A stretch of 64,000 nt of DNA from Pseudoxanthomonas sp. F37 (GTDB taxonomy: Bacteria; Pseudomonadota; Gammaproteobacteria; Xanthomonadales; Xanthomonadaceae). Within the stretch, counting starts at the first letter, position 1. Each line of letters opens with the position of its first letter. The DNA lies in NCBI RefSeq assembly GCF_022965755.1, contig NZ_CP095187.1, positions 372,001-436,000 on the forward strand. The letters run 5' to 3'. A program made the translations under genes and the position numbers. Shown here in pieces: positions 1 to 64,000 of this stretch. The notes under the pieces were generated by a model. The model saw only the letters and a list, made by a program, of their open reading frames with translations. It was not told the origin of the DNA and did not search any database.

Positions 1-2
1 GG

Positions 3-1127
3 CAGCGCCTGCTCGATCGCCTGCTCGACATCGGCGTGGACCGCGAGGCGCGCGACAGCCATGGCATGACCGCGCTGCACCTGGCGGCCGTACTCGGCCG
101 CGAAACCGCGCTGAAGCAGCTGATCGCCAAGGGCGCTTCGCCCGATGCGCGCGCCGCCGACGGACAGACCCCCCTCGGGGTGGCGCTGGCCTGCGGGCGT
201 CGCGACCTGGCCGATTGGCTGGACTGGCGTACCTGGCCGCTGCCGCGGCGCGCGCTGCGCGCATCCGACCTGCCGGCGGCGGCGATGGCCGGCGACCGCG
301 ACGCCGTGCGGCGGTTGCTGGACCTGGGCTTCGACGTCGATTCGCCGGATGCGCAAGGGTGTACGGCGCTGCTGCGCGCGTCCGGTGGCGGCTTCGGGTC
401 CACCGTGGACCTGCTGCTGGCCCGTGGCGCCGATCCGCAGCGCGCCGCCACCACTGGCGCCACGCCGCTGTCGGCCGCGGTGAGCATGCGCCAGGCCGAC
501 ATCGTCGCTGCGCTGCTTGCGGCCGGGGCCGACATCGAACACCGCCTGCCCGGCGGCGTCACCGTGCTGATGCTCGCGGCCGCGCTGGGGCTGCCGGAGA
601 TCGTCGCGCGCCTGATCACCGCCGGCGCCAACGTGCATGCCGGCGATGCGCAGGGGCTGACGCCGCTGCACTGCGCGGCGCTGTACGGGTTCACCGCGCG
701 GGAGAAACCGCGCCTGGTCGCCCTGCTCGACACCCTGCTGCTGTCGGGCGCGGAATCCGAGCAGGTGGCGGCCGGCTCGGTGACGCCGCTGCTGCTGCTG
801 CTCGGCGCCCGCGCCGAACCCGGCACGGCCTGCGACGAAGAGGTCGTGCTGGCGGGCCTGGAACGCCTGCTCGACGAAGACGTGTCGCTGGACGTGCAGG
901 ATCCGCGGGGCTTCGGTCCGCTGCACCTGGCGTCGCTGCACGGCCTGCTGCGCGTGGTCAGCCGGCTGCTGCGCGCGGGCGCCGATCCCGAGCTGCGCGA
1001 CACCCTGAACCGCACCCCGCGCGAGATCGCGGTGATGCGCGGCTTCATCGACGTGGCCGCCGAGTTCGTACCGGTCGCGCCCGGCGCGGGCGCCTCGATG
1101 GCGCGTTTCCTGCGCGATCGCGGCTAA
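3..1127 (+). CDS. Ankyrin-repeat protein (5' end outside window)
   Basis: The frame is open from the first bases, and the first visible residues already belong to a repeat, so the true start lies upstream; 374 residues are visible. At least eight ankyrin units can be seen, marked by G-x-TPL/TAL turns and LL-x-GAD or LL-x-AGAD helices (for example LLARGADP, LLAAGADI, LITAGANV, LLRAGADP). The last unit ends with a short tail after TPREIAVMRGF. No membrane segment or enzyme domain is visible in this part. Ankyrin arrays bind proteins, but the partner cannot be inferred. The stop overlaps the stop of the convergent antiporter gene by 4 bp, so the two genes share their 3' ends. The repeat fold is certain; function is unknown because the N-terminus is missing. 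Confidence 0.85.
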   Translation, partial: QRLLDRLLDIGVDREARDSHGMTALHLAAVLGRETALKQLIAKGASPDARAADGQTPLGVALACGRRDLADWLDWRTWPLPRRALRASDLPAAAMAGDRDAVRRLLDLGFDVDSPDAQGCTALLRASGGGFGSTVDLLLARGADPQRAATTGATPLSAAVSMRQADIVAALLAAGADIEHRLPGGVTVLMLAAALGLPEIVARLITAGANVHAGDAQGLTPLHCAALYGFTAREKPRLVALLDTLLLSGAESEQVAAGSVTPLLLLLGARAEPGTACDEEVVLAGLERLLDEDVSLDVQDPRGFGPLHLASLHGLLRVVSRLLRAGADPELRDTLNRTPREIAVMRGFIDVAAEFVPVAPGAGASMARFLRDRG

Positions 1128-2920
1128 CGCCCGCGTGCCGGCGGGCCTTCTCCGGTCGCGTCGGCTTCGAACAGCTTCTCCAGGTCGCTGATGGCATCGC
1201 GCGCGGTCTGGATCACCGCGCCATCGTCGTCGTAGACCAGGTACTGCGCGCGCAACAGCTTTTCGTCGTGCGCGCGGAAACGGCGCGTGTGCTCGGCGGC
1301 GGTTTCCGGCGGCACGCCCAGCTCCACCAGCACCTGCTGCGCCATCTCCAGGCTCGAGCCCAGCGTCTCCCGATAGGCCTCCGCGCTGAGGTCCATCAGC
1401 CGCCACGCATGCTGGCGGTTGCGCGCACGCGCCAGTACGCGGGCGTCGGGAAACATCCGCCGGATCAGCCGGGTGGCCTTGATGTTGGTATCCGGGTCGT
1501 CCATCGCGATCACGAACACCTTCACGTGCTGCGCGCCCGCCGAACGCAGCAGGTCCGGCCGGGTCGGGTCGCCGTAGTACAGGCGGATGTTGCCGAAGCG
1601 CCGCAGCGTGTCCACGGTTTCCGTGCTGTGTTCCAGCGCGACGAAGGGAATGCGCTGGGCGGTGAGCAGGCGCGCGACGATCTGGCCGAACCGCCCCATG
1701 CCCGCGATCAGCACCTGCGGTTGCTCATCGGGGATCTCGTCGAAGGTGCGGCCCTGCGGCGGTGGGCGCTTCACCCCCGCCAGCAGGCGATGCAGCCCCA
1801 GCAGCAGCACCGGCGTCAGCGCCATCGAGACGCCGACGATGGCGGTCAGCTGGTTGCGCAGTTCGGCGTTCATCAGCTTCACCCGGGCCGCTTCGCTGAA
1901 GACCACGAAGGCGAACTCGCCGCCCAGCCACAAGGTGCCGGCCAGCATCAGCGCGCCGCGCGGCTCCAGCCGTCCCGGCCAGCGGCCGATGCCGAACAGC
2001 AGCGCGAACTTGACCGTCAGCAGGATCGCCACGCCCGCGGTGATCAGTTCCGGCTGCGCCACCACCGCGTCCAGGTCGATGTCCATGCCGACCGCGATGA
2101 AGAACAGGCCCAGCAGCAGGCCCTTGAACGGATCGATCTGCGATTCCAGCTCGTGGCGGAATTCCGAATCGGACAGCAGCACGCCGGCCAGGAACGCGCC
2201 CAGGCCCGCGCTCAGGCCGGCCAGCTGCATGAACCAGGCGATGCCCAGCACCACCAGCAATGCGGTGGCGGTGAACACTTCGGGCATGCGGGTGCGCGCC
2301 ACCACGCGGAACAGGTGGCGCAGCACCAGCCGGCCGCCGAAGATCACGATCGCGATGGCGCCGATGGCATGCAACACCATCGTCCAGGTCAGCGTTTCGT
2401 TCTTGGCGCCGCCCAGCAGCGGGATGGCGGCGAGCAGCGGGATGGCCACCAGGTCCTGGAACAGCAGGATCGCGAAACCGAGCCGGCCGTGTTCGCTGGT
2501 CAGTTCCTTGCGTTCGGACAGCAGTTGCAGGCTGACGGCGGTGGACGACAGGGCCAGGCCCAGTCCGACGACCAGCGCGGTCTTCCAGTGATGCTCGAAC
2601 AGCAGCGCGGTCCCCCCCAGCACCAGCGCGCTCAGCAGGACCTGCAGCCCGCCGGCGCCGAACACCGGCTTGCGCATCACCCGCAGGCGCGAGGGCGACA
2701 GTTCCAGACCGATGACGAACAGCATCATCACCACGCCGATCTCGGCGGCGTTGAGGATGCGGTCGGCGTCGCGCACCAGCGCCAGGCCGTCCGGGCCCAG
2801 CACCACGCCGGCCACCAGGTACGCCAGCACCGCGCCCAGCCCGAACCGCTTGAATACCGGCACCGCGATCACCGCGGCCAGCAGGAACACCAGCGCCAAC
2901 TCAAGACCACTACCGTGCAT
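1124..2920 (-). CDS. CPA2-family monovalent cation:proton antiporter with TrkA-N domain (KefB/KefC type)
   Basis: A 598-residue inner-membrane protein predicted to exchange K+ or Na+ for H+. The first ~380 residues form about twelve hydrophobic helices of the Na_H_Exchanger fold, beginning at the N-terminus (LALVFLLAAVIAVPVFKRFG) and carrying the family GLELSP stretch after helix 3. A cytoplasmic RCK/TrkA-N domain follows at about 400-520, with the nucleotide-binding motif GMGRFGQ. The last ~70 residues are charged. Length and domain order match glutathione-gated KefB/KefC efflux systems, but no KefF/KefG ancillary gene is adjacent, so gating by glutathione adducts is not shown. It is convergent with the ankyrin gene. 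Confidence 0.9.
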   Translation of the reverse strand: MHGSGLELALVFLLAAVIAVPVFKRFGLGAVLAYLVAGVVLGPDGLALVRDADRILNAAEIGVVMMLFVIGLELSPSRLRVMRKPVFGAGGLQVLLSALVLGGTALLFEHHWKTALVVGLGLALSSTAVSLQLLSERKELTSEHGRLGFAILLFQDLVAIPLLAAIPLLGGAKNETLTWTMVLHAIGAIAIVIFGGRLVLRHLFRVVARTRMPEVFTATALLVVLGIAWFMQLAGLSAGLGAFLAGVLLSDSEFRHELESQIDPFKGLLLGLFFIAVGMDIDLDAVVAQPELITAGVAILLTVKFALLFGIGRWPGRLEPRGALMLAGTLWLGGEFAFVVFSEAARVKLMNAELRNQLTAIVGVSMALTPVLLLGLHRLLAGVKRPPPQGRTFDEIPDEQPQVLIAGMGRFGQIVARLLTAQRIPFVALEHSTETVDTLRRFGNIRLYYGDPTRPDLLRSAGAQHVKVFVIAMDDPDTNIKATRLIRRMFPDARVLARARNRQHAWRLMDLSAEAYRETLGSSLEMAQQVLVELGVPPETAAEHTRRFRAHDEKLLRAQYLVYDDDGAVIQTARDAISDLEKLFEADATGEGPPARGR

Positions 2921-2992
2921 GCGTCACCTCGAGGGGATAGTATGCGGCGGACAGGGCCGGACCGGCCCGCTTCCAGGGATAGAGGAGGGCGT

Positions 2993-3883
2993 ATGGGGCA
3001 CTTGATCAGGTGTTGCAGTGCGTGGGTATCCGGCTTGGTGCTCCTGGTTTGCATGGGGTCGGGTCTGGCCCAGAGCCCGCAATCGATCCGCAAACAGGCC
3101 GAGGCCAGCATGCTGGTCACGGGCTCTGTCCTCATCGAGCGGGACGGCAGCGTCAGTGGGCTCGAGCTGGACCAGCGCGACAAGTTGCCGGAGGTCGTGG
3201 CGTCGCTGGTGGACAGGGCCGGGCCGACATGGAGGTTCGAGCCCGTGCTCGTGGACGGCGAGCCGCGGCGGGTCAAGGCGCGGATGAGTCTGCTGGTGGT
3301 CGCCAACAAGCTGGAGGAAGGCGGGTACCGCGTCGGTATCCGCAGCAGCTACTTCGGCAAGGATGCGATGACCGCGGAGGAGCGCGTCGCGCAACCCGAT
3401 GCCGTCAAGGTACTGGACATGCAGCCGCCGTCGTTTCCGCTCAGTGCAGCGGAGATCGGTGCGAGCGGTATCGCGTACGTGGTGCTCAAGATCGGAGCGG
3501 ACGGCAAGGTGATGGAGGCCGCGATCGAGCAGGTCAACCTGCGCACGGTCGGCGACGCCAACCAGATGAAGCGGATGAGGAGCGCATTCTCGCGCTCCGC
3601 GCTCAAAGCCGCCAAGCAGTGGTCGTTCTCGGTGCCTGCCGGTGCGACGGGCGAATACGGGTTCGTATCGTTGCGCGTTCCGGTCGATTACGAGATGGCA
3701 GGCAACAAGCCGCCGACATATGGCCAGTGGAGAGTCTACATTCCGGGTCCTAGAGAACCGATATCCTGGGTCCAGGACGACCAGACTTCGAGCGAAAGCC
3801 CGGAAGCCATGCTCGCGGGCGGGCTCTACCAGATGGGTAAGGGCCTGCGGTTGCTGACCCCGCTGGGCGGCGAAGGCTCGTAG
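2993..3883 (+). CDS. Secreted protein with TonB C-terminal-like domain
   Basis: A 296-residue protein. The ATG at 2993 is chosen because it follows AGAGGAG with good spacing and opens a clear signal peptide (hydrophobic run LVLLVCMG, likely cleavage after GLAQ). The same frame stays open far upstream, but only as the antisense of the antiporter. Residues ~120-220 resemble the TonB C-terminal fold (QPPSFPLSAAEIGASGIAYV, then VLKIGADGKV and a W-x-FSVP strand). An earlier stretch (GSVLIERDGSV ... WRFEPVLVDGEP) looks like a second, weaker copy. Unlike a true TonB there is no uncleaved N-terminal anchor and no proline-rich spacer. It is similar in design to the protein at 23774. Its role is unknown. 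Confidence 0.7.
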   Translation: MGHLIRCCSAWVSGLVLLVCMGSGLAQSPQSIRKQAEASMLVTGSVLIERDGSVSGLELDQRDKLPEVVASLVDRAGPTWRFEPVLVDGEPRRVKARMSLLVVANKLEEGGYRVGIRSSYFGKDAMTAEERVAQPDAVKVLDMQPPSFPLSAAEIGASGIAYVVLKIGADGKVMEAAIEQVNLRTVGDANQMKRMRSAFSRSALKAAKQWSFSVPAGATGEYGFVSLRVPVDYEMAGNKPPTYGQWRVYIPGPREPISWVQDDQTSSESPEAMLAGGLYQMGKGLRLLTPLGGEGS

Positions 3884-3917
3884 CCTGCGTGCGGGTCGGT
3901 GCGGCGGAGGGCGATGG

Positions 3918-4781
3918 TCATCCGCCGCCGAGTACCTGCAACAGGTGCTTGCCGTACTTGCCGGAGGCCGTGGCCGTCACCATCACGACCGCATAGGCGA
4001 ACACGCCGACCGCCAGCGCGAACCCCGCGATGGCGGCCCAGGCCCACCGGCGCGGTAGCGTGATGCGCCGGTGCAGGTTGCGGATGAAGCCCTCCGCGAC
4101 CAGCAGGTTGGGCACGAAGAACAGGTAGAGGATGGCGTAGTCGAACGGTCCGCTGGTGCCGCCCGCACCCATGCCCAGACCGCCGGTGAGATCCTTCCAG
4201 GCACGGATCTCCAGATCGAATACCCAGGACCCCAGCACCATCGCGAACAGGCGGATCGCCCATGCACGATGCCGGTCGAAGCGTTTCGCCCGGGCGTGCA
4301 CGTAGGCCATGACGGCGCACAGCATCATCACCGCGCCCCAGAGGCCGAAGGCGATCGACGCCGCGGGCGTGTAGGCGCCCTGGGTGAGGATGAACGACAT
4401 GCCGCCCGCGCCTGCGAGGAGGCCGGCGGTGACGTAGACGCGGCCCGTCCAGCGGTGCACGGTACGGTGCCGGCTGCGGATGCGCGCCGACAGCAGGATC
4501 GGCCACGTCAGTACCAGCACCGTGCCCATCGCGAAATGCAGGCCGATGCCGAGATTGGCGATCCAGTCCGCCGCGGTCGGCATCGCCAGCCCATCCACCA
4601 GCGCGCGCCATTGGCCGAAGTTCCGGTGGCTGGCGCCGGCGGCGCGCAGCACGATGTAAGTGCCGAAGGCGAACAGCCCTGCCAGCGCGAGCAGCTGGAA
4701 CATGCGGCCGAGCCCGCGCAGCAGGCGTTGTTCGGGTGCGACGGTGGCGGGCGGGCGGTGACGGGCGGGCGAGATGTCCAT
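3918..4781 (-). CDS. DUF2306 multi-pass membrane protein
   Basis: A 287-residue integral membrane protein. I take the ATG at 4781 (MDISPARHR) because GGAG lies just upstream; the longer open frame adds only an Arg/Pro-rich leader. Seven or eight hydrophobic helices are visible, with the histidine-rich loop RSRHRTVHRWTGRVYV and a second one, RAKRFDRHRAWAIRLF. Paired His/Arg helices of this kind are the signature of DUF2306 (YozB-like) proteins, whose function is not established. It stands alone, between a convergent TonB_C-like gene and a divergent regulator at 4958. Confidence 0.8.
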   Translation of the reverse strand: MDISPARHRPPATVAPEQRLLRGLGRMFQLLALAGLFAFGTYIVLRAAGASHRNFGQWRALVDGLAMPTAADWIANLGIGLHFAMGTVLVLTWPILLSARIRSRHRTVHRWTGRVYVTAGLLAGAGGMSFILTQGAYTPAASIAFGLWGAVMMLCAVMAYVHARAKRFDRHRAWAIRLFAMVLGSWVFDLEIRAWKDLTGGLGMGAGGTSGPFDYAILYLFFVPNLLVAEGFIRNLHRRITLPRRWAWAAIAGFALAVGVFAYAVVMVTATASGKYGKHLLQVLGGG

Positions 4782-4917
4782 GGGGGCTCCGGTTCGGTCA
4801 ACGGGTCGCGATCGGCCCGCAGCCTCGCCCACGGCGTCGTCCAGATCGTTAGGCCAGTCGCAGGAAGTCGTGAGGCCGCGCGCAGGGACGGTCGCGCGGG
4901 GCGCCCGCCCGCGCACC

Positions 4918-4923
4918 TATACT
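4918..4923 (+). promoter_or_regulatory. Putative -10 box (TATACT)
   Basis: TATACT lies 34 bp before the ATG of the winged-helix regulator, in otherwise very GC-rich DNA. No convincing -35 hexamer is visible, so only the -10 element is proposed. Confidence 0.4.
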
Positions 4924-4957
4924 CCGGGTCCGAGGGCCTTGCCCGCTGGGAAAGCGC

Positions 4958-6925
4958 ATGCCGCAGCCGCCTCCCGATCGCCTTGTCTTCAACGACGTGG
5001 TCATCGACTTCGCCGGCCGGCGCCTGCTGCGTGGAGGGGCCGAACAGGCGCTCGAACCCAAGGCGTTCGCCGTGCTCGCCTTGCTGGCGGCGTCACCGGG
5101 CCGGGTGTTCGGCCGCGACGAGATCCTCGATGCGGTATGGGGCCACCGGCACGTCACCCAGAGCGTGCTCAACCGCATCATGAGCCTGCTGCGCCAGGCG
5201 CTGGGTGAGGCTGCCCAGCAGCCGCGCCTGCTGCACACCGTGTACGGCATCGGCTACCGCTTCGATGTGCCGGCCACGGAAGGCGTCGCGGCGCCTGCCG
5301 CGCCGCCCGCGCCCGCCGCGCCGGCGCGGCCACGTTGGCCGCGGATCGCGGCCCTGGCCGTACTGGGGCTGCTGATCGTCGGTGCCCTCGCATGGAGGAT
5401 GCGCGGACCCGGGTCCGCCGTGCCGCGCGATGCCCTCGCGGCGCAGGCGCGGCCGTCGCTGGCGGTGCTGCCGTTTGTCGACCTCTCGCAGGCCCATGAC
5501 CAGGGCTATCTCGCCGAGGGCCTGGCCGAGGAGATCCGCGACCAGCTGGCGCAGTCGCCCGCGCTGCGCGTGGTGGGTCGCACCTCCAGCGCCGCGTTCA
5601 GGGGCAGGGACGAGGACCTGCGCGTGATCGGCCGTGCGCTGGGCGTGGCCTATCTGCTGGAAGGCAGCGTGCGCCGCGACGGGCACCGGCTGCGCGTCAC
5701 CGCGCAGTTGGTCCGTGCCGAGGACGGATCCCATCTGTGGTCGAAAACCTATGCGCGCCCGCTGCACGACATCTTCGCGATGCAGGACGGGATATCGCGC
5801 GACGTGGCCCTCGCCCTGCGGGTGAAGCTGGATGTGGCCAGGTTCAACCGCGAGCAGGGCGGCACCACCCAGGTCGACGCCTACGAGCGTTTCCTGCGCT
5901 GGCGCGGCATCGTGATGCGGGAGCAGTTCGATGCCGACCACGACCGCGAGCGGCTGCGCCTGGCGCGCGAGATGGTCGCGCTGGATCCGGCATGCGTACT
6001 GTGCCAGGACGCGCTGGCGTCGTCGCTCACCGCGATGGCGAAGGAACTCGATGGCCCGCAGGCGGACCGGCTGCGGGCCGAGGCCGCGCAGGTCCGCGCG
6101 CATATCGCCCGCATCGCGCCGGGCAGCTGGGTGGCCATGCGCGACCGCTCGAATGCGCTCTGGCGGGAAGGTCGCCACGCCGACGCCATCGCGCTGGCCA
6201 AGCAGGTCGCCGACGGTGGGCCTCCCAGCAAGGAGCGCACCTGGGACTATGCCTACATGCTCTACGCCGTGGGACACCTGGAGGACACCATCGCCCTGGT
6301 GGAACGGGTGCGTGCCGTGGAGCCCAGGGCCCTGTTCCTCTCCCGCGACCTGCAGTACGACTACACCGCCGCCCGCCGCTACCAGGACGCCGAGGCCGAA
6401 TACCAGCGCGGCCGGCGGCTGGAAGGCAGCCAGCGCGAGGCGGACTATGTCGCCTTCATCCGCCAACTGGCGGGCAAGCGCGGCGGGGGCCAGCGCGAAC
6501 TGCGCGACCTGCACCGGCGATTGCAGGCGTACGAGGGTTTCGATACGCCGTTCTTCCGCGATCTGGGAAACGTGCTGGACGATCGCGACGCGATGCTCGG
6601 GCGGGTGCGCCGGGCGATCGCGGACCAGGCCTACGCCGGCGACGCCGCCTACGTCCGTACCGGCGTGGCCGATGCCCTGGGCGATGCGGACCTGGCGGTG
6701 GCCGCGCTGCGCCGCGAACTCGAGGCCGAGCCGGGGTTCGGCGAGGGCACGATGGCGCAGTACTCCCATGTCGCCTTCTGGAACGCGCCGTACTCCGGCC
6801 TGCGCGCGCACCCGGACTTCAAGACGCTGCTCGTGCAGGCCGGTATCGTCGACTACTGGCGCCAGACCGGGCGTTGGGGCGACGGCTGCGCGCCCATCGG
6901 CGCCCACGATTTCCATTGCCGGTAA
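4958..6925 (+). CDS. Membrane-bound winged-helix transcriptional regulator with TolB-like and TPR regions
   Basis: A 655-residue one-component regulator of the CadC/ToxR layout. Residues 8-105 are an OmpR/PhoB-type DNA-binding domain (LEPKAFAVLALLAASPGRVF, ending in the wing TVYGIGYRF). A Pro/Ala linker leads to one transmembrane helix at about 128-148 (LAVLGLLIVGALAW). Residues ~165-300 are a TolB/FlgO-like domain (SLAVLPFVDLS ... YLLEGSVRRDG ... LWSKTYARPLHDIF). The rest, to the C-terminus, is helical with TPR-like periodicity and should lie in the periplasm. It is monocistronic, closed by a strong hairpin 5 bp after the stop. Ligand and target genes cannot be deduced; the divergent DUF2306 gene is one candidate. 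Confidence 0.85.
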   Translation: MPQPPPDRLVFNDVVIDFAGRRLLRGGAEQALEPKAFAVLALLAASPGRVFGRDEILDAVWGHRHVTQSVLNRIMSLLRQALGEAAQQPRLLHTVYGIGYRFDVPATEGVAAPAAPPAPAAPARPRWPRIAALAVLGLLIVGALAWRMRGPGSAVPRDALAAQARPSLAVLPFVDLSQAHDQGYLAEGLAEEIRDQLAQSPALRVVGRTSSAAFRGRDEDLRVIGRALGVAYLLEGSVRRDGHRLRVTAQLVRAEDGSHLWSKTYARPLHDIFAMQDGISRDVALALRVKLDVARFNREQGGTTQVDAYERFLRWRGIVMREQFDADHDRERLRLAREMVALDPACVLCQDALASSLTAMAKELDGPQADRLRAEAAQVRAHIARIAPGSWVAMRDRSNALWREGRHADAIALAKQVADGGPPSKERTWDYAYMLYAVGHLEDTIALVERVRAVEPRALFLSRDLQYDYTAARRYQDAEAEYQRGRRLEGSQREADYVAFIRQLAGKRGGGQRELRDLHRRLQAYEGFDTPFFRDLGNVLDDRDAMLGRVRRAIADQAYAGDAAYVRTGVADALGDADLAVAALRRELEAEPGFGEGTMAQYSHVAFWNAPYSGLRAHPDFKTLLVQAGIVDYWRQTGRWGDGCAPIGAHDFHCR

Positions 6926-6929
6926 CGAA

Positions 6930-6952
6930 AACGCCCCGCATCGCGGGGCGTT
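6930..6952. terminator. Bidirectional hairpin between regulator and rho
   Basis: A perfect 10-bp stem (AACGCCCCGC / GCGGGGCGTT) with a 3-nt loop sits in the 46-bp gap between two convergent genes. It has A residues on the left and TTCC on the right, so it can work in both directions. Confidence 0.75.
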
Positions 6953-6971
6953 CCGTCGATCGCGCGCTGGC

Positions 6972-8675
6972 TCAGCGCTTCATCGAGCTGAAGAACTCGT
7001 CGTTGGACTTGGTGTTCTTCATCTTGTCCAGCAGGAACTCCATCGCCGCGATCTCGTCCATCGGGTGCAGCAGCTTGCGCAGGATCCAGATCTTCTGCAG
7101 CAGTTCCGGTTCGATCAGCAGGTCCTCGCGGCGCGTGCCGGAGCGGTTGATGTCGATGGCCGGGTAGACGCGCTTCTCGGTGATGCGGCGGTTCAGGTGC
7201 ACTTCGCTGTTGCCCGTGCCCTTGAACTCTTCGTAGATCACCTCGTCCATCTTGCTGCCGGTCTCGACCAGCGCGGTGGCGATGATGGTCAGCGAGCCGC
7301 CCTCTTCCACGTTGCGCGCGGCGCCGAAGAAGCGCTTCGGGCGGTGCAGGGCGTTGGCGTCCACGCCGCCGGTCAGCACCTTGCCGGAGCTGGGCACCAC
7401 GTTGTTGTAGGCGCGCGCCAGGCGGGTGATCGAGTCCAGCATGATCACCACGTCCTTCTTGTGCTCCACCAGGCGCTTGGCGCGCTCGATCACCATCTCG
7501 GCGACCTGCACGTGGCGCGCGGCCGGTTCATCGAACGTGGAACTGACCACTTCGCCGCGCACGGTGCGCTGCATCTCGGTGACTTCTTCCGGACGCTCGT
7601 CCACCAGCAGCACGATCAGGTGCACGTCGGGGTGGTTGGTGGTGATGGCGGTGGCGATCTGCTGCATCATGATCGTCTTGCCCGCCTTCGGCGGCGACAC
7701 GATCAGGGCGCGCTGGCCCTTGCCCTGCGGTGCCATCAGGTCGAGGATGCGGCCGGCGATGTCTTCCGACGAACCGTTGCCGCGCTCCAGGGTGAAGCGG
7801 CGGCGCGGGAACAGGGGGGTCAGGTTCTCGAACAGCACCTTGTTCTTCGACGCTTCCAGCGGCTCGCCGTTGATCGTGTCGATGGTTGACAGCGCGAAGT
7901 AGCGCTCGCCGTCCTTCGGCCAGCGGATGCGGCCGGCCAGGTGGTCGCCGGTGCGCAGGTTGAAGCGGCGGATCTGGCTGGGGCTGATGTACACGTCGTC
8001 CGGGCCGGCCAGGTAGCTGGCCTCGGCGGCGCGCAGGAAGCCGAAGCCGTCCGGCAGGATTTCCAGCACGCCGTCGGCGGCGACGCCTTCGCCGTGGCGG
8101 GTCAGCACCTTCAGCAGGGCGAAGATCACGTCCTGCTTGCGGGCGCGGGCGACGCCTTCCTGGATGTTCAGCTGCTCGGCGATGTCCAGCAGCTTGGGCG
8201 CGGGCATGCGCTTGAGGTCGCCCAGCGAGTACTGCGGGAACCCTTCCGGCACGTTCGGCATGGCGCGCGGCACGAACGCGTCCTGGCCGCCGCCATTGCC
8301 ATCCTGCGGCATGCCGTCGTTGCCCTGGCGGTCGCGGTTGCGCTCACGGCGGTTGCGGAAGCGGTCGCGGCGGTTGTTGCCGAAGCGGTTGCCGTCGCGG
8401 GATTCGCCGCGGTCGCCGCCCTCGTGCTGCGGGCCGCCCTGCGCCTGCGGGCCGGCGTTCTCGCCTGCGCCCTGCGAAGGGGCCGGGGCGGCGGGCGCCG
8501 GGGGCGCTTCGGGGGCCGCGGCGCGTTCGGCGACCGGCGGCAGCGGAAGCTGCGGCGCCGGATCGGCCGCGCGCTCGGCGGGAGCGGCGGTATCGGTGGC
8601 GGGGGTCTTGGGGGCGCGGGTCTTGCGCACGCGCTTCTCGGCGGGGGCGCCGGTTTCGTTGCTGCTGTCGGACAA
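6972..8675 (-). CDS. rho: Transcription termination factor Rho
   Basis: Hexameric RNA-dependent ATPase that ends transcription. Of 567 residues, the C-terminal ~420 are standard Rho: N-terminal helical domain ([20 protein letters not shown]), cold-shock RNA-binding domain ([31 protein letters not shown]), Walker A SPPKAGKT, the [10 protein letters not shown] segment, and the R-loop/Q-loop region ending FFSSMKR. The first ~150 residues are an extra low-complexity Ala/Pro then Asn/Arg/Gly-rich segment ([19 protein letters not shown]). Such inserts are known from Rho of several high-GC bacteria and add RNA affinity. trxA lies upstream on the same strand, as in E. coli, with a 208-bp leader. Confidence 0.98.
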
Positions 8676-8855
8676 GTTGCGAATCCTCGCTAGGTGGCGA
8701 GCGCCGGCGTTGCGGCGGCGGGTGAGTAAAAAGGAGACGGGGCTTCAGATGGGTGCGGCGCATCCCCTGCGCCGGAATTCGGGTTCGACACTATCACCGG
8801 GCCTGGGTGGCGGCAAGCCGGGCCGCCACGGCGGGTTCAAGCGGATTCAGCCAGC

Positions 8856-8876
8856 GCGCCCCGCCGCGCGGGGCGC
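8856..8876 (-). terminator. Hairpin downstream of trxA, in the rho leader
   Basis: A 9-bp GC stem (GCGCCCCGC / GCGGGGCGC) with a 3-nt loop lies 8 bp after the trxA stop on the minus strand. No T-run follows, so it may be a weak terminator or attenuator ahead of rho rather than a full stop. Confidence 0.4.
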
Positions 8877-8883
8877 CAGGGGC

Positions 8884-9225
8884 TCAGGCGGCCTGGGAGC
8901 CCAGGGCCTTGTCGATCATCTGGGTCAGCTGGCCCTTGCCGACGGCGCCGATCTGGGTGGCCTGGATCTGGCCGTCCTTGAACAGCAGCAGCATCGGGAT
9001 GGAGCGCACGTGGTACTTGATGGCGGTGGCGCGGTTCTCGTCCACGTTGACCTTGGCGACCTTCAGCTTGCCGCCGTAGGTCTCGGCCAGTTCGTCCAGG
9101 ACCGGCGAAATCATCTTGCAGGGGCCGCACCATTCGGCCCAGAAGTCCACCAGCACCGGCTCGCCGGACTGCAGCACGGCGGCGTCGAAATCGGCATCGC
9201 CGACGTGGGTCACTTTGTCGCTCAC
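8884..9225 (-). CDS. trxA: Thioredoxin 1
   Basis: Small cytoplasmic disulfide reductase of 113 residues. The start is a GTG at 9225, preceded by GGAGAT; this gives the normal thioredoxin length, whereas the longer open frame adds an unrelated leader. The active site is WCGPC within [11 protein letters not shown]. The cis-proline segment is [12 protein letters not shown], and the terminal helix is [13 protein letters not shown]. It is divergent from rhlB and upstream of rho, the same order as in enterobacteria. Confidence 0.97.
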
Positions 9226-9451
9226 GGGGATCTCCTGCGGGGTCCGCGGACGGGCGCGGACGGGTTCGGGCCGGGACGGCCTCCACGATTGGGGTAAACT
9301 GGGGCGTTCCGCGACCTTTTCAAGGTTACCCAGGTGGTCGCGCAACCCGGCACAGGGGGCGCAGTGTGCGACGCCGGTTCGGCCGATGCAAGCACACCCA
9401 CCGCATTCACACGACACGCGCGCGGAACACAGCGACGCAAAAGAAGAAGGC

Positions 9452-11119
9452 ATGAGCGACAAACCGTTAACCGACATCACGTTCTCCTCGTTCGACCTGC
9501 ATCCGGCGCTGCTCGCCGGGCTGGAAGGCGCAGGTTTCTCCCGCTGCACGCCGATCCAGGCGATGACCTTGCCGGTCGCCCTGGCCGGTCGCGATGTGGC
9601 CGGCCAGGCGCAGACCGGCACCGGCAAGACGCTGGCATTCCTGGTGGCGGTGATGAACCGCCTGCTGAGCCGCCCGGCCCTGGCCGAGCGCAAGCCCGAG
9701 GATCCGCGCGCGCTGATCCTGGCGCCCACGCGCGAACTGGCCATCCAGATCCACAAGGACGCGGTGAAGTTCGGCGCCGACCTGGGCCTGCGCTTCGCCC
9801 TGGTCTACGGCGGCGTGGACTACGACAAGCAGCGCGAACTGCTGCAGAAGGGCGTGGACGTCATCATCGCCACCCCCGGCCGGCTGATCGACTACGTCAA
9901 GCAGCACAAGGTGGTCAGCCTGCACGCCTGCGAGGTGTGCGTGCTGGACGAAGCCGACCGCATGTTCGACCTGGGCTTCATCAAGGACATCCGTTTCCTG
10001 CTGCGGCGCATGCCCGAGCGCACCACGCGGCAGACGCTGCTGTTCTCGGCCACGCTGTCGCACCGCGTGCTGGAACTGGCGTACGAGCACATGAACGAGC
10101 CCGAGAAGCTCGTCGTCGAAACCGAGTTCATCACCGCGGCCAAGGTGCGGCAGAAGCTGTACTACCCGGCCGACGAGGAGAAGATCCCGCTGCTGATCGG
10201 CCTGCTGTCGCGCAGCGAGGGCGCGCGCACCATGGTGTTCGTCAACACCAAGGCCTTCGTCGAGCGCGTGGCGCGTGCGCTGGAGCGCGCCGGTTACCGC
10301 GTCGGCGTGCTGTCCGGCGACGTGCCGCAGAAGAAGCGCGAATCGCTGCTGAAGAAGTTCCAGGCCGGCCAGCTGGAGTTGCTGGTGGCCACCGACGTGG
10401 CCGCGCGCGGCCTGCACATCGACGGCGTGTCGCACGTGTTCAACTTCGACCTGCCGTTCGATGCCGAGGACTACGTGCACCGCATCGGCCGCACCGCCCG
10501 CCTGGGCGCCGAGGGCGATGCGATCAGCTTCGCCTGCGAGCGCTATGCGATGTCGCTGCCCGACATCGAGGCCTACATCGAGCAGAAGATCCCGTCCGAG
10601 CCGGTCACCGCGGAGCTGCTGACCGCGCTGCCGCGTCCGGAGCGCCCGAAGCCGGCCGCGGGCGAGGAAGAGGAGAGCATCGGCCAGATCTTCCGCGAGG
10701 CGCGCGAACAGAAGGCCGCCGACGAAGAACGCCGTGGGGGTGGCCGCAAGCCCGGTGGCGCCGGTGGTGCCGGTCGTCGCGAGGGCGGCCGCCGCGAAGG
10801 TCCGCGTTCGGGCGAGGGCAAGCCGCGCCCGCCGCGCGCACCGCGTCCGCCACGCCCCGAAGGCGAGGCTGCCGCGCCGGTGGCGCAGGCCGCCGAAGTG
10901 CCGCGTCCCGAGGCGGCCGCGCTGCCCGAAGGCGAGCGCAAGCCGCGCAAGCGCCGTCGCCGCCGTCATGGCCGCCCGCTGGAAGGGGCCGAGGGCGCCG
11001 TGGCGAATGCCGCGCCGGCCGCACCCAGGCCGGTCGCCGCACCCGGGCCCGCCGACGACAACGCGGGGTTCCTGACCCGGCTGGGCCGCAAGATCCGTTC
11101 GCTCGTCTCGGGCAACTGA
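9452..11119 (+). CDS. rhlB: ATP-dependent RNA helicase RhlB
   Basis: DEAD-box helicase of 555 residues; RhlB unwinds RNA for the degradosome in E. coli. The ATG at 9452 follows AAGAAGAAGG. Core motifs appear in order: Q motif ([13 protein letters not shown]), motif [39 protein letters not shown] and HRIGRTAR. After residue ~390 comes a long basic Arg/Gly/Pro/Ala tail ([23 protein letters not shown]) ending in [16 protein letters not shown], longer than the E. coli tail and probably RNA-binding. It is divergent from trxA across 226 bp that holds a TAAACT-like -10 near 9294. An 81-bp palindrome follows the gene. Confidence 0.95.
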
Positions 11120-11130
11120 CCCCCGACACC

Positions 11131-11211
11131 TGTAGGAGCGCCCCATGGGCGCGATGCCTTTTGCCGGAAAGCATCCGGAGCAAAGCATCGCGCCCATGGG
11201 GCGCTCCTACA
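11131..11211. repeat. GTAGGAGCG palindromic repeat, copy 1
   Basis: Two perfectly complementary 27-nt arms (11131-11157 and 11185-11211) start with TGTAGGAGCGCCCCATGGGC and enclose a 27-nt loop. It is one of five related REP-like elements in the window, all intergenic and all at 3' ends of genes. A transcript would form a very stable stem, so it may also protect or end the rhlB mRNA. Confidence 0.85.
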
Positions 11212-11269
11212 GAAGTGCGTTGGTCGCCATGGGTGCCGGTGCGCATCGCAACCGGCAGGCCGGCTCCGG

Positions 11270-11275
11270 CATAAT
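11270..11275 (+). promoter_or_regulatory. Putative -10 box (CATAAT) for ftsEX
   Basis: CATAAT ends 8 bp before the ftsE ATG. With a usual start site 6-8 nt downstream of a -10 box, the transcript would begin at or next to the start codon, so the mRNA may be leaderless. Confidence 0.45.
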
Positions 11276-11283
11276 CGACGCAC

Positions 11284-11970
11284 ATGAGCGTCCTGCGATT
11301 CGAAAACGTCAGCAAGCAATACCCCGGTGGCCACGCGGCGCTGGAGGATGTCAGCTTCGAAGTGGCCGAGGGCGAGATGCTGTTCGTCACCGGCCACTCC
11401 GGTGCGGGCAAGAGCACGCTGCTGAAGCTGATCCACCTGAGCGAGCGGCCCAGCCGCGGTGCGGTGGTGTTCGGCGGCAGGAACCTGCTGAAGGTGCGTG
11501 GCGGACGCATTCCGCTGCACCGTCGCCAGGTGGGCGCGGTCTACCAGGACCATCGCCTGCTCACCGACCGCACGGTGATGGAGAACGTATCGCTGCCGCT
11601 GATCCTGCGCGGCGACCGCCGTGGCGACATCGGCAAGCGGGTGCGCGAGGTGCTGGCGCGGCTGGGGCTTGGCCACCGGGAAAACGCGCTGCCCACCCAG
11701 CTGTCCGCCGGCGAGCAGCAGCGCGTGGGCATCGCCCGCGCGATCGTGGCCGAGCCGCGCCTGCTGGTGGCCGACGAGCCCACCGGCAACCTCGATCCGA
11801 CGCTGGCGGCGGAGATCATGTCGCTGTTCGCGTCCATGCCCGAGCGGGGGACCAGCGTGCTGGTGGTCAGCCACGACCTGTCGCTGCTCAAGCGCATGAA
11901 GAAGCGCGTGCTGATCCTCGACCACGGCAAGCTGGTCGACGACATCTCCCCGGCGGACCTGGCCGAATGA
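11284..11970 (+). CDS. ftsE: Cell division ATP-binding protein FtsE
   Basis: ABC ATPase of 228 residues that, with FtsX, couples the divisome to activation of cell-wall hydrolases. Motifs: Walker A GHSGAGKST, Q-loop VYQDHRLL, signature LSAGEQQR (the family form is LSGGEQQR), Walker B RLLVADEPTGNLD and H-loop VSHD. The stop overlaps the ftsX start as ATGA, implying coupled translation. Confidence 0.96.
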   Translation: MSVLRFENVSKQYPGGHAALEDVSFEVAEGEMLFVTGHSGAGKSTLLKLIHLSERPSRGAVVFGGRNLLKVRGGRIPLHRRQVGAVYQDHRLLTDRTVMENVSLPLILRGDRRGDIGKRVREVLARLGLGHRENALPTQLSAGEQQRVGIARAIVAEPRLLVADEPTGNLDPTLAAEIMSLFASMPERGTSVLVVSHDLSLLKRMKKRVLILDHGKLVDDISPADLAE

Positions 11971-12911
11971 GCGAGGCGAAGAACAGCCGCGCGCAGGCGC
12001 GTTCCGGTGCGGGCATCTGGCTGGACCAGCATCTCTACAGTTTCGTGTCCAGCCTGGGACGCGCCGTGCGCCGCCCATGGGCCACGCTGCTGACGGTCGG
12101 CGTGATGGCGGTGGCGTTCGCGCTGCCGCTGGGGCTGTGGCTGGCATTGCAGAACGTGGGCCACTTCGCCGGCGACGTGCAGCAGTCGCGCGAGATCGAC
12201 CTGTTCCTGACCCCCGAGACGCCGGTGGCGCGTGCGCAGGCGTTGGCCGAGGCGCTGCGTGCGCGCGACGACGTGGCCCGGGTGGAACTGCGCACGCCGG
12301 AGCAGGGCCTGGCGGAGTTCCGCCAGCGCAGCGGGCTGGCCGGCTCGCTGGACCTGCTGGAGGGCAATCCGCTGCCGGCCGTGCTGGTGGTGGTGCCCGA
12401 AGGCGACGAGGCAAGGCTGGTCGCCGCGCTGGAGGCGTTGCCGGAAGCCGATCTGCTCCAGCACGATGCGGCCTGGCGCGAGCGGCTGGCCGGCTGGATG
12501 GGGTTCGGTGAACGCCTGACCTGGGTGCTGGCCGCCCTGTTCGGCCTGGGTGCGTTGCTGGTGGTGGGCAATACCGTGCGGCTGGACATCCAGTCGCGGC
12601 GCGAGGAGATCGGCGTACTGCAGTTGCTCGGCGCCAGCGACGGTTTCATCCGCAGGCCCTTCGTCTACCTGGGGGCCTGGTACGGCCTGGCGGCCGGCGC
12701 GCTGGCCCTGGGGCTGCTGACGCTGGCCGCGCTGGCCCTGCGCGACCCGCTGGCCGCGCTGGCGCGCAGCTATGGCAGCCCGTTCGCGCTGTCCGGGCTG
12801 GACCCGCTGGGCGCGGCGGCCGTGGTGCTGGCGGCCACGGCCGTGGGCTGGCTGGGGGCATGGCTGGTGACCGGCCACTTCTTGCGTCAGACTCGCCCGA
12901 CTGCCACCTGA
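11967..12911 (+). CDS. ftsX: Cell division protein FtsX (permease)
   Basis: Inner-membrane partner of FtsE, 314 residues. The start overlaps the ftsE stop by 4 bp. There is one N-terminal helix (ATLLTVGVMAVAFALPLGLWLAL), a periplasmic loop of about 120 residues (EIDLFLTPETPVARAQALAEAL), then three C-terminal helices of the FtsX fold (LAALFGLGALLVVGNTVRLD, with the REEIGVLQLLGAS cytoplasmic loop). The topology and length are typical. Confidence 0.95.
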   Translation: MSEAKNSRAQARSGAGIWLDQHLYSFVSSLGRAVRRPWATLLTVGVMAVAFALPLGLWLALQNVGHFAGDVQQSREIDLFLTPETPVARAQALAEALRARDDVARVELRTPEQGLAEFRQRSGLAGSLDLLEGNPLPAVLVVVPEGDEARLVAALEALPEADLLQHDAAWRERLAGWMGFGERLTWVLAALFGLGALLVVGNTVRLDIQSRREEIGVLQLLGASDGFIRRPFVYLGAWYGLAAGALALGLLTLAALALRDPLAALARSYGSPFALSGLDPLGAAAVVLAATAVGWLGAWLVTGHFLRQTRPTAT

Positions 12912-12925
12912 CTTCCCGCATCTTC

Positions 12926-13765
12926 ATGGCTCAAGAGCTCCGGCATCTGATCAGCGACGCGCCCCGCGTGATGGTGGTGGATGGGTCGAAGCTGGTGCGC
13001 AAGCTGATCGCCGACGTGCTGCAGCGCGAAGTACCGGGCGTGCAGGTGATCGGCTGTTCCAGCATCGCCGAGGCCCGCGTTGCGCTGGAGCAGGGCGAAG
13101 TGCACCTGGTCACCACCGCCCTGGCGCTGCCCGACGGCGACGGATTGGAGATCGCGCGCAGCGTGCGCGAGGCGGCGGGCCAGGCCTACGTGCCGGTGAT
13201 CGTGGTGTCGGGCGATGCCCAGCAGCACCTGGAGGAGCGCCGCTTCACCGAGTTCGTCACCGACTACTTCGACAAGGCCCTGGGCCACGAGGCGCTGGCG
13301 GCCTTCATCCGCGGCTACGTGCAGCCCGAGCCGGTGGTGGGTGCGACGATCCTCTACATCGAGGACAGCCGCGTGGTGGCCGAGACCACGCGGCGCATGC
13401 TGGAGCGGCAGTCGCTCAACGTGGTGCACGTGTTGAAGGCGGAGGACGCCTTCGCTCTGCTCACCGCCGAATCGCTGGGCCTGTCCACGCACAAGTTCGA
13501 CCTGGTGCTGACCGACGTGATCCTGAAAGGAGAGCTGAGCGGGCGCGACATCGTGCAGCGCATCCGCGTGGATTTCGCCTACGGCAAGCGGCGCCTGCCG
13601 ATCCTGGTGATGACCGGCGACAGCAACCGCGACAACCAGGCCGAGTTGCTGCAGGCCGGCGCCAACGACCTGGTGCTGAAGCCGATCGCCGAGCGCCTGC
13701 TGGTGACCAAGGTGTTGTTCCAGCTGCGCCTGGCGCGCATGGACGAATCGCGCGCGCTGGTCTGA
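12926..13765 (+). CDS. Response regulator with two receiver domains, the first degenerate
   Basis: A 279-residue protein made of two CheY-like receivers and no output domain. In receiver 1 (about 14-125) the phosphoryl-accepting Asp is replaced by Ala65 ([14 protein letters not shown]) and the acidic pocket keeps one Asp (VVDGSK), so it probably cannot be phosphorylated. Receiver 2 (about 140-275) is intact: acidic pair ED in YIEDSRVV, Asp197 in [10 protein letters not shown], and the Lys in DLVLKPI. It lies 14 bp after ftsX and 16 bp before ung, so it may be transcribed with ftsEX. No kinase is nearby. A role in cell-pole or division signalling is only a guess from position. Confidence 0.85.
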
Positions 13766-13781
13766 GGCGCGTGCGTCCGGC

Positions 13782-14489
13782 ATGACCGAGGCAGACCGCA
13801 TCAGGCTGGAGCCTTCCTGGAAGGCGCGCATCGGCGACTGGCTGCAGCGTCCGGAGATGCGCGAGCTGTCCGCCTTCCTGCGCCAGCGCAAGGCCGCGGG
13901 CGCGCGCATCTACCCGCCGGGACCGCAGATCTTCGCGGCCTTCGACGCCACGCCGTTCGACGCGGTGAAGGTAGTGATCCTGGGGCAGGATCCCTACCAC
14001 GGTCCCGGGCAGGCGCACGGACTGTGCTTCTCGGTGCTGCCGGGCGTGCCGGTGCCGCCGTCGCTGGCGAACATCTTCAAGGAACTCAATGCCGACCTGG
14101 GTATCGCGCCGCCGGACCATGGCTGCCTGCTGCCGTGGGCGCGCCAGGGCGTGCTGTTGCTCAATGCCGTGCTGACGGTCGAGGAAGGACGCGCCGGCGC
14201 CCACCAGGGCAAGGGCTGGGAAGGCTTCACCGACCACGCCATCGAGACGCTGGCGCGTGAGCGCGAAGGGTTGGTGTTCCTGCTGTGGGGCAGCTACGCG
14301 CAGGCCAAGGGCAAGGTGATCGACACGCGTCGCCACCGCGTGCTGCGCGCCCCGCATCCCTCGCCGTTGTCGGCGCACCGCGGCTTCCTGGGCTGTGGGC
14401 ATTTCAGTGCGACCAACCAGTACCTGACGCAGCGCGGGCAGGTGCCGATCGACTGGCGGTTGCCGCCGCGCGACCAGCTGGCGCTCTGA
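13782..14489 (+). CDS. ung: Uracil-DNA glycosylase (family 1)
   Basis: Base-excision repair enzyme of 235 residues that removes uracil from DNA. Family-1 motifs are intact: the catalytic water-activating motif [30 protein letters not shown], and the DNA-intercalating [18 protein letters not shown] near the C-terminus. Length and motif spacing are standard. It closes the ftsEX-response regulator-ung run and is followed by a palindrome with a T-run that should end transcription. Confidence 0.97.
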
Positions 14490-14505
14490 CGCGCACGTGT
14501 GTCTC

Positions 14506-14594
14506 TGTAGGAGCGGGCCATGCCCGCGATGCTTTTGTGTGCGATCCGACCGAAGAGCATCGCGGGCATGGCCCGCTCCTACAGTCTTTTTTTA
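14506..14594. terminator. GTAGGAGCG palindrome, copy 2, with T-run
   Basis: Complementary arms (14506-14533 and 14556-14583; core TGTAGGAGCGGGCCATGCCC) are followed on the plus strand by CTTTTTTTAT. This gives a rho-independent terminator for ung built from the repeat. The convergent DUF2059 gene ends immediately after it. Confidence 0.8.
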
Positions 14595-15152
14595 TCAGCG
14601 CGTACGGCGCCGCTTCTGCGGTGGCGAAACCGGGGGCGGTGGCGTGACCGGGATGTTCTTGATCTCGGCCTGCAGCTCATCCAGCATCGGCACCATCTTC
14701 TGCTGCACGGCGGTCATGATGTTCTGCATCAGCGCCGGGTTCTTGTCCAGCATGCGCTGGCCGGCGGCGCTTTCGTAGAATTTGGTGATCGCGCGCACAT
14801 CCTCGCGCGTGTAGGTCTTCTTGTAGACGTCCAGGTACACCGGGCGCATTTGCTCCCACGACAGTGCCTTGCGCACGATCTCCCGGGTCTTGGCCTGGAT
14901 GCGCGCCACCTCGGCCTTCTGTTCCTCGGTCATTTCCTTGCCGGCGAAATGCTTGTCGAACTCCTGCTGCTGCACCGCCTCCATCTGCGGGACCACGCCG
15001 GCCAGCAGGCTTTCGGCGCGGGACGCCTTCAGCAGGCGGTCGATGTCGGCATCGGTGGGCTCGGCGGCGAAGACCGGCGCGGACGCCAGCAGGGCGAGGG
15101 CGAACAGGAGGCGCGGCAGGGCGCGGGCCGTGGTCGACGTGAGGTAGGACAT
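14595..15152 (-). CDS. DUF2059 domain-containing exported protein
   Basis: A 185-residue protein. The ATG at 15152 (MSYLTSTTAR) opens a signal peptide (ALPRLLFALALLASAPVFA, cleavage likely before AEPTDAD). The longer frame adds an Arg/Pro-rich stretch with no start signals. The mature part is a helical DUF2059 domain (DIDRLLKASRAESLL ... YTREDVRAITKFYESAAGQRML ... MLDELQAEIK), ending in a short Pro-rich, basic tail. DUF2059 proteins are periplasmic and of unknown function. No operon partner is visible. Confidence 0.8.
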   Translation of the reverse strand: MSYLTSTTARALPRLLFALALLASAPVFAAEPTDADIDRLLKASRAESLLAGVVPQMEAVQQQEFDKHFAGKEMTEEQKAEVARIQAKTREIVRKALSWEQMRPVYLDVYKKTYTREDVRAITKFYESAAGQRMLDKNPALMQNIMTAVQQKMVPMLDELQAEIKNIPVTPPPPVSPPQKRRRTR

Positions 15153-15274
15153 GCGGCGTGGACGGCGTGGGCGGCTCGGAGTCGGGGGCGTAGGGTGCCT
15201 GTCCGGGAGTAAATCTGGTGTTAATCGGCGGCGATCGGGGCGCCAGCGCGCTGCGAACGGACCCACATCCTGAC

Positions 15275-15280
15275 TACAAT
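15275..15280 (+). promoter_or_regulatory. Putative -10 box (TACAAT) for arfB
   Basis: TACAAT ends 6 bp before the arfB ATG at 15287, with no Shine-Dalgarno in between. Transcription would start at the ATG, so a leaderless mRNA is likely. Confidence 0.5.
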
Positions 15281-15286
15281 CCGCGC

Positions 15287-15721
15287 ATGGGGAGCACCGC
15301 ACTCGAAATCACGCCGACGCTGTCGATACCCGACGACGAACTCGTCGAACGGTTCGTGCGCGCCAGCGGCGCGGGCGGGCAGAACGTCAACAAGGTGGCC
15401 ACGGCGGTGGAATTGCGCTTCGACGTGGCGGGTTCGCCGTCGCTGCCGGACGCCCTGCGCGAGCGCCTGCTGTCCAAGCGCGACCGCCGCCTCACCGACG
15501 AGGGCGTGCTGGTGATCGACGCGCAGCGCTTCCGTACGCAGGACCGCAACCGGCAGGACGCGCGCGAGCGCCTGGCCGCGCTGATCGCCGCCGCGCTGGT
15601 GGTGCCGAAAAAGCGCATCGCCACCAAGCCTTCGCGCGCCGCGAAGGCGCGCCGGCTGGACGCCAAGCGCGAGCGCAGCCAGGTCAAGCGCGGCCGTTCG
15701 CAGAAGAACCAATGGGAGTAA
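15287..15721 (+). CDS. arfB: Peptidyl-tRNA hydrolase ArfB (YaeJ), ribosome rescue
   Basis: A 144-residue stand-alone release-factor domain that frees ribosomes stalled on mRNA without a stop codon. The GGQ motif is present (ASGAGGQNVNKV), and the tail is Lys/Arg-rich (RAAKARRLDAKRERSQVKRG), as needed for insertion into the mRNA channel. The ATG sits just after a -10-like box. The gene is followed 4 bp later by an acyltransferase, so the two are probably cotranscribed. The class fits ArfB rather than PrfH because there is no extended N-terminal domain. Confidence 0.93.
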   Translation: MGSTALEITPTLSIPDDELVERFVRASGAGGQNVNKVATAVELRFDVAGSPSLPDALRERLLSKRDRRLTDEGVLVIDAQRFRTQDRNRQDARERLAALIAAALVVPKKRIATKPSRAAKARRLDAKRERSQVKRGRSQKNQWE

Positions 15722-15725
15722 CCGC

Positions 15726-16322
15726 TTGAGCCACGACATCGTCCCGCGCATCCCGCCGAACATGCCGCAGGTGCCGCCCAACCGCTTCACCCGCTGGATG
15801 GGCCGCACCTTCCTGCGCGTGTCCGGCTGGAAGATCGTCGGCACGCTGCCGGACATCCCCAAGCTGGTGATGATCGTGGCGCCGCATTCGTCCAACTGGG
15901 ACGGCATCTGGGGAATGGCGGCGAAGATCGCGATGGGCTTCCAGGTGCGCGTGCTGGGCAAGGCGCAGCTGTTCTGGTGGCCGCTGTCGCCGCTGCTGCG
16001 CAAGCTGGGCGTGGTGCCGGTGGATCGCAGCTCGCCGCAGGGCACGGTGGAACAGGCGGTCCGCATGATCCGCCAGTCCGACAGGATGTGGTTCGCGTTG
16101 ACGCCGGAAGGCACCCGCAAGCGCGTGGACAAGTGGAAGGGCGGCTTCCTGAAGATCGCCCAGCAGGCGCAGGTGCCCATCCTGATGGCGTATTTCCACT
16201 ACCCCGAGAAGACCATCGGCATCGGCGAGGTGTACTACCCCACCGGGGACATGGACGCCGACATGGCCGCGATCCGCGCGTGGTACCGGCCGTGGCAGGG
16301 AAAGAACCGCGGCACGGTGTGA
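15726..16322 (+). CDS. PlsC-like acyltransferase family protein
   Basis: A 198-residue protein in the lysophospholipid acyltransferase (PlsC/AGPAT) superfamily. The H-x4-D motif is HSSNWD, followed by motif III as LTPEGTRKR (family EGTR). There is no strong N-terminal membrane anchor. The start is TTG at 15726, 4 bp after the arfB stop; the next in-frame Met is at residue 13. Similar short proteins are annotated as 1-acyl-glycerol-3-phosphate acyltransferase-like, but the substrate is unknown. It ends before a repeat-filled gap. Confidence 0.8.
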   Translation: MSHDIVPRIPPNMPQVPPNRFTRWMGRTFLRVSGWKIVGTLPDIPKLVMIVAPHSSNWDGIWGMAAKIAMGFQVRVLGKAQLFWWPLSPLLRKLGVVPVDRSSPQGTVEQAVRMIRQSDRMWFALTPEGTRKRVDKWKGGFLKIAQQAQVPILMAYFHYPEKTIGIGEVYYPTGDMDADMAAIRAWYRPWQGKNRGTV

Positions 16323-16396
16323 GATCCGGCGGGCTTGGGCCCGGTCGGGACTAAATCAGCGCGTACGCCGGGATGACGAAGCGGTCGTCGTGCCAA

Positions 16397-16764
16397 CGAA
16401 GGCCGGGACCCCTCCTGATCCTGCGGGTGCCTGGATCGGCTTGCGGCGGCTGCGGATTGTTCGGGCAGGTGTGCACGGCAAAAGCAAAATGGATCCCAGC
16501 GTGCGCTGGGATGACGGGAGGGGGTTTCCCGCGAGGTTTCAGGGCGGCGTCTGGTTCGTGCGGAAGACGCCGGGTCCCAGCGAAGGCCGGGACCCCTCCT
16601 GATCCTGCGGTTGCCTGGATCGGCCTACGGCGGCGGCGGATTGTTCGGGCAGGTGTCCACGGCAAAAGCAAAATGGATCCCAGCATTCGCTGGGATGACG
16701 GGACGGGATTTCCCGCGAGGTTTAAGGGCGGCGTCCTGTTCGTGCGGAAGACGCCGGGTTCCGG
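16397..16764. repeat. Two tandem copies of a 184-bp repeat in a 551-bp gene-free gap
   Basis: Copy 1 (16397-16580) and copy 2 (16581-16764) match with a fixed offset of 184 bp and roughly a dozen or more substitutions, with no net indel. Each contains the palindrome GGATCCCAGC...GCTGGGATGACGG, which when translated gives the WIP(A/S)-AGMT peptide seen in dispersed proteobacterial repeats. Partial units flank the array (CGGGATGACG near 16369 and 16771). I see no gene in 16323-16873. Confidence 0.85.
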
Positions 16765-16825
16765 CGTGCGCCGGGATGACGGATCGCGAATCTTCTTCGC
16801 TGTCGGCCAGTGAGGTCCCGAAAAG

Positions 16826-16850
16826 AAAAAGGCCCGCCTTGCGGCGGGCC
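16826..16850 (-). terminator. Rho-independent terminator of the TonB receptor operon
   Basis: On the minus strand an 8-bp stem (GGCCCGCC / GGCGGGCC, loop GCAA) is followed directly by TTTTTCTTTTC, 23 bp after the receptor stop. This is a textbook terminator. Confidence 0.88.
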
Positions 16851-16873
16851 TGCTCCCTTCCATGGGGTGCTCG

Positions 16874-19800
16874 TTACAGCGGCGCGCCGCCCAGCTTCCA
16901 CGTGACCTGCAGGAAGTAGCTGCGGCCGGTGGAGTCGAACCAGGACGTGTCGTAGTACGGGTAGTTCGCCCAGGTGGCGTCCTTGGGCGGCATGTCGTCC
17001 AGCAGGTTGTTGACGGTCAGCGACACGCGCAGGTGGTCGTTGATGTCGTAGCGCGCGCCGGCGTTGAAGCGCCACGTGGCCTTGGTCCACGCGTCGTTGT
17101 CGTAGTTGGCGACGCGGCCCAGGTAGTTGCCGAACACACTGGCGCCCCACGCGTTGCGGTCCCAGCTGATGCCCAGGTTGCCCTTCTGGCGAGGCAGCGT
17201 GGTGGCGCTGAAGCCGACGTCCAGCATGTCTTCTTCCGGATCGCCGGGGTACTGCTGGCGCGTGTGCTTGTCGGTCCAGGTGTAGCTGCCGGTGAAGCGG
17301 AAGTCGCCCGCGTTGGCCGTCTGCAGGCGGTAGTTCGCCGTCACGTCGACGCCGGAGGTCTCCTCGCTGGCGATGTTGATCGGCGCGAAACGCACGCTGG
17401 TGATGTTGCCGTCCGCATCGCGGATCACGCGGGCAAGGGCGTCGACGCAGGTCGGCGAGTTCACGTCGACGGTCTGGCCCGAGTCGGTCACGCCGAGGCG
17501 GCAGTTGGCTTCGTCGATGCGCAGCTGCTCGCGGCTCTGCGCCTGCACCTGGTTGGACACGCGGATGCGGTAGTAGTCCACCGCCAGGTCGAAGTTGGCG
17601 AACGGCGACCACACGAAGCCGGCCGAGAACGACTTGCTGGTCTCCACGTCCAGGTCCATGTTGCCGGTGTAGACGTCGAACGTGTTGATGTCCCAGGTGC
17701 CGTCGTCGTAGCACTCGCCATCGCTGAACCCGGGCTGGTCGGTGCGGCACTGGTAGTAGTCGGTCGACAGCGTGCGGTAGTAGTCGTCGCCGGCGAACAG
17801 GTAGTGCATGTCGGGCGCGCGGAAGCCGGTGCCGTAGGAGCCGCGCACCAGCAGCGTGTCGACCGGGCGCCATTCCAGGCCCGCGCTGTAGGTGAACTTG
17901 CCCGGGTTCTTGTTGCCGTACTCGTAGCGGTCGTAGCGGCCGGCCAGGCTGGCCTGCAGCGATGACAGCAGCGGCAGGCGGAACTCGCCGGCCACGCTCC
18001 AGCGGTCGCGGTCGCCCCTGCCGTCGCCGTAGCGCGGGCCGTAGTAGGCGCCGGCGGTCAGGGCGAGCGGATCGGGGTTGATCTCGTACGACTGCTGGCC
18101 GTACTCGATCGCGGCGGCGAAGCCCACGTCGCCGGCCGGCAGGGTGAACAGCACCGGCGTGTCGAGGGTGAAGCTGAGGTTGTCGTTGTCGGCCTTCGGG
18201 TGGAAGGTGGACATCGCCGCGATGGTGGCGAACTCGGCCGGCGTCAGCGGCGTGAACAGGCGTGCCGGATCCGGGCTGTAGATCGCGTAGCCGTCGGCGT
18301 CGTAGCCCTGCAGCGGGCCGAGGAAGAGTTCGTTGGCGGCGGCGGCGCGGATGCGCGGCATGCCCACGTCGGCCTTGTACTGCGAGTGGTTGTAGGCGGC
18401 TTCCCAGTTCCAGTTGTCGCCGAATGCACCCTGCAGGCCCGTCGTCACGCCGAAGGTCTTCTGGGTGGTGGTGTTCATGCGGTTGCGCAGCCCGCCCATC
18501 TCCTCGGGCGTGAACTGGCGCGACCAGACCTCGTAATGGCCGCTGACGGCGTTGTAGAACACCTTGTCGTTGTTGTCGGTGGAGTTGGGGTCGTGGAACT
18601 CCCAGCCCATGACGTCGCTGACCACGTCGTTGCCGTTGGTGCCAGTGAGCAGCTTCACGTCCTGGCGGCCCAGCTGGACGTCCGCGAACCACGACAAGGT
18701 GTCGGAGAAGCGGTACTCGAACGAGCCGTAGGCGTTGAAGCCCTTGCGCTCGTTCTGGATCGTCCGGTACGCGATGGCGCGCTCGCTGCCGCAGTAGGGC
18801 TCGCCCCAGCGGTTTTCCGCGAGCGCGGTGGTGCCTTCGTTCAGCCCGCTCATCGCCGCGCAATCGTCGGCGGGACCGACGAGGACATCGTCGTCCCAGT
18901 CGTAGCGTTGCGCGGTGAGCCGCGGCAGGCGACGGCGCGAGGTCGGCGCGTCGAGGGTGGAGTCCTGGTTGCTGCGCTCGTAGCCCCACAGCGGGCGCTT
19001 GTCGAGCAGCTCCAGGCCGACGATGCCGCTGAACGCATCGCGCTCGAAGCCGGTGGTCAAGGTCAGCTTGTGCGATTCGCCGCCGCCGCGCTCGGTGTCG
19101 CCGTAGCGGTAGTCGATGATGGTGCCGTCGATGGACTTCTTCAGGATGAAGTTGATCACGCCGGCCATGGCGTCCGAGCCGTAGACCGCCGAGGCGCTGC
19201 CGGTCAGCACTTCGATGCGGTCGATCATGCCCAGCGGGATGTTGCCGATGTCGGTGAAGTTGCTGCGGCCGTTGAGCGGCAGCGGGAAGTCGGCGATGCG
19301 GCGGCCGTTGATCAGCACCAGGGTGTGGTTGGGACCCAGGCCGCGCAGGTCGACCGCCTGTGCGCCGGGCGTGGACTGGGCGCTGGTGGTGTTCTGCTGT
19401 CCCTGCACGCTGCCGCTGTTCTGGCTCAGCGAACGCAGCACCTCGGGCACCGAGGTCAGGCCGGCGGCCTGGATCTGCTCCGCGGTCACCACGGTGATCG
19501 GTGCCGGGCCTTCGATCTGCGCACGCGGGATGCGCGAGCCGGTGACCTGCAGGGTCTCCAGCTGGGTTACGGGTTCTTCGACCTGCGCGGCACCGCCTCC
19601 GGGAGGCGCCTCCTGAGGCGCGGGACGCGGCGCCGGGGCACGACGCGGCGTGGCGTCCGCCTGCACGATCAACACCGCACCCGAGGCGTCGCGCCTGGCC
19701 TCGAAGCCACTGCCCTTCAGCAGGCGCTCCAGGGCCTGGTCGGTGGTCGCGGCGCCCTGCACGCCGGGAGTGCGGCGGCCCTTCATCTGGTCGGCGCGGT

Positions 19801-19957
19801 ACACCAGCTGGGTGCCGGACTGCTTGGCCAGCGTGTTCAGCGCCGTGGCCAGCTCGCCGGCGGGCAGGTCGATGCGGCCGGGGGCCGCCTGGGCCTGCGC
19901 GGACAGCGCCGCGCTACAGGCCATGCTCAACAGCAGGACTCGCATTGGATACCGCAT
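16874..19957 (-). CDS. TonB-dependent receptor with N-terminal STN signalling domain
   Basis: Outer-membrane active transporter of 1027 residues. The ATG at 19957 is preceded by GGGGAGAG and opens a signal peptide (VLLLSMACSAALSAQAQA). Residues ~30-105 are an STN domain (IDLPAGELATALNTLAKQSG, LLKGSGFEAR), used to signal to a FecR-type anti-sigma factor. A plug domain follows (TVVTAEQIQAAGLTSVPEVL, VDLRGLGPNHTLVLINGRRI, VYGSDAMAGVINFILKK), then a long barrel ending in an amphipathic strand. The substrate is not shown by the sequence. The operon is sigma factor, then FecR, then this receptor, and it is divergent from a cyanophycinase-isoaspartyl peptidase fusion, which suggests peptide or cyanophycin products as cargo. 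Confidence 0.93.
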   Translation of the reverse strand: MRYPMRVLLLSMACSAALSAQAQAAPGRIDLPAGELATALNTLAKQSGTQLVYRADQMKGRRTPGVQGAATTDQALERLLKGSGFEARRDASGAVLIVQADATPRRAPAPRPAPQEAPPGGGAAQVEEPVTQLETLQVTGSRIPRAQIEGPAPITVVTAEQIQAAGLTSVPEVLRSLSQNSGSVQGQQNTTSAQSTPGAQAVDLRGLGPNHTLVLINGRRIADFPLPLNGRSNFTDIGNIPLGMIDRIEVLTGSASAVYGSDAMAGVINFILKKSIDGTIIDYRYGDTERGGGESHKLTLTTGFERDAFSGIVGLELLDKRPLWGYERSNQDSTLDAPTSRRRLPRLTAQRYDWDDDVLVGPADDCAAMSGLNEGTTALAENRWGEPYCGSERAIAYRTIQNERKGFNAYGSFEYRFSDTLSWFADVQLGRQDVKLLTGTNGNDVVSDVMGWEFHDPNSTDNNDKVFYNAVSGHYEVWSRQFTPEEMGGLRNRMNTTTQKTFGVTTGLQGAFGDNWNWEAAYNHSQYKADVGMPRIRAAAANELFLGPLQGYDADGYAIYSPDPARLFTPLTPAEFATIAAMSTFHPKADNDNLSFTLDTPVLFTLPAGDVGFAAAIEYGQQSYEINPDPLALTAGAYYGPRYGDGRGDRDRWSVAGEFRLPLLSSLQASLAGRYDRYEYGNKNPGKFTYSAGLEWRPVDTLLVRGSYGTGFRAPDMHYLFAGDDYYRTLSTDYYQCRTDQPGFSDGECYDDGTWDINTFDVYTGNMDLDVETSKSFSAGFVWSPFANFDLAVDYYRIRVSNQVQAQSREQLRIDEANCRLGVTDSGQTVDVNSPTCVDALARVIRDADGNITSVRFAPINIASEETSGVDVTANYRLQTANAGDFRFTGSYTWTDKHTRQQYPGDPEEDMLDVGFSATTLPRQKGNLGISWDRNAWGASVFGNYLGRVANYDNDAWTKATWRFNAGARYDINDHLRVSLTVNNLLDDMPPKDATWANYPYYDTSWFDSTGRSYFLQVTWKLGGAPL

Positions 19958-20004
19958 GGACGACTCTCCCCGGGGGCGCTCGGAATGGCGCCTTCTGGAC
20001 ATCA

Positions 20005-20031
20005 GGACGAACGAACCGGACAAATCCCCCC
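20005..20031 (-). promoter_or_regulatory. Candidate ECF-sigma promoter before the TonB receptor
   Basis: In the 103-bp gap between fecR and the receptor, the minus strand carries GGGGGATTTG and, 11-12 nt later, CGTCC. This resembles the -35/-10 pattern of FecI-type promoters and would allow the cognate sigma factor to act on the receptor alone. It is a pattern match by eye only. Confidence 0.35.
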
Positions 20032-20060
20032 GCGACGTTCGTCGCTGGCGCGACGGCCCG

Positions 20061-21101
20061 CTAGCGTGCGTGCAGGACGATGCGCTCCGGGTGCCGCTCC
20101 ACGCGTACCGGGAACCCCTGTTCCAGCAGGCGCGCGAAGCCCTCGGCATTGGACCAGCGGAAATTGCCGCCCACGCGCAGGTCGGCCACCGTGGCGTCGC
20201 CCAGTTCCAGCTTGCGTGCATTGAAGCGGTTGAACTCGGCGGCGGCCTCGGCCAGCGAGGTGTCGTCGAAGGTCAGGAATCCCTCGCGCCATTCCAGGTA
20301 GCGTTCGGCATCGGCCACCGGGACCGAGCGCACCAGCACGCCGTTGCGCCCGGCGGTGGCCACGCTGCCGGCCGGCAGCAGCGCCACCGGCTGCGCGCGC
20401 CCGTCGTCGCCGGTGCGGGTTTCAAGGCGCACCTTGCCCTGGGTCACCACCACGCGCACGTCCTCGGGGTTGCGGCGCACGGAGAAGCGGGTACCCACGG
20501 CGGCGACGCGGCGGCCCTGCGCTTCCACCACGAAGGGGCGCCGCCGGTCGTGGGCCACGTCGAAGAAGGCCTCGCCGCGCGTGAGCGCGATATGGCGTTC
20601 CTGGCGGGTGATCCGCACGTCGAGCCGGCTGTCGCTGCTGAGGGTGGCGGTGGAGCCGTCGGGCAGGGTCAAGGTCTGGACCTGGCCGACGGCACTGGCG
20701 TAGTGCGCCTGCTGGCGTCCGGTCAGCTGCCAGCCGCCCCATGCGGCCGAGCCCAGCGCCAGCATCGCCAGCGCGGCCGCCACGCCGTGCCGCCAGCGGC
20801 CCGTACGCGCGTGCGCACGGCGCGGCGCGAAGGTGATGCCGCGCAGGTCGGGCAGGGCAGGCGCATCGCTCGCCGTCCGCGGCGGCGGCCCGCCCGCCGG
20901 CAGGCCGGCCGCCAGCGCCTGCAGGCGGCCGGCCTCGGCCCAGGCGGCTTCCAGCCTCAGGAACGCGACCTTGTGGCGCGCCGACGCCGACAGCCACGCC
21001 TCCAGCGCCTGCTGGTCGTGCGGCGCCCAGTCGCCCGCGTCGCGGCGGACCAGCCAGTCCGCCGCCTGCTGTTCAATCTGCCTGCTGTCGGTCATGTCCA
21101 T
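20061..21101 (-). CDS. FecR-family anti-sigma factor
   Basis: A 346-residue inner-membrane regulator that relays receptor occupancy to the sigma factor. The start at 21101 (MDMTDSRQ) or 21095 fits the family. The N-terminal ~85 residues are the cytoplasmic anti-sigma part (AADWLVRRDAGDWAPHDQQALEAWL, hallmark ALEAWLSAS). One transmembrane helix lies near 125-145 (VAAALAMLALGSAAWGGWQL). The periplasmic FecR domain follows (LPDGSTATLSSDSRLDV, GEAFFDVAHDRRRPFVV, VGTRFSVRR). The C-terminal part (FDDTSLAEAAAEFNRFNARKL) is STN-like and would meet the receptor. The gene overlaps the sigma-factor gene by 29 bp. Confidence 0.93.
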   Translation of the reverse strand: MDMTDSRQIEQQAADWLVRRDAGDWAPHDQQALEAWLSASARHKVAFLRLEAAWAEAGRLQALAAGLPAGGPPPRTASDAPALPDLRGITFAPRRAHARTGRWRHGVAAALAMLALGSAAWGGWQLTGRQQAHYASAVGQVQTLTLPDGSTATLSSDSRLDVRITRQERHIALTRGEAFFDVAHDRRRPFVVEAQGRRVAAVGTRFSVRRNPEDVRVVVTQGKVRLETRTGDDGRAQPVALLPAGSVATAGRNGVLVRSVPVADAERYLEWREGFLTFDDTSLAEAAAEFNRFNARKLELGDATVADLRVGGNFRWSNAEGFARLLEQGFPVRVERHPERIVLHAR

Positions 21102-21669
21102 CGTCCTCGTCCATGACAAGGCGGGCATTCCTGCGCCCGCCCGGCGCGTGCGCGTCGTCGCCACCGTACAGATGGTCGGCGATCAGGCGCATCCCCTTGG
21201 CCAGATGTTTTTCCACGGTCTTCTCGCTGATGCCCAGGCGCGCGGCGACCGCCTTCTGCGGCAGCTCCTCCACGCGTCGCAGCCACACCACTTCGCGGCA
21301 ACGGTCGGGGAGTCGGTCCAGGGCCTCCACCACGCGCTTGAGCGCCTGGCGGGTCCCGGTCCAGCGCTCGGGCGACACCTCGTCGATCAGGTAGACGTTC
21401 GAGGACTCGAAATCACCCACCGGCTCGATCGACACCACCCGGCTGCGCCGCAGGCGGTCGGTCATCAGGTGGCGCGCGGTGGCGAACAGGAAGGCCTTGG
21501 GCGTGTCCGGGCGCATGCGCCCGGCGGCTTCGTAGACCCGCGCATAGACCTCCTGGCGCAGGTCGTGCCATTCGTCGCGGTGCGGCCAGTGGCGTTGCAG
21601 GAACAGCGCCAGTGCCCGTTCATGGACCAGCACTTCGCGGACGAACCATGCATCGAATTCAGTGGGCAT
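21073..21669 (-). CDS. ECF sigma factor, FecI type
   Basis: A 198-residue RNA polymerase sigma factor. Region 2 is visible at about 20-85 (DLRQEVYARVYEAAG, FLFATARHLMTDRLRR) and region 4 at about 115-170 (ALDRLPDRCREVVWLRRVEEL, RLGISEKTVEKHLAKGMRL). The helix-turn-helix ISEKTVEKH is typical of FecI-like factors. It is the first gene of a three-gene signalling and transport operon with overlapping fecR. A TAGAGT -10-like box lies about 8 bp before the ATG on the minus strand. Confidence 0.93.
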   Translation of the reverse strand: MPTEFDAWFVREVLVHERALALFLQRHWPHRDEWHDLRQEVYARVYEAAGRMRPDTPKAFLFATARHLMTDRLRRSRVVSIEPVGDFESSNVYLIDEVSPERWTGTRQALKRVVEALDRLPDRCREVVWLRRVEELPQKAVAARLGISEKTVEKHLAKGMRLIADHLYGGDDAHAPGGRRNARLVMDEDDGHDRQQAD

Positions 21670-21787
21670 GCCCGCACTCTAGCCCAAGCGCGCGCGCCGC
21701 GGCATGGGGGAAGCGCGGCCCCGCTTCGTCTCCACAAGTCACCGGTGCGTGGCATCCTGCCGCGACCTTCGACGTGGAGTGAATGGC

Positions 21788-23728
21788 ATGGTGTCTGTCC
21801 TTGGTGCGGTACGGCGCGGTGCGCTGGGCATGCTGTTGCTGGCGGTGGCCGTGCCGGCGTTGGCGGCCAGGCCCGCCCACTACGTGCTCGGCGACGTGTC
21901 GGCCCGGACGCCGGGCCAGGTCCAGCCGGGCCTGCTGCTGATGGGCGGGGGCGACCGCAATTTCGAGGCCATGCGCTGGTTCATGAAGAAGGCCGGCAAC
22001 GGCCACATCGTGGTGCTGCGCGCCTCGCAGGCGGGCGAGATCGGCGAGGAATTCTTCAACGAGGTCGGCGGCATCGCCTCGGTGGAGACCTACGTGTTCA
22101 GCGACCGCGAAGGCGCGAGCGATCCGGCCGTGCTGCGCAGCCTGAAGCGCGCCGACGGCATCTTCCTGGCCGGCGGCGACCAGTCGCGCTACGTGCGTTA
22201 CTGGCGCGGCACGCCGGTGGGCGCGGCGCTGGATGCGCACGTGCGCGCGGGCAAGCCGCTGGGCGGCACCAGCGCCGGCCTGGCCATGCAGGGCGAATAC
22301 CTCTACGGCGCGATGGACGGCGGCAGCGTGATCAGCCCGCATGCGCTGGCCGACCCACTGGGTCCGAACAACACCATCGAGACGGGTTTCCTGCAGCTGG
22401 CGCTGCTGAAGGGCGTCATCACCGATACGCACTTCAGCGAGCGCAACCGCCTGGGCCGGCTGATCGCCTTCGTCGCCAAGGCCGAATCGCTGGCCGGCCG
22501 CCCCATCCTGGGCCTGGGCGTGGATGAAGACGCCGCGGTCGCCGTGGAAGGCGACGGCACCGCGCGCGTGTACGCCACCGCGCCGGGCGCCGGCGCCACG
22601 GTGGTGAAGGGCGGCTTCGCGCAGAAGCAGGCCGAAGACGAGCCGATGAACCTGGAGCGCGTGGACACCGTCATCGCAGGCGTCGATTCGGTGCTGCACC
22701 TGCCCGGCGGACGCGTCGACAACCCGGCGGCCGAGCGTCGCTACGCGGTGCGCAACGGCGTGCTGGTGGCGATGGATTCGCCGCTGCTGGTGATCCATGG
22801 CGGCGCGGGCGTGGAGCGCGCCGGCATGACCCCGGCCGACGAGGCCGCCGCGCGCACCGCACTGGAAGCGGCGCTGCGCGCGGGCCATGCGCAGCTGAAG
22901 GCCGGCAGGCCCGCGCTGGATGCGGTGACCGCCGCGATCACCGTGCTGGAGGATGCGCCGCAGTTCAACGCCGGCCGCGGCGCGGTATTCACCCACGACG
23001 GCAGGAACGAACTGGATTCCTCGATCATGGACGGCGCCACCGGCAAGGCCGGTGCGGTCGCCGGCGTGCACCGCGTCAAGAACCCGATCACCCTGGCGCG
23101 CGCGGTGATGGACAGGTCGCGCCACGTGATGATGGTCGGCGGCGGCGCCGAGGCGTTCGCGAAGGAGCAGGGCATCGCCCTGGTCGAGCCGTCCTACTTC
23201 CGCACCGAGAAGCGTTGGCAGCAGCTGCAGAACGCGCTGAAGGAAGAGAAGCAGGCGCAGGCGGGCAACACGCCGCAGGAGCTGCCGGGCAAGGCCTACT
23301 TCGGCACGGTCGGTGCGCTGGCGCTGGATGCGAAGGGCCAGCTGGCCGCGGGCACGTCCACCGGCGGCATGACCAACAAGCGCTACGGCCGCGTGGGCGA
23401 CTCGCCGATCATCGGCGCGGGCACCTGGGCCGACGACCGCTGCGCGTTCTCCGGCACCGGTTGGGGCGAGTACTACATCCGTGCCGCGGCCGCGCACGAG
23501 GTCTGCGCCCGCGTGCGCCTGGCCGGCCACAGCATCGCGCGCGCCGCCGACAGCGTGATCAACCGCGACATCCCCAAGGCCGGCGGCGACGGTGGCGCAA
23601 TCGCGCTGGGTGCCGACGGCAGCATGGCATTCCCGTTCAATACCGAGGGCATGTACCGCGGCTGGATCGGCGCCGACGGCGTGCCGCATGTGGCCATCTA
23701 CAAGGAAGACCCGCTGCCCGCGCGCTGA
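21788..23728 (+). CDS. Exported cyanophycinase / isoaspartyl peptidase fusion
   Basis: A 646-residue protein with two complete enzymes. An N-terminal signal peptide (LGMLLLAVAVPALAA) should export it. Residues ~40-320 match cyanophycinase (peptidase S51): GGGDRNF, FLAGGDQ, nucleophile Ser162 in GGTSAG, DTHFSERNRLGRL and LGVDEDAAV. Residues ~335-640 match the isoaspartyl peptidase/L-asparaginase Ntn-hydrolase fold: LLVIHGGAG, FNAGRGAVFT, LDSSIMDG, nucleophile Thr507 in GTVGALALD (self-cleavage expected before it) and GTSTGGMTNKR. Cyanophycinase releases beta-Asp-Arg and the second enzyme could split it into Asp and Arg, so one chain could degrade cyanophycin completely. Substrate is inferred from family, not shown. 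It is divergent from the FecI-FecR-TonB receptor operon. Confidence 0.9.
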   Translation: MVSVLGAVRRGALGMLLLAVAVPALAARPAHYVLGDVSARTPGQVQPGLLLMGGGDRNFEAMRWFMKKAGNGHIVVLRASQAGEIGEEFFNEVGGIASVETYVFSDREGASDPAVLRSLKRADGIFLAGGDQSRYVRYWRGTPVGAALDAHVRAGKPLGGTSAGLAMQGEYLYGAMDGGSVISPHALADPLGPNNTIETGFLQLALLKGVITDTHFSERNRLGRLIAFVAKAESLAGRPILGLGVDEDAAVAVEGDGTARVYATAPGAGATVVKGGFAQKQAEDEPMNLERVDTVIAGVDSVLHLPGGRVDNPAAERRYAVRNGVLVAMDSPLLVIHGGAGVERAGMTPADEAAARTALEAALRAGHAQLKAGRPALDAVTAAITVLEDAPQFNAGRGAVFTHDGRNELDSSIMDGATGKAGAVAGVHRVKNPITLARAVMDRSRHVMMVGGGAEAFAKEQGIALVEPSYFRTEKRWQQLQNALKEEKQAQAGNTPQELPGKAYFGTVGALALDAKGQLAAGTSTGGMTNKRYGRVGDSPIIGAGTWADDRCAFSGTGWGEYYIRAAAAHEVCARVRLAGHSIARAADSVINRDIPKAGGDGGAIALGADGSMAFPFNTEGMYRGWIGADGVPHVAIYKEDPLPAR

Positions 23729-23773
23729 GCCCGATGGCGCTATGCTCCGGCTGTCGCCGGGGAGAGACGAAGC

Positions 23774-24517
23774 ATGCGCAAGTGGTGGGGAATCGGGCTG
23801 TTGATGGTGGCCCTCAGTGCGGCGTCGGCCGAGCCGGCGCGCGAGCCGATCCATTTCCGCGCCCATGCGCGGGTGGCGCTGGATGCGCAGGGCGTGCCGC
23901 GACAGGTCGAGGTGGACCCGAAGCTGCCCGCCGTGATCCGCGAAGCGATCGCGCAGCGCGTGGGGCAATGGCGTTTCGAGCCGGCCCGGGCCGACGGACC
24001 ACCGCGTGCGGGCGCCACGACCGTCTTCGTGGATGCGTGTGCCGTGCCTGCGGACAATGGCGACATGCGGCTGGCGGTGGACTATGGCTGGAATGGTCCG
24101 GGCTACGCCGATGGCCGCTATTTCCCTCCGGCGCCGCGGTATCCGGTCGAGGCGGCGAAGCGGAACAAGGGCGGAGCGTTCCGCGTGGTGGTGCGGATCG
24201 GCACGGACGGTCGTGCGCAAGTGGAACAGATCGAAACCCGGCAGGGCCAACTGCCCCTGTTCGAGCAGGCGCTGCGCACCTGGGTGGCCTCCCTGCGCTA
24301 CCTGCCCGAGGAGATCGACGGGGCGCCCGTCGCCACCCGCATGGCGATCCCCGTGGACTTTGCGATGGGCGGCCCGGGCATGCACGAGTACAGGCGGCAG
24401 GAGCGCGAGGCCCGGCAGCGCTCCCCCGAATGCAGGGCGGCGATGGGGGCAGAGGACGCCTCCCCTTCGCAACCGGTGGTGCTGGATTCCCCGTTCAGGC
24501 CGGTCACGGCCGGGTAG
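23774..24517 (+). CDS. Exported TonB C-terminal-like protein
   Basis: A 247-residue protein with a short signal peptide (IGLLMVALSAASA). Residues ~105-195 fit the TonB_C fold (PPAPRYPVEAAKRNKGGAFRVVVRIGTDGRAQVEQIET, in two parts, then a core W-x-SLRYLP strand), preceded by a weaker half-repeat (HARVALDAQGVPRQVEV ... WRFEPA). As at 2993, there is no membrane anchor or Pro-rich spacer, so it is not a classic energy transducer. It starts 45 bp after the fusion gene on the same strand and could be cotranscribed, serving the nearby receptor; that link is inference from position. Confidence 0.7.
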   Translation: MRKWWGIGLLMVALSAASAEPAREPIHFRAHARVALDAQGVPRQVEVDPKLPAVIREAIAQRVGQWRFEPARADGPPRAGATTVFVDACAVPADNGDMRLAVDYGWNGPGYADGRYFPPAPRYPVEAAKRNKGGAFRVVVRIGTDGRAQVEQIETRQGQLPLFEQALRTWVASLRYLPEEIDGAPVATRMAIPVDFAMGGPGMHEYRRQEREARQRSPECRAAMGAEDASPSQPVVLDSPFRPVTAG

Positions 24518-24675
24518 GCGGGGTCCGCGGGGAACCCGTGCCCTCCGGATTGGCGGGGCGCTCCCCTCTGCATCCCCTGTCGCCGCTCCACCGAACCCTG
24601 ATATCCCGGCAGAACATGGGCCCCTCTGGCCGCGCCCCTGCGGCTGCAACTGTGACGCAGTTATCAAATGTGCCG

Positions 24676-24695
24676 TCTGTAAGTTAAGATACAGA
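24676..24695. promoter_or_regulatory. AT-rich inverted repeat in the 314-bp gap before the DUF11 gene
   Basis: TCTGTA-N8-TACAGA forms a perfect 6-bp dyad inside the only AT-rich stretch (24655-24705) of the gap 24518-24831. The spacer AGTTAAGA and flanking TTATCA suggest promoter plus operator for the gene at 24832. No coding sequence is evident in this gap. Confidence 0.4.
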
Positions 24696-24831
24696 TCACA
24701 CTTTGGGTCCACCCCGCCTCGCCAGGACCGGCGCCACGGGAGGGTCCCACCACAGGGGCAGGCGGGGCCATCCGGGAGGTCCGATCCGGGCAGCGCCTCG
24801 TCAACAGACGCGTCAGGGGTTCCGTTCGTCG

Positions 24832-26559
24832 ATGTCGTACCGCGCTCATGGTGATCTGCGCCCGAGCGGCGCGCCTTCCACACGCCACCCGCACGCTCCC
24901 TGCTCCGCGGTCGCCGCACCGGTGCGGCGCCGACGGCCTGGCGCCTTCGGGGCCGGCCTGGTGCTCGTCGGCCTGCTGCTGGCCGGCCCTGCGCTGGCGC
25001 TGATCACTGCGGGCTGGACGACCAACGGCAGCGCCTCGGCCAGTGCCACCGTCAACGGCATCACCGTGACATTGACGGGGCAGGCGGACGAGGCGTATTC
25101 GGCCGGCACGTTCAACAGCACCGGCTGGTGGAGCGATCCGTACGGCGGTGGCGTCAACGGTGGCCCCTCGCTGACGATGGTCTACGACAGTGCCGGCACG
25201 CGGAACTACGTGTTCACCTTCAGCAAGGCCGTCGACAACCCGGTGCTGCATGTGGATCGCCTGGGCGGCTTCTACGACAACAACCGGCCCAACGGCACAC
25301 GCTGGACCTTGACCGGCTTCACCGCCGCGGGTGGGGCGGTGGCGCTGGAACGGCTGTCGGGCAACGCCCAGTTCACCGTGACGCCGGAGCAGAACCGCTT
25401 CGCGCGCGCGACGACCGGCACCTTCGGCGGGACCGGCTCGTCCGAGTGCCTGTCCACGTCCAACGGCACTGCCTGTGGGTCGGTCCGCTTCAATGGTACG
25501 GGCATCACCCGGCTGACCTTCGCGGTGGAAATGGCGGGCGATCGTGGCGCGGGCGACGAGCTGGAACTGCGCTGGAGTTTCGATGGCGCGAAGCTGATCG
25601 TGCGCAAGCAGTCCGCCGGCGGCACGGGCACGTTCGGCATCACCGCCAACAATGCGCTGTCGCAGGCGTTCAATCTGGTCACCACGGCGCAGAACGTGCC
25701 GGTGGCGTCGAACGCGTATCCGCTCACCAACCACGCGGCGGCGATCACGCTGACCGAATCCAGCGTCCCTTCCGGTTATGTCCTGCTGGCGGCCGCCTGC
25801 ACCGACCAGAACGGGGCCACGGTGGCCGCCACGGTGGACACGGCAGCGCGCCGGGTCACCCTTGCGTCCGCCGACTACCGCGCCAACCAGACCATCACCT
25901 GCACGCTGAGCAACGCCGCACCCGCGACCCTGGCCTTGGCCAAGACCTGGACCCATGCCGCGGTCAACGACAGCGCCACCTTGTCGGCCAGCGGCGGCAC
26001 GAACACCGCCACGCTCGCATCCGTCGCCAACAGCGCCGCCGAGACCGATACCGGCGCCGCCGTAAAGGTGGCGCCGGGCGATGTCGTCACCCTGTCCGAA
26101 ACGCCGGGCGCGGGCAATGCGCGTCCCTACACCGCCAGCGCATGGACGTGCACCGGCGGCAAGCTGAGCGGGAACACGCTGACCCTCACCGATGCGCACG
26201 CCGGACAGGCGATCCTCTGTTCCATCACCAACAGCGCGCGGGCGACCGACGTGTCGGTGGTCAAGTCGGCGGCGATGGGCCCGGTGAACAGCGGGCAGCT
26301 GACGAACTTCACCGTCGTCGTCTCCAACGCAGGTCCGCTTGCGGCCGATGGCGCGATGGTGAGCGACACGCCCGGCGCCGGACTGGACTGCCCGGCCTCG
26401 GGCACTCCGATCACCTGCAGCGCCAGTGGTGGCGCCGCCTGTCCCGGCGCAGGCTCGCTGCCGGGTCTGGTGGGGGCGGGCGTGGCGGTGCCGACCCTGC
26501 CGGCCGGCGGGACCGTGACCTTCACGGTGCCCTGCCAGGTGACGGCCAGCGGCCTGTAG
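24832..26559 (+). CDS. DUF11-repeat surface/adhesin-like protein
   Basis: A 575-residue secreted protein. The ATG at 24832 precedes a long basic leader and a hydrophobic signal (FGAGLVLVGLLLAGPALAL). The mature chain is rich in Thr, Ser, Ala and Asn and all-beta in character. Residues ~70-290 form an unassigned N-terminal domain. Several prealbumin-like modules follow (LTESSVPSGYVLLAAACTDQ; VTLSETPGAG), and the C-terminal ~90 residues are one DUF11 repeat (VVKSAAMGPVNSGQLTNFTV ... GGTVTFTVPC). It stops shortly after the repeat, with no LPxTG or autotransporter domain. The full protein is probably exported and surface-associated; function unknown. Confidence 0.75.
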   Translation: MSYRAHGDLRPSGAPSTRHPHAPCSAVAAPVRRRRPGAFGAGLVLVGLLLAGPALALITAGWTTNGSASASATVNGITVTLTGQADEAYSAGTFNSTGWWSDPYGGGVNGGPSLTMVYDSAGTRNYVFTFSKAVDNPVLHVDRLGGFYDNNRPNGTRWTLTGFTAAGGAVALERLSGNAQFTVTPEQNRFARATTGTFGGTGSSECLSTSNGTACGSVRFNGTGITRLTFAVEMAGDRGAGDELELRWSFDGAKLIVRKQSAGGTGTFGITANNALSQAFNLVTTAQNVPVASNAYPLTNHAAAITLTESSVPSGYVLLAAACTDQNGATVAATVDTAARRVTLASADYRANQTITCTLSNAAPATLALAKTWTHAAVNDSATLSASGGTNTATLASVANSAAETDTGAAVKVAPGDVVTLSETPGAGNARPYTASAWTCTGGKLSGNTLTLTDAHAGQAILCSITNSARATDVSVVKSAAMGPVNSGQLTNFTVVVSNAGPLAADGAMVSDTPGAGLDCPASGTPITCSASGGAACPGAGSLPGLVGAGVAVPTLPAGGTVTFTVPCQVTASGL

Positions 26560-26629
26560 GTCCGCGCGCGCTTCCCAAGCGCGTCGCCAGTCTCCATGAT
26601 GCGGCGTCCCGAACCACCGCAATGAAGTG

Positions 26630-28729
26630 ATGAGTCGTACTGCCTGGGCATGGGCGGTGGTGGTGCTGACCACCGTCGCGCTCGCCGCGACCTTCCTGGT
26701 CACCCCCCGTTTCCCCGTTCCCATGCCCGAATCCGGCCCGCCCGCCACGCCGTTCGGATGGGCCGGACAGCTGTCATGGGTGGCCGGGGATGGCATGCGC
26801 GGGCTCCGGGACGGGGCCGGCACCCTGGCCCGCTTCGATGACCCCTGGGGCATCGTGGTGGCGGCCGACGGTACGCGCTATGTCGCCGACGCCGGCGACA
26901 ACAACCTGATCCGCCGCATCGCCCCCGACGGGACGGTGTCGACCCTGGCGGGCGGACGCGAAGGGTTCGCCGACGGCAGTGGCGCGACGGCCGCCTTCCA
27001 TACGCCCTCGGCGCTGGCGCTGGATGGCGACGGCAACCTGTATGTCGCCGACACCGGCAACCATGCCATCCGCAAGGTCACCCCGCAGGGCGTGGTGAGC
27101 ACGCTCGCCGGCGGAGGCGGCCCCGGCTTCCGCGACGGGCCGGGCGGGCAGGCGCTGTTCAACGGACCCATCGGCGTGGCCGTGGATGGCGCGGGCCGGG
27201 TCTACGTGGCCGACACCTACAACGACCGCATCCGTGTGATCGGCCGCGAGGGTCAGGTGAGCACGCTGGCCGGCGGTGACCGCCCCGGGTTCCAGGATGG
27301 CACCGGCGACCAGGCGCGCTTCGATACACCCACCGCCGTGGCGGTGGATGCGACGGGGGTCGCGTGGGTGGCCGACCTGGGCAACGATGCGATCCGCCGC
27401 ATCGGGCCGAAGGGCGGCGTCAGCACGCTTCCGCTGCAGCCCGACCTGGACACGCAGGCCGGGCCGCGCCGCCCGCTGGCGCTGGCGCTCACCCACGATG
27501 GCCACCTGTACGTGGGCGAGCTGTCCACCGGCCGCGTGATGCAGGTGATGCGCGATGGACGCTGGCGGGCCCTGGCCGGCCATCTGCCGGGGCAGCGGTT
27601 CTCGCGGACGGCAGGCCTGGCCGTCGATGCCGCCGGCGACGTGTACGTCACCGACGCGGGCAGCCATCGCGTGCATCGCATCGTACCGATGGCGCCGGGT
27701 GCGGCGGCCGTCGTCACGCCGGTCGGTCCCGCGCCGGACGATCCTCTGCCCGATACCGGTGGCCGCTGGCCGCTCGCGCCGCAGGATGGATGGCACGAGG
27801 TCGTGGGGACGCTGGGCGAAGTGCGCGGCGACTACCAGGGCGAGAGCCGCCACCACCTGCACGGCGGGCTCGACATCCGCGGCGATGTGGGCGCCACGGT
27901 GCTGGCCATCGCCGATGGCAAGGTCGGCAGCCCCGCGGCCGCATGGGGTTTCGATGGCCTGGGCGAAGGGCTGGCGGTCGGCCCGCTGGGCTACATCCAC
28001 ATGAAGGTGGGGCGCGCGCCAAGCGGCCAACTTCTCGATGCCGCGCGCTTCCAGTTGCTGCATGACTTCAGCGGCGACCCGTCCCGGATCCGCGTGCGCC
28101 GCGGCACCCGCTTCTCCGTGGGCGACGCGCTGGGCACGGTGAACCGCATGGCGCACGTGCACCTGTCTCTCGGCCCGTCCGGTTACGAGCGCAATGCGAT
28201 CGCACTGGGCTTCGCCGGCTTCAGCGATGCCTATCCGCCGCGCATCGACGAGGTGACCCTGTTCGATACGCTGGACCAGCCCCTGGACGCGCGACAGGAC
28301 GGCCGGCTGGTGGTGCCCCGCGACCTGCGGGGCGTGCGCATCGTGGTGGATGCCTGGGACCAGGTGGACCGCAACCTGCCGCGCAGGCGCCTGGGCCTGC
28401 ATGCGCTGGGCTACCAGTTGCTGCACCACGACGGCACGCCGGTGCCCGGCTTCGAAACGCCGCGCATGACCATCGATTTCCAGCGCCTGCCCGCCGACGA
28501 TGCCGTGCAGGTGGCCTATGCGCCGGGCAGCGGCATCACCGTGCACGGCAGCGCCGTCACCCGGTTCCGCTACAGCGTCACCAACACCGTGCGCGATGGC
28601 GCCTGGGCCGAAGGCGCGTGGCAGCCCGAGGTGCTTGCGCCCGGCGACTACGTGCTGCGCATCACCGCCCGCGACCACAGCGGCAATGAGGCGCAGGGTC
28701 GCCGCGACCTGCCGCTGCGCCTGCCCTAG
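26630..28729 (+). CDS. NHL beta-propeller fused to M23-type peptidase domain
   Basis: A 699-residue exported protein; the ATG at 26630 or a GTG 3 bp earlier may start it. After one N-terminal hydrophobic helix come five or six NHL repeats (about 55-360) with the pattern GDGNLYVADTGNHAIRKV and STLAGG-x-x-GF-x-DG. Residues ~400-515 look like an M23/LytM metallopeptidase: H411-x3-D415 in HGGLDI and H509-x-H511 in AHVHLS are the expected zinc ligands. The remaining ~190 residues are beta-rich (RIDEVTLFDTLDQPL). M23 enzymes cut peptidoglycan peptides, and the propeller may bind protein or glycan. Activity is inferred from the four ligands only. Confidence 0.75.
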   Translation: MSRTAWAWAVVVLTTVALAATFLVTPRFPVPMPESGPPATPFGWAGQLSWVAGDGMRGLRDGAGTLARFDDPWGIVVAADGTRYVADAGDNNLIRRIAPDGTVSTLAGGREGFADGSGATAAFHTPSALALDGDGNLYVADTGNHAIRKVTPQGVVSTLAGGGGPGFRDGPGGQALFNGPIGVAVDGAGRVYVADTYNDRIRVIGREGQVSTLAGGDRPGFQDGTGDQARFDTPTAVAVDATGVAWVADLGNDAIRRIGPKGGVSTLPLQPDLDTQAGPRRPLALALTHDGHLYVGELSTGRVMQVMRDGRWRALAGHLPGQRFSRTAGLAVDAAGDVYVTDAGSHRVHRIVPMAPGAAAVVTPVGPAPDDPLPDTGGRWPLAPQDGWHEVVGTLGEVRGDYQGESRHHLHGGLDIRGDVGATVLAIADGKVGSPAAAWGFDGLGEGLAVGPLGYIHMKVGRAPSGQLLDAARFQLLHDFSGDPSRIRVRRGTRFSVGDALGTVNRMAHVHLSLGPSGYERNAIALGFAGFSDAYPPRIDEVTLFDTLDQPLDARQDGRLVVPRDLRGVRIVVDAWDQVDRNLPRRRLGLHALGYQLLHHDGTPVPGFETPRMTIDFQRLPADDAVQVAYAPGSGITVHGSAVTRFRYSVTNTVRDGAWAEGAWQPEVLAPGDYVLRITARDHSGNEAQGRRDLPLRLP

Positions 28730-28822
28730 CTGCGGGAGCGGCGTGTCGATCGCCGCCCCTTCCATTCGTCGTCTCCCTGAAAGCGCCGGATCGCCCGGTG
28801 CCACGCGCGAAGGAGAACCCGA

Positions 28823-29248
28823 ATGAAAGTCATGGTCCTGGTGAAGGCCAGCCCCGCATCCGAAGCCGGCCAAATGCCGGGCACCGGACTGCTCACCGAA
28901 ATGGGCAAGTTCAACGAAGCGCTGGTGAAGGCCGGCATCCTGCTGGCCGGCGAAGGCCTGCATCCGAGTTCGCGCGGCGCACGCGTGCGGTTCGAGGGCA
29001 GACAGCGCACGGTGATCGACGGCCCCTTCGGCGAGGCCAAGGAACTGATCGCCGGCTTCTGGTTGTGGCAGGTGCGCAATCTCGACGAAGCCATCGAGTG
29101 GATCAAGCGCGCGCCGTTCGATGGCGGTGCGGAAGTCGAGCTGCGACCCGTGTTCGAGGCGGACGACTTCGGCGAGGCGCTGACGCCGGAGCTGCGCGAG
29201 CAGGAAGCGCGGCTGGCGGCCGACCTCACCTCCCGTGGTCCGCAGTGA
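28823..29248 (+). CDS. YCII-related (YciI-like) protein
   Basis: A 141-residue ferredoxin-like alpha/beta protein of the YCII/DGPF family. It has the family core TVIDGPFGEAKELIAGFWLW and the strand MKVMVLVKASPASEAG. The conserved acidic GPF-x-E segment is present. It lies 10 bp before a VOC-fold gene on the same strand, so both form a small operon. YCII proteins of this subgroup often sit near ECF sigma factors, but none is adjacent. Function is unknown. Confidence 0.85.
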   Translation: MKVMVLVKASPASEAGQMPGTGLLTEMGKFNEALVKAGILLAGEGLHPSSRGARVRFEGRQRTVIDGPFGEAKELIAGFWLWQVRNLDEAIEWIKRAPFDGGAEVELRPVFEADDFGEALTPELREQEARLAADLTSRGPQ

Positions 29249-29258
29249 GGCGCAGCGC

Positions 29259-29666
29259 ATGAGCACCCAGATCTTCGTGAACCTACCGGTGCGCGACCTG
29301 CCGGCGTCCAAGGCCTTCTTCAACGCGCTCGGCTACGCGACCAATCCGAGCTTCACCAATGACGAAGCCGCCTGCCTCGTCATCAGCGACAGCATTTACG
29401 TAATGCTGCTGGTGGAGCCGTTCTTCCAGGGCTTCACCCGCAAGTCGCTGTGCGATGCGCGGACGCACACGGAAGTGCTGCTCTGCCTGTCGGTCGCCAG
29501 CCGCAGCGAGGTGGATGCGATGGTCGCCAAGGCGCTGTCGGCCGGCGGTCGTGAGCCGATGCAAGCCAAGGATTACGGTTTCATGTACCAACGTGGCTTC
29601 GAGGATCTCGATGGCCACCTGTGGGAGGTCGTGCACATGGATGAGGCCAGACCGTCTACCGACTGA
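29259..29666 (+). CDS. VOC-family (glyoxalase-like) protein
   Basis: A 135-residue vicinal-oxygen-chelate protein. The ATG at 29259 (MSTQIFVNLPVRDL) gives the normal length. Paired beta-alpha-beta modules are visible (VNLPVRDLPASKAFFNALGY and YQRGFEDLDGHLWEVVHM). It matches the subgroup annotated as lactoylglutathione lyase-like or extradiol dioxygenase-like, whose activity is mostly untested. It is the second gene of a pair with the YCII protein. Confidence 0.85.
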   Translation: MSTQIFVNLPVRDLPASKAFFNALGYATNPSFTNDEAACLVISDSIYVMLLVEPFFQGFTRKSLCDARTHTEVLLCLSVASRSEVDAMVAKALSAGGREPMQAKDYGFMYQRGFEDLDGHLWEVVHMDEARPSTD

Positions 29667-29792
29667 TGCAGCAGGTGAGGCTCCGAAGTAGATGAATGCA
29701 GTGCGCGACGTTGCTCACATTGGCGCGTCGCGGCTTGCGTCGCATGGTGGCGTGTCGTACAGATAAGGCTGTTTCTGGCAGGAGGCCTTGCG

Positions 29793-30416
29793 ATGATCAG
29801 AAGATCTGCGCTTGCAAGCAGGAATGGCGTTCGCTCTGCTTTCGCGGGGGTGATCGTATCGATGGGCGTAACCACAGGGTGCCAAGGCATGGCGATGACG
29901 CAGGAATCCGGACACGTGCCCTCGGGGGGCGCAAGCTCAACGACTAGCGAACCGTTGACGTTCGTGCGGCACAACTTCGGTGCGTTCTGCTACTCGACCT
30001 ATGGCTGCCGGGTGACCTACAACGGGTTCACTCACATCTCCGAGCCAGACGATGTGCTTCAGCTGCCTTCAGCGTCGCTGGGCGAGAAGTACCCTGCGAA
30101 CCTGGATGCGAGCTATCTCTCGGTCGGCAACTTCCCCGAACCTGCCCAAGTGGTGTGGAAGTCGAAGGATGGTGTGAAGCATTCGGCTTCCGTTGACATT
30201 GCAAGCATATTCCGGGACCAGCGCGTCCTCCATCATGTGCCCAATGGAGCCGTGGATGGCGATATCGGCGACCCCGGCATCATTCTGGAAGTGAACGACA
30301 GGACGATCAACGTCTACATGAAGGCGTTCGTGCCTACCCGGGTCCCGCAGATCCCAGGAAACGAGTACAGCCGTTTCCGGGATGACCTGATTCTGGCGTG
30401 GAGCAAGACCTACTAG
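29793..30416 (+). CDS. Putative lipoprotein, candidate immunity partner of the Tle1-like lipase
   Basis: A 207-residue protein. GGAGG lies 7 bp before the ATG. The N-terminus is a lipoprotein signal with lipobox VTTGC (Cys30), so the mature form begins in the periplasm. The globular part has recurring motifs (HNFGAFCYSTYGCRVTYNGF, VDIASIFRDQRVLHHVP, DPGIILEVNDRTINVYM). I do not recognise a named domain with certainty. Base composition is visibly lower in GC than the neighbours. It lies 26 bp upstream of a Tle1-like phospholipase; periplasmic lipoproteins are the usual immunity proteins for such effectors, so immunity is a reasonable inference. Confidence 0.6.
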   Translation: MIRRSALASRNGVRSAFAGVIVSMGVTTGCQGMAMTQESGHVPSGGASSTTSEPLTFVRHNFGAFCYSTYGCRVTYNGFTHISEPDDVLQLPSASLGEKYPANLDASYLSVGNFPEPAQVVWKSKDGVKHSASVDIASIFRDQRVLHHVPNGAVDGDIGDPGIILEVNDRTINVYMKAFVPTRVPQIPGNEYSRFRDDLILAWSKTY

Positions 30417-30442
30417 CGGAAAGACGCACAAGGAGTGTGAAG

Positions 30443-31789
30443 ATGGGTGGCGAACGACATCCGGATGGCGTGGAAACCTACCCGGCAACGCTGGAAGACC
30501 TGGCGACCTACACGCAGGCGCGGGCGCAACTTGCGGCATTTCAGGCTCCTGTCCTGGTGGATGGAGAACGGACTCGGGAGCGACTATTCGTCGCGGCATT
30601 CGATGGAACCGGCAACAGCCTGCACAGGGATGCTCCGGAGAACCTCACGAATGTAGCGAGGATCCGTGAGCAGGTTGAGGCGCTCCACAAGCGAGGCGAG
30701 GCTTCGCAGATCGCAACGGGGTATGTCGAAGGGCCCGGAACCCAAGGTGGCTTGCGCGGGGTCTCGGATGCGATACGTGGCGGCACTTACGAAGCCAGGA
30801 TGGAGGAGATGTACCTCCAGTTCACCCGGAAGGCCGCCGAATGGCTGCGGGAGAACCCCAACGCCGACATACGCATCGCCGCCATCGGTTTCAGTCGTGG
30901 CGCAGAACAGGCCGCTGGATTCACCCGGCTGATCGAAGAGAGGGGAATCCAGGATCCCGCGGGCATGAATGTGGTCCGGGATCGAAACGGCTTCATCGAC
31001 CGTCTCGAATTCACCCGCCCACCCCTGCGCGAACCCGGCACCGTCGTCCAGGCCGTCGGCCTGTTCGATCCGGTCGGCACCGGCGAGCCCCGCGACCACG
31101 ATCGTCGCCTGCCGCCCTCGGCGGTGTCGGGGTTCCAGATCACCGCCGAGGACGAGCGGCGCAATCTCTTCCAGTCCACGCGCGTGCTGGATCCCGGCGC
31201 GACCGAGGGCGGGCGCTTCCTCAACGTCACCGTGGCGGGTGCGCACAGCGACATCGGCGGGAGTTACGCGCTGGACGGCCTGTCCATCCGCAGCGGCAAC
31301 CTGATGATCGACTACCTCAACGCGCTGAGCGACCCGCCGTTCCTGCAGAAGCGGGAGGAACCCATTGATCCCTCGCGTAACGTCATCCATCGCTCCGAGG
31401 ACCATCAGTTCTTCTATCGCACCTCCGTGTACGACAAGGAGGGGGTCCGCGGCAGGCAGGAGGAGCTTGCGCCCTCCACGTTGTGCAGGATCGATTGCCT
31501 CGATGCCCAGCCCCGCAATGCGGCGATGGCCGAGAGTCTGCGCTGGCGTCCGGTCGAGATCGGGCCCGCGCCGGGCGCGGCCTCGCCGGCGAACAGGGTC
31601 GAACAGCTGCTGCAGGCGGCGAAGCAAGGCGATGCCGCCGCCATCGACCGGCTCGGGCGCGACCATTTGCACAGCGAACAAGGGCAGGCGTGGCTGCGGG
31701 AAGGACAGCAGCGTCTTCGTGAGCTGCAGCCGGCCCTGCCTGCGGTGCCGGTGGCACCACAGCCAGAGCCTGCCGCGCTCGCACGCTGA
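30443..31789 (+). CDS. Tle1-like (DUF2235) lipase, candidate secreted antibacterial effector
   Basis: A 448-residue alpha/beta hydrolase. The ATG at 30443 follows AGGAG by 7 bp; an upstream GTG at 30398 would overlap the lipoprotein gene. The DUF2235 fold starts with FVAAFDGTGNS. The catalytic triad is readable: Ser151 in GFSRGAEQ, Asp209 in GLFDPVG and His268 in GAHSDIGG. There is no signal peptide, as expected for a type VI substrate. The C-terminal ~70 residues are helical and Gln-rich (QGQAWLREGQQRLRELQ). No VgrG, PAAR or T6SS structural gene is in the window, so the delivery route is unknown. Lower GC in the first ~500 bp supports acquisition together with the upstream lipoprotein. Confidence 0.75.
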   Translation: MGGERHPDGVETYPATLEDLATYTQARAQLAAFQAPVLVDGERTRERLFVAAFDGTGNSLHRDAPENLTNVARIREQVEALHKRGEASQIATGYVEGPGTQGGLRGVSDAIRGGTYEARMEEMYLQFTRKAAEWLRENPNADIRIAAIGFSRGAEQAAGFTRLIEERGIQDPAGMNVVRDRNGFIDRLEFTRPPLREPGTVVQAVGLFDPVGTGEPRDHDRRLPPSAVSGFQITAEDERRNLFQSTRVLDPGATEGGRFLNVTVAGAHSDIGGSYALDGLSIRSGNLMIDYLNALSDPPFLQKREEPIDPSRNVIHRSEDHQFFYRTSVYDKEGVRGRQEELAPSTLCRIDCLDAQPRNAAMAESLRWRPVEIGPAPGAASPANRVEQLLQAAKQGDAAAIDRLGRDHLHSEQGQAWLREGQQRLRELQPALPAVPVAPQPEPAALAR

Positions 31790-31861
31790 GCCTGCGCTTG
31801 TCGCGTCCCATCGCCCTGCGGTTTAATCCGACCGGGGACAACGATGCCAAGGGAGGCATCC

Positions 31862-33793
31862 ATGGGATGGGGAACACGGCGTGCGGGCATCCTGCTGGGA
31901 TGCCTGCTGGCACCGCTGGCGCAGGCCCAGGTGGATCTGGAGCCGTTCCTGAAGCAGGACGTGCTGGAAACCCTGAAGATCTCGCCCACCGGCGAGTACT
32001 ACGCGCTGACCGTGCCGCTGGAGGACCAGACCATCCTCGCCGTGCAGCGGCGCAGCGACCGCCAGATCACCGCCAAGATCAGCGCCGGCGCCGACAGCAT
32101 CATCGACGATGTCTGGTGGGTCAGCGACGAGCGCGTCGTCGTGTCGGTGGCGAAGAAGTACGGCTCGCGCGACCAACCCTACGCCACCGGCGAACTCTAT
32201 GCGACCAATGTCGACGGCAGTACGCGCCGGCAGATCTTCGCCCGCTACGGCCTGGACGGCAACGACATCCAGCCGCGCGCCGCCGAGCTGGTCGATCCCA
32301 TGCCGAACGATCCGCGCAAGGTGCTGATCAGCATGTACGCGCTGGACACCTCCATGCCGAACACCCGGCTGATGACGCTGGACGCGTACAACGGCACGCT
32401 GGATACCGTGTCGACGGCCCCCATCCGCCGCGCGGATTTTGCGGTCGACGCCACCGGGCAGGCCCGCTTCGCGCTGGGTGCCGGCGAGGACAACGCCAGC
32501 AAGCTCTACCACCGTGCCGGCGCGAAGGCGCCGTGGACCCTGGTCAATGACGAGAACGAGAGCCTTCGCGTGGAGGTGCCGCTCGGGTTCGCCGCCGATG
32601 GACGCACGGCCTACCTGCAGGTGGAACAGGCCGAGGGACCCGACGCGATCGTCGCGCTGGACACCGTCAGCGGGCAGCGCACGCAGGTGCTGCGCGACGC
32701 GGTGGTGGACCCGTACCGGATCATCCGCGCCGACGACGGGCGCACGCCGGTGGGCAGCTTCTTCATGCACGACAAGCTCCGCACGGTGTTCTTCGACGAA
32801 AAATCGGAGACGGCACGTCTTTACCGCAAGCTGGAGCGGTCCTTTCCCGGCCATTCGGTCTCCATCACGTCCGGTACGCGCGATGGCAAGCTGAAGATCG
32901 TCCACATCTGGAACGACACCAGCCCCGGCGATTTCTACCTCTTCAATACCGAGACGAACGCGGCCGACCTCATCTTCAGTCGCCGCCACTGGCTGGACCC
33001 GGCCACGCTGGCGCCCAGCCAGCCGGTGTCGCTGAAGGCGCGCGACGGCATGGCGTTGCACGGCTACCTGACGCGTCCGCGCGGCAGCCAGGGTCCGTTG
33101 CCGCTGGTGGTGCTGCCGCATGGCGGGCCGATCGGCGTCTTCGACCGCTGGGAGGTCGACGACGAAGCGCAGATGCTCGCGCGCGCAGGGTATGCCGTGC
33201 TGCGGCTCAACTTCCGCGGCTCGGGCAACTACGGGCGCGCGCACATGCAGGCCGCCGCGCGCGAGTGGGGCCGGGCCATGCAGGACGACCTGACCGACGC
33301 CACGCGCTGGGCCATCGAGCAGAAGGTCGCCGACCCGCAGCGCATCTGCCTGTACGGTGCCAGCTACGGCGGCTATGCCGCGCTGATGGGCGTGGCCCGG
33401 GAGCCCGCGCTGTACCGCTGCGCCGCCGGCTACGTGGGCGTGTACGACCTGGAGCTGATGCACCGGCAGAAATCGCGCAGCGCCAAATGGGTCGGCAACT
33501 ACATGAACGACTGGGTGGGCGACCGCGCCACGCTGGGCGAGGTCTCGCCCGTGCTGCTGGCCTCGCGCATCCGCGCCCCGGTCTTCCTGGCGGCGGGCGG
33601 AAAGGACGAGATCGCCCCGCAGGCCCATACGGAGCGGATGGAGAAGGCGTTGAAGGCGGCCGGCGTGCCGGTGGAGACGCTGTACGTGCGTACCGAAGGC
33701 CACGGCTTCTATGCCGAAGCCAACCGGCGGACCTACTACACCCGGCTGTTGGACTTCCTGTCGCGCCACCTCGGCGGCGCGAAGGGGAAGTAG
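31862..33793 (+). CDS. S9-family prolyl oligopeptidase-like peptidase, exported
   Basis: A 643-residue serine peptidase. The ATG at 31862 follows GGGAGG by 5 bp; an in-frame ATG 18 bp upstream has no such site. The signal peptide is RAGILLGCLLAPLAQAQ. Residues ~25-370 are a beta-propeller-like domain. The C-terminal ~260 residues are an alpha/beta hydrolase with Ser501 in GASYGGYAAL, Asp in GGKDEIAP and His in EGHGFY. It belongs to the dipeptidyl/acylaminoacyl peptidase group common in several copies in Xanthomonadaceae, used for scavenging peptides in the periplasm. It is monocistronic. Confidence 0.92.
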   Translation: MGWGTRRAGILLGCLLAPLAQAQVDLEPFLKQDVLETLKISPTGEYYALTVPLEDQTILAVQRRSDRQITAKISAGADSIIDDVWWVSDERVVVSVAKKYGSRDQPYATGELYATNVDGSTRRQIFARYGLDGNDIQPRAAELVDPMPNDPRKVLISMYALDTSMPNTRLMTLDAYNGTLDTVSTAPIRRADFAVDATGQARFALGAGEDNASKLYHRAGAKAPWTLVNDENESLRVEVPLGFAADGRTAYLQVEQAEGPDAIVALDTVSGQRTQVLRDAVVDPYRIIRADDGRTPVGSFFMHDKLRTVFFDEKSETARLYRKLERSFPGHSVSITSGTRDGKLKIVHIWNDTSPGDFYLFNTETNAADLIFSRRHWLDPATLAPSQPVSLKARDGMALHGYLTRPRGSQGPLPLVVLPHGGPIGVFDRWEVDDEAQMLARAGYAVLRLNFRGSGNYGRAHMQAAAREWGRAMQDDLTDATRWAIEQKVADPQRICLYGASYGGYAALMGVAREPALYRCAAGYVGVYDLELMHRQKSRSAKWVGNYMNDWVGDRATLGEVSPVLLASRIRAPVFLAAGGKDEIAPQAHTERMEKALKAAGVPVETLYVRTEGHGFYAEANRRTYYTRLLDFLSRHLGGAKGK

Positions 33794-33800
33794 GACGGGC

Positions 33801-34175
33801 TCAGGCGCCGACGCGCCTGCGTACCGCCTCGAAATCGCGCACCGGCCGCACCTCGATGCTGCCGGTGCCTATCCACGGGAATTCCTGCGCGATCTTCACC
33901 GCCTCGTCCAGGCTGTCGGCCTCGATCAGGTTGTAGCCGCCCAGGATTTCCTTGGTCTCGGCGAACGGGCCGTCGACGACGTGTGTCCTGCCATCGCGCA
34001 CGCGTACGGTGCGGGCGGTGCTGCCATGCTCCAGCTGCTGCGACTCCAGCAGCGTGCCCTGCGTCTTCAGTTCGTCAGCGTGGGTGATGCAGCCGTGCAT
34101 CATCTGGTCGAACGCGCCGGCGGGCAGCGCCTCGAGCAGCGTGTCGTCGGTGTAGATCAGCAACAGGAACTTCAT
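33801..34175 (-). CDS. YCII-related (YciI-like) protein
   Basis: A 124-residue member of the DGPF/YCII family: start MKFLLLIYTDD, core HVVDGPFAETKEILGGYNLI and a closing IEVRPVRDF strand. It is a distant paralogue of the gene at 28823, with the same conserved GPF-x-E segment. It stands alone, its stop 7 bp from the convergent S9 peptidase. Function is unknown. Confidence 0.85.
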   Translation of the reverse strand: MKFLLLIYTDDTLLEALPAGAFDQMMHGCITHADELKTQGTLLESQQLEHGSTARTVRVRDGRTHVVDGPFAETKEILGGYNLIEADSLDEAVKIAQEFPWIGTGSIEVRPVRDFEAVRRRVGA

Positions 34176-34254
34176 GCGCCCTCCCGGCGAGCCGTGCAGG
34201 CCGGGATTGTGCCACGCCCTCGTGACCGGCGATGCCACGGCTGCGGCGCCGCGC

Positions 34255-34503
34255 TCACTCGGCGGCGGGCGAGCGGTACCAGGCTTCCACGGAGCCCTTG
34301 ATCTTCATCGTCATCGGGTTGCCGCGGCGGTCCTTGGACTTGCCCACGGGCACGCGCACCCAGCCCTCGCTGATGCAGTACTCCTCCACGTTGTCGCGCT
34401 CCACGCCGTTGAAGCGGATGCCCACGCCACGGTCCATCGCCTGGGCGTCATGGAAGGGGCTGCGGGGATCGGAAGCCAGGCGGTCGGGAGGCGTGTCGGA
34501 CAT
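34255..34503 (-). CDS. DUF3297 family protein
   Basis: An 82-residue soluble protein (MSDTPPDRLASDPRSPFHD) with the family core GVGIRFNGVERDNVEEYCIS and GNPMTMKIKGSVE. It is small, conserved in proteobacteria and of unknown function. No signal peptide or membrane segment. It is separated by 51 bp from the upstream DUF6445 gene on the same strand. Confidence 0.85.
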   Translation of the reverse strand: MSDTPPDRLASDPRSPFHDAQAMDRGVGIRFNGVERDNVEEYCISEGWVRVPVGKSKDRRGNPMTMKIKGSVEAWYRSPAAE

Positions 34504-34554
34504 GGTCGTGCATCGTGCGGTCGGAAAGGCGACAGGATACCCGAAGCAGGCCGC

Positions 34555-35265
34555 TCACCACGCCACGCGGTTGCGGCTGCACATCAGTACGGCCCGCAGC
34601 GTCAGCCGTCCCTGGCGCGGATCGGATGCCAGCCGGGACGGATCGGCGATGGCCGGCGCACGGAATGCCGCGCCGTCGTGGATGAGCAGCCGGTTCCAGC
34701 GCGCCGGCACCGTGCGCACATGGGTGAAGCACGCGCTGCTCGCCTGCGGAAAGCCTGCGGCGATGGCGTGGCGCTGGGAGAACGCGTCCGGCGACAACGC
34801 TTCGGCATCGTGTTCCAGCTGTTCCAGCGCCTGCGGGGACACGCGCGGGGCGAAGAAATGCGTCCCGCCGAGGGTGGGTTCGTGGAACAGGAACAGTTCC
34901 GCCACAGCGACGCACTGCTCCGGTGCGAAGGCGCGTTCGCGGCGCGGGATCCAGTGCGCGGGCGCCAGCGCCGCCACCGGCGATGTCAGCAAGGTCAGGC
35001 GGCTGGCGCTGCGCAGCACACGGCGGGCCCCCAGGGCCCTTCGGGCGTGGTCGCGGAAGACATCGTGCAGCAGAGCGGTGAATTCCTCCGGCATGCGCAG
35101 CTGCAGGCCGGGGAACACCGCCGGCGGTGCCGCCTGGAAATCCTCCCGGTACGCCTGCGCGAACGCAGGCAGGCGCTCCGGTGCCAGCAGGGCGTCGTCG
35201 ACGACGACGCAGGGAGCGTGGTCGCCAAGGGGCAGGTACTGGACCTGGGGATGCGGGTTGAACAT
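34555..35265 (-). CDS. DUF6445 family protein
   Basis: A 236-residue protein. The ATG at 35265 (MFNPHPQVQYLPL) is preferred; the longer frame adds a Cys/Ala-rich leader. Motifs include CVVVDDALLAPERLP, a PGLQLRMPEEF stretch and FLFHEPTLGGTHFFAPR. His residues and a late RLLIHDGAAF hint at the 2-oxoglutarate/Fe dioxygenase-like fold that DUF6445 resembles, but a complete metal site cannot be confirmed by eye. Such proteins are often encoded near tryptophan halogenases or TonB receptors; none is adjacent. Function unknown. Confidence 0.65.
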   Translation of the reverse strand: MFNPHPQVQYLPLGDHAPCVVVDDALLAPERLPAFAQAYREDFQAAPPAVFPGLQLRMPEEFTALLHDVFRDHARRALGARRVLRSASRLTLLTSPVAALAPAHWIPRRERAFAPEQCVAVAELFLFHEPTLGGTHFFAPRVSPQALEQLEHDAEALSPDAFSQRHAIAAGFPQASSACFTHVRTVPARWNRLLIHDGAAFRAPAIADPSRLASDPRQGRLTLRAVLMCSRNRVAW

Positions 35266-35340
35266 GGCGCGGCCTCCCCGGCATGCCGTTACGCACGCCG
35301 GCACCGCCACGATAGACCGCCGCGCGGGCGGAGACAAAGA

Positions 35341-35374
35341 ACGCCGGGACGGCCCACCACGACCGTCCCGGCGT
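35341..35374 (-). terminator. Terminator of the fasciclin gene
   Basis: A 12-bp stem (ACGCCGGGACGG / CCGTCCCGGCGT) with a 10-nt loop lies 17 bp after the stop. On the minus strand it is followed by TCTTTGTCTC, which is T-rich enough for intrinsic termination. Confidence 0.7.
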
Positions 35375-35391
35375 GTGCTGCCGTCGAGGAA

Positions 35392-35991
35392 TTACGGCAT
35401 CAGCACCTTGTCGACCACGTGGATCACGCCGTTGCTGGCCTTCAGATCGGCGGTGGTGACCTTGGCCACGTTGCCCTTCGCATCGGTCAGCGTCACGCCG
35501 CCATCGGCCAGCTGGGCCTTCAGTTCGCCCCCCTGCACCGTCTTCAGCGTGGCGGTGCCGCCGCTGGCCTGGATCTGCTGGGTCAGCGCGGCGGCGTCGA
35601 CGTTGCCGGGCACCACGTGGTAGGTCAGCACGGCGGTCAGGTCGGCCTTGCTCTCCGGCTTGAGCAACGTATCCACGGTGCCGGCCGGCAGCGCGTCGAA
35701 GGCGGCGTTGACGGGCGCGAATACGGTGAACGGGCCCGCGCCCTTCAGCGTGTCCACCAGTCCCGCCGCCTGCACGGCGCTGACCAGCGTGGTGTGGTCG
35801 GGCGAACCGATGGCGGTATCCACCACGTCCTTCTGCTCGACGGCGGGCGTGGCGGCCTCGGCGGGGGCCGGGTCGCTGGCTTCGGCCACCGGCATGGGGG
35901 CGGCGCCGGCTTCGGCGTCGGCGGTCTTCGGCGAGCATGCAGCGGCGGTGAAGGCGGCCAGCAGCGCAACGGAAAGGACGGTGCGATTCAT
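35392..35991 (-). CDS. Fasciclin-domain lipoprotein
   Basis: A 199-residue lipoprotein: MNRTVLSVALLAAFTAAAC with lipobox AAAC, then an Ala/Pro/Glu linker and one FAS1 domain (about 65-199). FAS1 motifs are FTVFAPVNAAFDALP (H1 region), LTYHVVPGNVDAAAL and the closing NGVIHVVDKVLMP (H2). FAS1 domains mediate adhesion or protein binding at the cell surface. It is monocistronic with its own terminator and divergent from the gene at 36121. Confidence 0.9.
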   Translation of the reverse strand: MNRTVLSVALLAAFTAAACSPKTADAEAGAAPMPVAEASDPAPAEAATPAVEQKDVVDTAIGSPDHTTLVSAVQAAGLVDTLKGAGPFTVFAPVNAAFDALPAGTVDTLLKPESKADLTAVLTYHVVPGNVDAAALTQQIQASGGTATLKTVQGGELKAQLADGGVTLTDAKGNVAKVTTADLKASNGVIHVVDKVLMP

Positions 35992-36120
35992 CGGGATCTC
36001 CTGGGTGGGTCGGGTGGGGTGTCGGAACTGCGGCAAGACTTACGCGCCGCCCTCACGCGCGGATGCATCACATGGCTTTAATATTCAGCCAGCCTTGACG
36101 CCGCCGGATCGCCCCACGCC

Positions 36121-36675
36121 ATGACAGCGCCCCACCACGAATTCGATCCCGACGACAACTTCCGCCATGCCTTCGACGACGAAGACGACATGGACCTGGA
36201 CGACACCGAGGCGCTGGTGTGGAACCTGCTGGTCCTGATCAATCCGGGCGACGAGGAGACGGCGTTGCGCCAGTTCGCCGCCTACCGCGACGCCACCGGC
36301 GATGCGGGCGCCGAGCCGGACCAGGTGCTGTGGACACTGAAGGACGCCATCGACTGGACATCGGGCTTCTACGTGGACTGGAAGGACACCGAGAGCTTCA
36401 TCGACTGCGTCAACCAGCTGGCGTCGCGCTATGCCATCGAGATCGACTGGGGTGGCGACCCCAGCGACGAAGACTTCCTCGACGGCACCGACGTGCCCGC
36501 CCTGATGGCCACGGCCTACGACCGCCTGCGCGAACACGGCTATACGCTGTGGAACTGGAATACCGGCGGCGATGCCTACGCGGGCTGGATGGCGCTGCGC
36601 CGCGACGACGACGGCATGCAGCAACTGGCCGCGGTGATGGGCGTGGAGATCCGCCCGGGCAGCGACGCGTTCTGA
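36121..36675 (+). CDS. Acidic DUF6630-like protein
   Basis: A 184-residue soluble, strongly acidic protein; the first 30 residues are mostly Asp and Glu (FDDEDDMDLDDTE). The body is alpha/beta with aromatic-rich segments (DWTSGFYVDWKDTESFIDCV, YTLWNWNTGGDAYAGWMAL). It resembles DUF6630 proteins. No catalytic motif can be named. It starts right at a short AT-rich promoter-like region (36068-36090), divergent from the fasciclin gene. Confidence 0.6.
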   Translation: MTAPHHEFDPDDNFRHAFDDEDDMDLDDTEALVWNLLVLINPGDEETALRQFAAYRDATGDAGAEPDQVLWTLKDAIDWTSGFYVDWKDTESFIDCVNQLASRYAIEIDWGGDPSDEDFLDGTDVPALMATAYDRLREHGYTLWNWNTGGDAYAGWMALRRDDDGMQQLAAVMGVEIRPGSDAF

Positions 36676-36710
36676 TCGCGAACGTGCAAGCATCGCGCAC
36701 GCTGGAGTCC

Positions 36711-39218
36711 ATGCGGCCCGTGGTGTCGGGGTCGACCCTCATGCACGTATTGATGGCCTTTTTCGCGTGCCTGTTGCTGTTCGCCGCGCATCCCGGGTAC
36801 GCGCAGGACGCGACCACGCTGCTGTCCCCGTCCAAGCCCAGGGTGCCCGAGGCCATCGCGCTGGCGGACGTCCCGGGCCGCGCCGATGCCGACGAGCGCT
36901 ATGCGGAGGAAGTGTCGCTGCGTGCAGCGCGTGCGGATCCGCTCGGCAGGCTGGTGCCGCGGCTGGCGACCATCGAGAAATCGGTGGCGGAGAAGAACGG
37001 CCTGTTCGCCTACGGGGAACTGCGCACGCTGCCGGTGCTGCGCCTGGAGAGCATGGAGCGCCACTGGAAGTTCGACGCGCGCCAGTACGCGCGCTGGCGC
37101 GGCGACATGCAGGCTTCGGTGGCGCCGTATGCGCAGGATGCGGCGGAACTGGCGCTGCGCCGCGCCGACTGGGAACTCACCCGGCAGGGCATGGCGGCGG
37201 ACGGCACACCGGATGCGCTGCGCTCGCGCGTGGAGGGCGTCTCCGCGCGGCTGCAGGCGGCCGAGCAGGCGCTGTCCACGCCGCTGGCCGGGCAGATCCG
37301 CCTGGGGCAACGCGCCAACCTGCTCGCCGCGCGCATCCAGGCTGGCCAGCGGGCGGTGGACGATGCCATCGCCTACGCCGACCGGCGCCTGTTCCGCCTG
37401 GATGCTCCGCCATTGTGGGGCGTGCAGGACCGCACGGTCCTGCGGCAGGACGTGGCGGACAGCCTGAGGCGTGAGGTCCAGCAGGAGAACAGCTTCGTCG
37501 CCCAGTACGCCGCGGCGGATGTCGGCAATCAGCGGCTGTTGCATGTGCTGCAGCTGTTGTTGCTGCCGGTGCTGCTGTGGATTGCGTGGCGGCACCGGCG
37601 CCGCCGCCTCGATCCGACCGCGGTGCTGGCGACGGAGGCCGAGTCGCGCGTGGTCGGACGTCCGTTCTCCACGTGGTTGCTGCTGTCCATGATCGGCGTG
37701 CTGGTGTTCGAGCCGAACGCGCCGTTGTTCCTGCACCAGCTGGCGATGCTGGTCGCCCTGGTGCCGGTGTTGCGGCTGATGCCGCAGCAAGGCCGTCGCC
37801 TGCTTGGGCCGTGGCCCTACCTGGCGACCGCGTTCTACCTGCTGCAGCACCTGGCTGTCCTGCTGATGGCCAGCGACTACCTCTACCGGCTGTACTACCT
37901 GGCGCTCACCCTGCTGGCGCTGGCTGCGACCGGCTGGCTGCTGTGGCGCTCGCGCGGCGAGCGCTATGCCGGCGTGGCCGGCCGCGCCGGGCAACTCGTG
38001 CATGGCCTGGCCTGGGGCGGCGTCGCCATCCTGTCAGTGGCGATCGTCGCGAACGTGCTGGGCAACGTGTCGCTGGCGGAAATGCTGACTGCCGGCATCA
38101 TCGAGAGCGGCTACTTCGCGCTGGTCCTGTATGCGGCGGTGACGGTGCTGGAAGCCCTGTTGCGCCGGCTGGGCGCGCGCCCCGAGGTGCGTCGGCTGTG
38201 GCTGATGCGCCGGCATGGCGGCAACCTGCTCGACACGCTCGCGCGCTGGGCGCGCGTGGCGGCGGTGATCGGCTGGATCGCCTACACGATGACCTGCTTC
38301 CGTACCTTCCGGCCGGTGTACGACACGGCCAAGGCCATCGTCACGCATCGCTTCGAATACGGCGAGCTGTCCATCAGCCTGGGCCACGTGCTGGTGTTCT
38401 GCATCGGGGTGGTGCTGGCCGTGTGGGTCGCGCGGACCCTGCGCGCACTGCTGCGCGAAGAGGTGCTGCCGCGCATGGCGCTGCCGCGCGGCGTGGACAA
38501 CAGCGTGGCGTCGCTGAGCTACTACGTGCTGCTGCTGGTCGGTCTGCTGGCGGCGCTGTCGGCGGCGGGCTTCAAGATCGGGCAGCTGGCCTTCCTGTTC
38601 GGCGCGCTGGGCGTGGGCATCGGCCTGGGCCTGCAGGACGTGGTGCGCAACTTCGTCTCCGGCCTGATCCTGATGTTCGAGCGGCCCGTCAAGCCGGGCG
38701 ATGCGGTGGACATCGGCGGCACCGCCGGCCGCATCCGTACCATCGGCATGCGCGCCACTACGGTGCGCACGTTCGACGGCGCCGACGTGGTGGTGCCAAA
38801 CGGCATGCTTTTGTCGGACAAGGTGACCAACTGGACGCTGGTCGACCAGAACCGCCGCGTCGACGTGGACCTGGGCGTGGCCTACGGCTCGGACGTGACG
38901 CGGGTGATGCAGCTGCTGCAGGAGACCACGCGTACCACGCCGGGCATCGCCGACGATCCGGCCCCGGCGGTGCTGTTCACCGGATTCGGGGCCAGCTCGT
39001 TGGACTTCGCCATCCGTGCGTGGACGCGCCGCTTCGACGACTGGGGCACGACCCGCAGCGAGCTGATGACCCGGCTGTACGCGGCGCTGACGACAGCCGG
39101 CATCGAGATTCCCTTCCCGCAGCAGGACCTGCACCTGCGTACGGTGTCCGAGCAGGTGCTGCGTTCGCTGGCCCGGCCACCTTCGTCGCTGGAGGACAAC
39201 ACCGATGGCAATGCCTGA
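36711..39218 (+). CDS. Large MscS-family mechanosensitive channel
   Basis: An 835-residue inner-membrane channel, much longer than E. coli MscS (286). A signal peptide ([18 protein letters not shown]) leads to a ~230-residue periplasmic helical domain (DUF3772-like), then about ten transmembrane helices from residue ~275. The last ~270 residues are the MscS pore and beta domain: [20 protein letters not shown] (pore helix), [30 protein letters not shown]. It should open under hypo-osmotic stress. The start at 36711 has a close GGAG; an ATG at 36741 is also possible. Its 3' end overlaps the acetyltransferase gene by 14 bp. Confidence 0.9.
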
Positions 39219-39672
39219 TCCGGAAATGAAGCTGCGTCCGCTGGGACCCACCGACATCGGCCTCATGCGGGACATGCTGAGGATGTTTGGCCGGGCGTTC
39301 GACGACCTGCCGACTTACACGGCCGCGCAGCCGGACGATGCCTACCTCGCCCGCCTGCTGGGCAGCGACACCTTCATCGCCGTGGCGGCGCTGCAGGGCG
39401 AGGTCGTGGTTGGCGGACTGGCCGCCTACGTGCTGCCGAAGTTCGAGCGGGCGCGCAGCGAGGTCTATCTCTACGACCTGGCAGTGGCGGACACGCACCG
39501 CCGCCGCGGCATCGCCACCGCGCTGATCGCCGAACTGCGCCGGATCGCCGCCGCGCGGGGCGCCTGGGTCGTGTTCGTGCAGGCGGATTACGGCGATGAG
39601 CCCGCCGTGGCCCTGTACACGGGCCTTGGCACGCGCGAGGACGTGATGCACTTCGACATCGCGGTGGAATGA
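39205..39672 (+). CDS. AAC(3)-I-like aminoglycoside 3-N-acetyltransferase
   Basis: A 155-residue GNAT acetyltransferase. The ATG at 39205 has GGAGG 9 bp upstream, inside the MscS gene; Met at 39211 and 39226 are alternatives. It follows the gentamicin acetyltransferase AAC(3)-I along its whole length: [36 protein letters not shown] (acetyl-CoA loop R/Q-x-x-G-x-A), and [18 protein letters not shown] then REDVMHFDI. That motif series is specific to AAC(3)-I rather than to general GNATs. Translation may be coupled to mscS through the 14-bp overlap. There is no attC site or integrase, so this looks like a resident chromosomal gene. Resistance is inferred, not shown. Confidence 0.85.
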
Positions 39673-39737
39673 ACCGTGTCCGTGTCGAATCCGGCGCGGA
39701 TCGTTCGTCGCTGTCGGGACCGCCCCGGAGACCTGCG

Positions 39738-40193
39738 ATGACCCCGCCCTTCGATGTCCAGCGTATCGACCACCTCGTCCTGCGCGTGCGCGACCTCGCA
39801 CGCAGCATCCGCTTCTACGGCCAGGTGCTGGGTTGCCGCGTCGAGCGCCAGCGCGAACACCTGGGCCTGGCGCACCTGTGCGCCGGCGCCTCGATGATCG
39901 ATCTGGTCGACGTGGCGGGAAAACTGGGCGCGCGGGGTGGCGAGCCCGCAGGCGTGGAAGGGCGCAACGTCGACCACCTGTGCCTGCGCATCGAGCCTTT
40001 CGATGAAACCGCGGTCCGGGCGCACCTGGCGCATTTCGGCATCGCGCCGGCGGGGCCGGCGGAGATCAACTTCGGCGCGGAGGGCGACGGATTGTCGCTC
40101 TACTTCCAGGATCCCGACGGCAACACGATCGAACTGAAAGGACCTGCCTCAGGGGTGGCCGGGCCCCGGCGCGGTGGCGACCCGGGCGGATGA
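39738..40193 (+). CDS. VOC-family (glyoxalase-like) protein
   Basis: A 151-residue vicinal-oxygen-chelate protein. The start at 39738 (MTPPFDVQRIDHLVLRV) gives the typical opening strand with metal ligand His. The second module has NVDHLCLRIEPFDE and the closing LYFQDPDGNTIELKG with ligand Glu. Such proteins are often listed as VOC family virulence protein. The last 45 bp overlap the 3' end of motB on the opposite strand, and the C-terminal tail (GVAGPRRGGDPGG) lies within that overlap. Confidence 0.87.
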   Translation: MTPPFDVQRIDHLVLRVRDLARSIRFYGQVLGCRVERQREHLGLAHLCAGASMIDLVDVAGKLGARGGEPAGVEGRNVDHLCLRIEPFDETAVRAHLAHFGIAPAGPAEINFGAEGDGLSLYFQDPDGNTIELKGPASGVAGPRRGGDPGG

Positions 40194-41129
40194 GGCGACT
40201 GCCTGCGGCATCGCCGTGTCGGCATCCGGCGAAGGGGCGCCCGGCGACAACAGCCGGCCCTCGCCCTGCAGCGCCTCTTCCGCCGCCTTGGTCATCACCA
40301 CGATGCTGATGCGGCGGTTGATGGGGTTCTGCGGGTTCTGCCTGTCGAACAGCACCGATGACGACAGCCCCACCACGCGCGATACCTTGTCCTCGTGCAT
40401 GCCGCCGGCCACCAGCGCACGCCGCGCGGCGTTGGCGCGCCCGGCGCTGAGTTCCCAGTTGGTGTAGTCGCGGCTGGAGGCGTACTGCGTGGTGTCGGTA
40501 TGGCCGGTGATGCTGATGTGGTTGGGCACCTGGTTGATGAAGGTCGCCAGCTCCGCGAGGATCGCCTGCGTGTACGGCTTCAGCACGGTGCCGCCCAGGT
40601 CGAACATCGGCCGGTTCTGCTGGTCGACGATCTGGATGCGCAGGCCTTCCGGCGTCAGGTCCAGCAGCAACTGGTCCTTGAACGGCTCCAGCGCCTGGCT
40701 CTTGCCGATGGCTTCCTCCAGCGCCTGCATCAGCGATTCCAGGCGCTGCTTCTCCTGCGCCCTCTGCTGTTCTTCCGCCGCCTGTTGCGCGTCGGCGGGC
40801 GGCTTGTCGAACGGGTTGTCCAGTTCGCCCTTCGGCAGGTCCATCGTGCCGCCGAGCTTGATCATCGAGTTGCTGGCGCCGCCCGGACCGGCCGGTCCCG
40901 GCGCGGGCGAGAAGCTCTTGCCGCTCAGCGGACTGGGATTGCGGAAGTATTCGGAGATCGCCGCGCGTTCCTTGTTGGTGGTGGCGCCCATCAGCCACAT
41001 CACCAGGAAGAACGCCATCATCGCGGTCACGAAGTCCGCATAGGCCACTTTCCACGAGCCGCCGTGATGGCCGCCGCCGGCGACCTTCTTGACCCGGCGG
41101 ACGATGATGGTGGGGCGCTGCTCGCTCAT
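40149..41129 (-). CDS. motB: Flagellar motor stator protein MotB
   Basis: A 326-residue stator subunit that anchors the flagellar motor to peptidoglycan. The single N-terminal helix holds the proton-carrying Asp in VAYADFVTAMMAFFLVMWL. A plug/linker region (~50-130) is Pro- and Gln-rich. The OmpA-like domain (~140-285) has FDLGGTVLKPY, ISITGHTDTTQY, NWELSAGRANAARRAL and NPINRRISIVV. The C-terminal tail is variable. It is downstream of motA by 9 bp on the same strand. No other flagellar gene is in the window. Confidence 0.96.
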   Translation of the reverse strand: MSEQRPTIIVRRVKKVAGGGHHGGSWKVAYADFVTAMMAFFLVMWLMGATTNKERAAISEYFRNPSPLSGKSFSPAPGPAGPGGASNSMIKLGGTMDLPKGELDNPFDKPPADAQQAAEEQQRAQEKQRLESLMQALEEAIGKSQALEPFKDQLLLDLTPEGLRIQIVDQQNRPMFDLGGTVLKPYTQAILAELATFINQVPNHISITGHTDTTQYASSRDYTNWELSAGRANAARRALVAGGMHEDKVSRVVGLSSSVLFDRQNPQNPINRRISIVVMTKAAEEALQGEGRLLSPGAPSPDADTAMPQAVASSARVATAPGPGHP

Positions 41130-41138
41130 CGCCGCGGC

Positions 41139-41993
41139 CTACTTGTTGGCCTTCAGGTGCGCTTCGAACTCGGCGAAGGGCGGGCGCACGTCCGAGGGCA
41201 GCGTCTTGCGCGCGAATTCCAGCGCCACCGCCGGGTTGTAGCCGCGCAGGCAGGCCAGCAGGGCGGTCTTCACCGACTCGTACATGCGGCTGTCCTGCTC
41301 CACCTGCGCTTCGATGGCCGCGGCCAGCGGCGAGACGAAACCGTAGGCCAGCAGGATGCCGAGGAAGGTGCCGACCAGCGCGGCGGCCACGTGCGCGCCG
41401 ACCGCGGCGATGTCGCCGCCGATCGAGCCCATCGTCACGATGATGCCCAGCACCGCGGCCACGATGCCGAAGCCGGGCAGGCCGTCGGACATCTTCTGCA
41501 GCGCGTGCGCGGGCGCCATCGCCTCGTGATGGTGCTTCTCCAGTTCCAGCTCCAGCAGCGGCTCCAGTTCGTGCGGCTCGATGTTGCTGCCCACCATCAG
41601 GCGCAGGCATTCGGTCAGGAAGTCGAGCAGGTGATGGTCGGCGAGGATCTTGGGGTACTTCTGGAACAGCGGGCTGCTGGTGGGGTTCTCGATGTGCTCC
41701 TCCAGCGACATGAAGCCGTCGCGACGCGCCTTGTTGAGCATCTCGTGGATGAGCGTCAGCACGTCCAGGTAGTCCGACGACTTGTACTTGGCGCCCTTGA
41801 AGACCGACAGCGTGGCGGTCAGCGTGCCCTTGACCACCTTGGTGGGGTTGCTGGCCATGAACGCGCCCAGCGCGGCGCCGCCGATGATGACCAGTTCGAA
41901 CGGCTGCCACAGGGCGCCCAGCTTGCCGTGCGAGCCCAGATAGCCGCCGATCACGCTCAGGGTGACGATGATGAAGCCGACGATGATGAGCAT
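41139..41993 (-). CDS. motA: Flagellar motor stator protein MotA
   Basis: A 284-residue four-helix stator subunit. N-terminal helices are LIIVGFIIVTLSVIGGY and FELVIIGGAALGAFMAS. A cytoplasmic loop with conserved charged residues follows (LLDFLTECLRLMVGSNIEPHEL), then the family motif DGLPGFGIVAAVLGIIVTM and a final helix VGTFLGILLAYGFVSPLA. It is the first gene of motAB and divergent from the BlaI-type regulator. Confidence 0.97.
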   Translation of the reverse strand: MLIIVGFIIVTLSVIGGYLGSHGKLGALWQPFELVIIGGAALGAFMASNPTKVVKGTLTATLSVFKGAKYKSSDYLDVLTLIHEMLNKARRDGFMSLEEHIENPTSSPLFQKYPKILADHHLLDFLTECLRLMVGSNIEPHELEPLLELELEKHHHEAMAPAHALQKMSDGLPGFGIVAAVLGIIVTMGSIGGDIAAVGAHVAAALVGTFLGILLAYGFVSPLAAAIEAQVEQDSRMYESVKTALLACLRGYNPAVALEFARKTLPSDVRPPFAEFEAHLKANK

Positions 41994-42100
41994 GGCGACG
42001 GGCGCAGGGTGGGGTTTCCTCAGGATCGGCGCGACGACCGGTTTCTTGAGGGGCGACCGTTCGTCGGCACCCGCCCGGGCAATGACCTCCGGCAGGGTTG

Positions 42101-42142
42101 ACTACAGGTGTCGTCAAAGGCATGGTGACGACACCTGTAGTC
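42101..42142. promoter_or_regulatory. Double BlaI/MecI-type operator
   Basis: Two mirror-image dyads, GACTACAGGTGTCGTC (42101-42116) and GACGACACCTGTAGTC (42127-42142), together form a perfect 17-bp inverted repeat with an 8-bp spacer. Each half carries the TACA/TGTA-type core bound by BlaI/MecI repressors. It ends 14 bp before the regulator ATG, so autorepression is expected; motA, divergent at 41993, is over 100 bp away. Confidence 0.85.
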
Positions 42143-42156
42143 ATGAGGCGATCCGC

Positions 42157-42552
42157 ATGTCCGGCAAGGCCCGCAAGTCCATCGGCGACCAAGAACTGGC
42201 GCTGCTGCAGCACCTGTCCGAACACGGCGAGGCCAGCGTCGGCGAAGTCGCCGCGGCGTTCGGCGAACCGCGCGGGCTGGCCCGCTCCACCGTGCTGACC
42301 ATGATGGAGCGGCTGCGCGCCAAGGCCTACCTGCGGCGTCGCCAGGTCGCCGGGGTGTACCGCTACGCGGCGGTGGCCCCCTCCGACGACGTCATGCGCA
42401 GTGCGGTCGGCAGCTTCGTGGAGAAGACCCTGCAGGGCTCGCTGTCGCCGTTCGTGGCGTGGATGTCGCAGCGCTCCGAGGTGAGCGACGACGAACTGGC
42501 CGAACTGGAAGCGCTGGTCGCCAACCTGCAGTCCAAGCGGAAGGAGGGCTGA
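42157..42552 (+). CDS. BlaI/MecI-family transcriptional repressor
   Basis: A 131-residue winged-helix repressor (Penicillinase_R). The HTH region is GDQELALLQHLSEHGEASVGEVAAAF ending LARSTVLTMMERLRAKAYL, written here in two parts of the same helix set. The wing is RRRQVAGVYRY, and the C-terminal dimerisation helices carry the site usually cut by BlaR1. GAGG lies 8 bp before the ATG. It is followed 1 bp after its stop by an M56 peptidase, forming the sensor-repressor pair, and is preceded by a strong double operator. Confidence 0.95.
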   Translation: MSGKARKSIGDQELALLQHLSEHGEASVGEVAAAFGEPRGLARSTVLTMMERLRAKAYLRRRQVAGVYRYAAVAPSDDVMRSAVGSFVEKTLQGSLSPFVAWMSQRSEVSDDELAELEALVANLQSKRKEG

Positions 42553-42553
42553 C

Positions 42554-44371
42554 ATGGATCTCATCGCACTGGCCGATGGCCTGCTGTCCCGGCTGCTCGC
42601 CGTCGGGCTGCAGTCGTTGTTGCTCGCCGCCCTGGTGTGGGCGCTGTGCCGTTACCTGCCGCGACTGGATGCGCGCACCCGGGCCTGGTTGTGGTGGCTG
42701 GTCGCCACGCAGATGGTGGTGGGCCTGTTCTGGCATGCGCCGGTCGCGCTGCCCCTGCTGCCGGCCGAGTCCCTCGCCGCGCCGGTGGTGATGGCCGCGG
42801 CCGCCGGGACGGCGACATATGCGGCGCCCCCGATGGCGGCCGCGCCGGTGCCTGCGATGCAGGCATCGCGGATCGACACCGGCGTTCTGCTGCTGGTTGC
42901 CTGGTGGGCCGGCGTCGCGGTGATGCTGGCCAACACGCTGCGCCACGCCTGGCGCCTGCGTGGCCAGCTCCGGCGCGCACGCCCCTGCCGCGACCGCCGC
43001 GTGCTGGCGCTTTACCGCGCGCTGGCGCATCGGCTGGGCGTCGCCGCTGCGCCTGCACTGCGGGTCAGCGACGACATCGACTCGCCGATGCTGGCCCGGC
43101 CCTGGCGTCCGGTGCTGATGCTGCCGGCTTCCAGCCTGGCCACGATGGGCGACGACGACCTGAGCATGGCCCTGCACCACGAACTGGCGCACCTGCAGCG
43201 CCACGACCTCTGGTGGGCGTGGATGCCGGCGCTGGCGCAGCACCTGTTCTTTTTCCATCCGGTCGCGCACCTGGCCGTGCGCGAATACGCCTTCGCCCGC
43301 GAAGTCGCCTGCGATGCCGCCGTGCTGCAGGACGAACAGCACGCCCCCCATGACTACGGACGCCTGCTGGTGAAGCTGGGCGTCGCCACCGCACCTGCGC
43401 CGGCACTGGCCGGCGCCTCTCCCACGTTCCGCATCCTGAAGAGGAGACTGCTCATGTTGCAGCACACCGTTTCCCCGCTGCGCAGCAGCGCGCTGGCCCT
43501 GACCCTCGGCATCGTGCTGCTGGGCGTGGTGCCGTACCGCGTGACCGCCAGCAGCACGCCGGTTGCGGCGGCGGCTGCCGCGGTGTCCCTGGCGCCGACG
43601 CCCGTCGCCGCACCCGTGGCTCCGGCGCCGGCCGATTCCCGGCCCGCACCGGCGCCGGTGGCGGCGCCGCGAGCCACGGTGGTCGCAGACGCGCGCGACA
43701 TGCCGGCACCCCCGGCGCCGCCCGCACCGCCCAGCGTGTCGCCACCGCCCGCCCCGGCGCCGCCCGCCCCGCCCGCCATGCGCGGCACGTGGAGCATCGG
43801 TGGCGACCGCAATGGCGATGCCTATGTGCTGATCTACGACGACGAAGTGACGATGGCCGGGCACAGCGACGACATCCGCATCGCCCGGACCCTGCAACAG
43901 GGCAAGGCGCCAGTGTTGTGGCTGCGCGAGGATGGCAAGCAGTACATCGTGCGCGATCTGCCCACGCTGGAGCGACTGAAGGCCGCGCACGCACCGATGG
44001 AAGCCCTCGGCGCCCAGCAGGGCAGGTTGGGCGAACAGCAGGGCGCACTGGGCGAGCGCCAGGGCGCGTTGGGCACGAAGCAGGGCGAACTCGGCATGAA
44101 GATGGCCACCCTCGCCACGGAGCGGTCCGCCGCCGCGGCGAACGGAAGCGGAAGCCGCGAGCAGGAACTCGACCGCAGGATGGATGCGCTGGCGCGCGAA
44201 CAGGAGGCCCTGGCCCGGCAGCAGGAGGCCTTGGCCCGCCAGCAGGAACCGTTGGCGCGGCAGCAGGAGGCGCTCGCCCGCCGGCAGCAGGCCGCGGCCG
44301 CACAGGCCCAGCGCGACGTCGACCGCCTGGTCGATGACGCCATCCGCAGCGGCAAGGCGCAGCGCCTCTGA
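42554..44371 (+). CDS. M56 (BlaR1-like) membrane metallopeptidase with Gln-rich repeat tail
   Basis: A 605-residue membrane protein. Four N-terminal helices surround the zinc peptidase motif HHELAHLQRHD and the downstream E-x-x-CD (REVACDAAVL), the BlaR1/MecR1 protease that cleaves its repressor. After the last helix (ALTLGIVLLGVVPY) there is no penicillin-binding sensor domain. Instead come a Pro/Ala linker, a small domain (GDAYVLIYDDEVTMAGHSDD) and a tail of heptads (LGEQQGA, LGERQGA, LGTKQGE) plus repeats of LARQQEA. The input is therefore not an acylated beta-lactam sensor of the usual kind. No beta-lactamase is adjacent. Confidence 0.9.
   Translation: MDLIALADGLLSRLLAVGLQSLLLAALVWALCRYLPRLDARTRAWLWWLVATQMVVGLFWHAPVALPLLPAESLAAPVVMAAAAGTATYAAPPMAAAPVPAMQASRIDTGVLLLVAWWAGVAVMLANTLRHAWRLRGQLRRARPCRDRRVLALYRALAHRLGVAAAPALRVSDDIDSPMLARPWRPVLMLPASSLATMGDDDLSMALHHELAHLQRHDLWWAWMPALAQHLFFFHPVAHLAVREYAFAREVACDAAVLQDEQHAPHDYGRLLVKLGVATAPAPALAGASPTFRILKRRLLMLQHTVSPLRSSALALTLGIVLLGVVPYRVTASSTPVAAAAAAVSLAPTPVAAPVAPAPADSRPAPAPVAAPRATVVADARDMPAPPAPPAPPSVSPPPAPAPPAPPAMRGTWSIGGDRNGDAYVLIYDDEVTMAGHSDDIRIARTLQQGKAPVLWLREDGKQYIVRDLPTLERLKAAHAPMEALGAQQGRLGEQQGALGERQGALGTKQGELGMKMATLATERSAAAANGSGSREQELDRRMDALAREQEALARQQEALARQQEPLARQQEALARRQQAAAAQAQRDVDRLVDDAIRSGKAQRL
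43990..44310 (+). repeat. Two in-gene heptad repeat blocks
   Basis: DNA repeats inside the M56 gene encode about five G-x-x-QG-x-L heptads (near 44003-44100) and four or five ARQQEAL heptads (near 44195-44290). Both predict coiled coils in the periplasmic or cytoplasmic tail and are candidates for copy-number variation. Confidence 0.75.
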
Positions 44372-44380
44372 GCGGGGCGT

Positions 44381-44671
44381 TCAGTCGTCCGCAGGCCGCC
44401 CGCTCCACTGCGAGCGGGCGATGCGGATGATCGCGCGGACCTGCTCGCGGTCGCGATGGCGGGAAACGGGAATGGCGCCCAGCCGCAACGCCTGCTCGCG
44501 CAGTTCCTCGGTCAGGTCGTAATGCGCACCGCTGCGCTTGTCCTGGAAGGCGCGCCTTGGCATGCCCAGGCGCACCGCCATCGCATGCAGTTCGTCCAGC
44601 GTGTCGGCCATCATGTGGGCCCAGCGCCGACCCCGCCACAAGGTGACCGCATCGTCCACGTAGACGCTCAT
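44381..44671 (-). CDS. DUF4031 domain-containing protein
   Basis: A 96-residue protein, start MSVYVDDAVTLWRGRRWAHM, with the DUF4031 signature (Asp pair, W-x-H-M-x-A-D-T, LGMPRRAFQ, HYDLTEELREQALRLGA). Its ATG overlaps the stop of the DUF3037 gene by 4 bp (ATGA), so it is the third gene of a tightly coupled operon. DUF4031 has no established function. Its stop faces the convergent M56 gene across 9 bp. Confidence 0.85.
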   Translation of the reverse strand: MSVYVDDAVTLWRGRRWAHMMADTLDELHAMAVRLGMPRRAFQDKRSGAHYDLTEELREQALRLGAIPVSRHRDREQVRAIIRIARSQWSGRPADD

Positions 44672-45075
44672 CGCGGCTCGCTGGCCTTCGGCGGACGCAC
44701 CATGCGGTCCATCAGGTGTTCCAGCGTGGCCCCCAGGTCGCCGCAGCGGCCCATGTGCACCGGCGAGGTCTGGATGATGGAGCTGCGCCTGGCCGTGAGC
44801 CAGTGGAAGCGCGCACGCGGCGGCAGCAGGCCGATCGGCGCGGCCGCTTCGCCGCCGCGGCAGATCGCCGGGATGGTATCTAGGTGGCGGCGCAGCGATT
44901 CCATGTCCAGCGTGGGGTCCAGTGCGAGCAGCCGGGCTTCGTCCAGTTCGATGCGCGCCTCCAGGAACTTCGCGCGCTCGCACGACAGGATGATGCCGAC
45001 GTTGACGAACTCCTCGCGCTCCACGCGCGGGACGACGCGGATCACCGCATAGTCGTAGGTGTCATGCGCGCGCAC
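44668..45075 (-). CDS. DUF3037 domain-containing protein
   Basis: A 135-residue protein. I take the GTG at 45075 (VRAHDTYDYAVIRV), which overlaps the kinase-like gene by 14 bp and gives the family length. Conserved features are DYAVIRVVPRVEREEFVNVG at the start, then CRGGEAAAPIGLL and SIIQTSPVHMG. DUF3037 genes are typically adjacent to HipA-like kinase genes, as here. Function unknown; a partner or regulator of the kinase is plausible. Confidence 0.85.
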   Translation of the reverse strand: MRAHDTYDYAVIRVVPRVEREEFVNVGIILSCERAKFLEARIELDEARLLALDPTLDMESLRRHLDTIPAICRGGEAAAPIGLLPPRARFHWLTARRSSIIQTSPVHMGRCGDLGATLEHLMDRMVRPPKASEPR

Positions 45076-45835
45076 GGATCGCCTCCTGCACGAACGCATC
45101 GCGCTGCGCCACGCGGCGGACCAGGTACTCGACGTACGCGGCCCGCTGCGTCGCCGGATCGCCGAAACCGTCGGGTCCCTGCAACCACGCATCGGGCACC
45201 TCGGCGACGATGCCGGCAATGGCGGCTTCGCTCAGCATGGCCGCCATGCCGGCGTCGATTTCCGCCAGCTGCGAGGCCCAGCGCAGCAGTACGTGGTCGC
45301 GGATCAGCGCGAACGGCTTGCCCGCGCCGGAGGCATCGCCGTCCCAGCCATGGTGGAAGTACAGCGCCGCGCCATGGTCGATCAGGTAAAGCCTGCGGTG
45401 CCACATCAGCAGGTTGGTGTTGCGCGCGGTGCGGTCGACGTTGCTGATGAAGGCGTCGAACCAGACGATGCGCGACGCCAGGTCCGCGCCGGGCTGTTCG
45501 GCCACCGGATCGAAGTTCACCGCGCCCGGCAGGTAGTCCATCGCCAGGTTGAGTCCGGCGCTGGCCTTGATCAGGTCCTGGATCTCCGGGTCGCCTTCGG
45601 TGCGCGCCAGCTCGGCATCCAGGTCCATCAGCGCCAGGTCCGGCATCGGCAGGCCCAGCGTGCGGGCCAGGCCGCCGGCGATCACCTCGGCCACCAGCGC
45701 CTTCGGGCCCTGGCCGGCGCCACGGAACTTCAGCACGTAGAGGCCGTCGTCGTCGGCCTCCACGACGGCGGGCATGGAGCCGCCTTCGCGCAGCGGGGTG
45801 ACGTAGCGGGTGGCGGTGCGCAGGGGAAGCGTCAT
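45062..45835 (-). CDS. HipA-like kinase (HipA_2 family)
   Basis: A 257-residue protein with a phosphatidylinositol 3/4-kinase-like fold, related to the C-lobe of HipA. Visible motifs: LYVLKFRGAGQG (ATP-binding Lys), LIVWFDAFISNVDR spelled here as RIVWFDAFISNVDRTARN (catalytic Asp/Asn loop), and LYLIDHGAALYFHH (metal-binding Asp). It is shorter than HipA (440) and has no HipB antitoxin next to it. It begins an operon with DUF3037 and DUF4031 genes, each overlapping the next. A kinase-based regulatory or toxin system is possible but unproven. Confidence 0.85.
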   Translation of the reverse strand: MTLPLRTATRYVTPLREGGSMPAVVEADDDGLYVLKFRGAGQGPKALVAEVIAGGLARTLGLPMPDLALMDLDAELARTEGDPEIQDLIKASAGLNLAMDYLPGAVNFDPVAEQPGADLASRIVWFDAFISNVDRTARNTNLLMWHRRLYLIDHGAALYFHHGWDGDASGAGKPFALIRDHVLLRWASQLAEIDAGMAAMLSEAAIAGIVAEVPDAWLQGPDGFGDPATQRAAYVEYLVRRVAQRDAFVQEAIRARA

Positions 45836-45868
45836 CAGGCCGCTAGGATAGCGCGCCCGCGCACCGGC

Positions 45869-46927
45869 TCAGGTGGAACGCGCCACGCCCATGCGCCGCA
45901 ACAGCAGGTAGACCCCCATGCTCGAGGCCGCGCCCAGCAGCAGTGCGAATGCCAGCCCATGGGCGCTGTGCGCGAACGGCAGGCCGGGCAGGTTCATGCC
46001 GAACACGCCGGCGACCAGGCTGGGCGGCAGCAGCAGGGCGGTGATCATCGACAGCACGTACAGGTGGCGGTTGGTGCGCTCGGCCAGCTTGGCGGCCACC
46101 TCGTCCTGCAGCAGGCGCGCGCGTTCCTGCAGCGTGCCGACATCGCCGTCCAGGTCGTCGAACCGCTGGTTGAGGCGTGCGATGGCGGCGAGCAGCGCGT
46201 CGTCGGCATCGCCCGCATGACGCTGCTCGAACGGTTTCAGCACACGCCGCATGGCGGTGAGCGGCCGGTGCAGGCGCACTGTCTGGTGGCGCAGTTGTGC
46301 CAGGTCGCGGCGCTCTTCGCCGATGCTGTCCGCCAGCACGCGGTCTTCGATGCGGTCCAGCCGTACGGACAGCCCGTCGCTGCTGCGCTCGACCGTGTCG
46401 GCGAAGCGTGCGGCCACCATCTCGAGCAGGCGCACGGGCGAGTCGGCGGGCGTGCCGGCGACGACCGCACGGCGCACCGCCTCCAGCGAACGCAGCGCCT
46501 GCCGTCGCGCGGTGACCAGCAGGCCGCCCGCCATCGCGAAATGCAGCCAGCCGATGCCATCGTCGCCGCGCAGCTGGCCCTCGGCCGCCAGATCGACACC
46601 GCGCTGGTGCGTCCAGTCGACGAACACGCCGTGCGCCACCGTGTCTTCGAGTTGCAGGTTGACGTGCGTGTCCGGCGACAGCAGCGTCGCCTGCGCCTGC
46701 TCGGGCAGCGCCAGCCGTGCGACGAACTGCGCACTGCGGACATCGCTCAGGTCCAGGTGCAGCCAGTGCCAGTCATCGCCGGCGGGATGACGCAACGCAT
46801 GCGCATCGCACGTTGCCGGATCGAGCGGATGGGCGCGTCCATCGCCGTCGAACCGGTATAGCCAGAGCGCACCCGGCCATCCGGGAGAAGCCGGCAAGGA
46901 CGCCTTGTGATCGGATGGGACGGCCAT
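45869..46927 (-). CDS. zntB: CorA-family metal transporter, ZntB type
   Basis: A 352-residue inner-membrane transporter. A large cytoplasmic domain of beta strands and long helices (LWLYRFDGDGRAHPL ... LRHQTVRLHRPLTAMRRVL) is followed by two C-terminal helices with the CorA signature GMN (LVAGVFGMNLPGLPF). Substitution of the usual following residues by LPGLPF points to the ZntB subgroup, which moves Zn2+. It is probably monocistronic. Confidence 0.88.
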   Translation of the reverse strand: MAVPSDHKASLPASPGWPGALWLYRFDGDGRAHPLDPATCDAHALRHPAGDDWHWLHLDLSDVRSAQFVARLALPEQAQATLLSPDTHVNLQLEDTVAHGVFVDWTHQRGVDLAAEGQLRGDDGIGWLHFAMAGGLLVTARRQALRSLEAVRRAVVAGTPADSPVRLLEMVAARFADTVERSSDGLSVRLDRIEDRVLADSIGEERRDLAQLRHQTVRLHRPLTAMRRVLKPFEQRHAGDADDALLAAIARLNQRFDDLDGDVGTLQERARLLQDEVAAKLAERTNRHLYVLSMITALLLPPSLVAGVFGMNLPGLPFAHSAHGLAFALLLGAASSMGVYLLLRRMGVARST

Positions 46928-47004
46928 GCATGACAGCCGGGCGACGGTGGGGTGACGATCAGGCTACCGTCGCCATGTGCCGGTTCCGTGACAGGCGGCG
47001 GCCG

Positions 47005-47472
47005 TCATCCCGCCGGAAGCGACTCCGCGCCCCCGCGCTGAAGCGGATCGGGCAACGGCGCGCCGTTGGGCGTGAAGGCCAGCGAGACCGAGTTCAGGCA
47101 ATGCCGCTCGCCGGTCGGCGGCGGGCCATCGGGGAACACGTGGCCCAGGTGGCTGTGGCAGCGCGCGCAGACGATCTCGGTACGGACCATGCCGTAGCTC
47201 GTGTCGCGGATGCGGCCGACGTGCGCTTCGTCCACCGGCTGGAAGAAGCTCGGCCAGCCGGTGCCGGAGTCGAACTTGGCGCTGGAGCGGAACAGCGGCA
47301 GGCCGCACAGGCGGCAGGTGTAGACGCCGTCCTGCTTGTTGTCCAGGAATACGCCGCAGAACGGGGCCTCGGTACCATGCTGCAGCAGCACCCGGCGCTC
47401 GTCTTCGCTCAGGCCGGCGATCAGCGCCGTGCGCTGCGCATCGGTGGGCGGGGTGAGGTCGAAGGCCGTCAT
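47005..47472 (-). CDS. msrB: Peptide-methionine (R)-S-oxide reductase
   Basis: A 155-residue MsrB that repairs oxidised methionine. Two Zn-binding CxxC pairs are visible (CRLCG and CARCHSHLGHVF). The catalytic Cys is in ERHCLNSVSLAF, and the conserved FDSGTGWPSFFQP is present. There is no signal peptide, so it acts in the cytoplasm. It stands alone on the minus strand. Confidence 0.97.
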   Translation of the reverse strand: MTAFDLTPPTDAQRTALIAGLSEDERRVLLQHGTEAPFCGVFLDNKQDGVYTCRLCGLPLFRSSAKFDSGTGWPSFFQPVDEAHVGRIRDTSYGMVRTEIVCARCHSHLGHVFPDGPPPTGERHCLNSVSLAFTPNGAPLPDPLQRGGAESLPAG

Positions 47473-47570
47473 GGAGGTGCTCCGCGGGAAGGGGTGCCGC
47501 CGATATGGTGCCGGCCGGTGCCCATCACAACCCGCGGCGGCATCGCCGCCCCCTCTGCGCCTGCTGCCGT

Positions 47571-47599
47571 CGCCGGCGCCACGCGATGTGGCGCCGGCG
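47571..47599 (-). terminator. Strong hairpin after the DUF3016 gene
   Basis: A perfect 12-bp stem (CGCCGGCGCCAC / GTGGCGCCGGCG) with a 5-nt loop lies 11 bp after the stop. There is no T-run on either side, so it may act in mRNA 3'-end protection instead of intrinsic termination. Confidence 0.5.
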
Positions 47600-47610
47600 T
47601 GGGGGTGGGA

Positions 47611-48183
47611 TCAGGGCGTGGCCGTCAGCGTCGCGTTGTCCTTGAACTCGCGGCGCAGCCAGTCGTCGATCAGGCGCTTCTCGTAGCGCAGGTTGTCGTT
47701 GCTGTTGACGTTGGTGCCCGTCAGGAAGCCATGGTCGACCAGCTTGCGCTCGCCTTCGGCCAGCACCTGCCCGTCGGGGCCCTTCACGACGAAGCGCAGC
47801 GTCATCCGCGGCGGGTAGATGTCCTTGACGATGCGGATGTCCTGCATCGCCGGGCGCACGACGGGCTCGTACCGGCCCGCGCGGTCGATGTCGGTGATGG
47901 TGACGTCCATCGTCTGGCCGCGCGCCAGGCGCTGGCCGGCTTCGTCCCGCAGGTAGCGCGCCAGGTCGACCACCCACGTGCCCTGTTCGGATTCCCAACG
48001 GTTGCCGCTGAACTTGATTTCGCTGAACTGCGCGGGGTCGGTCCACTGGACGCTGACCGCGCCCCCGTCGGTGGGCAGGCTGCGCGGAATGTCGGGGTCG
48101 GTGACGTTCTTCGGCCGCGCCTGGCCGGGCAGTGCGGCGGCCAGCGCGATGAAGGCGGTGAGCAGCAGGGCGGGGGCTTTCAT
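47611..48183 (-). CDS. DUF3016 exported protein
   Basis: A 190-residue protein with signal peptide LLLTAFIALAAALPGQA. The mature part contains the DUF3016 pattern: VQWTDPAQFSEIKFSGNR, WVVDLARYLRDEAGQRL, VTITDIDRAGRYEP, PRMTLRFVVKGPDG and a closing YEKRLIDDWLRREF. DUF3016 proteins are periplasmic, common in gamma-proteobacteria, and uncharacterised. Monocistronic. Confidence 0.85.
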   Translation of the reverse strand: MKAPALLLTAFIALAAALPGQARPKNVTDPDIPRSLPTDGGAVSVQWTDPAQFSEIKFSGNRWESEQGTWVVDLARYLRDEAGQRLARGQTMDVTITDIDRAGRYEPVVRPAMQDIRIVKDIYPPRMTLRFVVKGPDGQVLAEGERKLVDHGFLTGTNVNSNDNLRYEKRLIDDWLRREFKDNATLTATP

Positions 48184-48282
48184 GGGCGTTCCTCGGCGGG
48201 TAACCAGGGCGATTGTGCGCCCGGGCGCAAACCGGCGGCTACGTCGACTCCGGCCCGGCTTACGGACGGTTCAGGGCGGGGG

Positions 48283-49200
48283 TCATGCTGTCCGCGGGTT
48301 GCGCATGCGCTCCACGTCGCGCAGCGGCGGCGCGCCGAACATGCGGCTGTACTCGCGGCTGAACTGGGAGGGGCTCTCGTAGCCCACGCGATGCCCTGCG
48401 CTGGCGGCATCCATCACCTCGCTGAGCATCAGGCGCCTGGCCTCCTGCAACCGCAGCTGCTTCTGGTACTGCAGCGGGCTCATCGCGGTGACCGCCTTGA
48501 AATGATGGTGCAGGGCCGAAGGGCTCATGTGCACTTCGCGGGCGATATGGTCGATCCGCAGTGGCTGCGTGTAGTGCTGGCGCAGCCAATGGATGGCCTT
48601 GGCCACGCGCTGGCCCTGGCTGTCGGCGATACCGATGTGGCGCAGCATCGCGCCCTGCGGGCTGCACAGCACGCGGTACAGGATCTCGCGCTCCACCAGC
48701 GGGGCCAGCAGCGGGATGTCGCGCGGCGTGTCGAGCAGGCGCACCAGGCGCGCGGCGGCATCGAGCATCTCCACGCTGCTGGGCTGCAGGAACAGGCCGC
48801 GCGAGGGCGGCGGCAGCGGCGCCTTCGCCGATTCGGCTTCGGTGACCATCTCGGCGATGGTGGCGGCCGAGAGCTTCAGGATCAGGCACAGGTAGGGCGC
48901 CTCGGCCGACGCCTCGGTCACCTGGCCTGTCACCGGCAGGTCGACCGAAGCGACGACGAAGCGGCTGGCGTCGTACTCGTAGACCTCGTCGGCCAGGATC
49001 GCGCGCTTGGCGCCCTGCACGATCAGGCACAGTGCCGCCTCCTGCATGCCGCGCATCGGTAGCGCCATCGGCGCGCTGAGCCGCGAGAAGTGCAGGTTGG
49101 GGATGGCCGTGGTATGGAAACCGTCGGTGCCGGTGGATCGTTCAACCAGAGAGGCCAGTTCGCGGACGCGGTCATCGAGGCGAGCGGTGTCATCGGGCAT
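48283..49200 (-). CDS. AraC-family transcriptional regulator
   Basis: A 305-residue regulator. The ATG at 49200 (MPDDTARLDDRV) gives the family length. Residues ~20-185 are an AraC_N cupin-like sensor (ALCLIVQGAKRAIL, DLPVTGQVTEAS). Two helix-turn-helix motifs lie at the C-terminus (IDHIAREVHMSPSALHHHFK and VGYESPSQFSREYSRMFG). It is divergent from an SDR oxidoreductase at 49398, 197 bp away; regulators of this subgroup often control the adjacent SDR and aldo/keto reductase genes, which fits here. Confidence 0.92.
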   Translation of the reverse strand: MPDDTARLDDRVRELASLVERSTGTDGFHTTAIPNLHFSRLSAPMALPMRGMQEAALCLIVQGAKRAILADEVYEYDASRFVVASVDLPVTGQVTEASAEAPYLCLILKLSAATIAEMVTEAESAKAPLPPPSRGLFLQPSSVEMLDAAARLVRLLDTPRDIPLLAPLVEREILYRVLCSPQGAMLRHIGIADSQGQRVAKAIHWLRQHYTQPLRIDHIAREVHMSPSALHHHFKAVTAMSPLQYQKQLRLQEARRLMLSEVMDAASAGHRVGYESPSQFSREYSRMFGAPPLRDVERMRNPRTA

Positions 49201-49397
49201 GGGCGGGGCCTGCGGGAAGGACGTGGGGAGTGGGAGCGAGTCTACGCAGGGTGCCGATGGATGGAACCGCCCGCGGAGGCTGCGCGCAGGATCAGGCAAG
49301 GATGGTGGAGGAACCGGATATCGGCCGGGCGGCGGGGGCGCCCAGACTGCGCAGCATCCCGGCGCAGCCCGCGCCTACTCCCCCAACGAGGTGTCCC

Positions 49398-50132
49398 ATG
49401 TCCGGAATCCAAGGAAAAGTCATCGCCATCACCGGTGCCAGCAGCGGCATCGGCGAAGCCGCCGCGCGCGAACTCGCCCGCCGCGGCGCCCATGTTGTCC
49501 TCGGCGCCCGCCGTACCGCCCGCCTGGAGCGGCTGGTCGCCGAGATCACCGCTGCCGGCGGCAGCGCGCGCTGCCGTGCGCTGGATGTCACCCGCCTGGA
49601 AGACGTGCAGGCGTTCGTGGCGTTCGCCCAGGCCGAACACGGCCGGCTCGATGCGATCGTCAACAATGCCGGCATCATGCCGCTGTCGCCGCTGGCCGCG
49701 CTGAAGATCGACGAGTGGAATGCCATGATCGACGTCAACATCCGCGGCGTCCTGCATGGCATCGCCGCCGCGCTGCCGGTCATGCAGGCGCAGGGTCGAG
49801 GGCAGGTAATCAACGTCGCCTCCACGGCCGGGCACCGCGTGTGGCCCAGCGCGTCGGTGTACTGCGCCACCAAGCATGCAGTCCTGGCCATTTCCGAAGG
49901 CCTGCGCCAGGAGCACGACAACCTGCGCGTCACCGTGGTCTCGCCCGGCGTCACCACCAGCGAACTGGCCGAGACCACCAGCGATGCCGGCATCAAGGCC
50001 TGGCTGGAGGATTTCCGCCAGGTCGCGATTCCCGCCGAGGCCGTCGCGCGCGCGATCGCCTACGCGGTCGAGCAGCCCGACGACGTGGATGTCAGCGAGG
50101 TCATCGTGCGACCGGCGGCCAGCGCGAACTGA
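49398..50132 (+). CDS. SDR-family NAD(P)-dependent oxidoreductase
   Basis: A 244-residue classical short-chain dehydrogenase. The nucleotide motif is TGASSGIG, followed by NNAG at ~90, the catalytic Ser in NVASTAGH, and the Y-x3-K pair YCATK. The start (MSGIQGKVIAITG) is at the usual position. Substrate is unknown. It lies upstream of an aldo/keto reductase on the same strand and is divergent from an AraC regulator. Confidence 0.93.
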   Translation: MSGIQGKVIAITGASSGIGEAAARELARRGAHVVLGARRTARLERLVAEITAAGGSARCRALDVTRLEDVQAFVAFAQAEHGRLDAIVNNAGIMPLSPLAALKIDEWNAMIDVNIRGVLHGIAAALPVMQAQGRGQVINVASTAGHRVWPSASVYCATKHAVLAISEGLRQEHDNLRVTVVSPGVTTSELAETTSDAGIKAWLEDFRQVAIPAEAVARAIAYAVEQPDDVDVSEVIVRPAASAN

Positions 50133-50232
50133 GCCTTCGCCGGCGGGCAACGAAGTTTTCCACGCCCAGGGGTTGCCGCGGGCGGATCGGGGGAGTGCAA
50201 TGGCGCACTCCCCCGCTTCTGGAACCTTTCCC

Positions 50233-51267
50233 ATGGAATACCGTTACCTCGGTGCGTCCGGCTTCCGCGTGCCCGTCCTGTCCTTCGGCACCGGTACCTT
50301 CGGCGGGCAGGGCGCCCTGTTCAGCGCCTGGGGCAGCACCGATGTGGCCGAAGCCCGCCGCCTGGTGGACATCTGCCTCGATGCCGGCCTCACCCTGTTC
50401 GACAGCGCCGACGTCTATTCGAAAGGCGCAGCGGAGGAAATACTCGGCCAGGCCATCAAGGGCCGGCCGCGCGATGGCCTGCTGATCTCCACCAAGGCCA
50501 CCTTCCGGTTCGGCGACGGCGAGAACCAGGTGGGGTCATCGCGCCACCACCTGATCAATGCGGTGGATGGCGCGCTCAGGCGCCTGGGCACCGACTACAT
50601 CGACCTGTTCCAGCTGCATGGCTTCGATGCGCGCCCGCCCGTGGAGGAAGTGCTGTCCACTCTCGACACGCTGGTCAAGGCCGGCAAGATCCGGTACCTG
50701 GGCGTCTCCAACTTCTCAGGCTGGCACCTGATGAAGTCGCTGGCTGCCGCCGATCGCCACGGCTGGACGCGCTACGTGGCGCATCAGGCGTACTACTCGC
50801 TGGTCGGCCGCGACTACGAATGGGAGCTGATGCCGCTGGCCGCCGACCAGGGCGTGGGCGCCGTGGTGTGGAGCCCGCTGGGCTGGGGCCGCCTGACCGG
50901 CAAGATCCGCCGCGGCCAGCCGCTACCGGAAACCAGCCGCCTGCAGTCCCAGGCCGCCCACGATGCCGGTCCGCAGGTGGACATGGACTACCTGTACGAC
51001 GTGGTCGACGCCCTGGATGAGGTCGCACAGGAGACCGGCAAGTCGATCCCGCAGGTCGCGCTGAACTGGCTGCTGCAGCGGCCGACCGTGAGCACCGTGG
51101 TGATCGGGGCACGCAACGAGGAACAGCTGAAGCAGAACCTCGGCGCGGTCGGCTGGAACCTCACCCCGGAGCAGGTGGCCAAACTGGATGCCGCCAGCCA
51201 GCGGCCCAAGCCTTACCCGTACTGGCATCAGGCAGGCTTTGCCTACCGCAATCCCACGCCGGTCTGA
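50233..51267 (+). CDS. Aldo/keto reductase
   Basis: A 344-residue TIM-barrel NADPH-dependent reductase. The catalytic set is visible: Asp and Tyr in LFDSADVYSKG, Lys in ISTKATFRFG and His in LFQLHGFD. The NADP-binding end is VVIGARNEEQLKQNL. The start MEYRYLGASGFRV is typical of AKR-type proteins. It follows the SDR gene by 100 bp and is followed by a palindromic repeat. Confidence 0.94.
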   Translation: MEYRYLGASGFRVPVLSFGTGTFGGQGALFSAWGSTDVAEARRLVDICLDAGLTLFDSADVYSKGAAEEILGQAIKGRPRDGLLISTKATFRFGDGENQVGSSRHHLINAVDGALRRLGTDYIDLFQLHGFDARPPVEEVLSTLDTLVKAGKIRYLGVSNFSGWHLMKSLAAADRHGWTRYVAHQAYYSLVGRDYEWELMPLAADQGVGAVVWSPLGWGRLTGKIRRGQPLPETSRLQSQAAHDAGPQVDMDYLYDVVDALDEVAQETGKSIPQVALNWLLQRPTVSTVVIGARNEEQLKQNLGAVGWNLTPEQVAKLDAASQRPKPYPYWHQAGFAYRNPTPV

Positions 51268-51295
51268 CCGCGACATCCCTTGATCCGGTGATCGC

Positions 51296-51370
51296 GTAGG
51301 AGCGCCCCTTGGGCGCGATGCTCTTGGTGCAATCGCGAGAAATGCATCGCGCCCAAGTGGCGCTCCTACA
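51296..51370. repeat. GTAGGAGCG palindromic repeat, copy 3
   Basis: Arms GTAGGAGCGCCCCTTGGGCG and CGCCCAAGTGGCGCTCCTAC pair with one or two mismatches around a loop of ~30 nt. It fills the gap between the aldo/keto reductase and amidohydrolase genes. Confidence 0.8.
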
Positions 51371-51448
51371 AAAGCAGCGGTCAAGGCAGACCCTCCCCGG
51401 CGGAAGGACTTGCTAGAGTCACGCCTCTTTGCCCGATACGGAGTTCCG

Positions 51449-52729
51449 ATGCGCCTGCGTGCCCTTGCCGCCGTCCTGTCTGTTGCCTGCGCACCCGCCT
51501 TCGCCGCCACCACCTACGTCAAGGCCGGCCGCCTGCTCGATGTCGAATCCGGGCGGATGCTGGCAGACCAGGCCATCGTCATCGAGGATGCGCGCATCAC
51601 CGCCATCGGTCCGGCCGCGAGCACGCCGGTGCCGGCCGGCGCGACGGTGCACGACCTGTCCGCCAGAACCGTGCTGCCCGGCCTGATGGATGCGCACGTG
51701 CACCTGCACGGCGACGCCGACCTGCAGGGCTACCGGCGCCTGGCCATCTCGCTGCCGGCGGCCGCCATCAAGGGCGCCAAGAACGCACGCACCACCCTGC
51801 TGGCCGGCTTCACCACCGTCCGGGTACCGGGCTCGCCCGGTTACGCCGACGTGGCGCTGCGCGATGCCATCGCCCATGGCGAGGTCGAGGGCCCGCGCAT
51901 CCTCGCCGGAGGCGTGGCCATCGGCATCACCGGCGGGCACTGCAGCGACAACAACCTGCTGCCGGCCGAGTACAAGGCGGTGGGCGACGGCGTGGCCGAC
52001 GGCCCCTGGGCCGTTCGGCAGAAAGTGCGGCAGGACGTGAAGTTCGGCGCCGACTTCATCAAGACCTGTTCCACCGGCGGCGTGCTGTCCAAGGGCACCG
52101 AGGTCGGCGCGCCGCAGTATTCGCTGGAGGAACTGAAGGCGCTGGTGGACGAAGCGCATGCGCTGGGGCGCAAGGTCGCCTCGCATGCGCACGGCGCCAC
52201 CGGCATCCGCAACGCGCTGCTGGCCGGCGTGGATTCCATCGAGCATGCCAGCTTCATCGACGACGAGGGCATCGCGCTGGCGAAGAAGAACGGCACCGTG
52301 CTGGTGATGGACATCTACAACACCGAGTACATCCTCGGCGAGGGCGAGAAGGCCGGGTTCCTGCCCGAATCGCTGGAAAAGGAGCGTCGCGTGGGCGCTA
52401 CCCAGCGCGAGAATTTCCGCAAGGCGCACCAGGCCGGCGCCATCATGGGTTTCGGCACCGATGGCGGCGTGTACCCGCATGGCCTGAACGCGCGCCAGTT
52501 CTCGCGCATGGTGCAGTTCGGCATGACCCCGCTGCAGGCCATCCGCTCGGCCACGGTGGTCAATGCGCGGCTGTTCGGCATCGACAAGGAGGTGGGCGTG
52601 CTCAAGCCCGGATACTTCGCCGACCTGATCGCCGTGGACGGCGATCCGCTGCAGGACGTGGCGGTGCTGGAGAACGTCGGCTTCGTGATGAAGCAGGGGC
52701 GTGTGTACAAGAACGCCACCGATGAGTGA
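51449..52729 (+). CDS. Exported metal-dependent amidohydrolase
   Basis: A 426-residue amidohydrolase-superfamily enzyme with signal peptide LRALAAVLSVACAPAFA. Metal ligands appear in order: DAHVHLH (first two His), Lys in FIKTCSTGG (likely bridging, carboxylated), His in SHAHGATG, His in SIEHASF and Asp in GFGTDGGVYPHG. The relatives are Xaa-Pro or imidazolonepropionase-like exported peptidases of Xanthomonadaceae, so a dipeptide substrate is plausible. A TAGAGT box at 51414-51419 may be its -10. Its stop overlaps the DsbA-like gene by 8 bp. Confidence 0.9.
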   Translation: MRLRALAAVLSVACAPAFAATTYVKAGRLLDVESGRMLADQAIVIEDARITAIGPAASTPVPAGATVHDLSARTVLPGLMDAHVHLHGDADLQGYRRLAISLPAAAIKGAKNARTTLLAGFTTVRVPGSPGYADVALRDAIAHGEVEGPRILAGGVAIGITGGHCSDNNLLPAEYKAVGDGVADGPWAVRQKVRQDVKFGADFIKTCSTGGVLSKGTEVGAPQYSLEELKALVDEAHALGRKVASHAHGATGIRNALLAGVDSIEHASFIDDEGIALAKKNGTVLVMDIYNTEYILGEGEKAGFLPESLEKERRVGATQRENFRKAHQAGAIMGFGTDGGVYPHGLNARQFSRMVQFGMTPLQAIRSATVVNARLFGIDKEVGVLKPGYFADLIAVDGDPLQDVAVLENVGFVMKQGRVYKNATDE

Positions 52730-53405
52730 GGTTGCGCGCATGCCCCGGCCGGTGAGGATCGATTTCGTCTCCGACGTCGCCTGTCCCTGGTGCGCGATCG
52801 GCCTGGCGGCGCTGGAGCAGGCCATCGCGAATGTGGGCGGCGACCTGCACGTGGAGGTGCGCTTCCAGCCGTTCGAGCTCAATCCCGGCATGGGCCCGGA
52901 AGGCGAGTCGATCGCCGGACATCTCGCGAAGAAGTACGGGCTGAGCGCCGAGCAGCTGGCGCAGAACGGCCAAGCGCTGCGCCAGCGGGGCGAGGCCCTC
53001 GGGTTCCACTTCGACCTGCAGAAGCGTGACCGCATCTACAACACCTTCGATGCGCATCGCCTGCTGCACTGGGCGGGCGAACTCGGTGCTGCAGCGCAGC
53101 TCGCGCTCAAGCGCGCGCTGCTGCAGGCGTACCACGGCGAAGGCCGCAACGTATCCGACCCCGATACGCTGGTCGACATCGCCGCTTCCGCTGGCCTGGA
53201 TGCCGCCCAGGCGCGGCGCCTCCTCGAGACGGACACCTGCGCCGCGCAGGTCCGCGAGCGCGAACACTTCTACCAGCAACGCGGCATCCGCGCAGTGCCG
53301 TCGGTGATCTTCAACGATCGCCACCTGGTGCAGGGCGGCCAGCCGCCCGAGGTGTTCGAGCGGGCGTTGCGGCAGCTGTCGGGGATGTCCGGCTCGGCAG
53401 TCTGA
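52722..53405 (+). CDS. DsbA-family (FrnE-like) oxidoreductase
   Basis: A 227-residue thioredoxin-fold protein with the active site CPWC near residue 20 (DVACPWCAIG), an inserted helical domain and the cis-Pro segment RAVPSVIFNDRH. There is no signal peptide, so it is a cytoplasmic 2-hydroxychromene-2-carboxylate isomerase/FrnE-type protein. The ATG at 52722 overlaps the amidohydrolase stop by 8 bp, implying translational coupling; Met at 52740 is an alternative. Confidence 0.92.
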   Translation: MSEVARMPRPVRIDFVSDVACPWCAIGLAALEQAIANVGGDLHVEVRFQPFELNPGMGPEGESIAGHLAKKYGLSAEQLAQNGQALRQRGEALGFHFDLQKRDRIYNTFDAHRLLHWAGELGAAAQLALKRALLQAYHGEGRNVSDPDTLVDIAASAGLDAAQARRLLETDTCAAQVREREHFYQQRGIRAVPSVIFNDRHLVQGGQPPEVFERALRQLSGMSGSAV

Positions 53406-53418
53406 GTGGCCGTCCTTC

Positions 53419-53574
53419 GTGGGAGCGACCTCGGTCGTGACCGCACGATCCGGTGAAGTGGATGTCGCAGTGCCGGTGCGAAGTGACGCGGCACGACCGG
53501 TCCCGGGCCGATGTCCGCGGCTCATCCCGTCGTGGAGGTCGCCGTACGCCGGTCGCGATGGACCTCGCTCCTAC
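53419..53574. repeat. Imperfect long palindrome, second repeat type
   Basis: Arms starting GTGGGAGCGACCTCGGTCGT (53419) and ending GATGGACCTCGCTCCTAC (53574) are partly complementary and share the GAGCG core with the GTAGGAGCG family, but the element is about twice as long. I see no gene in 53406-53603. Confidence 0.6.
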
Positions 53575-53603
53575 ATCGGAGCGTGGGTTCGCCGATGCCA
53601 GGC

Positions 53604-53816
53604 TCAGCCGTGGCGGGCCAGCAGCACGGATTCGTTGCTGGGCATCTCGACCACCACCGCGGTCGGGATGCCATGGTGCTGGTGCAGGGTGGCCGCGAGC
53701 AGCTTGGCGCTTTCACGCGCATCGCCCAGGTTGTCGAACCAGTTGCGGCCGTACTGGCCCTCGTAGAGTTGCCAGCCCTTGTCGTTGGCGGCAATGGTGA
53801 ACAGCAGGCGGGGCAT
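53604..53816 (-). CDS. Small DUF2188-like protein
   Basis: A 70-residue protein (MPRLLFTIAANDKGWQLYEG) with the short beta-beta-alpha-beta layout of DUF2188 (GWQLYEGQYGRNWFDNLGDA, then a helix ESAKLLAATLHQ, split here). The start at 53816 is chosen because the longer frame adds a Cys-rich leader. Such proteins are common small stress-type proteins without known role. Monocistronic. Confidence 0.7.
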   Translation of the reverse strand: MPRLLFTIAANDKGWQLYEGQYGRNWFDNLGDARESAKLLAATLHQHHGIPTAVVVEMPSNESVLLARHG

Positions 53817-53951
53817 GACGGACTCCAGGCAACATGCCGGGCAGGGAACCGGCATGCAGACTGTGCGCGAATGTGCCAAATATCACATTCGGCGGAACTC
53901 CCGGATCCGCGTAGGAAAAATCCTACGCGGCTGTAGGTAAGAAGCCCGGCG

Positions 53952-54638
53952 TCAGCGCAGCAGCGGCTCCAGGGCCTTCCAGACGTGGTCGCGCAGCTTG
54001 GGTTGAGCGCTTGCGACCGGGTGCAGGTTGTCGGCCTGGTAGGCGTTGCGGTCCAGCGCGATGGGTTCCAGCAGGAACGGCAGCAGGGCGGTGCCGTACT
54101 GCTTCGCCAGCACGCTGTAGTTCTGCTCGAAGCCGCGCGTGTAGTCGGGGCCGTAGTTGGGCGGCATGCGCATGCCCACCAGCAGCACCTTCGCCTTGCC
54201 TGCCTGCGCGGCCTTGATCATCTTCTCCAGATTGGCGCGCGTCTGCGCCAGCGGCAGGCCGCGCAGGCCATCGTTGGCGCCGAGTGCGATCACCACGACG
54301 GCGGGTTTGTGGCGCTGCATTTCCGCCGCGATGCGGGCCGCGCCGCCCGCCGTGGTTTCGCCGCTGATGCTGGCGTTGACCACCCGCCATCCCGGCCGGG
54401 TCTTGCCCACCCGGTCGGCGGTCAGGGCCACCCAGCCCTGTGCCGGCGACAGTCCATAGGCGGCCGACAGCGAGTCGCCCATCACCAGCAGGGTGCGTGC
54501 GCCCTTCGCAGGTGCGGCCTGCGCGGTCTGCGCCGCGACGGGCCGTGCGGATAATGCGACGAGCAGAAGCAGGAGCAGGCCCGCCGCCCATTGGATGCCG
54601 GGGCGAGCGGCCCCATACCTGCCTGAATTAAGAAACAT
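53952..54638 (-). CDS. tesA: Periplasmic SGNH esterase TesA (thioesterase I / arylesterase)
   Basis: A 228-residue exported lipase. The signal peptide is WAAGLLLLLLVALSARPVAA. SGNH blocks are all present: GDSLSAAYG (Ser), SGETTAGG (Gly), GANDGLRG (Asn) and DNLHPVAS (Asp/His). TesA hydrolyses acyl thioesters and aryl esters in the periplasm. It is divergent from ybbA, with only 16 bp between the start codons, the same tesA/ybbA-ybbP order as in E. coli. Confidence 0.93.
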   Translation of the reverse strand: MFLNSGRYGAARPGIQWAAGLLLLLLVALSARPVAAQTAQAAPAKGARTLLVMGDSLSAAYGLSPAQGWVALTADRVGKTRPGWRVVNASISGETTAGGAARIAAEMQRHKPAVVVIALGANDGLRGLPLAQTRANLEKMIKAAQAGKAKVLLVGMRMPPNYGPDYTRGFEQNYSVLAKQYGTALLPFLLEPIALDRNAYQADNLHPVASAQPKLRDHVWKALEPLLR

Positions 54639-54654
54639 TTAATCCGTACTCCCG

Positions 54655-55404
54655 ATGATCCACGAAATGACCGACGAGACGATCATGGCTGACGCCAGCA
54701 GACTCCACACTGAAGCCCGCACCCCCGTCCGCGCCGTCCTCGACGTGCAGGGGCTGGGCAAGCACGTGACGCTGCCCGGCGGCGAGCTGACGATACTCGA
54801 CGACATCGGCTTCCGCATCGGCCATGGCGATACGGTCGCCATCGTCGGGGCATCGGGCTCGGGCAAGAGCACGCTGCTGTCGTTGCTCGCCGGCCTGGAC
54901 GTGCCGAGCACCGGTTCGGTGACGCTCGATGGCGAGCGTATTTCCGGCATGGACGAGGACGGCCGTGCACGCGTGCGCGGCGAGAAGGTCGGGTTCGTAT
55001 TCCAGAGCTTCCAGCTGCTCCCTTCGCTGACGGCGCTGGAGAACGTCATGCTGCCGCTGGAACTGCGCGGCGATGCCGATGCGGAAGGTCCGGCGCGGCA
55101 GATCCTGGAGAAGGTCGGGCTGGGCCAACGCCTGGGCCATTACCCGCGCCAGCTCTCCGGTGGCGAACAGCAGCGCGTGGCGCTGGCACGCGCGTTCGTC
55201 ACCCGTCCGTCGCTGCTGTTCGCCGACGAACCCACCGGCAATCTCGATACGCATACCGGCCAGGCCATCATCGAGTTGCTGTTCGCGCTGAACGCCGATG
55301 CCGGCACGACCCTGGTGCTGGTCACGCACGACGACCACCTGGCGGCGCGCTGCCAGCGCCTGCTCCGGCTTGATGCGGGCCGCCTGCAAGGTGCGGCCGC
55401 ATGA
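54655..55404 (+). CDS. ybbA: ABC transporter ATP-binding protein YbbA
   Basis: A 249-residue LolD-like ATPase: Walker A GASGSGKST, Q-loop VFQSFQLLPSLTA, signature LSGGEQQR, Walker B LLFADEPTGNLD and H-loop VTHDDH. The start could also be at Met 54667 or 54685, which would leave more room for promoters. Its last 4 bp overlap the permease gene. The pair belongs to the MacB/FtsX-type mechanotransmission ABC systems. Confidence 0.94.
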   Translation: MIHEMTDETIMADASRLHTEARTPVRAVLDVQGLGKHVTLPGGELTILDDIGFRIGHGDTVAIVGASGSGKSTLLSLLAGLDVPSTGSVTLDGERISGMDEDGRARVRGEKVGFVFQSFQLLPSLTALENVMLPLELRGDADAEGPARQILEKVGLGQRLGHYPRQLSGGEQQRVALARAFVTRPSLLFADEPTGNLDTHTGQAIIELLFALNADAGTTLVLVTHDDHLAARCQRLLRLDAGRLQGAAA

Positions 55405-57902
55405 GGACGCTGGCGCTGGCCTGGCGCCAGCTGCGGCGCGACCTGGCCGCAGGCGACATCCGCATCCTGTTCGCCGCGCTGGTGCTGGCGGTGGTGGCGG
55501 TGACGTCGGTGGGTTTCGTCACCGACCGCGCCGAGCGCGCGCTGGCGATCGAGGCCAACCGCCTGCTGGGCGGCGACGTGGTGGTGCGCGGCGATGCGCC
55601 GCCGACCGAGGCGCTGCGTGCGCTGGCGGCCGCACCGGGCCTGCGCATGACCGAAACGCAGGAACTGCAGAGCATGGTCCGCGCGGGCGAGTCGCTGTCG
55701 CTGGGCGACCTGCGTGCACTGGGCGAAGGGTTTCCGCTGCGCGGCAGCTTCCGTATCGTCGACCGCGCCGGGGGCGCCGAGCGCGACGCGGGAGGTATCC
55801 CTGCGCCGGGCACGCTGTGGATCAGCCAGGCGGGCGCGGAAACGCTGGGCGCCAAGCCCGGCGACACCGTCGGGATCGGCACGCGTGAACTGAAGCTGGC
55901 CGCACTGGTCACGCAGGAACCGGATGCGGCGCTGGACTACTTCAACGTCGCGCCGAAAGTCTTCCTCAATCTCGCCGACCTGCCATCCACCGGGCTGGTG
56001 CAGGAAGGCAGTCGCCTTCGCTACCGGCTGGTGATCGCCGGCGACGCCGCCGCGGTGGAGAGCTTCACCGCGGCGGTCAAGCCGCAGCTCGCCCGCGGCC
56101 AACGCATGGAGACCATCCAGGACGCGCGACCGGAAGTGCGCTCCGCGCTGGATCGCGCCAGCCGCTTCCTCGGACTGGCGGCACTGGTGTCGGTCGTACT
56201 GGCCGCCGTCGCCGTGGCGATGGCCGCGCGGCGCCACAGCGAACGCCATCTCTCCGGCACGGCGGTGATGCGCTGCCTGGGCGCACAGCAGCGCACGCTG
56301 GTCGGCATCCACGTGGGCGAACTGGTGCTGTTGGGCCTGGCCGCCTGCACGGTGGGCGTGCTGATCGCCTTCGGCCTGCAGTGGGGTATCGGCCGCTGGC
56401 TGCAGCAATCGCTGCAGATCGACATCCCGCCTGCGGGCGTATTGCCCGCCCTGCAGGGCTATGGCGTGGGCATGATCGTGCTGCTCGCCTTCGGTGCGCC
56501 GCCGGTGCTGGCGCTGCGGCGGGTGCCCGCCCTGCGCGTGCTGCGCCGCGACCTGGACCGCACCGAACCCAGCGCATGGCTGGTGGCGCTGACCGGCTTC
56601 GTCGGCCTGGGCGCGCTGCTGTGGTGGAAGGCGGGTTCGCCCACGCTCGGCACGGCCATGCTGGTCGGCATCGTCGGCACGCTCGCGGTGCTTGCCCTGT
56701 TGGCGTGGCTGCTGATCCTGCTGGTGCGCCGCGTGCGGTCGCGCCTGCGCGGCAGCCTGCGCTACGGGCTGGCCAACGTCAGCCGTCGCGCGGGAACGTC
56801 GATCGCCCAGGTATCGGCGCTCGGCCTGGGCTTGATGGCCCTGTTGTTGCTGACCTTCGTGCGCACCGACCTGCTGGATCGCTGGCAGCTGGCGTTGTCG
56901 GCCAATGCGCCCAACCGCTTCATCGTCAACGTGCAGCCGGACCAGGTGGACCCGGTGAAGTCCTTCATGCAGGCGCGCGGGCTGTCGGCGGTCGAGCTGT
57001 ACCCGATGATCCGCGGCCGGCTGGTCGAGCTCAACGGCAAGCCCATCCGGGGTGCCGACTACGCGGGCGCCGACGAGCGCGCGCAGCGTCGCGCCGAGCG
57101 CGAGTTCAACCTGTCGATGGCCGCGACGCTGCGCGAGGACAACAAGGTGACCGCCGGCGCGTTCTGGACCGGCCGCACGCCGTCGTCGCCGGAACTGTCG
57201 GTGGAGGAGGACTTCGCCGAGGACCTGGGCTGGAAACTCGGCGACCGCGTGGCCTTCGACATCGCCGGCCAGCGCTTCGAGGGCCGCATCACCAGCCTGC
57301 GCAGCGTGGACTGGGAAAGCTTCCGCCCCAACTTCTTCGTCGTCGCCTCGCCGGGTGCGCTGGACGGGTACTCCGCCAGCTACATCACCGCCGTCGGCGT
57401 GCCGGCCGGCGACGCCGCGTTCACCCGCGAACTGGTCGACCGGTTCCCCAACCTGTCGGTGATCGACGTCGACGCGGTGCTCAAGCAGGTGCGCGGCACG
57501 GCCGAGCAGGTGTCGCAGGTGGTGCAGGTGGTGTTCTGGTTCTCGCTGGCAGCGGGCCTGCTGGTGCTGATGGCGGCGGTGAGCGCCAGCCAGGACGAGC
57601 GCCTGCTCGAAGGCGGCGTGATGCGCGTACTGGGCGGCAGCCGCCGCCAGTTGCGGCTTGCGCAGGCCTCGGAGTTCGCCGCCATCGGCCTGCTGGCGGG
57701 CCTGGTGGCGGCCATCGCGGCCTCGGTACTGTCGGGCGTGGTGGCGACCCAGGTGTTCGACCTGCCGTGGAAGGCGAACTGGCAGCTGGCCGCCATCGGT
57801 GGCGGGCTGGGCATGCTGGCGGCGCTGGGTGCGGGCCTGTTCGCTACCCGCAAGGTGCTGGATGCGCCGCCCTCGGTGACGCTGCGCGAGCTGCAGGGCT
57901 GA
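55401..57902 (+). CDS. ybbP: ABC transporter permease YbbP (FtsX/MacB-type)
   Basis: An 833-residue inner-membrane protein with two FtsX units. There is one N-terminal helix (IRILFAALVLAVVAVTSVGF) and a large periplasmic region. Three helices follow near 255-390, then about three more (GLANVSRRAGTSIAQVSALG marks the linker into unit two), a second periplasmic region, and a final set (VFWFSLAAGLLVLMAAVSAS, then SEFAAIGLLAGLVAAIAASV). Length and order match YbbP. Its start overlaps ybbA by 4 bp. Function in E. coli is not firmly established. Confidence 0.93.
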   Translation: MRTLALAWRQLRRDLAAGDIRILFAALVLAVVAVTSVGFVTDRAERALAIEANRLLGGDVVVRGDAPPTEALRALAAAPGLRMTETQELQSMVRAGESLSLGDLRALGEGFPLRGSFRIVDRAGGAERDAGGIPAPGTLWISQAGAETLGAKPGDTVGIGTRELKLAALVTQEPDAALDYFNVAPKVFLNLADLPSTGLVQEGSRLRYRLVIAGDAAAVESFTAAVKPQLARGQRMETIQDARPEVRSALDRASRFLGLAALVSVVLAAVAVAMAARRHSERHLSGTAVMRCLGAQQRTLVGIHVGELVLLGLAACTVGVLIAFGLQWGIGRWLQQSLQIDIPPAGVLPALQGYGVGMIVLLAFGAPPVLALRRVPALRVLRRDLDRTEPSAWLVALTGFVGLGALLWWKAGSPTLGTAMLVGIVGTLAVLALLAWLLILLVRRVRSRLRGSLRYGLANVSRRAGTSIAQVSALGLGLMALLLLTFVRTDLLDRWQLALSANAPNRFIVNVQPDQVDPVKSFMQARGLSAVELYPMIRGRLVELNGKPIRGADYAGADERAQRRAEREFNLSMAATLREDNKVTAGAFWTGRTPSSPELSVEEDFAEDLGWKLGDRVAFDIAGQRFEGRITSLRSVDWESFRPNFFVVASPGALDGYSASYITAVGVPAGDAAFTRELVDRFPNLSVIDVDAVLKQVRGTAEQVSQVVQVVFWFSLAAGLLVLMAAVSASQDERLLEGGVMRVLGGSRRQLRLAQASEFAAIGLLAGLVAAIAASVLSGVVATQVFDLPWKANWQLAAIGGGLGMLAALGAGLFATRKVLDAPPSVTLRELQG

Positions 57903-57914
57903 TGCCTTCGCTGT

Positions 57915-57995
57915 TGTAGGAGCGCCCTCGGGCGCGATGCTCTTGCTTTCGCGGCAGGATCAAGAAAAAGCATCGCGCCCGAGGGCGCTCCTACA
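57915..57995. repeat. GTAGGAGCG palindromic repeat, copy 4
   Basis: Arms TGTAGGAGCGCCCTCGGGCG and CGCCCGAGGGCGCTCCTACA pair perfectly around a ~40-nt loop that itself holds GCATCG/CGATGC ends. It sits between the convergent ends of ybbP and rtcB and may terminate both. Confidence 0.82.
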
Positions 57996-58039
57996 TACAC
58001 AAAGGAACAGGTGAGCCGCAAAAAGGGGCGAGCCGGAGC

Positions 58040-59263
58040 TCACCCCTTGATGCACAGCACCTGGCGCAGCGTGTGGACCACGTCCACCAGGTCGCTTTGC
58101 GCGGCCATCACGGCGTCGATGTCCTTGTAGGCTGCCGGCGACTCGTCGAGCACCCCGGCGTCCTTTCGGCACTCGACGTGCGCCGTGGCCTGGCGGTGCT
58201 GCGACAGCGTGATCTGCTGGCGCGCGGCGGTACGGCTCAGCACGCGGCCGGCCCCGTGGCTGCAGCTGTGGAAGCTGTCCGCGTTGCCCTTCCCGCGCAC
58301 GATGAAGCTCTTCGCACCCATGCTGCCGGGGATGATCCCCAGCTCGCCGGCACGTGCGCTCACCGCACCCTTGCGGGTGACCAGCAGGTCCACGCCCGCG
58401 TGCGTTTCCTTCTGCACGTAGTTGTGGTGGCAGTTGACCGCCATCTTCTCCAGCTGGAACTTCGGCAGGCGGTGGCGCATCTCGGCCAGCACGCGCGACA
58501 TCATCGCCTCACGGTTCTCGCGGGCGTAATCCTGCGCCCACGACACCGCTTCCACGTAGTCGTCGAACAAGGGCTCGCCTTCCATGAAGAAGGCCAGGTC
58601 CTTGTCCGGCAGGTGGAAGCCGAGCACGCGGTGCGCCAACTGCTCGCGCGCGCGCTCGATGAAGTACGTGCCGATCAGGTTGCCGGTGCCGCGCGAACCG
58701 CTGTGCAGCATCACCCACACCGCATCGGCCTCGTCCAGGCAGATCTCGATGAAGTGGTTGCCGCCGCCCAGCGTGCCGATCTGACGGTCCAGCTTGTCGG
58801 TGCGGATCTTGCGGTGCTTGTGCTTGATCGCTTCCAGACGCGGCTCCAGCCCCGACTGCGCGATGCGCGTGGCGATGCTGTCCGGCAGCTTCCAGTGCTC
58901 GCCACCGCGGCCGTTGCCGACCGGCACGCTGCGCTCGATGCTCGAGCGCAACTGCGCCAGGTTGTCCGGCAGATCGTTCGCGTGCAGCGTGGTGCGTACC
59001 GCGGCCATGCCGCAGCCGATATCCACGCCGACGGCAGCCGGGATGATGGCGCCGCGGGTCGGGATGACCGAGCCCACGGTGGCGCCCTTGCCCAGGTGCA
59101 CGTCGGGCATCACCGCCACCCACGGGCCGACGAAGGGGATAGCCGCGATGTTCTGCAGCTGCGCGTGGGCGCCCTGGTCCAGGGGCACGCCGCGCACCCA
59201 GCCCTTGATCGGCGTGGCGCTGCCCTCGGCGTGCAGCAGTTCGAATCGGGTTTGCATGTTCAT
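58040..59263 (-). CDS. rtcB: RNA-splicing ligase RtcB
   Basis: A 407-residue GTP/Mn2+-dependent RNA ligase that joins 2',3'-cyclic phosphate or 3'-phosphate ends to 5'-OH ends. The length equals E. coli RtcB (408). Motifs: MPDVHLGKGATVG, GVDIGCGMAAVRT (metal Cys/Asp), GTLGGGNHFIEICL, HSGSRGTG and the guanylylation segment SCSHGAGRVLSR with the nucleophile His. The start at 59263 (MNMQTRFELL) is preferred. It follows a slipin gene and two tRNA-like sequences on the same strand. No RtcA or RtcR is in the window. Confidence 0.97.
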   Translation of the reverse strand: MNMQTRFELLHAEGSATPIKGWVRGVPLDQGAHAQLQNIAAIPFVGPWVAVMPDVHLGKGATVGSVIPTRGAIIPAAVGVDIGCGMAAVRTTLHANDLPDNLAQLRSSIERSVPVGNGRGGEHWKLPDSIATRIAQSGLEPRLEAIKHKHRKIRTDKLDRQIGTLGGGNHFIEICLDEADAVWVMLHSGSRGTGNLIGTYFIERAREQLAHRVLGFHLPDKDLAFFMEGEPLFDDYVEAVSWAQDYARENREAMMSRVLAEMRHRLPKFQLEKMAVNCHHNYVQKETHAGVDLLVTRKGAVSARAGELGIIPGSMGAKSFIVRGKGNADSFHSCSHGAGRVLSRTAARQQITLSQHRQATAHVECRKDAGVLDESPAAYKDIDAVMAAQSDLVDVVHTLRQVLCIKG

Positions 59264-59280
59264 GCGGTGTCCTTGTCGAT

Positions 59281-59360
59281 TGTAGGAGCGCCCCATGGGC
59301 GCGATGCTCTTGCCCTTGCTTCTTCCATGAAAAGCATCGCGCCCGTGGGGCGCTCCTGCA
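59281..59360. repeat. GTAGGAGCG palindromic repeat, copy 5
   Basis: Arms TGTAGGAGCGCCCCATGGGC and GCCCGTGGGGCGCTCCTGCA pair with two mismatches. Unlike the other copies it lies between two genes on the same strand (slipin then rtcB), so it may dampen rtcB expression relative to slipin. Confidence 0.8.
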
Positions 59361-59401
59361 GAAGGCCTGTCGCGGCGGGTCCGTCCACCGCGCGGGCCGT
59401 A

Positions 59402-60520
59402 CTACTTCAATGTCACCAGCTGCTTCAGCACGCCGTCCAGGCCGCCGAACACGGTGAGCTTGTCGATCTTCTCGGTGACCTTTTCCAGGGCTTCGAGCTC
59501 CTTCAGGCGCATCAGCACCGGCGACTCGTCGATCAGCTTCGCGGTGTTGAGCAGGGAACGCGTGGCGTTCGCCTCCTCGCGGCGGCGGATCACGTTGGCC
59601 TGCGCCGTCTTCTCCGCCTGCACCACCCCGTTGAGGATCTCCTTCATCTCGCCGGGCAGGATCACGTCCTTCACGCCCACCCCCAGCACCTCCACGCCGA
59701 GACCGGTGACCTGGCCGCGCACGTAGGCGAAGATGTCGGCGTCCAGCGAGGCCTTGTCGCCCAGCAGCTCGTCCAGCGTTTTGGCGGAGACCGCCTTGCG
59801 CAGGCCGTACTGCAGTTCGCGGTAGACGAAGTCGCCGACCTTCGCGACCTTGGTGCGCGCGGCCACCACGTCGGTGACGCGGGTGCTGGCGGCCAGGTTC
59901 ACGCGCAGGCTGACCTTGTCGCGGGTCAGCAGTTCCTGGCCCGAGACTTCGACGGACTGCACGCGCAGGTCCACCACATCCACCACGACGTTCTTCTGGA
60001 AGTTCCAGAAGGCGTAGCTGCCGGGCGCGAGCGTGCGCTCGAGCTTGCCGTCGATGAACACCAGGCCGGCGAACTCCGCCGGCACATCGGCCACCACGGC
60101 CAGCTTCGACAATGCCCCCAGCTGGCGCAGGCGCCGCGCGACGGCGACGTCCACGTCCGCCGTGGCCAGCGACACCGGTTGCACCTCGACCTTCACCAGG
60201 CCGATCCAGTACAGGCGCCGCGTGCCGGGCGGCAGCACGTCTTCCAGCTTGCCGTTCTTCAGCACCAGGCCGACCTGGTCCACGCCGATGTCGGCGAGCA
60301 GGAAGACCTCGCCCAGGCCGTCGCCCAGGCGCGCGATCAGCGCGTCGACGTCGTGGCCGGCGTACTCCGGCGATGCGATGTTGAAGGTGCGCACCTCGGT
60401 CCGACCCATCGGGTCGAACCAGCGGTACACGCCGGGCGCGAGCAGTTGCTCGAACCGACGGTTGCGATACACCAGGCCGCGCTCGCCGTCACCGATCACG
60501 ACCCTCTTGGTCCAGAACAT
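59402..60520 (-). CDS. Slipin-family (SPFH/band 7) protein
   Basis: A 372-residue SPFH protein; AAGGAG lies 9 bp before the ATG. The N-terminal ~180 residues carry two beta-rich repeats of the form GLVYRNRRFEQLLAPGVYRW and GLVFIDGKLERTLAPGSYAFW. The SPFH core follows (VVVDVVDLRVQSVEVSGQEL, VSLRVNLAASTRVTD, ELLGDKASLDADIFAYV), then a helical, coiled-coil tail (EMKEILNGVVQAEKTAQANV). Unlike most slipins I see no clear N-terminal membrane helix. It is 138 bp upstream of rtcB and downstream of the tRNA-like elements. Its role may be to scaffold RNA repair, but this is speculation from position. Confidence 0.88.
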   Translation of the reverse strand: MFWTKRVVIGDGERGLVYRNRRFEQLLAPGVYRWFDPMGRTEVRTFNIASPEYAGHDVDALIARLGDGLGEVFLLADIGVDQVGLVLKNGKLEDVLPPGTRRLYWIGLVKVEVQPVSLATADVDVAVARRLRQLGALSKLAVVADVPAEFAGLVFIDGKLERTLAPGSYAFWNFQKNVVVDVVDLRVQSVEVSGQELLTRDKVSLRVNLAASTRVTDVVAARTKVAKVGDFVYRELQYGLRKAVSAKTLDELLGDKASLDADIFAYVRGQVTGLGVEVLGVGVKDVILPGEMKEILNGVVQAEKTAQANVIRRREEANATRSLLNTAKLIDESPVLMRLKELEALEKVTEKIDKLTVFGGLDGVLKQLVTLK

Positions 60521-60889
60521 GGCGTTGTTCTCCTTGTTGGCTCTGGTGGTTCGATCCAGTTGGCAAACACCGTCGCGGAGGACCGATTCCCGCGACGATG
60601 ATGTGCCGTCCGCGACATGCGGACAGCGGAAGAAGTTGGAAACGCCCCTGGACGGAGGCGATGCGGACAACCGGCGCTGCCGGCGGAGGCGTCGTCGCGG
60701 GCGGTGATCCGGAGATCGCAGCGATCGCGGCGTGCATCCGCGTCGAGGACGCGGAGCCGGCACCGTCCCCGCTGCGGCGCACTGTCTTTCCGCAGTCCAT
60801 CGCGGAGAGACGTTGCGCCACACGGGGCGTTTCCGGGGTGGGACTTGCGTCCCGGTGTCATGACGTGAAAGGTCATGTGCCCTTGCAGG
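60521..60889 (-). other. 369-bp leader between tRNA-like elements and slipin gene
   Basis: No coding sequence is convincing here. On the minus strand it starts with a hairpin (CATGAC-N7-GTCATG at 60859-60877) and a GGGAC-GCAA-GTCCC tetraloop hairpin (60840-60853), and ends at the slipin ribosome-binding site. I looked for a sigma-54 promoter (GG-N10-GC with TGGCAC/TTGC) as expected for RtcR control and did not find a good one. Confidence 0.5.
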
Positions 60890-60960
60890 CGTTGGAGCGG
60901 GAGTCGAACCCGCGACAGTCGGATTAACCGTCCGATGCTCTAACCATCTGAGCTATCCAG
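60890..60960 (-). ncRNA. tRNA-like element 2 (Asn-like anticodon arm, degenerate)
   Basis: On the minus strand a D arm (AGCTCAGATGGTTAGAGC), a perfect 5-bp anticodon stem (TCGGA/TCCGA) with loop CGGTTAA, and a perfect T arm (GCGGG-TTCGACT-CCCGC) follow tRNA spacing. Departures from a working tRNA: loop position 33 is G instead of the invariant U, the acceptor stem pairs at only five of seven positions (CACTGGA with TCCAACG), and no CCA is encoded. It abuts element 1 directly. It could be a decayed tRNA-Asn or a tRNA-mimic ncRNA. Confidence 0.7.
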
Positions 60961-61032
60961 TGGTGGACGAACCGGATTTGAACCGGTGGCCAACGGCATG
61001 CGCCGCTGCTCTCCCAAGCTGAGCTATCGTCC
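60961..61032 (-). ncRNA. tRNA-like element 1 (encoded CCA, abnormal anticodon arm)
   Basis: On the minus strand a 6-bp acceptor stem (GGACGA/TCGTCC) ends in ACCA; the D arm (AGCTCAGCTTGGGAGAGC) and T arm (ACCGG-TTCAAAT-CCGGT) are perfect. The anticodon arm (GCGGC-GCATGCC-GTTGG) cannot form a normal stem and has C at position 33. No isoacceptor can be assigned. It lies head-to-tail with element 2, upstream of slipin and rtcB, where Salmonella encodes tRNA-mimicking Y RNAs. Confidence 0.7.
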
Positions 61033-61140
61033 GCTCGAGGAACACCGCCTCGCACGCTTCGGCATGCGCCACGGCAGCGCCGCGCGCACCGGACGGGACG
61101 CAAGCCCGTACCGCAGTAGCGTGTTCGATCGATGCTCCCC

Positions 61141-61180
61141 ATTGCCGGCGGTCGCCCACCGGCAATCCGTTCGGGCGACC
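61141..61180. promoter_or_regulatory. Interleaved inverted repeats upstream of the tRNA-like elements
   Basis: ATTGCCGG-N10-CCGGCAAT (61141-61166) is interlaced with GGTCGCCC (61150-61157) / GGGCGACC (61173-61180). The two dyads cannot form together, so they are either a regulator-binding site or alternative RNA hairpins 5' of the ncRNA. The rest of 61033-61379 shows no gene, only further GC hairpins (e.g. CGCCCC/GGGGCG at 61261-61278). Confidence 0.45.
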
Positions 61181-61379
61181 TGCGCCCATGTTGCTGTTCT
61201 TCCCACCTGCAGCCCGCGTCGGGGCATCACGACGCAGCGCACATGCGCCGGTCGCAGCCGCGCCCCTGCCTCGGGGCGCGCATGCGCGCTACCCGGATGC
61301 CCCAGGGCGGAAAGGAACTTCCGTGGTGGAAAGAAACGAACCTCGATGCATGCGCATCCTCCGCGAACGCTGAAAACAG

Positions 61380-61411
61380 AACGCCCCCGGGTGTTGCGAC
61401 CCGAGGGCGTT
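61380..61411 (-). terminator. Terminator after the small ORF at 61464
   Basis: A 7-bp stem (AACGCCC/GGGCGTT) extended by five more pairs past a mismatch, with a 6-nt loop, is followed on the minus strand by CTGTTTTC. It supports a real minus-strand transcript ending here. Confidence 0.65.
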
Positions 61412-61463
61412 CGCGTTCCTCGGGAGATCGGGGTGGCCGATCTCCCAGGGAGTCAGCCGGATG

Positions 61464-61586
61464 TCAGAAGTCCAGGTGCCGTGCGCGTTCGATACCGCGC
61501 AGGTCGCAGCCGTTCGCACGCAGCGCCAGGCCGCAGCGCGATGGCTGCAGGGCGGGCTTGCTGTCGAAGGAATAGGCGGGCTTCAT
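61464..61586 (-). CDS. Possible 40-residue protein
   Basis: The reading frame from ATG 61586 (MKPAYSFDSKPALQPSRCGL) to 61464 uses almost only G/C-ending codons, like true genes here, and is followed 52 bp later by a terminator. The sequence is polar and basic with two Cys (RCGLALRANGCDL). There is no clear Shine-Dalgarno. I do not recognise it. A longer version from a GTG at 61676 is less likely, because its extra part is AT-rich and very basic. Confidence 0.4.
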   Translation of the reverse strand: MKPAYSFDSKPALQPSRCGLALRANGCDLRGIERARHLDF

Positions 61587-61731
61587 GGGAAGAATTCGAT
61601 TGCTGAAAAAACGGCCACGGGGCCGACGGGCGCGCACGATACGCCGCTTGTTTGCGATGCGCAACACTTTTTTCACTTTTTCTGTCGCGGCCGATGAGCG
61701 GCGCCAACGAATAGGGCGAAGGGCGTGTCGC

Positions 61732-61737
61732 TAGAAT
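61732..61737 (+). promoter_or_regulatory. Putative -10 box (TAGAAT) before rsmC
   Basis: TAGAAT lies 28 bp before the GTG taken as the rsmC start. It also contains the first bases of an alternative ATG at 61736, which argues that the ATG is part of the promoter and not the true start. Confidence 0.4.
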
Positions 61738-61765
61738 GGCGCCCTCTCCCCCGTGCGTATCGTCC

Positions 61766-62818
61766 GTGGCCTCCCGATTCTCCGATCCCGCGCTCGACGC
61801 GTTGATGCTGCCCTTCGCGCAGGGCCTGCTGGCCTGGCCCGCCGGGCCGGTGCTGTTCCTGCGCGCGCGCGATGGCGCCGCGTTGCGCCAGTTCCCGTTG
61901 TCGCAGCTGGTCTGCGAACAGAGTTTTCGTCCCGATGCGGAACTGCTGGAGCGGGCGGGGCTGCGCGTCGTGGCCGATGCGGCGCTCGAGGGCACGCGTT
62001 ACCCGCTGGTCCTGGTTCTGCCGCCGCGCCAGCGCGAAGAAACGCGCGCACTGCTTGCGCGCGCGGTGCAACTGGCAGCGCCCGACGGCATCGTGGTGGC
62101 CGCGATGACCAACAACGAGGGCGCCAAGTCGGGCGAGGCCGATCTGAAGCAGCTCGCGGGCCTGGCCGGCACGCTGACCAAGTTCCATTGCCGCACGTTC
62201 TGGACGCGCAAGCGCGCGGACAGCGTCGACGACGCGCGGCTCGCGCAATGGTTGGCGCTGGATGCGCCGCGCCGGATCGAGAACGGCCGCTACCTCAGCC
62301 GTCCGGGCGTGTTCGCCTGGAACCGCATCGATCCGGCGTCCGCGCTGCTGGTCGAATGCCTGCCGACCGATATCGCCGGACACGGCGCCGACCTGGGCGC
62401 GGGGTGGGGATTCCTGTCGCTGTCGCTGCTGGCGCGCAATCCCGGCATCGCCGCGCTCGATCTCTACGAGGCCGAGGCGCGGGCACTCTCGCTGGCGAAG
62501 GCGAACCTGGCCGGCGCCGGGTCGTCCGCGGCGCTCGATTTCCACTGGCACGATGTCACCGCGGGGCTGCCGAAGCGCTACGACTTCATCGTCAGCAATC
62601 CGCCGTTCCACACCCAGAGCCGTGCCGATCGGCCCGACATCGGCCAGCGCTTCATCACCGCCGCGGCCGCCGCGCTGAAGCCGGGCGGCCGGTTGTGGCT
62701 GGTGGCCAACCGCCACCTGCCGTACGAACAGAGCTTGAACGAGAGCTTCGGCGACGTGCGCGTGGCCGGCGAACGCGATGGCTTCAAGGTCATCGCCGCG
62801 GTCAAGGCGGGGCGGTGA
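61766..62818 (+). CDS. rsmC: 16S rRNA m2G1207 methyltransferase RsmC-like
   Basis: A 350-residue two-domain SAM-dependent methyltransferase. An N-terminal pseudo-MTase domain (~1-170) precedes the catalytic half with SAM motif DLGAGWGFLSLSLL and the N6/N2-guanine MTase motif SNPPFHT, then ALKPGGRLWLVANRHLPYE. The layout matches RsmC, with RlmG as an alternative. I take GTG 61766 (VASRFSDPALDAL) as start because the upstream ATG overlaps a -10 box. Two RNA-modification genes are adjacent: the pseudouridine synthase starts 4 bp after its stop. Confidence 0.87.
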   Translation: MASRFSDPALDALMLPFAQGLLAWPAGPVLFLRARDGAALRQFPLSQLVCEQSFRPDAELLERAGLRVVADAALEGTRYPLVLVLPPRQREETRALLARAVQLAAPDGIVVAAMTNNEGAKSGEADLKQLAGLAGTLTKFHCRTFWTRKRADSVDDARLAQWLALDAPRRIENGRYLSRPGVFAWNRIDPASALLVECLPTDIAGHGADLGAGWGFLSLSLLARNPGIAALDLYEAEARALSLAKANLAGAGSSAALDFHWHDVTAGLPKRYDFIVSNPPFHTQSRADRPDIGQRFITAAAAALKPGGRLWLVANRHLPYEQSLNESFGDVRVAGERDGFKVIAAVKAGR

Positions 62819-62822
62819 TGGC

Positions 62823-63530
62823 ATGAAGATCGTCAAGCACATCGCCAACCTAGGCTATGGCAGCCGCAAGGACGTGCAGTGGATGTTCCGCGAGGGACGG
62901 ATCACCGACGCCGCCGGCCAGGTGCTGTATGCCGACGACCCGGTAGACCACGACAACATCCGCGTGGACGGCGAGCCGCTCGATCCCGCGCCAGGCGTCG
63001 CGATCCTGCTGCACAAACCGGTGGGCTACACCTGCTCGACCAAGGACACCGGGCGCATCGTCTACGACCTGTTTCCTCCCCGCTTCCGCGAACGCTCGCC
63101 CGTGCTGTCCACGGTGGGGCGCCTGGACCGCGAGACCAGTGGCCTGCTGCTGTTGACCGACGATGGCGGGTTGCTGCACCGGATCATCTCGCCCAAGGCC
63201 CACCTGCCCAAGGTCTACGACGCCACGCTGGCGCAGGACCTGCGCGGCGACGAAGCTGCCATCTTCGCCAGCGGCACGCTGATGCTGGAGTCGGAGCAGA
63301 CGCCACTGGCGCCGGCACGGCTGCGCGTCATCGATCCGCGCCATGCGCAGCTGACCCTCACCGAGGGCCGCTACCACCAGGTGCGGCGCATGTTCGCCGC
63401 GGTCGGCAACCATGTGCAGGCGTTGCATCGCAGCCGCATCGGCGGGCTGACGCTGGACGACCTTGCGCCGGGGCAGTGGCGCCTGCTCGATCAGGATGAT
63501 CTGCGCCAGCTGTTCGGAGCCGGGGCATGA
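62823..63530 (+). CDS. rsuA: 16S rRNA pseudouridine synthase, RsuA family
   Basis: A 235-residue synthase. An S4 RNA-binding domain (MKIVKHIANLGYGSRKDVQW) precedes the catalytic domain with the Asp-containing motif VGRLDRETSGLLLLT, LLHKPVGYTCST and EGRYHQVRRMFAAVGNHV. Length and order fit RsuA (pseudouridine 516 in 16S rRNA). It is cotranscribed with rsmC and overlaps the next gene by 4 bp (ATGA). Confidence 0.88.
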   Translation: MKIVKHIANLGYGSRKDVQWMFREGRITDAAGQVLYADDPVDHDNIRVDGEPLDPAPGVAILLHKPVGYTCSTKDTGRIVYDLFPPRFRERSPVLSTVGRLDRETSGLLLLTDDGGLLHRIISPKAHLPKVYDATLAQDLRGDEAAIFASGTLMLESEQTPLAPARLRVIDPRHAQLTLTEGRYHQVRRMFAAVGNHVQALHRSRIGGLTLDDLAPGQWRLLDQDDLRQLFGAGA

Positions 63531-64000
63531 GCCGGGCGGCATTGCCGTTCACGCCCATGGCGGTGGTCTTCGACATGGACGGACTGATGCTGGACAGCGA
63601 ACGCGCCATCATCGCGTGCCTGGCCGAGGCCGCACGCGAACGCGGACACGACCTGCCCGAGATGCTGTGGCTGTCGATGGTGGGCCACAGCGAAGCCGTC
63701 TGCCGCCACCTGCTGGACGAGGCGGTGGGCGAGCTCGAGCGCGCACAGGTGCTGCAGCGTTCGCAGGCGCTGTACGACGCGGTCGTCGCGGCAGGCGTGC
63801 CGCACCGACCGGGCATCGTGGAGATGCTGGATTTCCTCCAGGCCCGCAGGATTCCGCGCGCCGTCGCCACCTCGACGCGTCGCCCGCTGGCGTTGCGCAA
63901 GCTGGAAGCGGCCGGCCTGCTGGACCGGTTCGACGCCATCTGCACCAGCAGCGATGTCGAACATCCCAAGCCCGCGCCCGATGTCTATCTGCTGGCGGCC
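63527..64000 (+). CDS. HAD-superfamily phosphatase (3' end outside window)
   Basis: The frame from ATG 63527 runs to the right edge without a stop; 158 residues are visible. The HAD nucleophile motif is VVFDMDGLMLDSE, motif II is AVATSTRR, and HPKPAPDVYL matches the motif III Lys region. The cap domain between residues ~25 and 90 is helical (beta-phosphoglucomutase-like subclass). The substrate is unknown. Its start overlaps the rsuA stop by 4 bp, so it is the third gene of the rsmC operon. Confidence 0.88.
   Translation, partial: MSRAALPFTPMAVVFDMDGLMLDSERAIIACLAEAARERGHDLPEMLWLSMVGHSEAVCRHLLDEAVGELERAQVLQRSQALYDAVVAAGVPHRPGIVEMLDFLQARRIPRAVATSTRRPLALRKLEAAGLLDRFDAICTSSDVEHPKPAPDVYLLAA

What the first reader, a model, noticed from the sequence alone, without database searches (positions are those of the whole stretch)
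58040..61180. Tandem tRNA-like RNAs + slipin + RtcB: candidate RNA-repair operon without Ro60
Seen: two abutting degenerate tRNA-like sequences lie upstream of slipin and rtcB, all on the minus strand. Known: in Salmonella the rsr-yrlBA-rtcBA operon combines the Ro60 homologue Rsr, Y RNAs that mimic tRNA, and RtcB. Inference: this locus may be a variant in which an SPFH protein replaces Rsr and the tRNA-like pair acts as Y-like RNA or as an RtcB substrate/sensor. Slipin plus tRNA mimics next to an RNA ligase is not an arrangement I know to be characterised.
Basis: partly seen in the sequence, partly recalled or inferred. Interest (0 to 1): 0.88.

Follow-up and report, generated by a model that had tools for sequence, protein, structure and literature searches.

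The report
Slipin-linked tRNA-mimic RNA, repair operon
Next to an RNA-repair enzyme, this bacterium and many relatives carry a large structured RNA with two built-in tRNA look-alikes that cannot decode, tied to a slipin protein; it probably helps the cell cope with damaged tRNAs, and an outline of such a pairing was predicted before.

Summary
On the minus strand, TL1 (61032-60961) and TL2 (60960-60892) abut upstream of a slipin (60520-59402) and RtcB (59263-58040). They are not decaying tRNAs. A tandem T-arm pair precedes 133 of 151 fetched slipin loci (68 of 80 named ones), with strong covariation. TL1 is often capped by a 4-nt loop. TL2 usually keeps a 7-nt loop, but its 'anticodon' is unconstrained (31 triplets in 77 such loops). 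They sit inside a larger RNA of about 530 nt: a conserved 5' junction domain, TL1, TL2, a hairpin whose loop here equals the tRNA-Glu anticodon loop, a GNRA hairpin and a 3' domain closed by an 11-bp long-range helix. A model of the 5' domain is strong in 30 of 33 family genomes with this slipin and in 0 of 86 without. In five relatives RtcR lies divergently upstream. Ro60 was not found in this genome. Best reading: an RNA-repair module in which slipin plus tRNA-mimic RNA stands where Ro60 plus Y RNA stands in Salmonella. I recall that Burroughs & Aravind (2016) predicted an SPFH/tRNA-like pairing; that paper was not held. The architecture, variability and vault-like slipin model are what I add. 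Function is inferred.

The parts
61141..61166 (-). 5' hairpin AUUGCCGG...CCGGCAAU at the head of the conserved RNA
   Evidence: Conserved, with changes on both sides of the stem, in the same-genus alignment (read by eye); coordinates
61053..61123 (-). 5' junction domain: closing helix P1 (61123-61118 with 61058-61053), conserved NGCGG, hairpin P2, hairpin P3 GGUGCGC...GCGCAUGCC
   Evidence: A3 counts; P1 test against shuffled partners; model R1 hit at window 61060-61115 (same place as); P1 coordinates
60961..61032 (-). tRNA-like 1 (TL1): 6-bp acceptor, D arm, anticodon arm with 4-nt loop GCAU, T arm, encoded CCA
60892..60960 (-). tRNA-like 2 (TL2): shortened acceptor (4 bp plus a C-A mismatch), D arm, 5-bp anticodon stem with 7-nt loop CGGUUAA (G at position 33), T arm, no CCA
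60859..60877 (-). Free-standing anticodon-arm-like hairpin CAUGAC-CUUUCAC-GUCAUG; loop identical to that of this genome's tRNA-Glu(UUC)
60840..60853 (-). GNRA hairpin GGGAC-GCAA-GUCCC
   Evidence: 4 of 4 predicted pairs kept in 46 of 46 sequences; coordinates
60638..60834 (-). 3' domain closed by the 11-bp long-range helix GGAAACGCCCC (60834-60824) with GGGGCGUUUCC (60648-60638)
   Evidence: RNAalifold with compensatory changes, 46 sequences; coordinates
59402..60520 (-). slipin / SPFH (Band_7) protein, 372 aa, three tandem N-terminal beta modules in the model; Band_7 is its only Pfam match
59281..59360 (.). REP-like inverted repeat in the slipin-rtcB spacer (not part of the system)
58040..59263 (-). 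RtcB RNA ligase, 407 aa, the only PF01139 match in this genome

Best explanation
This is an RNA-repair module in which an SPFH protein (slipin) and a large tRNA-mimicking noncoding RNA take the place that Ro60/Rsr and Y RNA have in Salmonella. Shown by sequence: the RNA of about 530 nt has a 5' junction domain, two tRNA-like modules that offer tRNA elbows but no usable anticodon, in about half of the loci an exposed anticodon-arm mimic, and (shown for the nearer relatives) a 3' domain; it lies upstream of slipin on the same strand. Inferred: it acts mainly in trans as the RNA of a slipin RNP, the elbows and the anticodon-arm mimics drawing in tRNA-handling enzymes and anticodon nucleases away from real tRNAs, while RtcB reseals cut tRNAs and perhaps the cut mimic. 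My estimate: about 0.8 that it is a functional RNA of an RNA-repair module, about 0.45 for the trans scaffold/decoy mechanism.
For: Conservation and covariation: TL2 95.3% of cells paired against 79.8% shuffled, 15 of 19 pairs with double changes, anticodon stem 98.4% paired (88 of 90 selected loci); 5' domain hairpin P2 95.6% paired with 5 of 5 pairs doubly changed; P1 14.7 against 9.97 (sd 0.27) for shuffled partners. Linkage: R1 strong (E < 1e-7) in 30 of 119 family genomes, all among the 33 with slipin (overlap counted); the 8 best of 13 genomes in the class sample and 10 of 11 in the phylum sample lie at slipin. No decoding: 31 triplets in 77 seven-nt loops, U33 in 52 of 77; of 36 own tRNAs examined (of 47 other hits) all 36 keep U33 and CCA, 34 pair all 7 acceptor positions and 2 pair 6. 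TL1 4-nt loops in 33 of 84 parsed arms. Anticodon-arm mimic: 55 of 114 loci against a shuffled mean of 0.32, the two commonest loops identical to own tRNA-Asp(GUC) and tRNA-Glu(UUC) loops. Repair context: rtcB same-strand downstream in 50 and upstream in 6 of 80 named loci; RtcR divergent in 5 of 8 upstream ORFs scanned for it; RlaP beside slipin in E. coli; two or more further tRNA genes in 7 of 80 named loci; in Anabaena, TrcR represses trn, rtcB and a slipin (PMC10272220). For trans action: one genome keeps the RNA with an oppositely oriented PhyH gene between RNA and slipin.
Against: No expression, binding or phenotype data. The RNA lies directly upstream of slipin in nearly all loci, which also fits a cis role. 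Anticodon positions vary no faster than other free positions of the leader, so there is no proof of an arms race; the excess over fourfold sites (0.55 against 0.126) does not single them out. No rtcB in the fetched stretch of 24 of 80 named loci. RtcR, RtcA and Ro60 were not found in this genome. No excess of sigma54-like sites over all loci (60 of 145 against 60 of 151 control stretches). Half of the loci lack the anticodon-arm mimic. R1 missed 7 of the 15 class genomes that have the slipin (stricter filters; one of the 7 is found with default filters, L042), and R1 and R2 both miss the E. coli locus.
Confidence: 0.45

Rival explanations
1. Cis-acting leader: the RNA is the 5' UTR of slipin-rtcB. 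Cleavage of its tRNA-like loops, or competition for tRNA-binding factors, changes its fold and switches slipin and rtcB expression on when tRNA nucleases are active.
For: Same strand and directly upstream in nearly all loci; a hairpin CCGAUCC/GGAUCGG with some compensatory changes just before the slipin ribosome-binding site; the Salmonella RtcR operon is regulated by damaged tRNAs (PMC7790460, title, abstract start and passages); no terminator-like site found between RNA and slipin.
Against: In one genome an opposite gene lies between RNA and slipin. A 530-nt RNA with two tRNA modules and a 3' domain is large for a switch (judgement). Where RtcR is present, induction is already explained.
Confidence: 0.3
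2. Same RNA, but the variable anticodon loops are diversified baits in an arms race with anticodon nucleases.
For: 31 triplets in 77 loops; positions 33-36 differ at 0.55 per site between close relatives against 0.126 at fourfold sites; anticodon-arm mimic with Asp- and Glu-type loops.
Against: Other free positions of the leader differ as much (0.5-0.7); TL1 loops are often 4 nt, many of them GNRA-like.
Confidence: 0.12
3. A Y RNA of the YrlA family that lost its Ro60 partner.
For: Weak Rfam YrlA matches, 26.4 bits in the window and 34.0 bits in L043.
Against: The gathering score is 69; the matches lie over tRNA-like segments. No TROVE match in this genome. The 5' and 3' domains have no counterpart in the YrlA description that I read (PMC8394870, passages).
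Confidence: 0.05
4. Ordinary or decaying tRNA genes.
For: Both reach the Rfam tRNA gathering score.
Against: Shortened acceptors, 4-nt loop in TL1, no U33 in TL2 here, anticodons that change between near relatives, while stems are kept by compensatory change.
Confidence: 0.02

Closest known systems
SPFH/Band-7 with a 'novel tRNA-like molecule' in RNA-repair systems (Burroughs & Aravind 2016, NAR 44:8525; abstract recalled, paper not held)
   Same: SPFH protein, tRNA-like RNA and RNA ligase in one repair system
   Different: I could not compare their RNA. The larger RNA, the tandem arrangement, the 5' and 3' domains and the anticodon-arm mimic may or may not be in that paper
rsr-yrlBA-rtcBA operon of Salmonella (PMC7790460, PMC8394870, passages)
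   Same: RNA ligase plus a noncoding RNA that mimics part of a tRNA; RtcR in five relatives
   Different: Slipin instead of Ro60, no RtcA or RtcR found in this genome, RNA several times larger (YrlA is given as 90-150 nt) with two tRNA modules
Anabaena TrcR regulon (PMC10272220, passages and section 8)
   Same: Co-regulates a tRNA array, rtcB and a slipin
   Different: Genes are scattered; whether the RNA exists there was not tested
P. aeruginosa PaFlo8 in the rtc locus (PMC13086221, one passage)
   Same: SPFH gene inside the rtcA-rtcB-rtcR locus; the PA7 locus L136 carries R1 (38.6 bits) and R2 (78.7 bits) hits
   Different: The word tRNA does not occur in that paper's main text; only one T arm was found there by my scan
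Eukaryotic vault (major vault protein; vault RNA and the TROVE protein TEP1 are recalled)
   Same: Tandem beta modules followed by an SPFH-like part and long helix; Foldseek E 6.6e-11 to MVP
   Different: 3 modules instead of more, no sequence match to MVP; stomatin and HflK/C match better

Membership tests
rsr-yrlBA-rtcBA (Ro60/Y RNA) repair operon | Ro60/Rsr (TROVE) protein | tested here: not met
   No PF05731 match in the own genome; 1 weak match in 61 genomes searched
rsr-yrlBA-rtcBA (Ro60/Y RNA) repair operon | YrlA-family Y RNA | tested here: not met
   26.4 bits against gathering score 69
rsr-yrlBA-rtcBA (Ro60/Y RNA) repair operon | RtcB ligase | tested here: met
   PF01139 E 4.7e-125, one match in the genome
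rsr-yrlBA-rtcBA (Ro60/Y RNA) repair operon | RtcA cyclase | tested here: not met
   No PF01137 match in the own genome
rsr-yrlBA-rtcBA (Ro60/Y RNA) repair operon | RtcR regulator beside the operon | tested here: not met
   No PF06956 match in the own genome, 8 of 61 genomes with one; present beside the RNA-slipin unit in relatives L136, L146, L149, L150, L204
SPFH/Band-7 plus tRNA-like RNA repair system (Burroughs & Aravind 2016, recalled) | SPFH protein, tRNA-like RNA and RNA ligase together | tested here: met
SPFH/Band-7 plus tRNA-like RNA repair system (Burroughs & Aravind 2016, recalled) | Identity of the RNA with the one they drew | not testable with these tools
   Paper not held
Functional tRNA gene | 7-bp acceptor stem with CCA | tested here: not met
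   TL1 6 bp with CCA; TL2 4 bp plus a mismatch, no CCA; of 36 own tRNAs examined 34 pair 7 and 2 pair 6 of 7, all with CCA
Functional tRNA gene | 7-nt anticodon loop with U33 and conserved anticodon | tested here: not met
Major vault protein | Tandem beta repeats before an SPFH-like domain and helix | tested here: met
   Model, repeat comparison, Foldseek
Major vault protein | Recognisable sequence similarity to MVP | tested here: not met
   No MVP hit in PDB sequences at E <= 1 or in Pfam at E <= 5
Major vault protein | Assembly into a closed cage with RNA | not testable with these tools
   No complex prediction was run; single-chain model only

The most novel reading that the evidence does not exclude
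The slipin and the tRNA-mimic RNA form a bacterial vault-like ribonucleoprotein: an SPFH protein with three tandem beta modules and a long helix builds a ring or cage that holds the RNA and RtcB, a repair chamber for cut tRNAs. Ro60 plus Y RNA and vault-like SPFH plus tRNA-mimic RNA would then be two interchangeable cores of bacterial RNA-repair operons, and the eukaryotic vault, which (recalled) joins an SPFH-like protein, a TROVE protein and a small RNA, would have both parts foreshadowed in bacteria.
Probability: 0.12. Interest if true: 0.93.

Novelty: new variant of a known kind. Interest (0 to 1): 0.72.

Why it matters
It gives a defined RNA, with boundaries, secondary structure and covariance models, to a repair system in which the papers I could read describe only the proteins. 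It occurs in tractable species, including Pseudomonas aeruginosa with RtcR and a sigma54-like site beside it. That makes two open questions directly testable: what the noncoding RNAs of RNA-repair operons do, and why SPFH proteins sit in them. A tRNA mimic with no fixed anticodon plus a hairpin that copies tRNA-Asp and tRNA-Glu loops predicts specific nuclease targets. In the window, no Rfam 15 family other than tRNA itself reached its gathering score.

Tried and rejected
Rejected: ordinary tRNAs, tRNA pseudogenes, YrlA Y RNA (see rivals). Arms-race diversification of the anticodon loop looked strong against fourfold sites but failed against other free positions of the leader. A sigma54 promoter over all loci: no excess; six loci, all Burkholderiales, Pseudomonas or Accumulibacter, have sites that begin TGGCAC, score 13.5 or more of 15.5 and lie 168-215 nt before the T arm; L061 and L100 also score 13.5 without that start. 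Mobile or phage origin: no phage record at E 1e-20, one viral contig, 9 plasmid records of 0.33-4.8 Mb; no PADLOC match for slipin or RtcB. Models R1 and R2 do not hit the E. coli locus L202; the T arm, P3-like stem and sigma54-like site there were read by eye and are weak evidence. LOOT RNA, which I recalled as a candidate, did not appear among the Rfam matches; I did not check that it is in the library. MVP was not found by sequence.

Selection to be told: the 133 loci with a tandem pair include L035, whose chosen pair is doubtful; 17 of the 133 have the short spacing (under 66 nt; L035 is one of them), 116 the full one. A2 holds 88 of 90 selected loci; L052 and L086, whose TL2 has another D arm, were left out, as were the 16 other short-spacing loci. 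A3 holds 82 of 89 loci in which a motif search found the 5' domain, out of 114 searched; that search demanded at least 6 of 7 P3 pairs, so the P3 pairing figure is biased, while P2 and P1 were not selected for. R1 was built from 61 of 81 trimmed sequences. One search used the 46 of 55 loci with slipin identity of 72% or more whose 3' stretch is 200-420 nt. Own tRNAs: 36 of 47 other hits were fetched; 11 (mostly the longer ones and the partial one) were not. TL1 arms were parsed by a simple script that prefers long stems. Four of the five loci without any T arm have at most 160 nt of upstream sequence; the fifth is L039, where PhyH is inserted. R1 searches over more than 40 genomes used stricter filters; in the family sample four genomes without the slipin (G355, G374, G411, G421) had weak R1 hits of 26-31 bits. 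Extra tRNA genes were counted on the slipin strand only.


Full report
What is there. On the minus strand of the window an RtcB gene (59263-58040, PF01139) follows a slipin gene (60520-59402, PF01145 Band_7), and upstream of slipin lie two abutting tRNA-like sequences. Among 49 tRNA-model hits in the genome only one partial hit scores lower than these two. The closest named matches are Pseudoxanthomonas (slipin 96% identical). The own genome has one RtcB match and no match to RtcA, RtcR or TROVE/Ro60.

Conservation. The slipin was sought in 61 genomes, own included, 274 of the class (15 with E <= 1e-40) and 119 of the family (33), and 80 named loci were fetched from a capped list. In 151 loci, T-arm motifs number 307 on the sense strand and 12 on the antisense strand in the stretch -1000 to -100 from slipin. 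A tandem pair of T arms is present in 133 of 151 loci and in 68 of the 80 named ones. The pair comes in two builds: full TL2 in 116 and a short TL2 in 17 of the 133, the latter for instance in the Competibacter group.

The tRNA-likes are structured but cannot decode. In 88 aligned TL2 sequences 95.3% of cells of the cloverleaf pair, against 79.8% in shuffles, and 15 of 19 pairs show double changes; the anticodon stem pairs in 98.4% of cells. Yet the anticodon loop has the highest mean entropy of the segments: 31 different triplets in 77 seven-nt loops, U33 in 52 of 77, while D stem and most of the T loop hardly vary. TL2 has a short acceptor of four to five pairs, and the window copy has no CCA. 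TL1 carries CCA in 63 of 106 loci, has a 4-nt loop in 33 of 84 parsed anticodon arms, and has contiguous acceptors of 5-7 bp in 55 of 96 parsed cases; the other 41 failed this simple contiguous test. By contrast the 36 own tRNAs examined (of 47) all have U33 and CCA; 34 pair all 7 acceptor positions and 2 pair 6.

Not an arms race on present evidence. Among 14 close relatives positions 33-36 differ at 0.55 per site while fourfold sites of slipin differ at 0.126. But other free positions of the same leader differ at 0.5-0.7, so the anticodon loop looks unconstrained in sequence, not driven.

A larger RNA. Conservation is not limited to the tRNA-likes. Upstream is a junction domain: NGCGG, hairpin P2, then P3 GGUGCGC...GYGUAYGCC, closed by P1. 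P2 pairs in 95.6% of cells with double changes in 5 of 5 pairs; P3 pairs in 98.8%, a figure biased by my motif selection. P1 scores 14.7 against 9.97 (sd 0.27) with partners shuffled between loci. Downstream is a hairpin with a CUNNNAN loop in 55 of 114 loci, against 0.32 on average and 2 at most in shuffles. Its commonest loops, CUGUCAC (19) and CUUUCAC (16), equal the loops of the own tRNA-Asp(GUC) and tRNA-Glu(UUC). Then follow a GNRA hairpin and a 3' domain closed by an 11-bp helix whose halves lie 175 nt apart in the window, with compensatory changes; this was tested in 46 loci with slipin identity of 72% or more. The window stretch 61180-60621 folds with z = -4.5.

Tied to slipin. A covariance model of the 5' domain (R1) finds E < 1e-7 in 30 of 119 family genomes; all 30 are among the 33 with this slipin, and none of the 86 without has such a hit (missing G334, G420, G440). 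Four genomes without slipin have weak hits of 26-31 bits. In the class sample 13 of 274 genomes reach E <= 0.01; the best eight lie upstream of slipin on its strand, one of them (G153) 1.5 kb away. Seven further class genomes with slipin gave no R1 hit there, one of which (L042) is found with default filters. Of the five weaker hits (27-33 bits), one (G093) lies at a contig edge beside an rtcB and the other four have neither slipin nor rtcB in the fetched stretch. In the phylum sample 10 of 11 hits at E <= 0.001 lie beside slipin, among them a genome of another class with both tRNA-likes and a 38% identical slipin. rtcB is a looser partner: same strand downstream in 50 of 80 named loci, upstream in 6, not in the fetched stretch in 24.

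Repair and tRNA context. RtcR lies divergently upstream in P. aeruginosa PA7 (L136), L146 (Accumulibacter), L149 (Pseudomonas), L150 (Burkholderiales) and Photobacterium L204; the three other upstream ORFs scanned (L132, L138, L148) are not RtcR. Near-perfect -24/-12 sites precede the RNA in L148, L150, L146, L136, L149 and L138, though over all loci there is no excess. In E. coli the slipin neighbours RlaP, an RNA-repair polymerase-beta family protein, and the stretch with slipin covers at least 80% of the query in 1621 of 5426 genomes. Seven of 80 named loci have two or more further tRNA genes on the same strand, up to 14. In Anabaena, TrcR represses a tRNA array and also rtcB and a slipin (PMC10272220, passages and section 8). 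P. aeruginosa PaFlo8 is reported inside the rtc locus (PMC13086221, one passage).

The slipin. The AlphaFold model (mean pLDDT 84.7, pTM 0.60) has three tandem beta modules, the third being the start of the SPFH part, and a long C-terminal helix; the modules match each other at 97% or more probability, and a 49-nt repeat with spacings of 204 and 207 nt is visible in the gene. Best PDB matches are stomatin and HflK/C; major vault protein follows at E 6.6e-11 (rank 13). No sequence match to vault protein was found.

Mechanism. I favour a trans-acting RNA of a slipin RNP that works as scaffold or decoy in tRNA repair; the separation of RNA and slipin by an opposite PhyH gene in one genome speaks for trans, the near-constant leader position for cis. 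Neither is shown.

Known or new. PMC7790460 and PMC8394870 (passages) describe the Ro60/Y RNA/RtcB operon that this parallels. I recall that the abstract of Burroughs & Aravind 2016 names SPFH/Band-7 modules with a novel tRNA-like molecule; the paper was not held and I saw only its citation. In the library, no paper holds both 'tRNA-like' and 'slipin'. The searches listed papers of which I opened passages of nine; none of those passages describes this RNA, and the rest were seen as listings only. Hence: new variant of a known kind.

Noticed in passing
61586-61379, minus strand: A 40-codon ORF (MKPAYSFDSK..., read by eye) followed by a strong terminator-like site (14-bp stem at 61412-61379), just upstream of the RNA; it looks like a short leader or sRNA unit.
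   Followed up: no
57915-57995, 59281-59360, 11135-11207, 51299-51366: REP-like inverted repeats GGAGCGCC...GGGCGCGATGC; six half-sites in the window against 0.05 expected, the copy at 57915-57995. One copy fills the slipin-rtcB spacer and may explain its varying length in relatives.
   Followed up: partly
L035, L104, L130, L132, L134, L135, L141, L159: Further tRNA genes on the same strand beside the RNA-slipin unit, up to 14, possibly tRNA replacement stocks.
   Followed up: partly
L043 (1087-1298): Three tandem tRNA-likes instead of two upstream of slipin.
   Followed up: no
L202 8338-8886: An ORF with a Pfam zeta-toxin-like kinase domain lies beside the E. coli slipin-RlaP pair, between RlaP and lysC.
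   Followed up: no
3161-3254, plus strand: ARAGORN calls a 94-nt tRNA-Thr(CGU) that the Rfam tRNA model does not support at gathering score; probably false.
   Followed up: no
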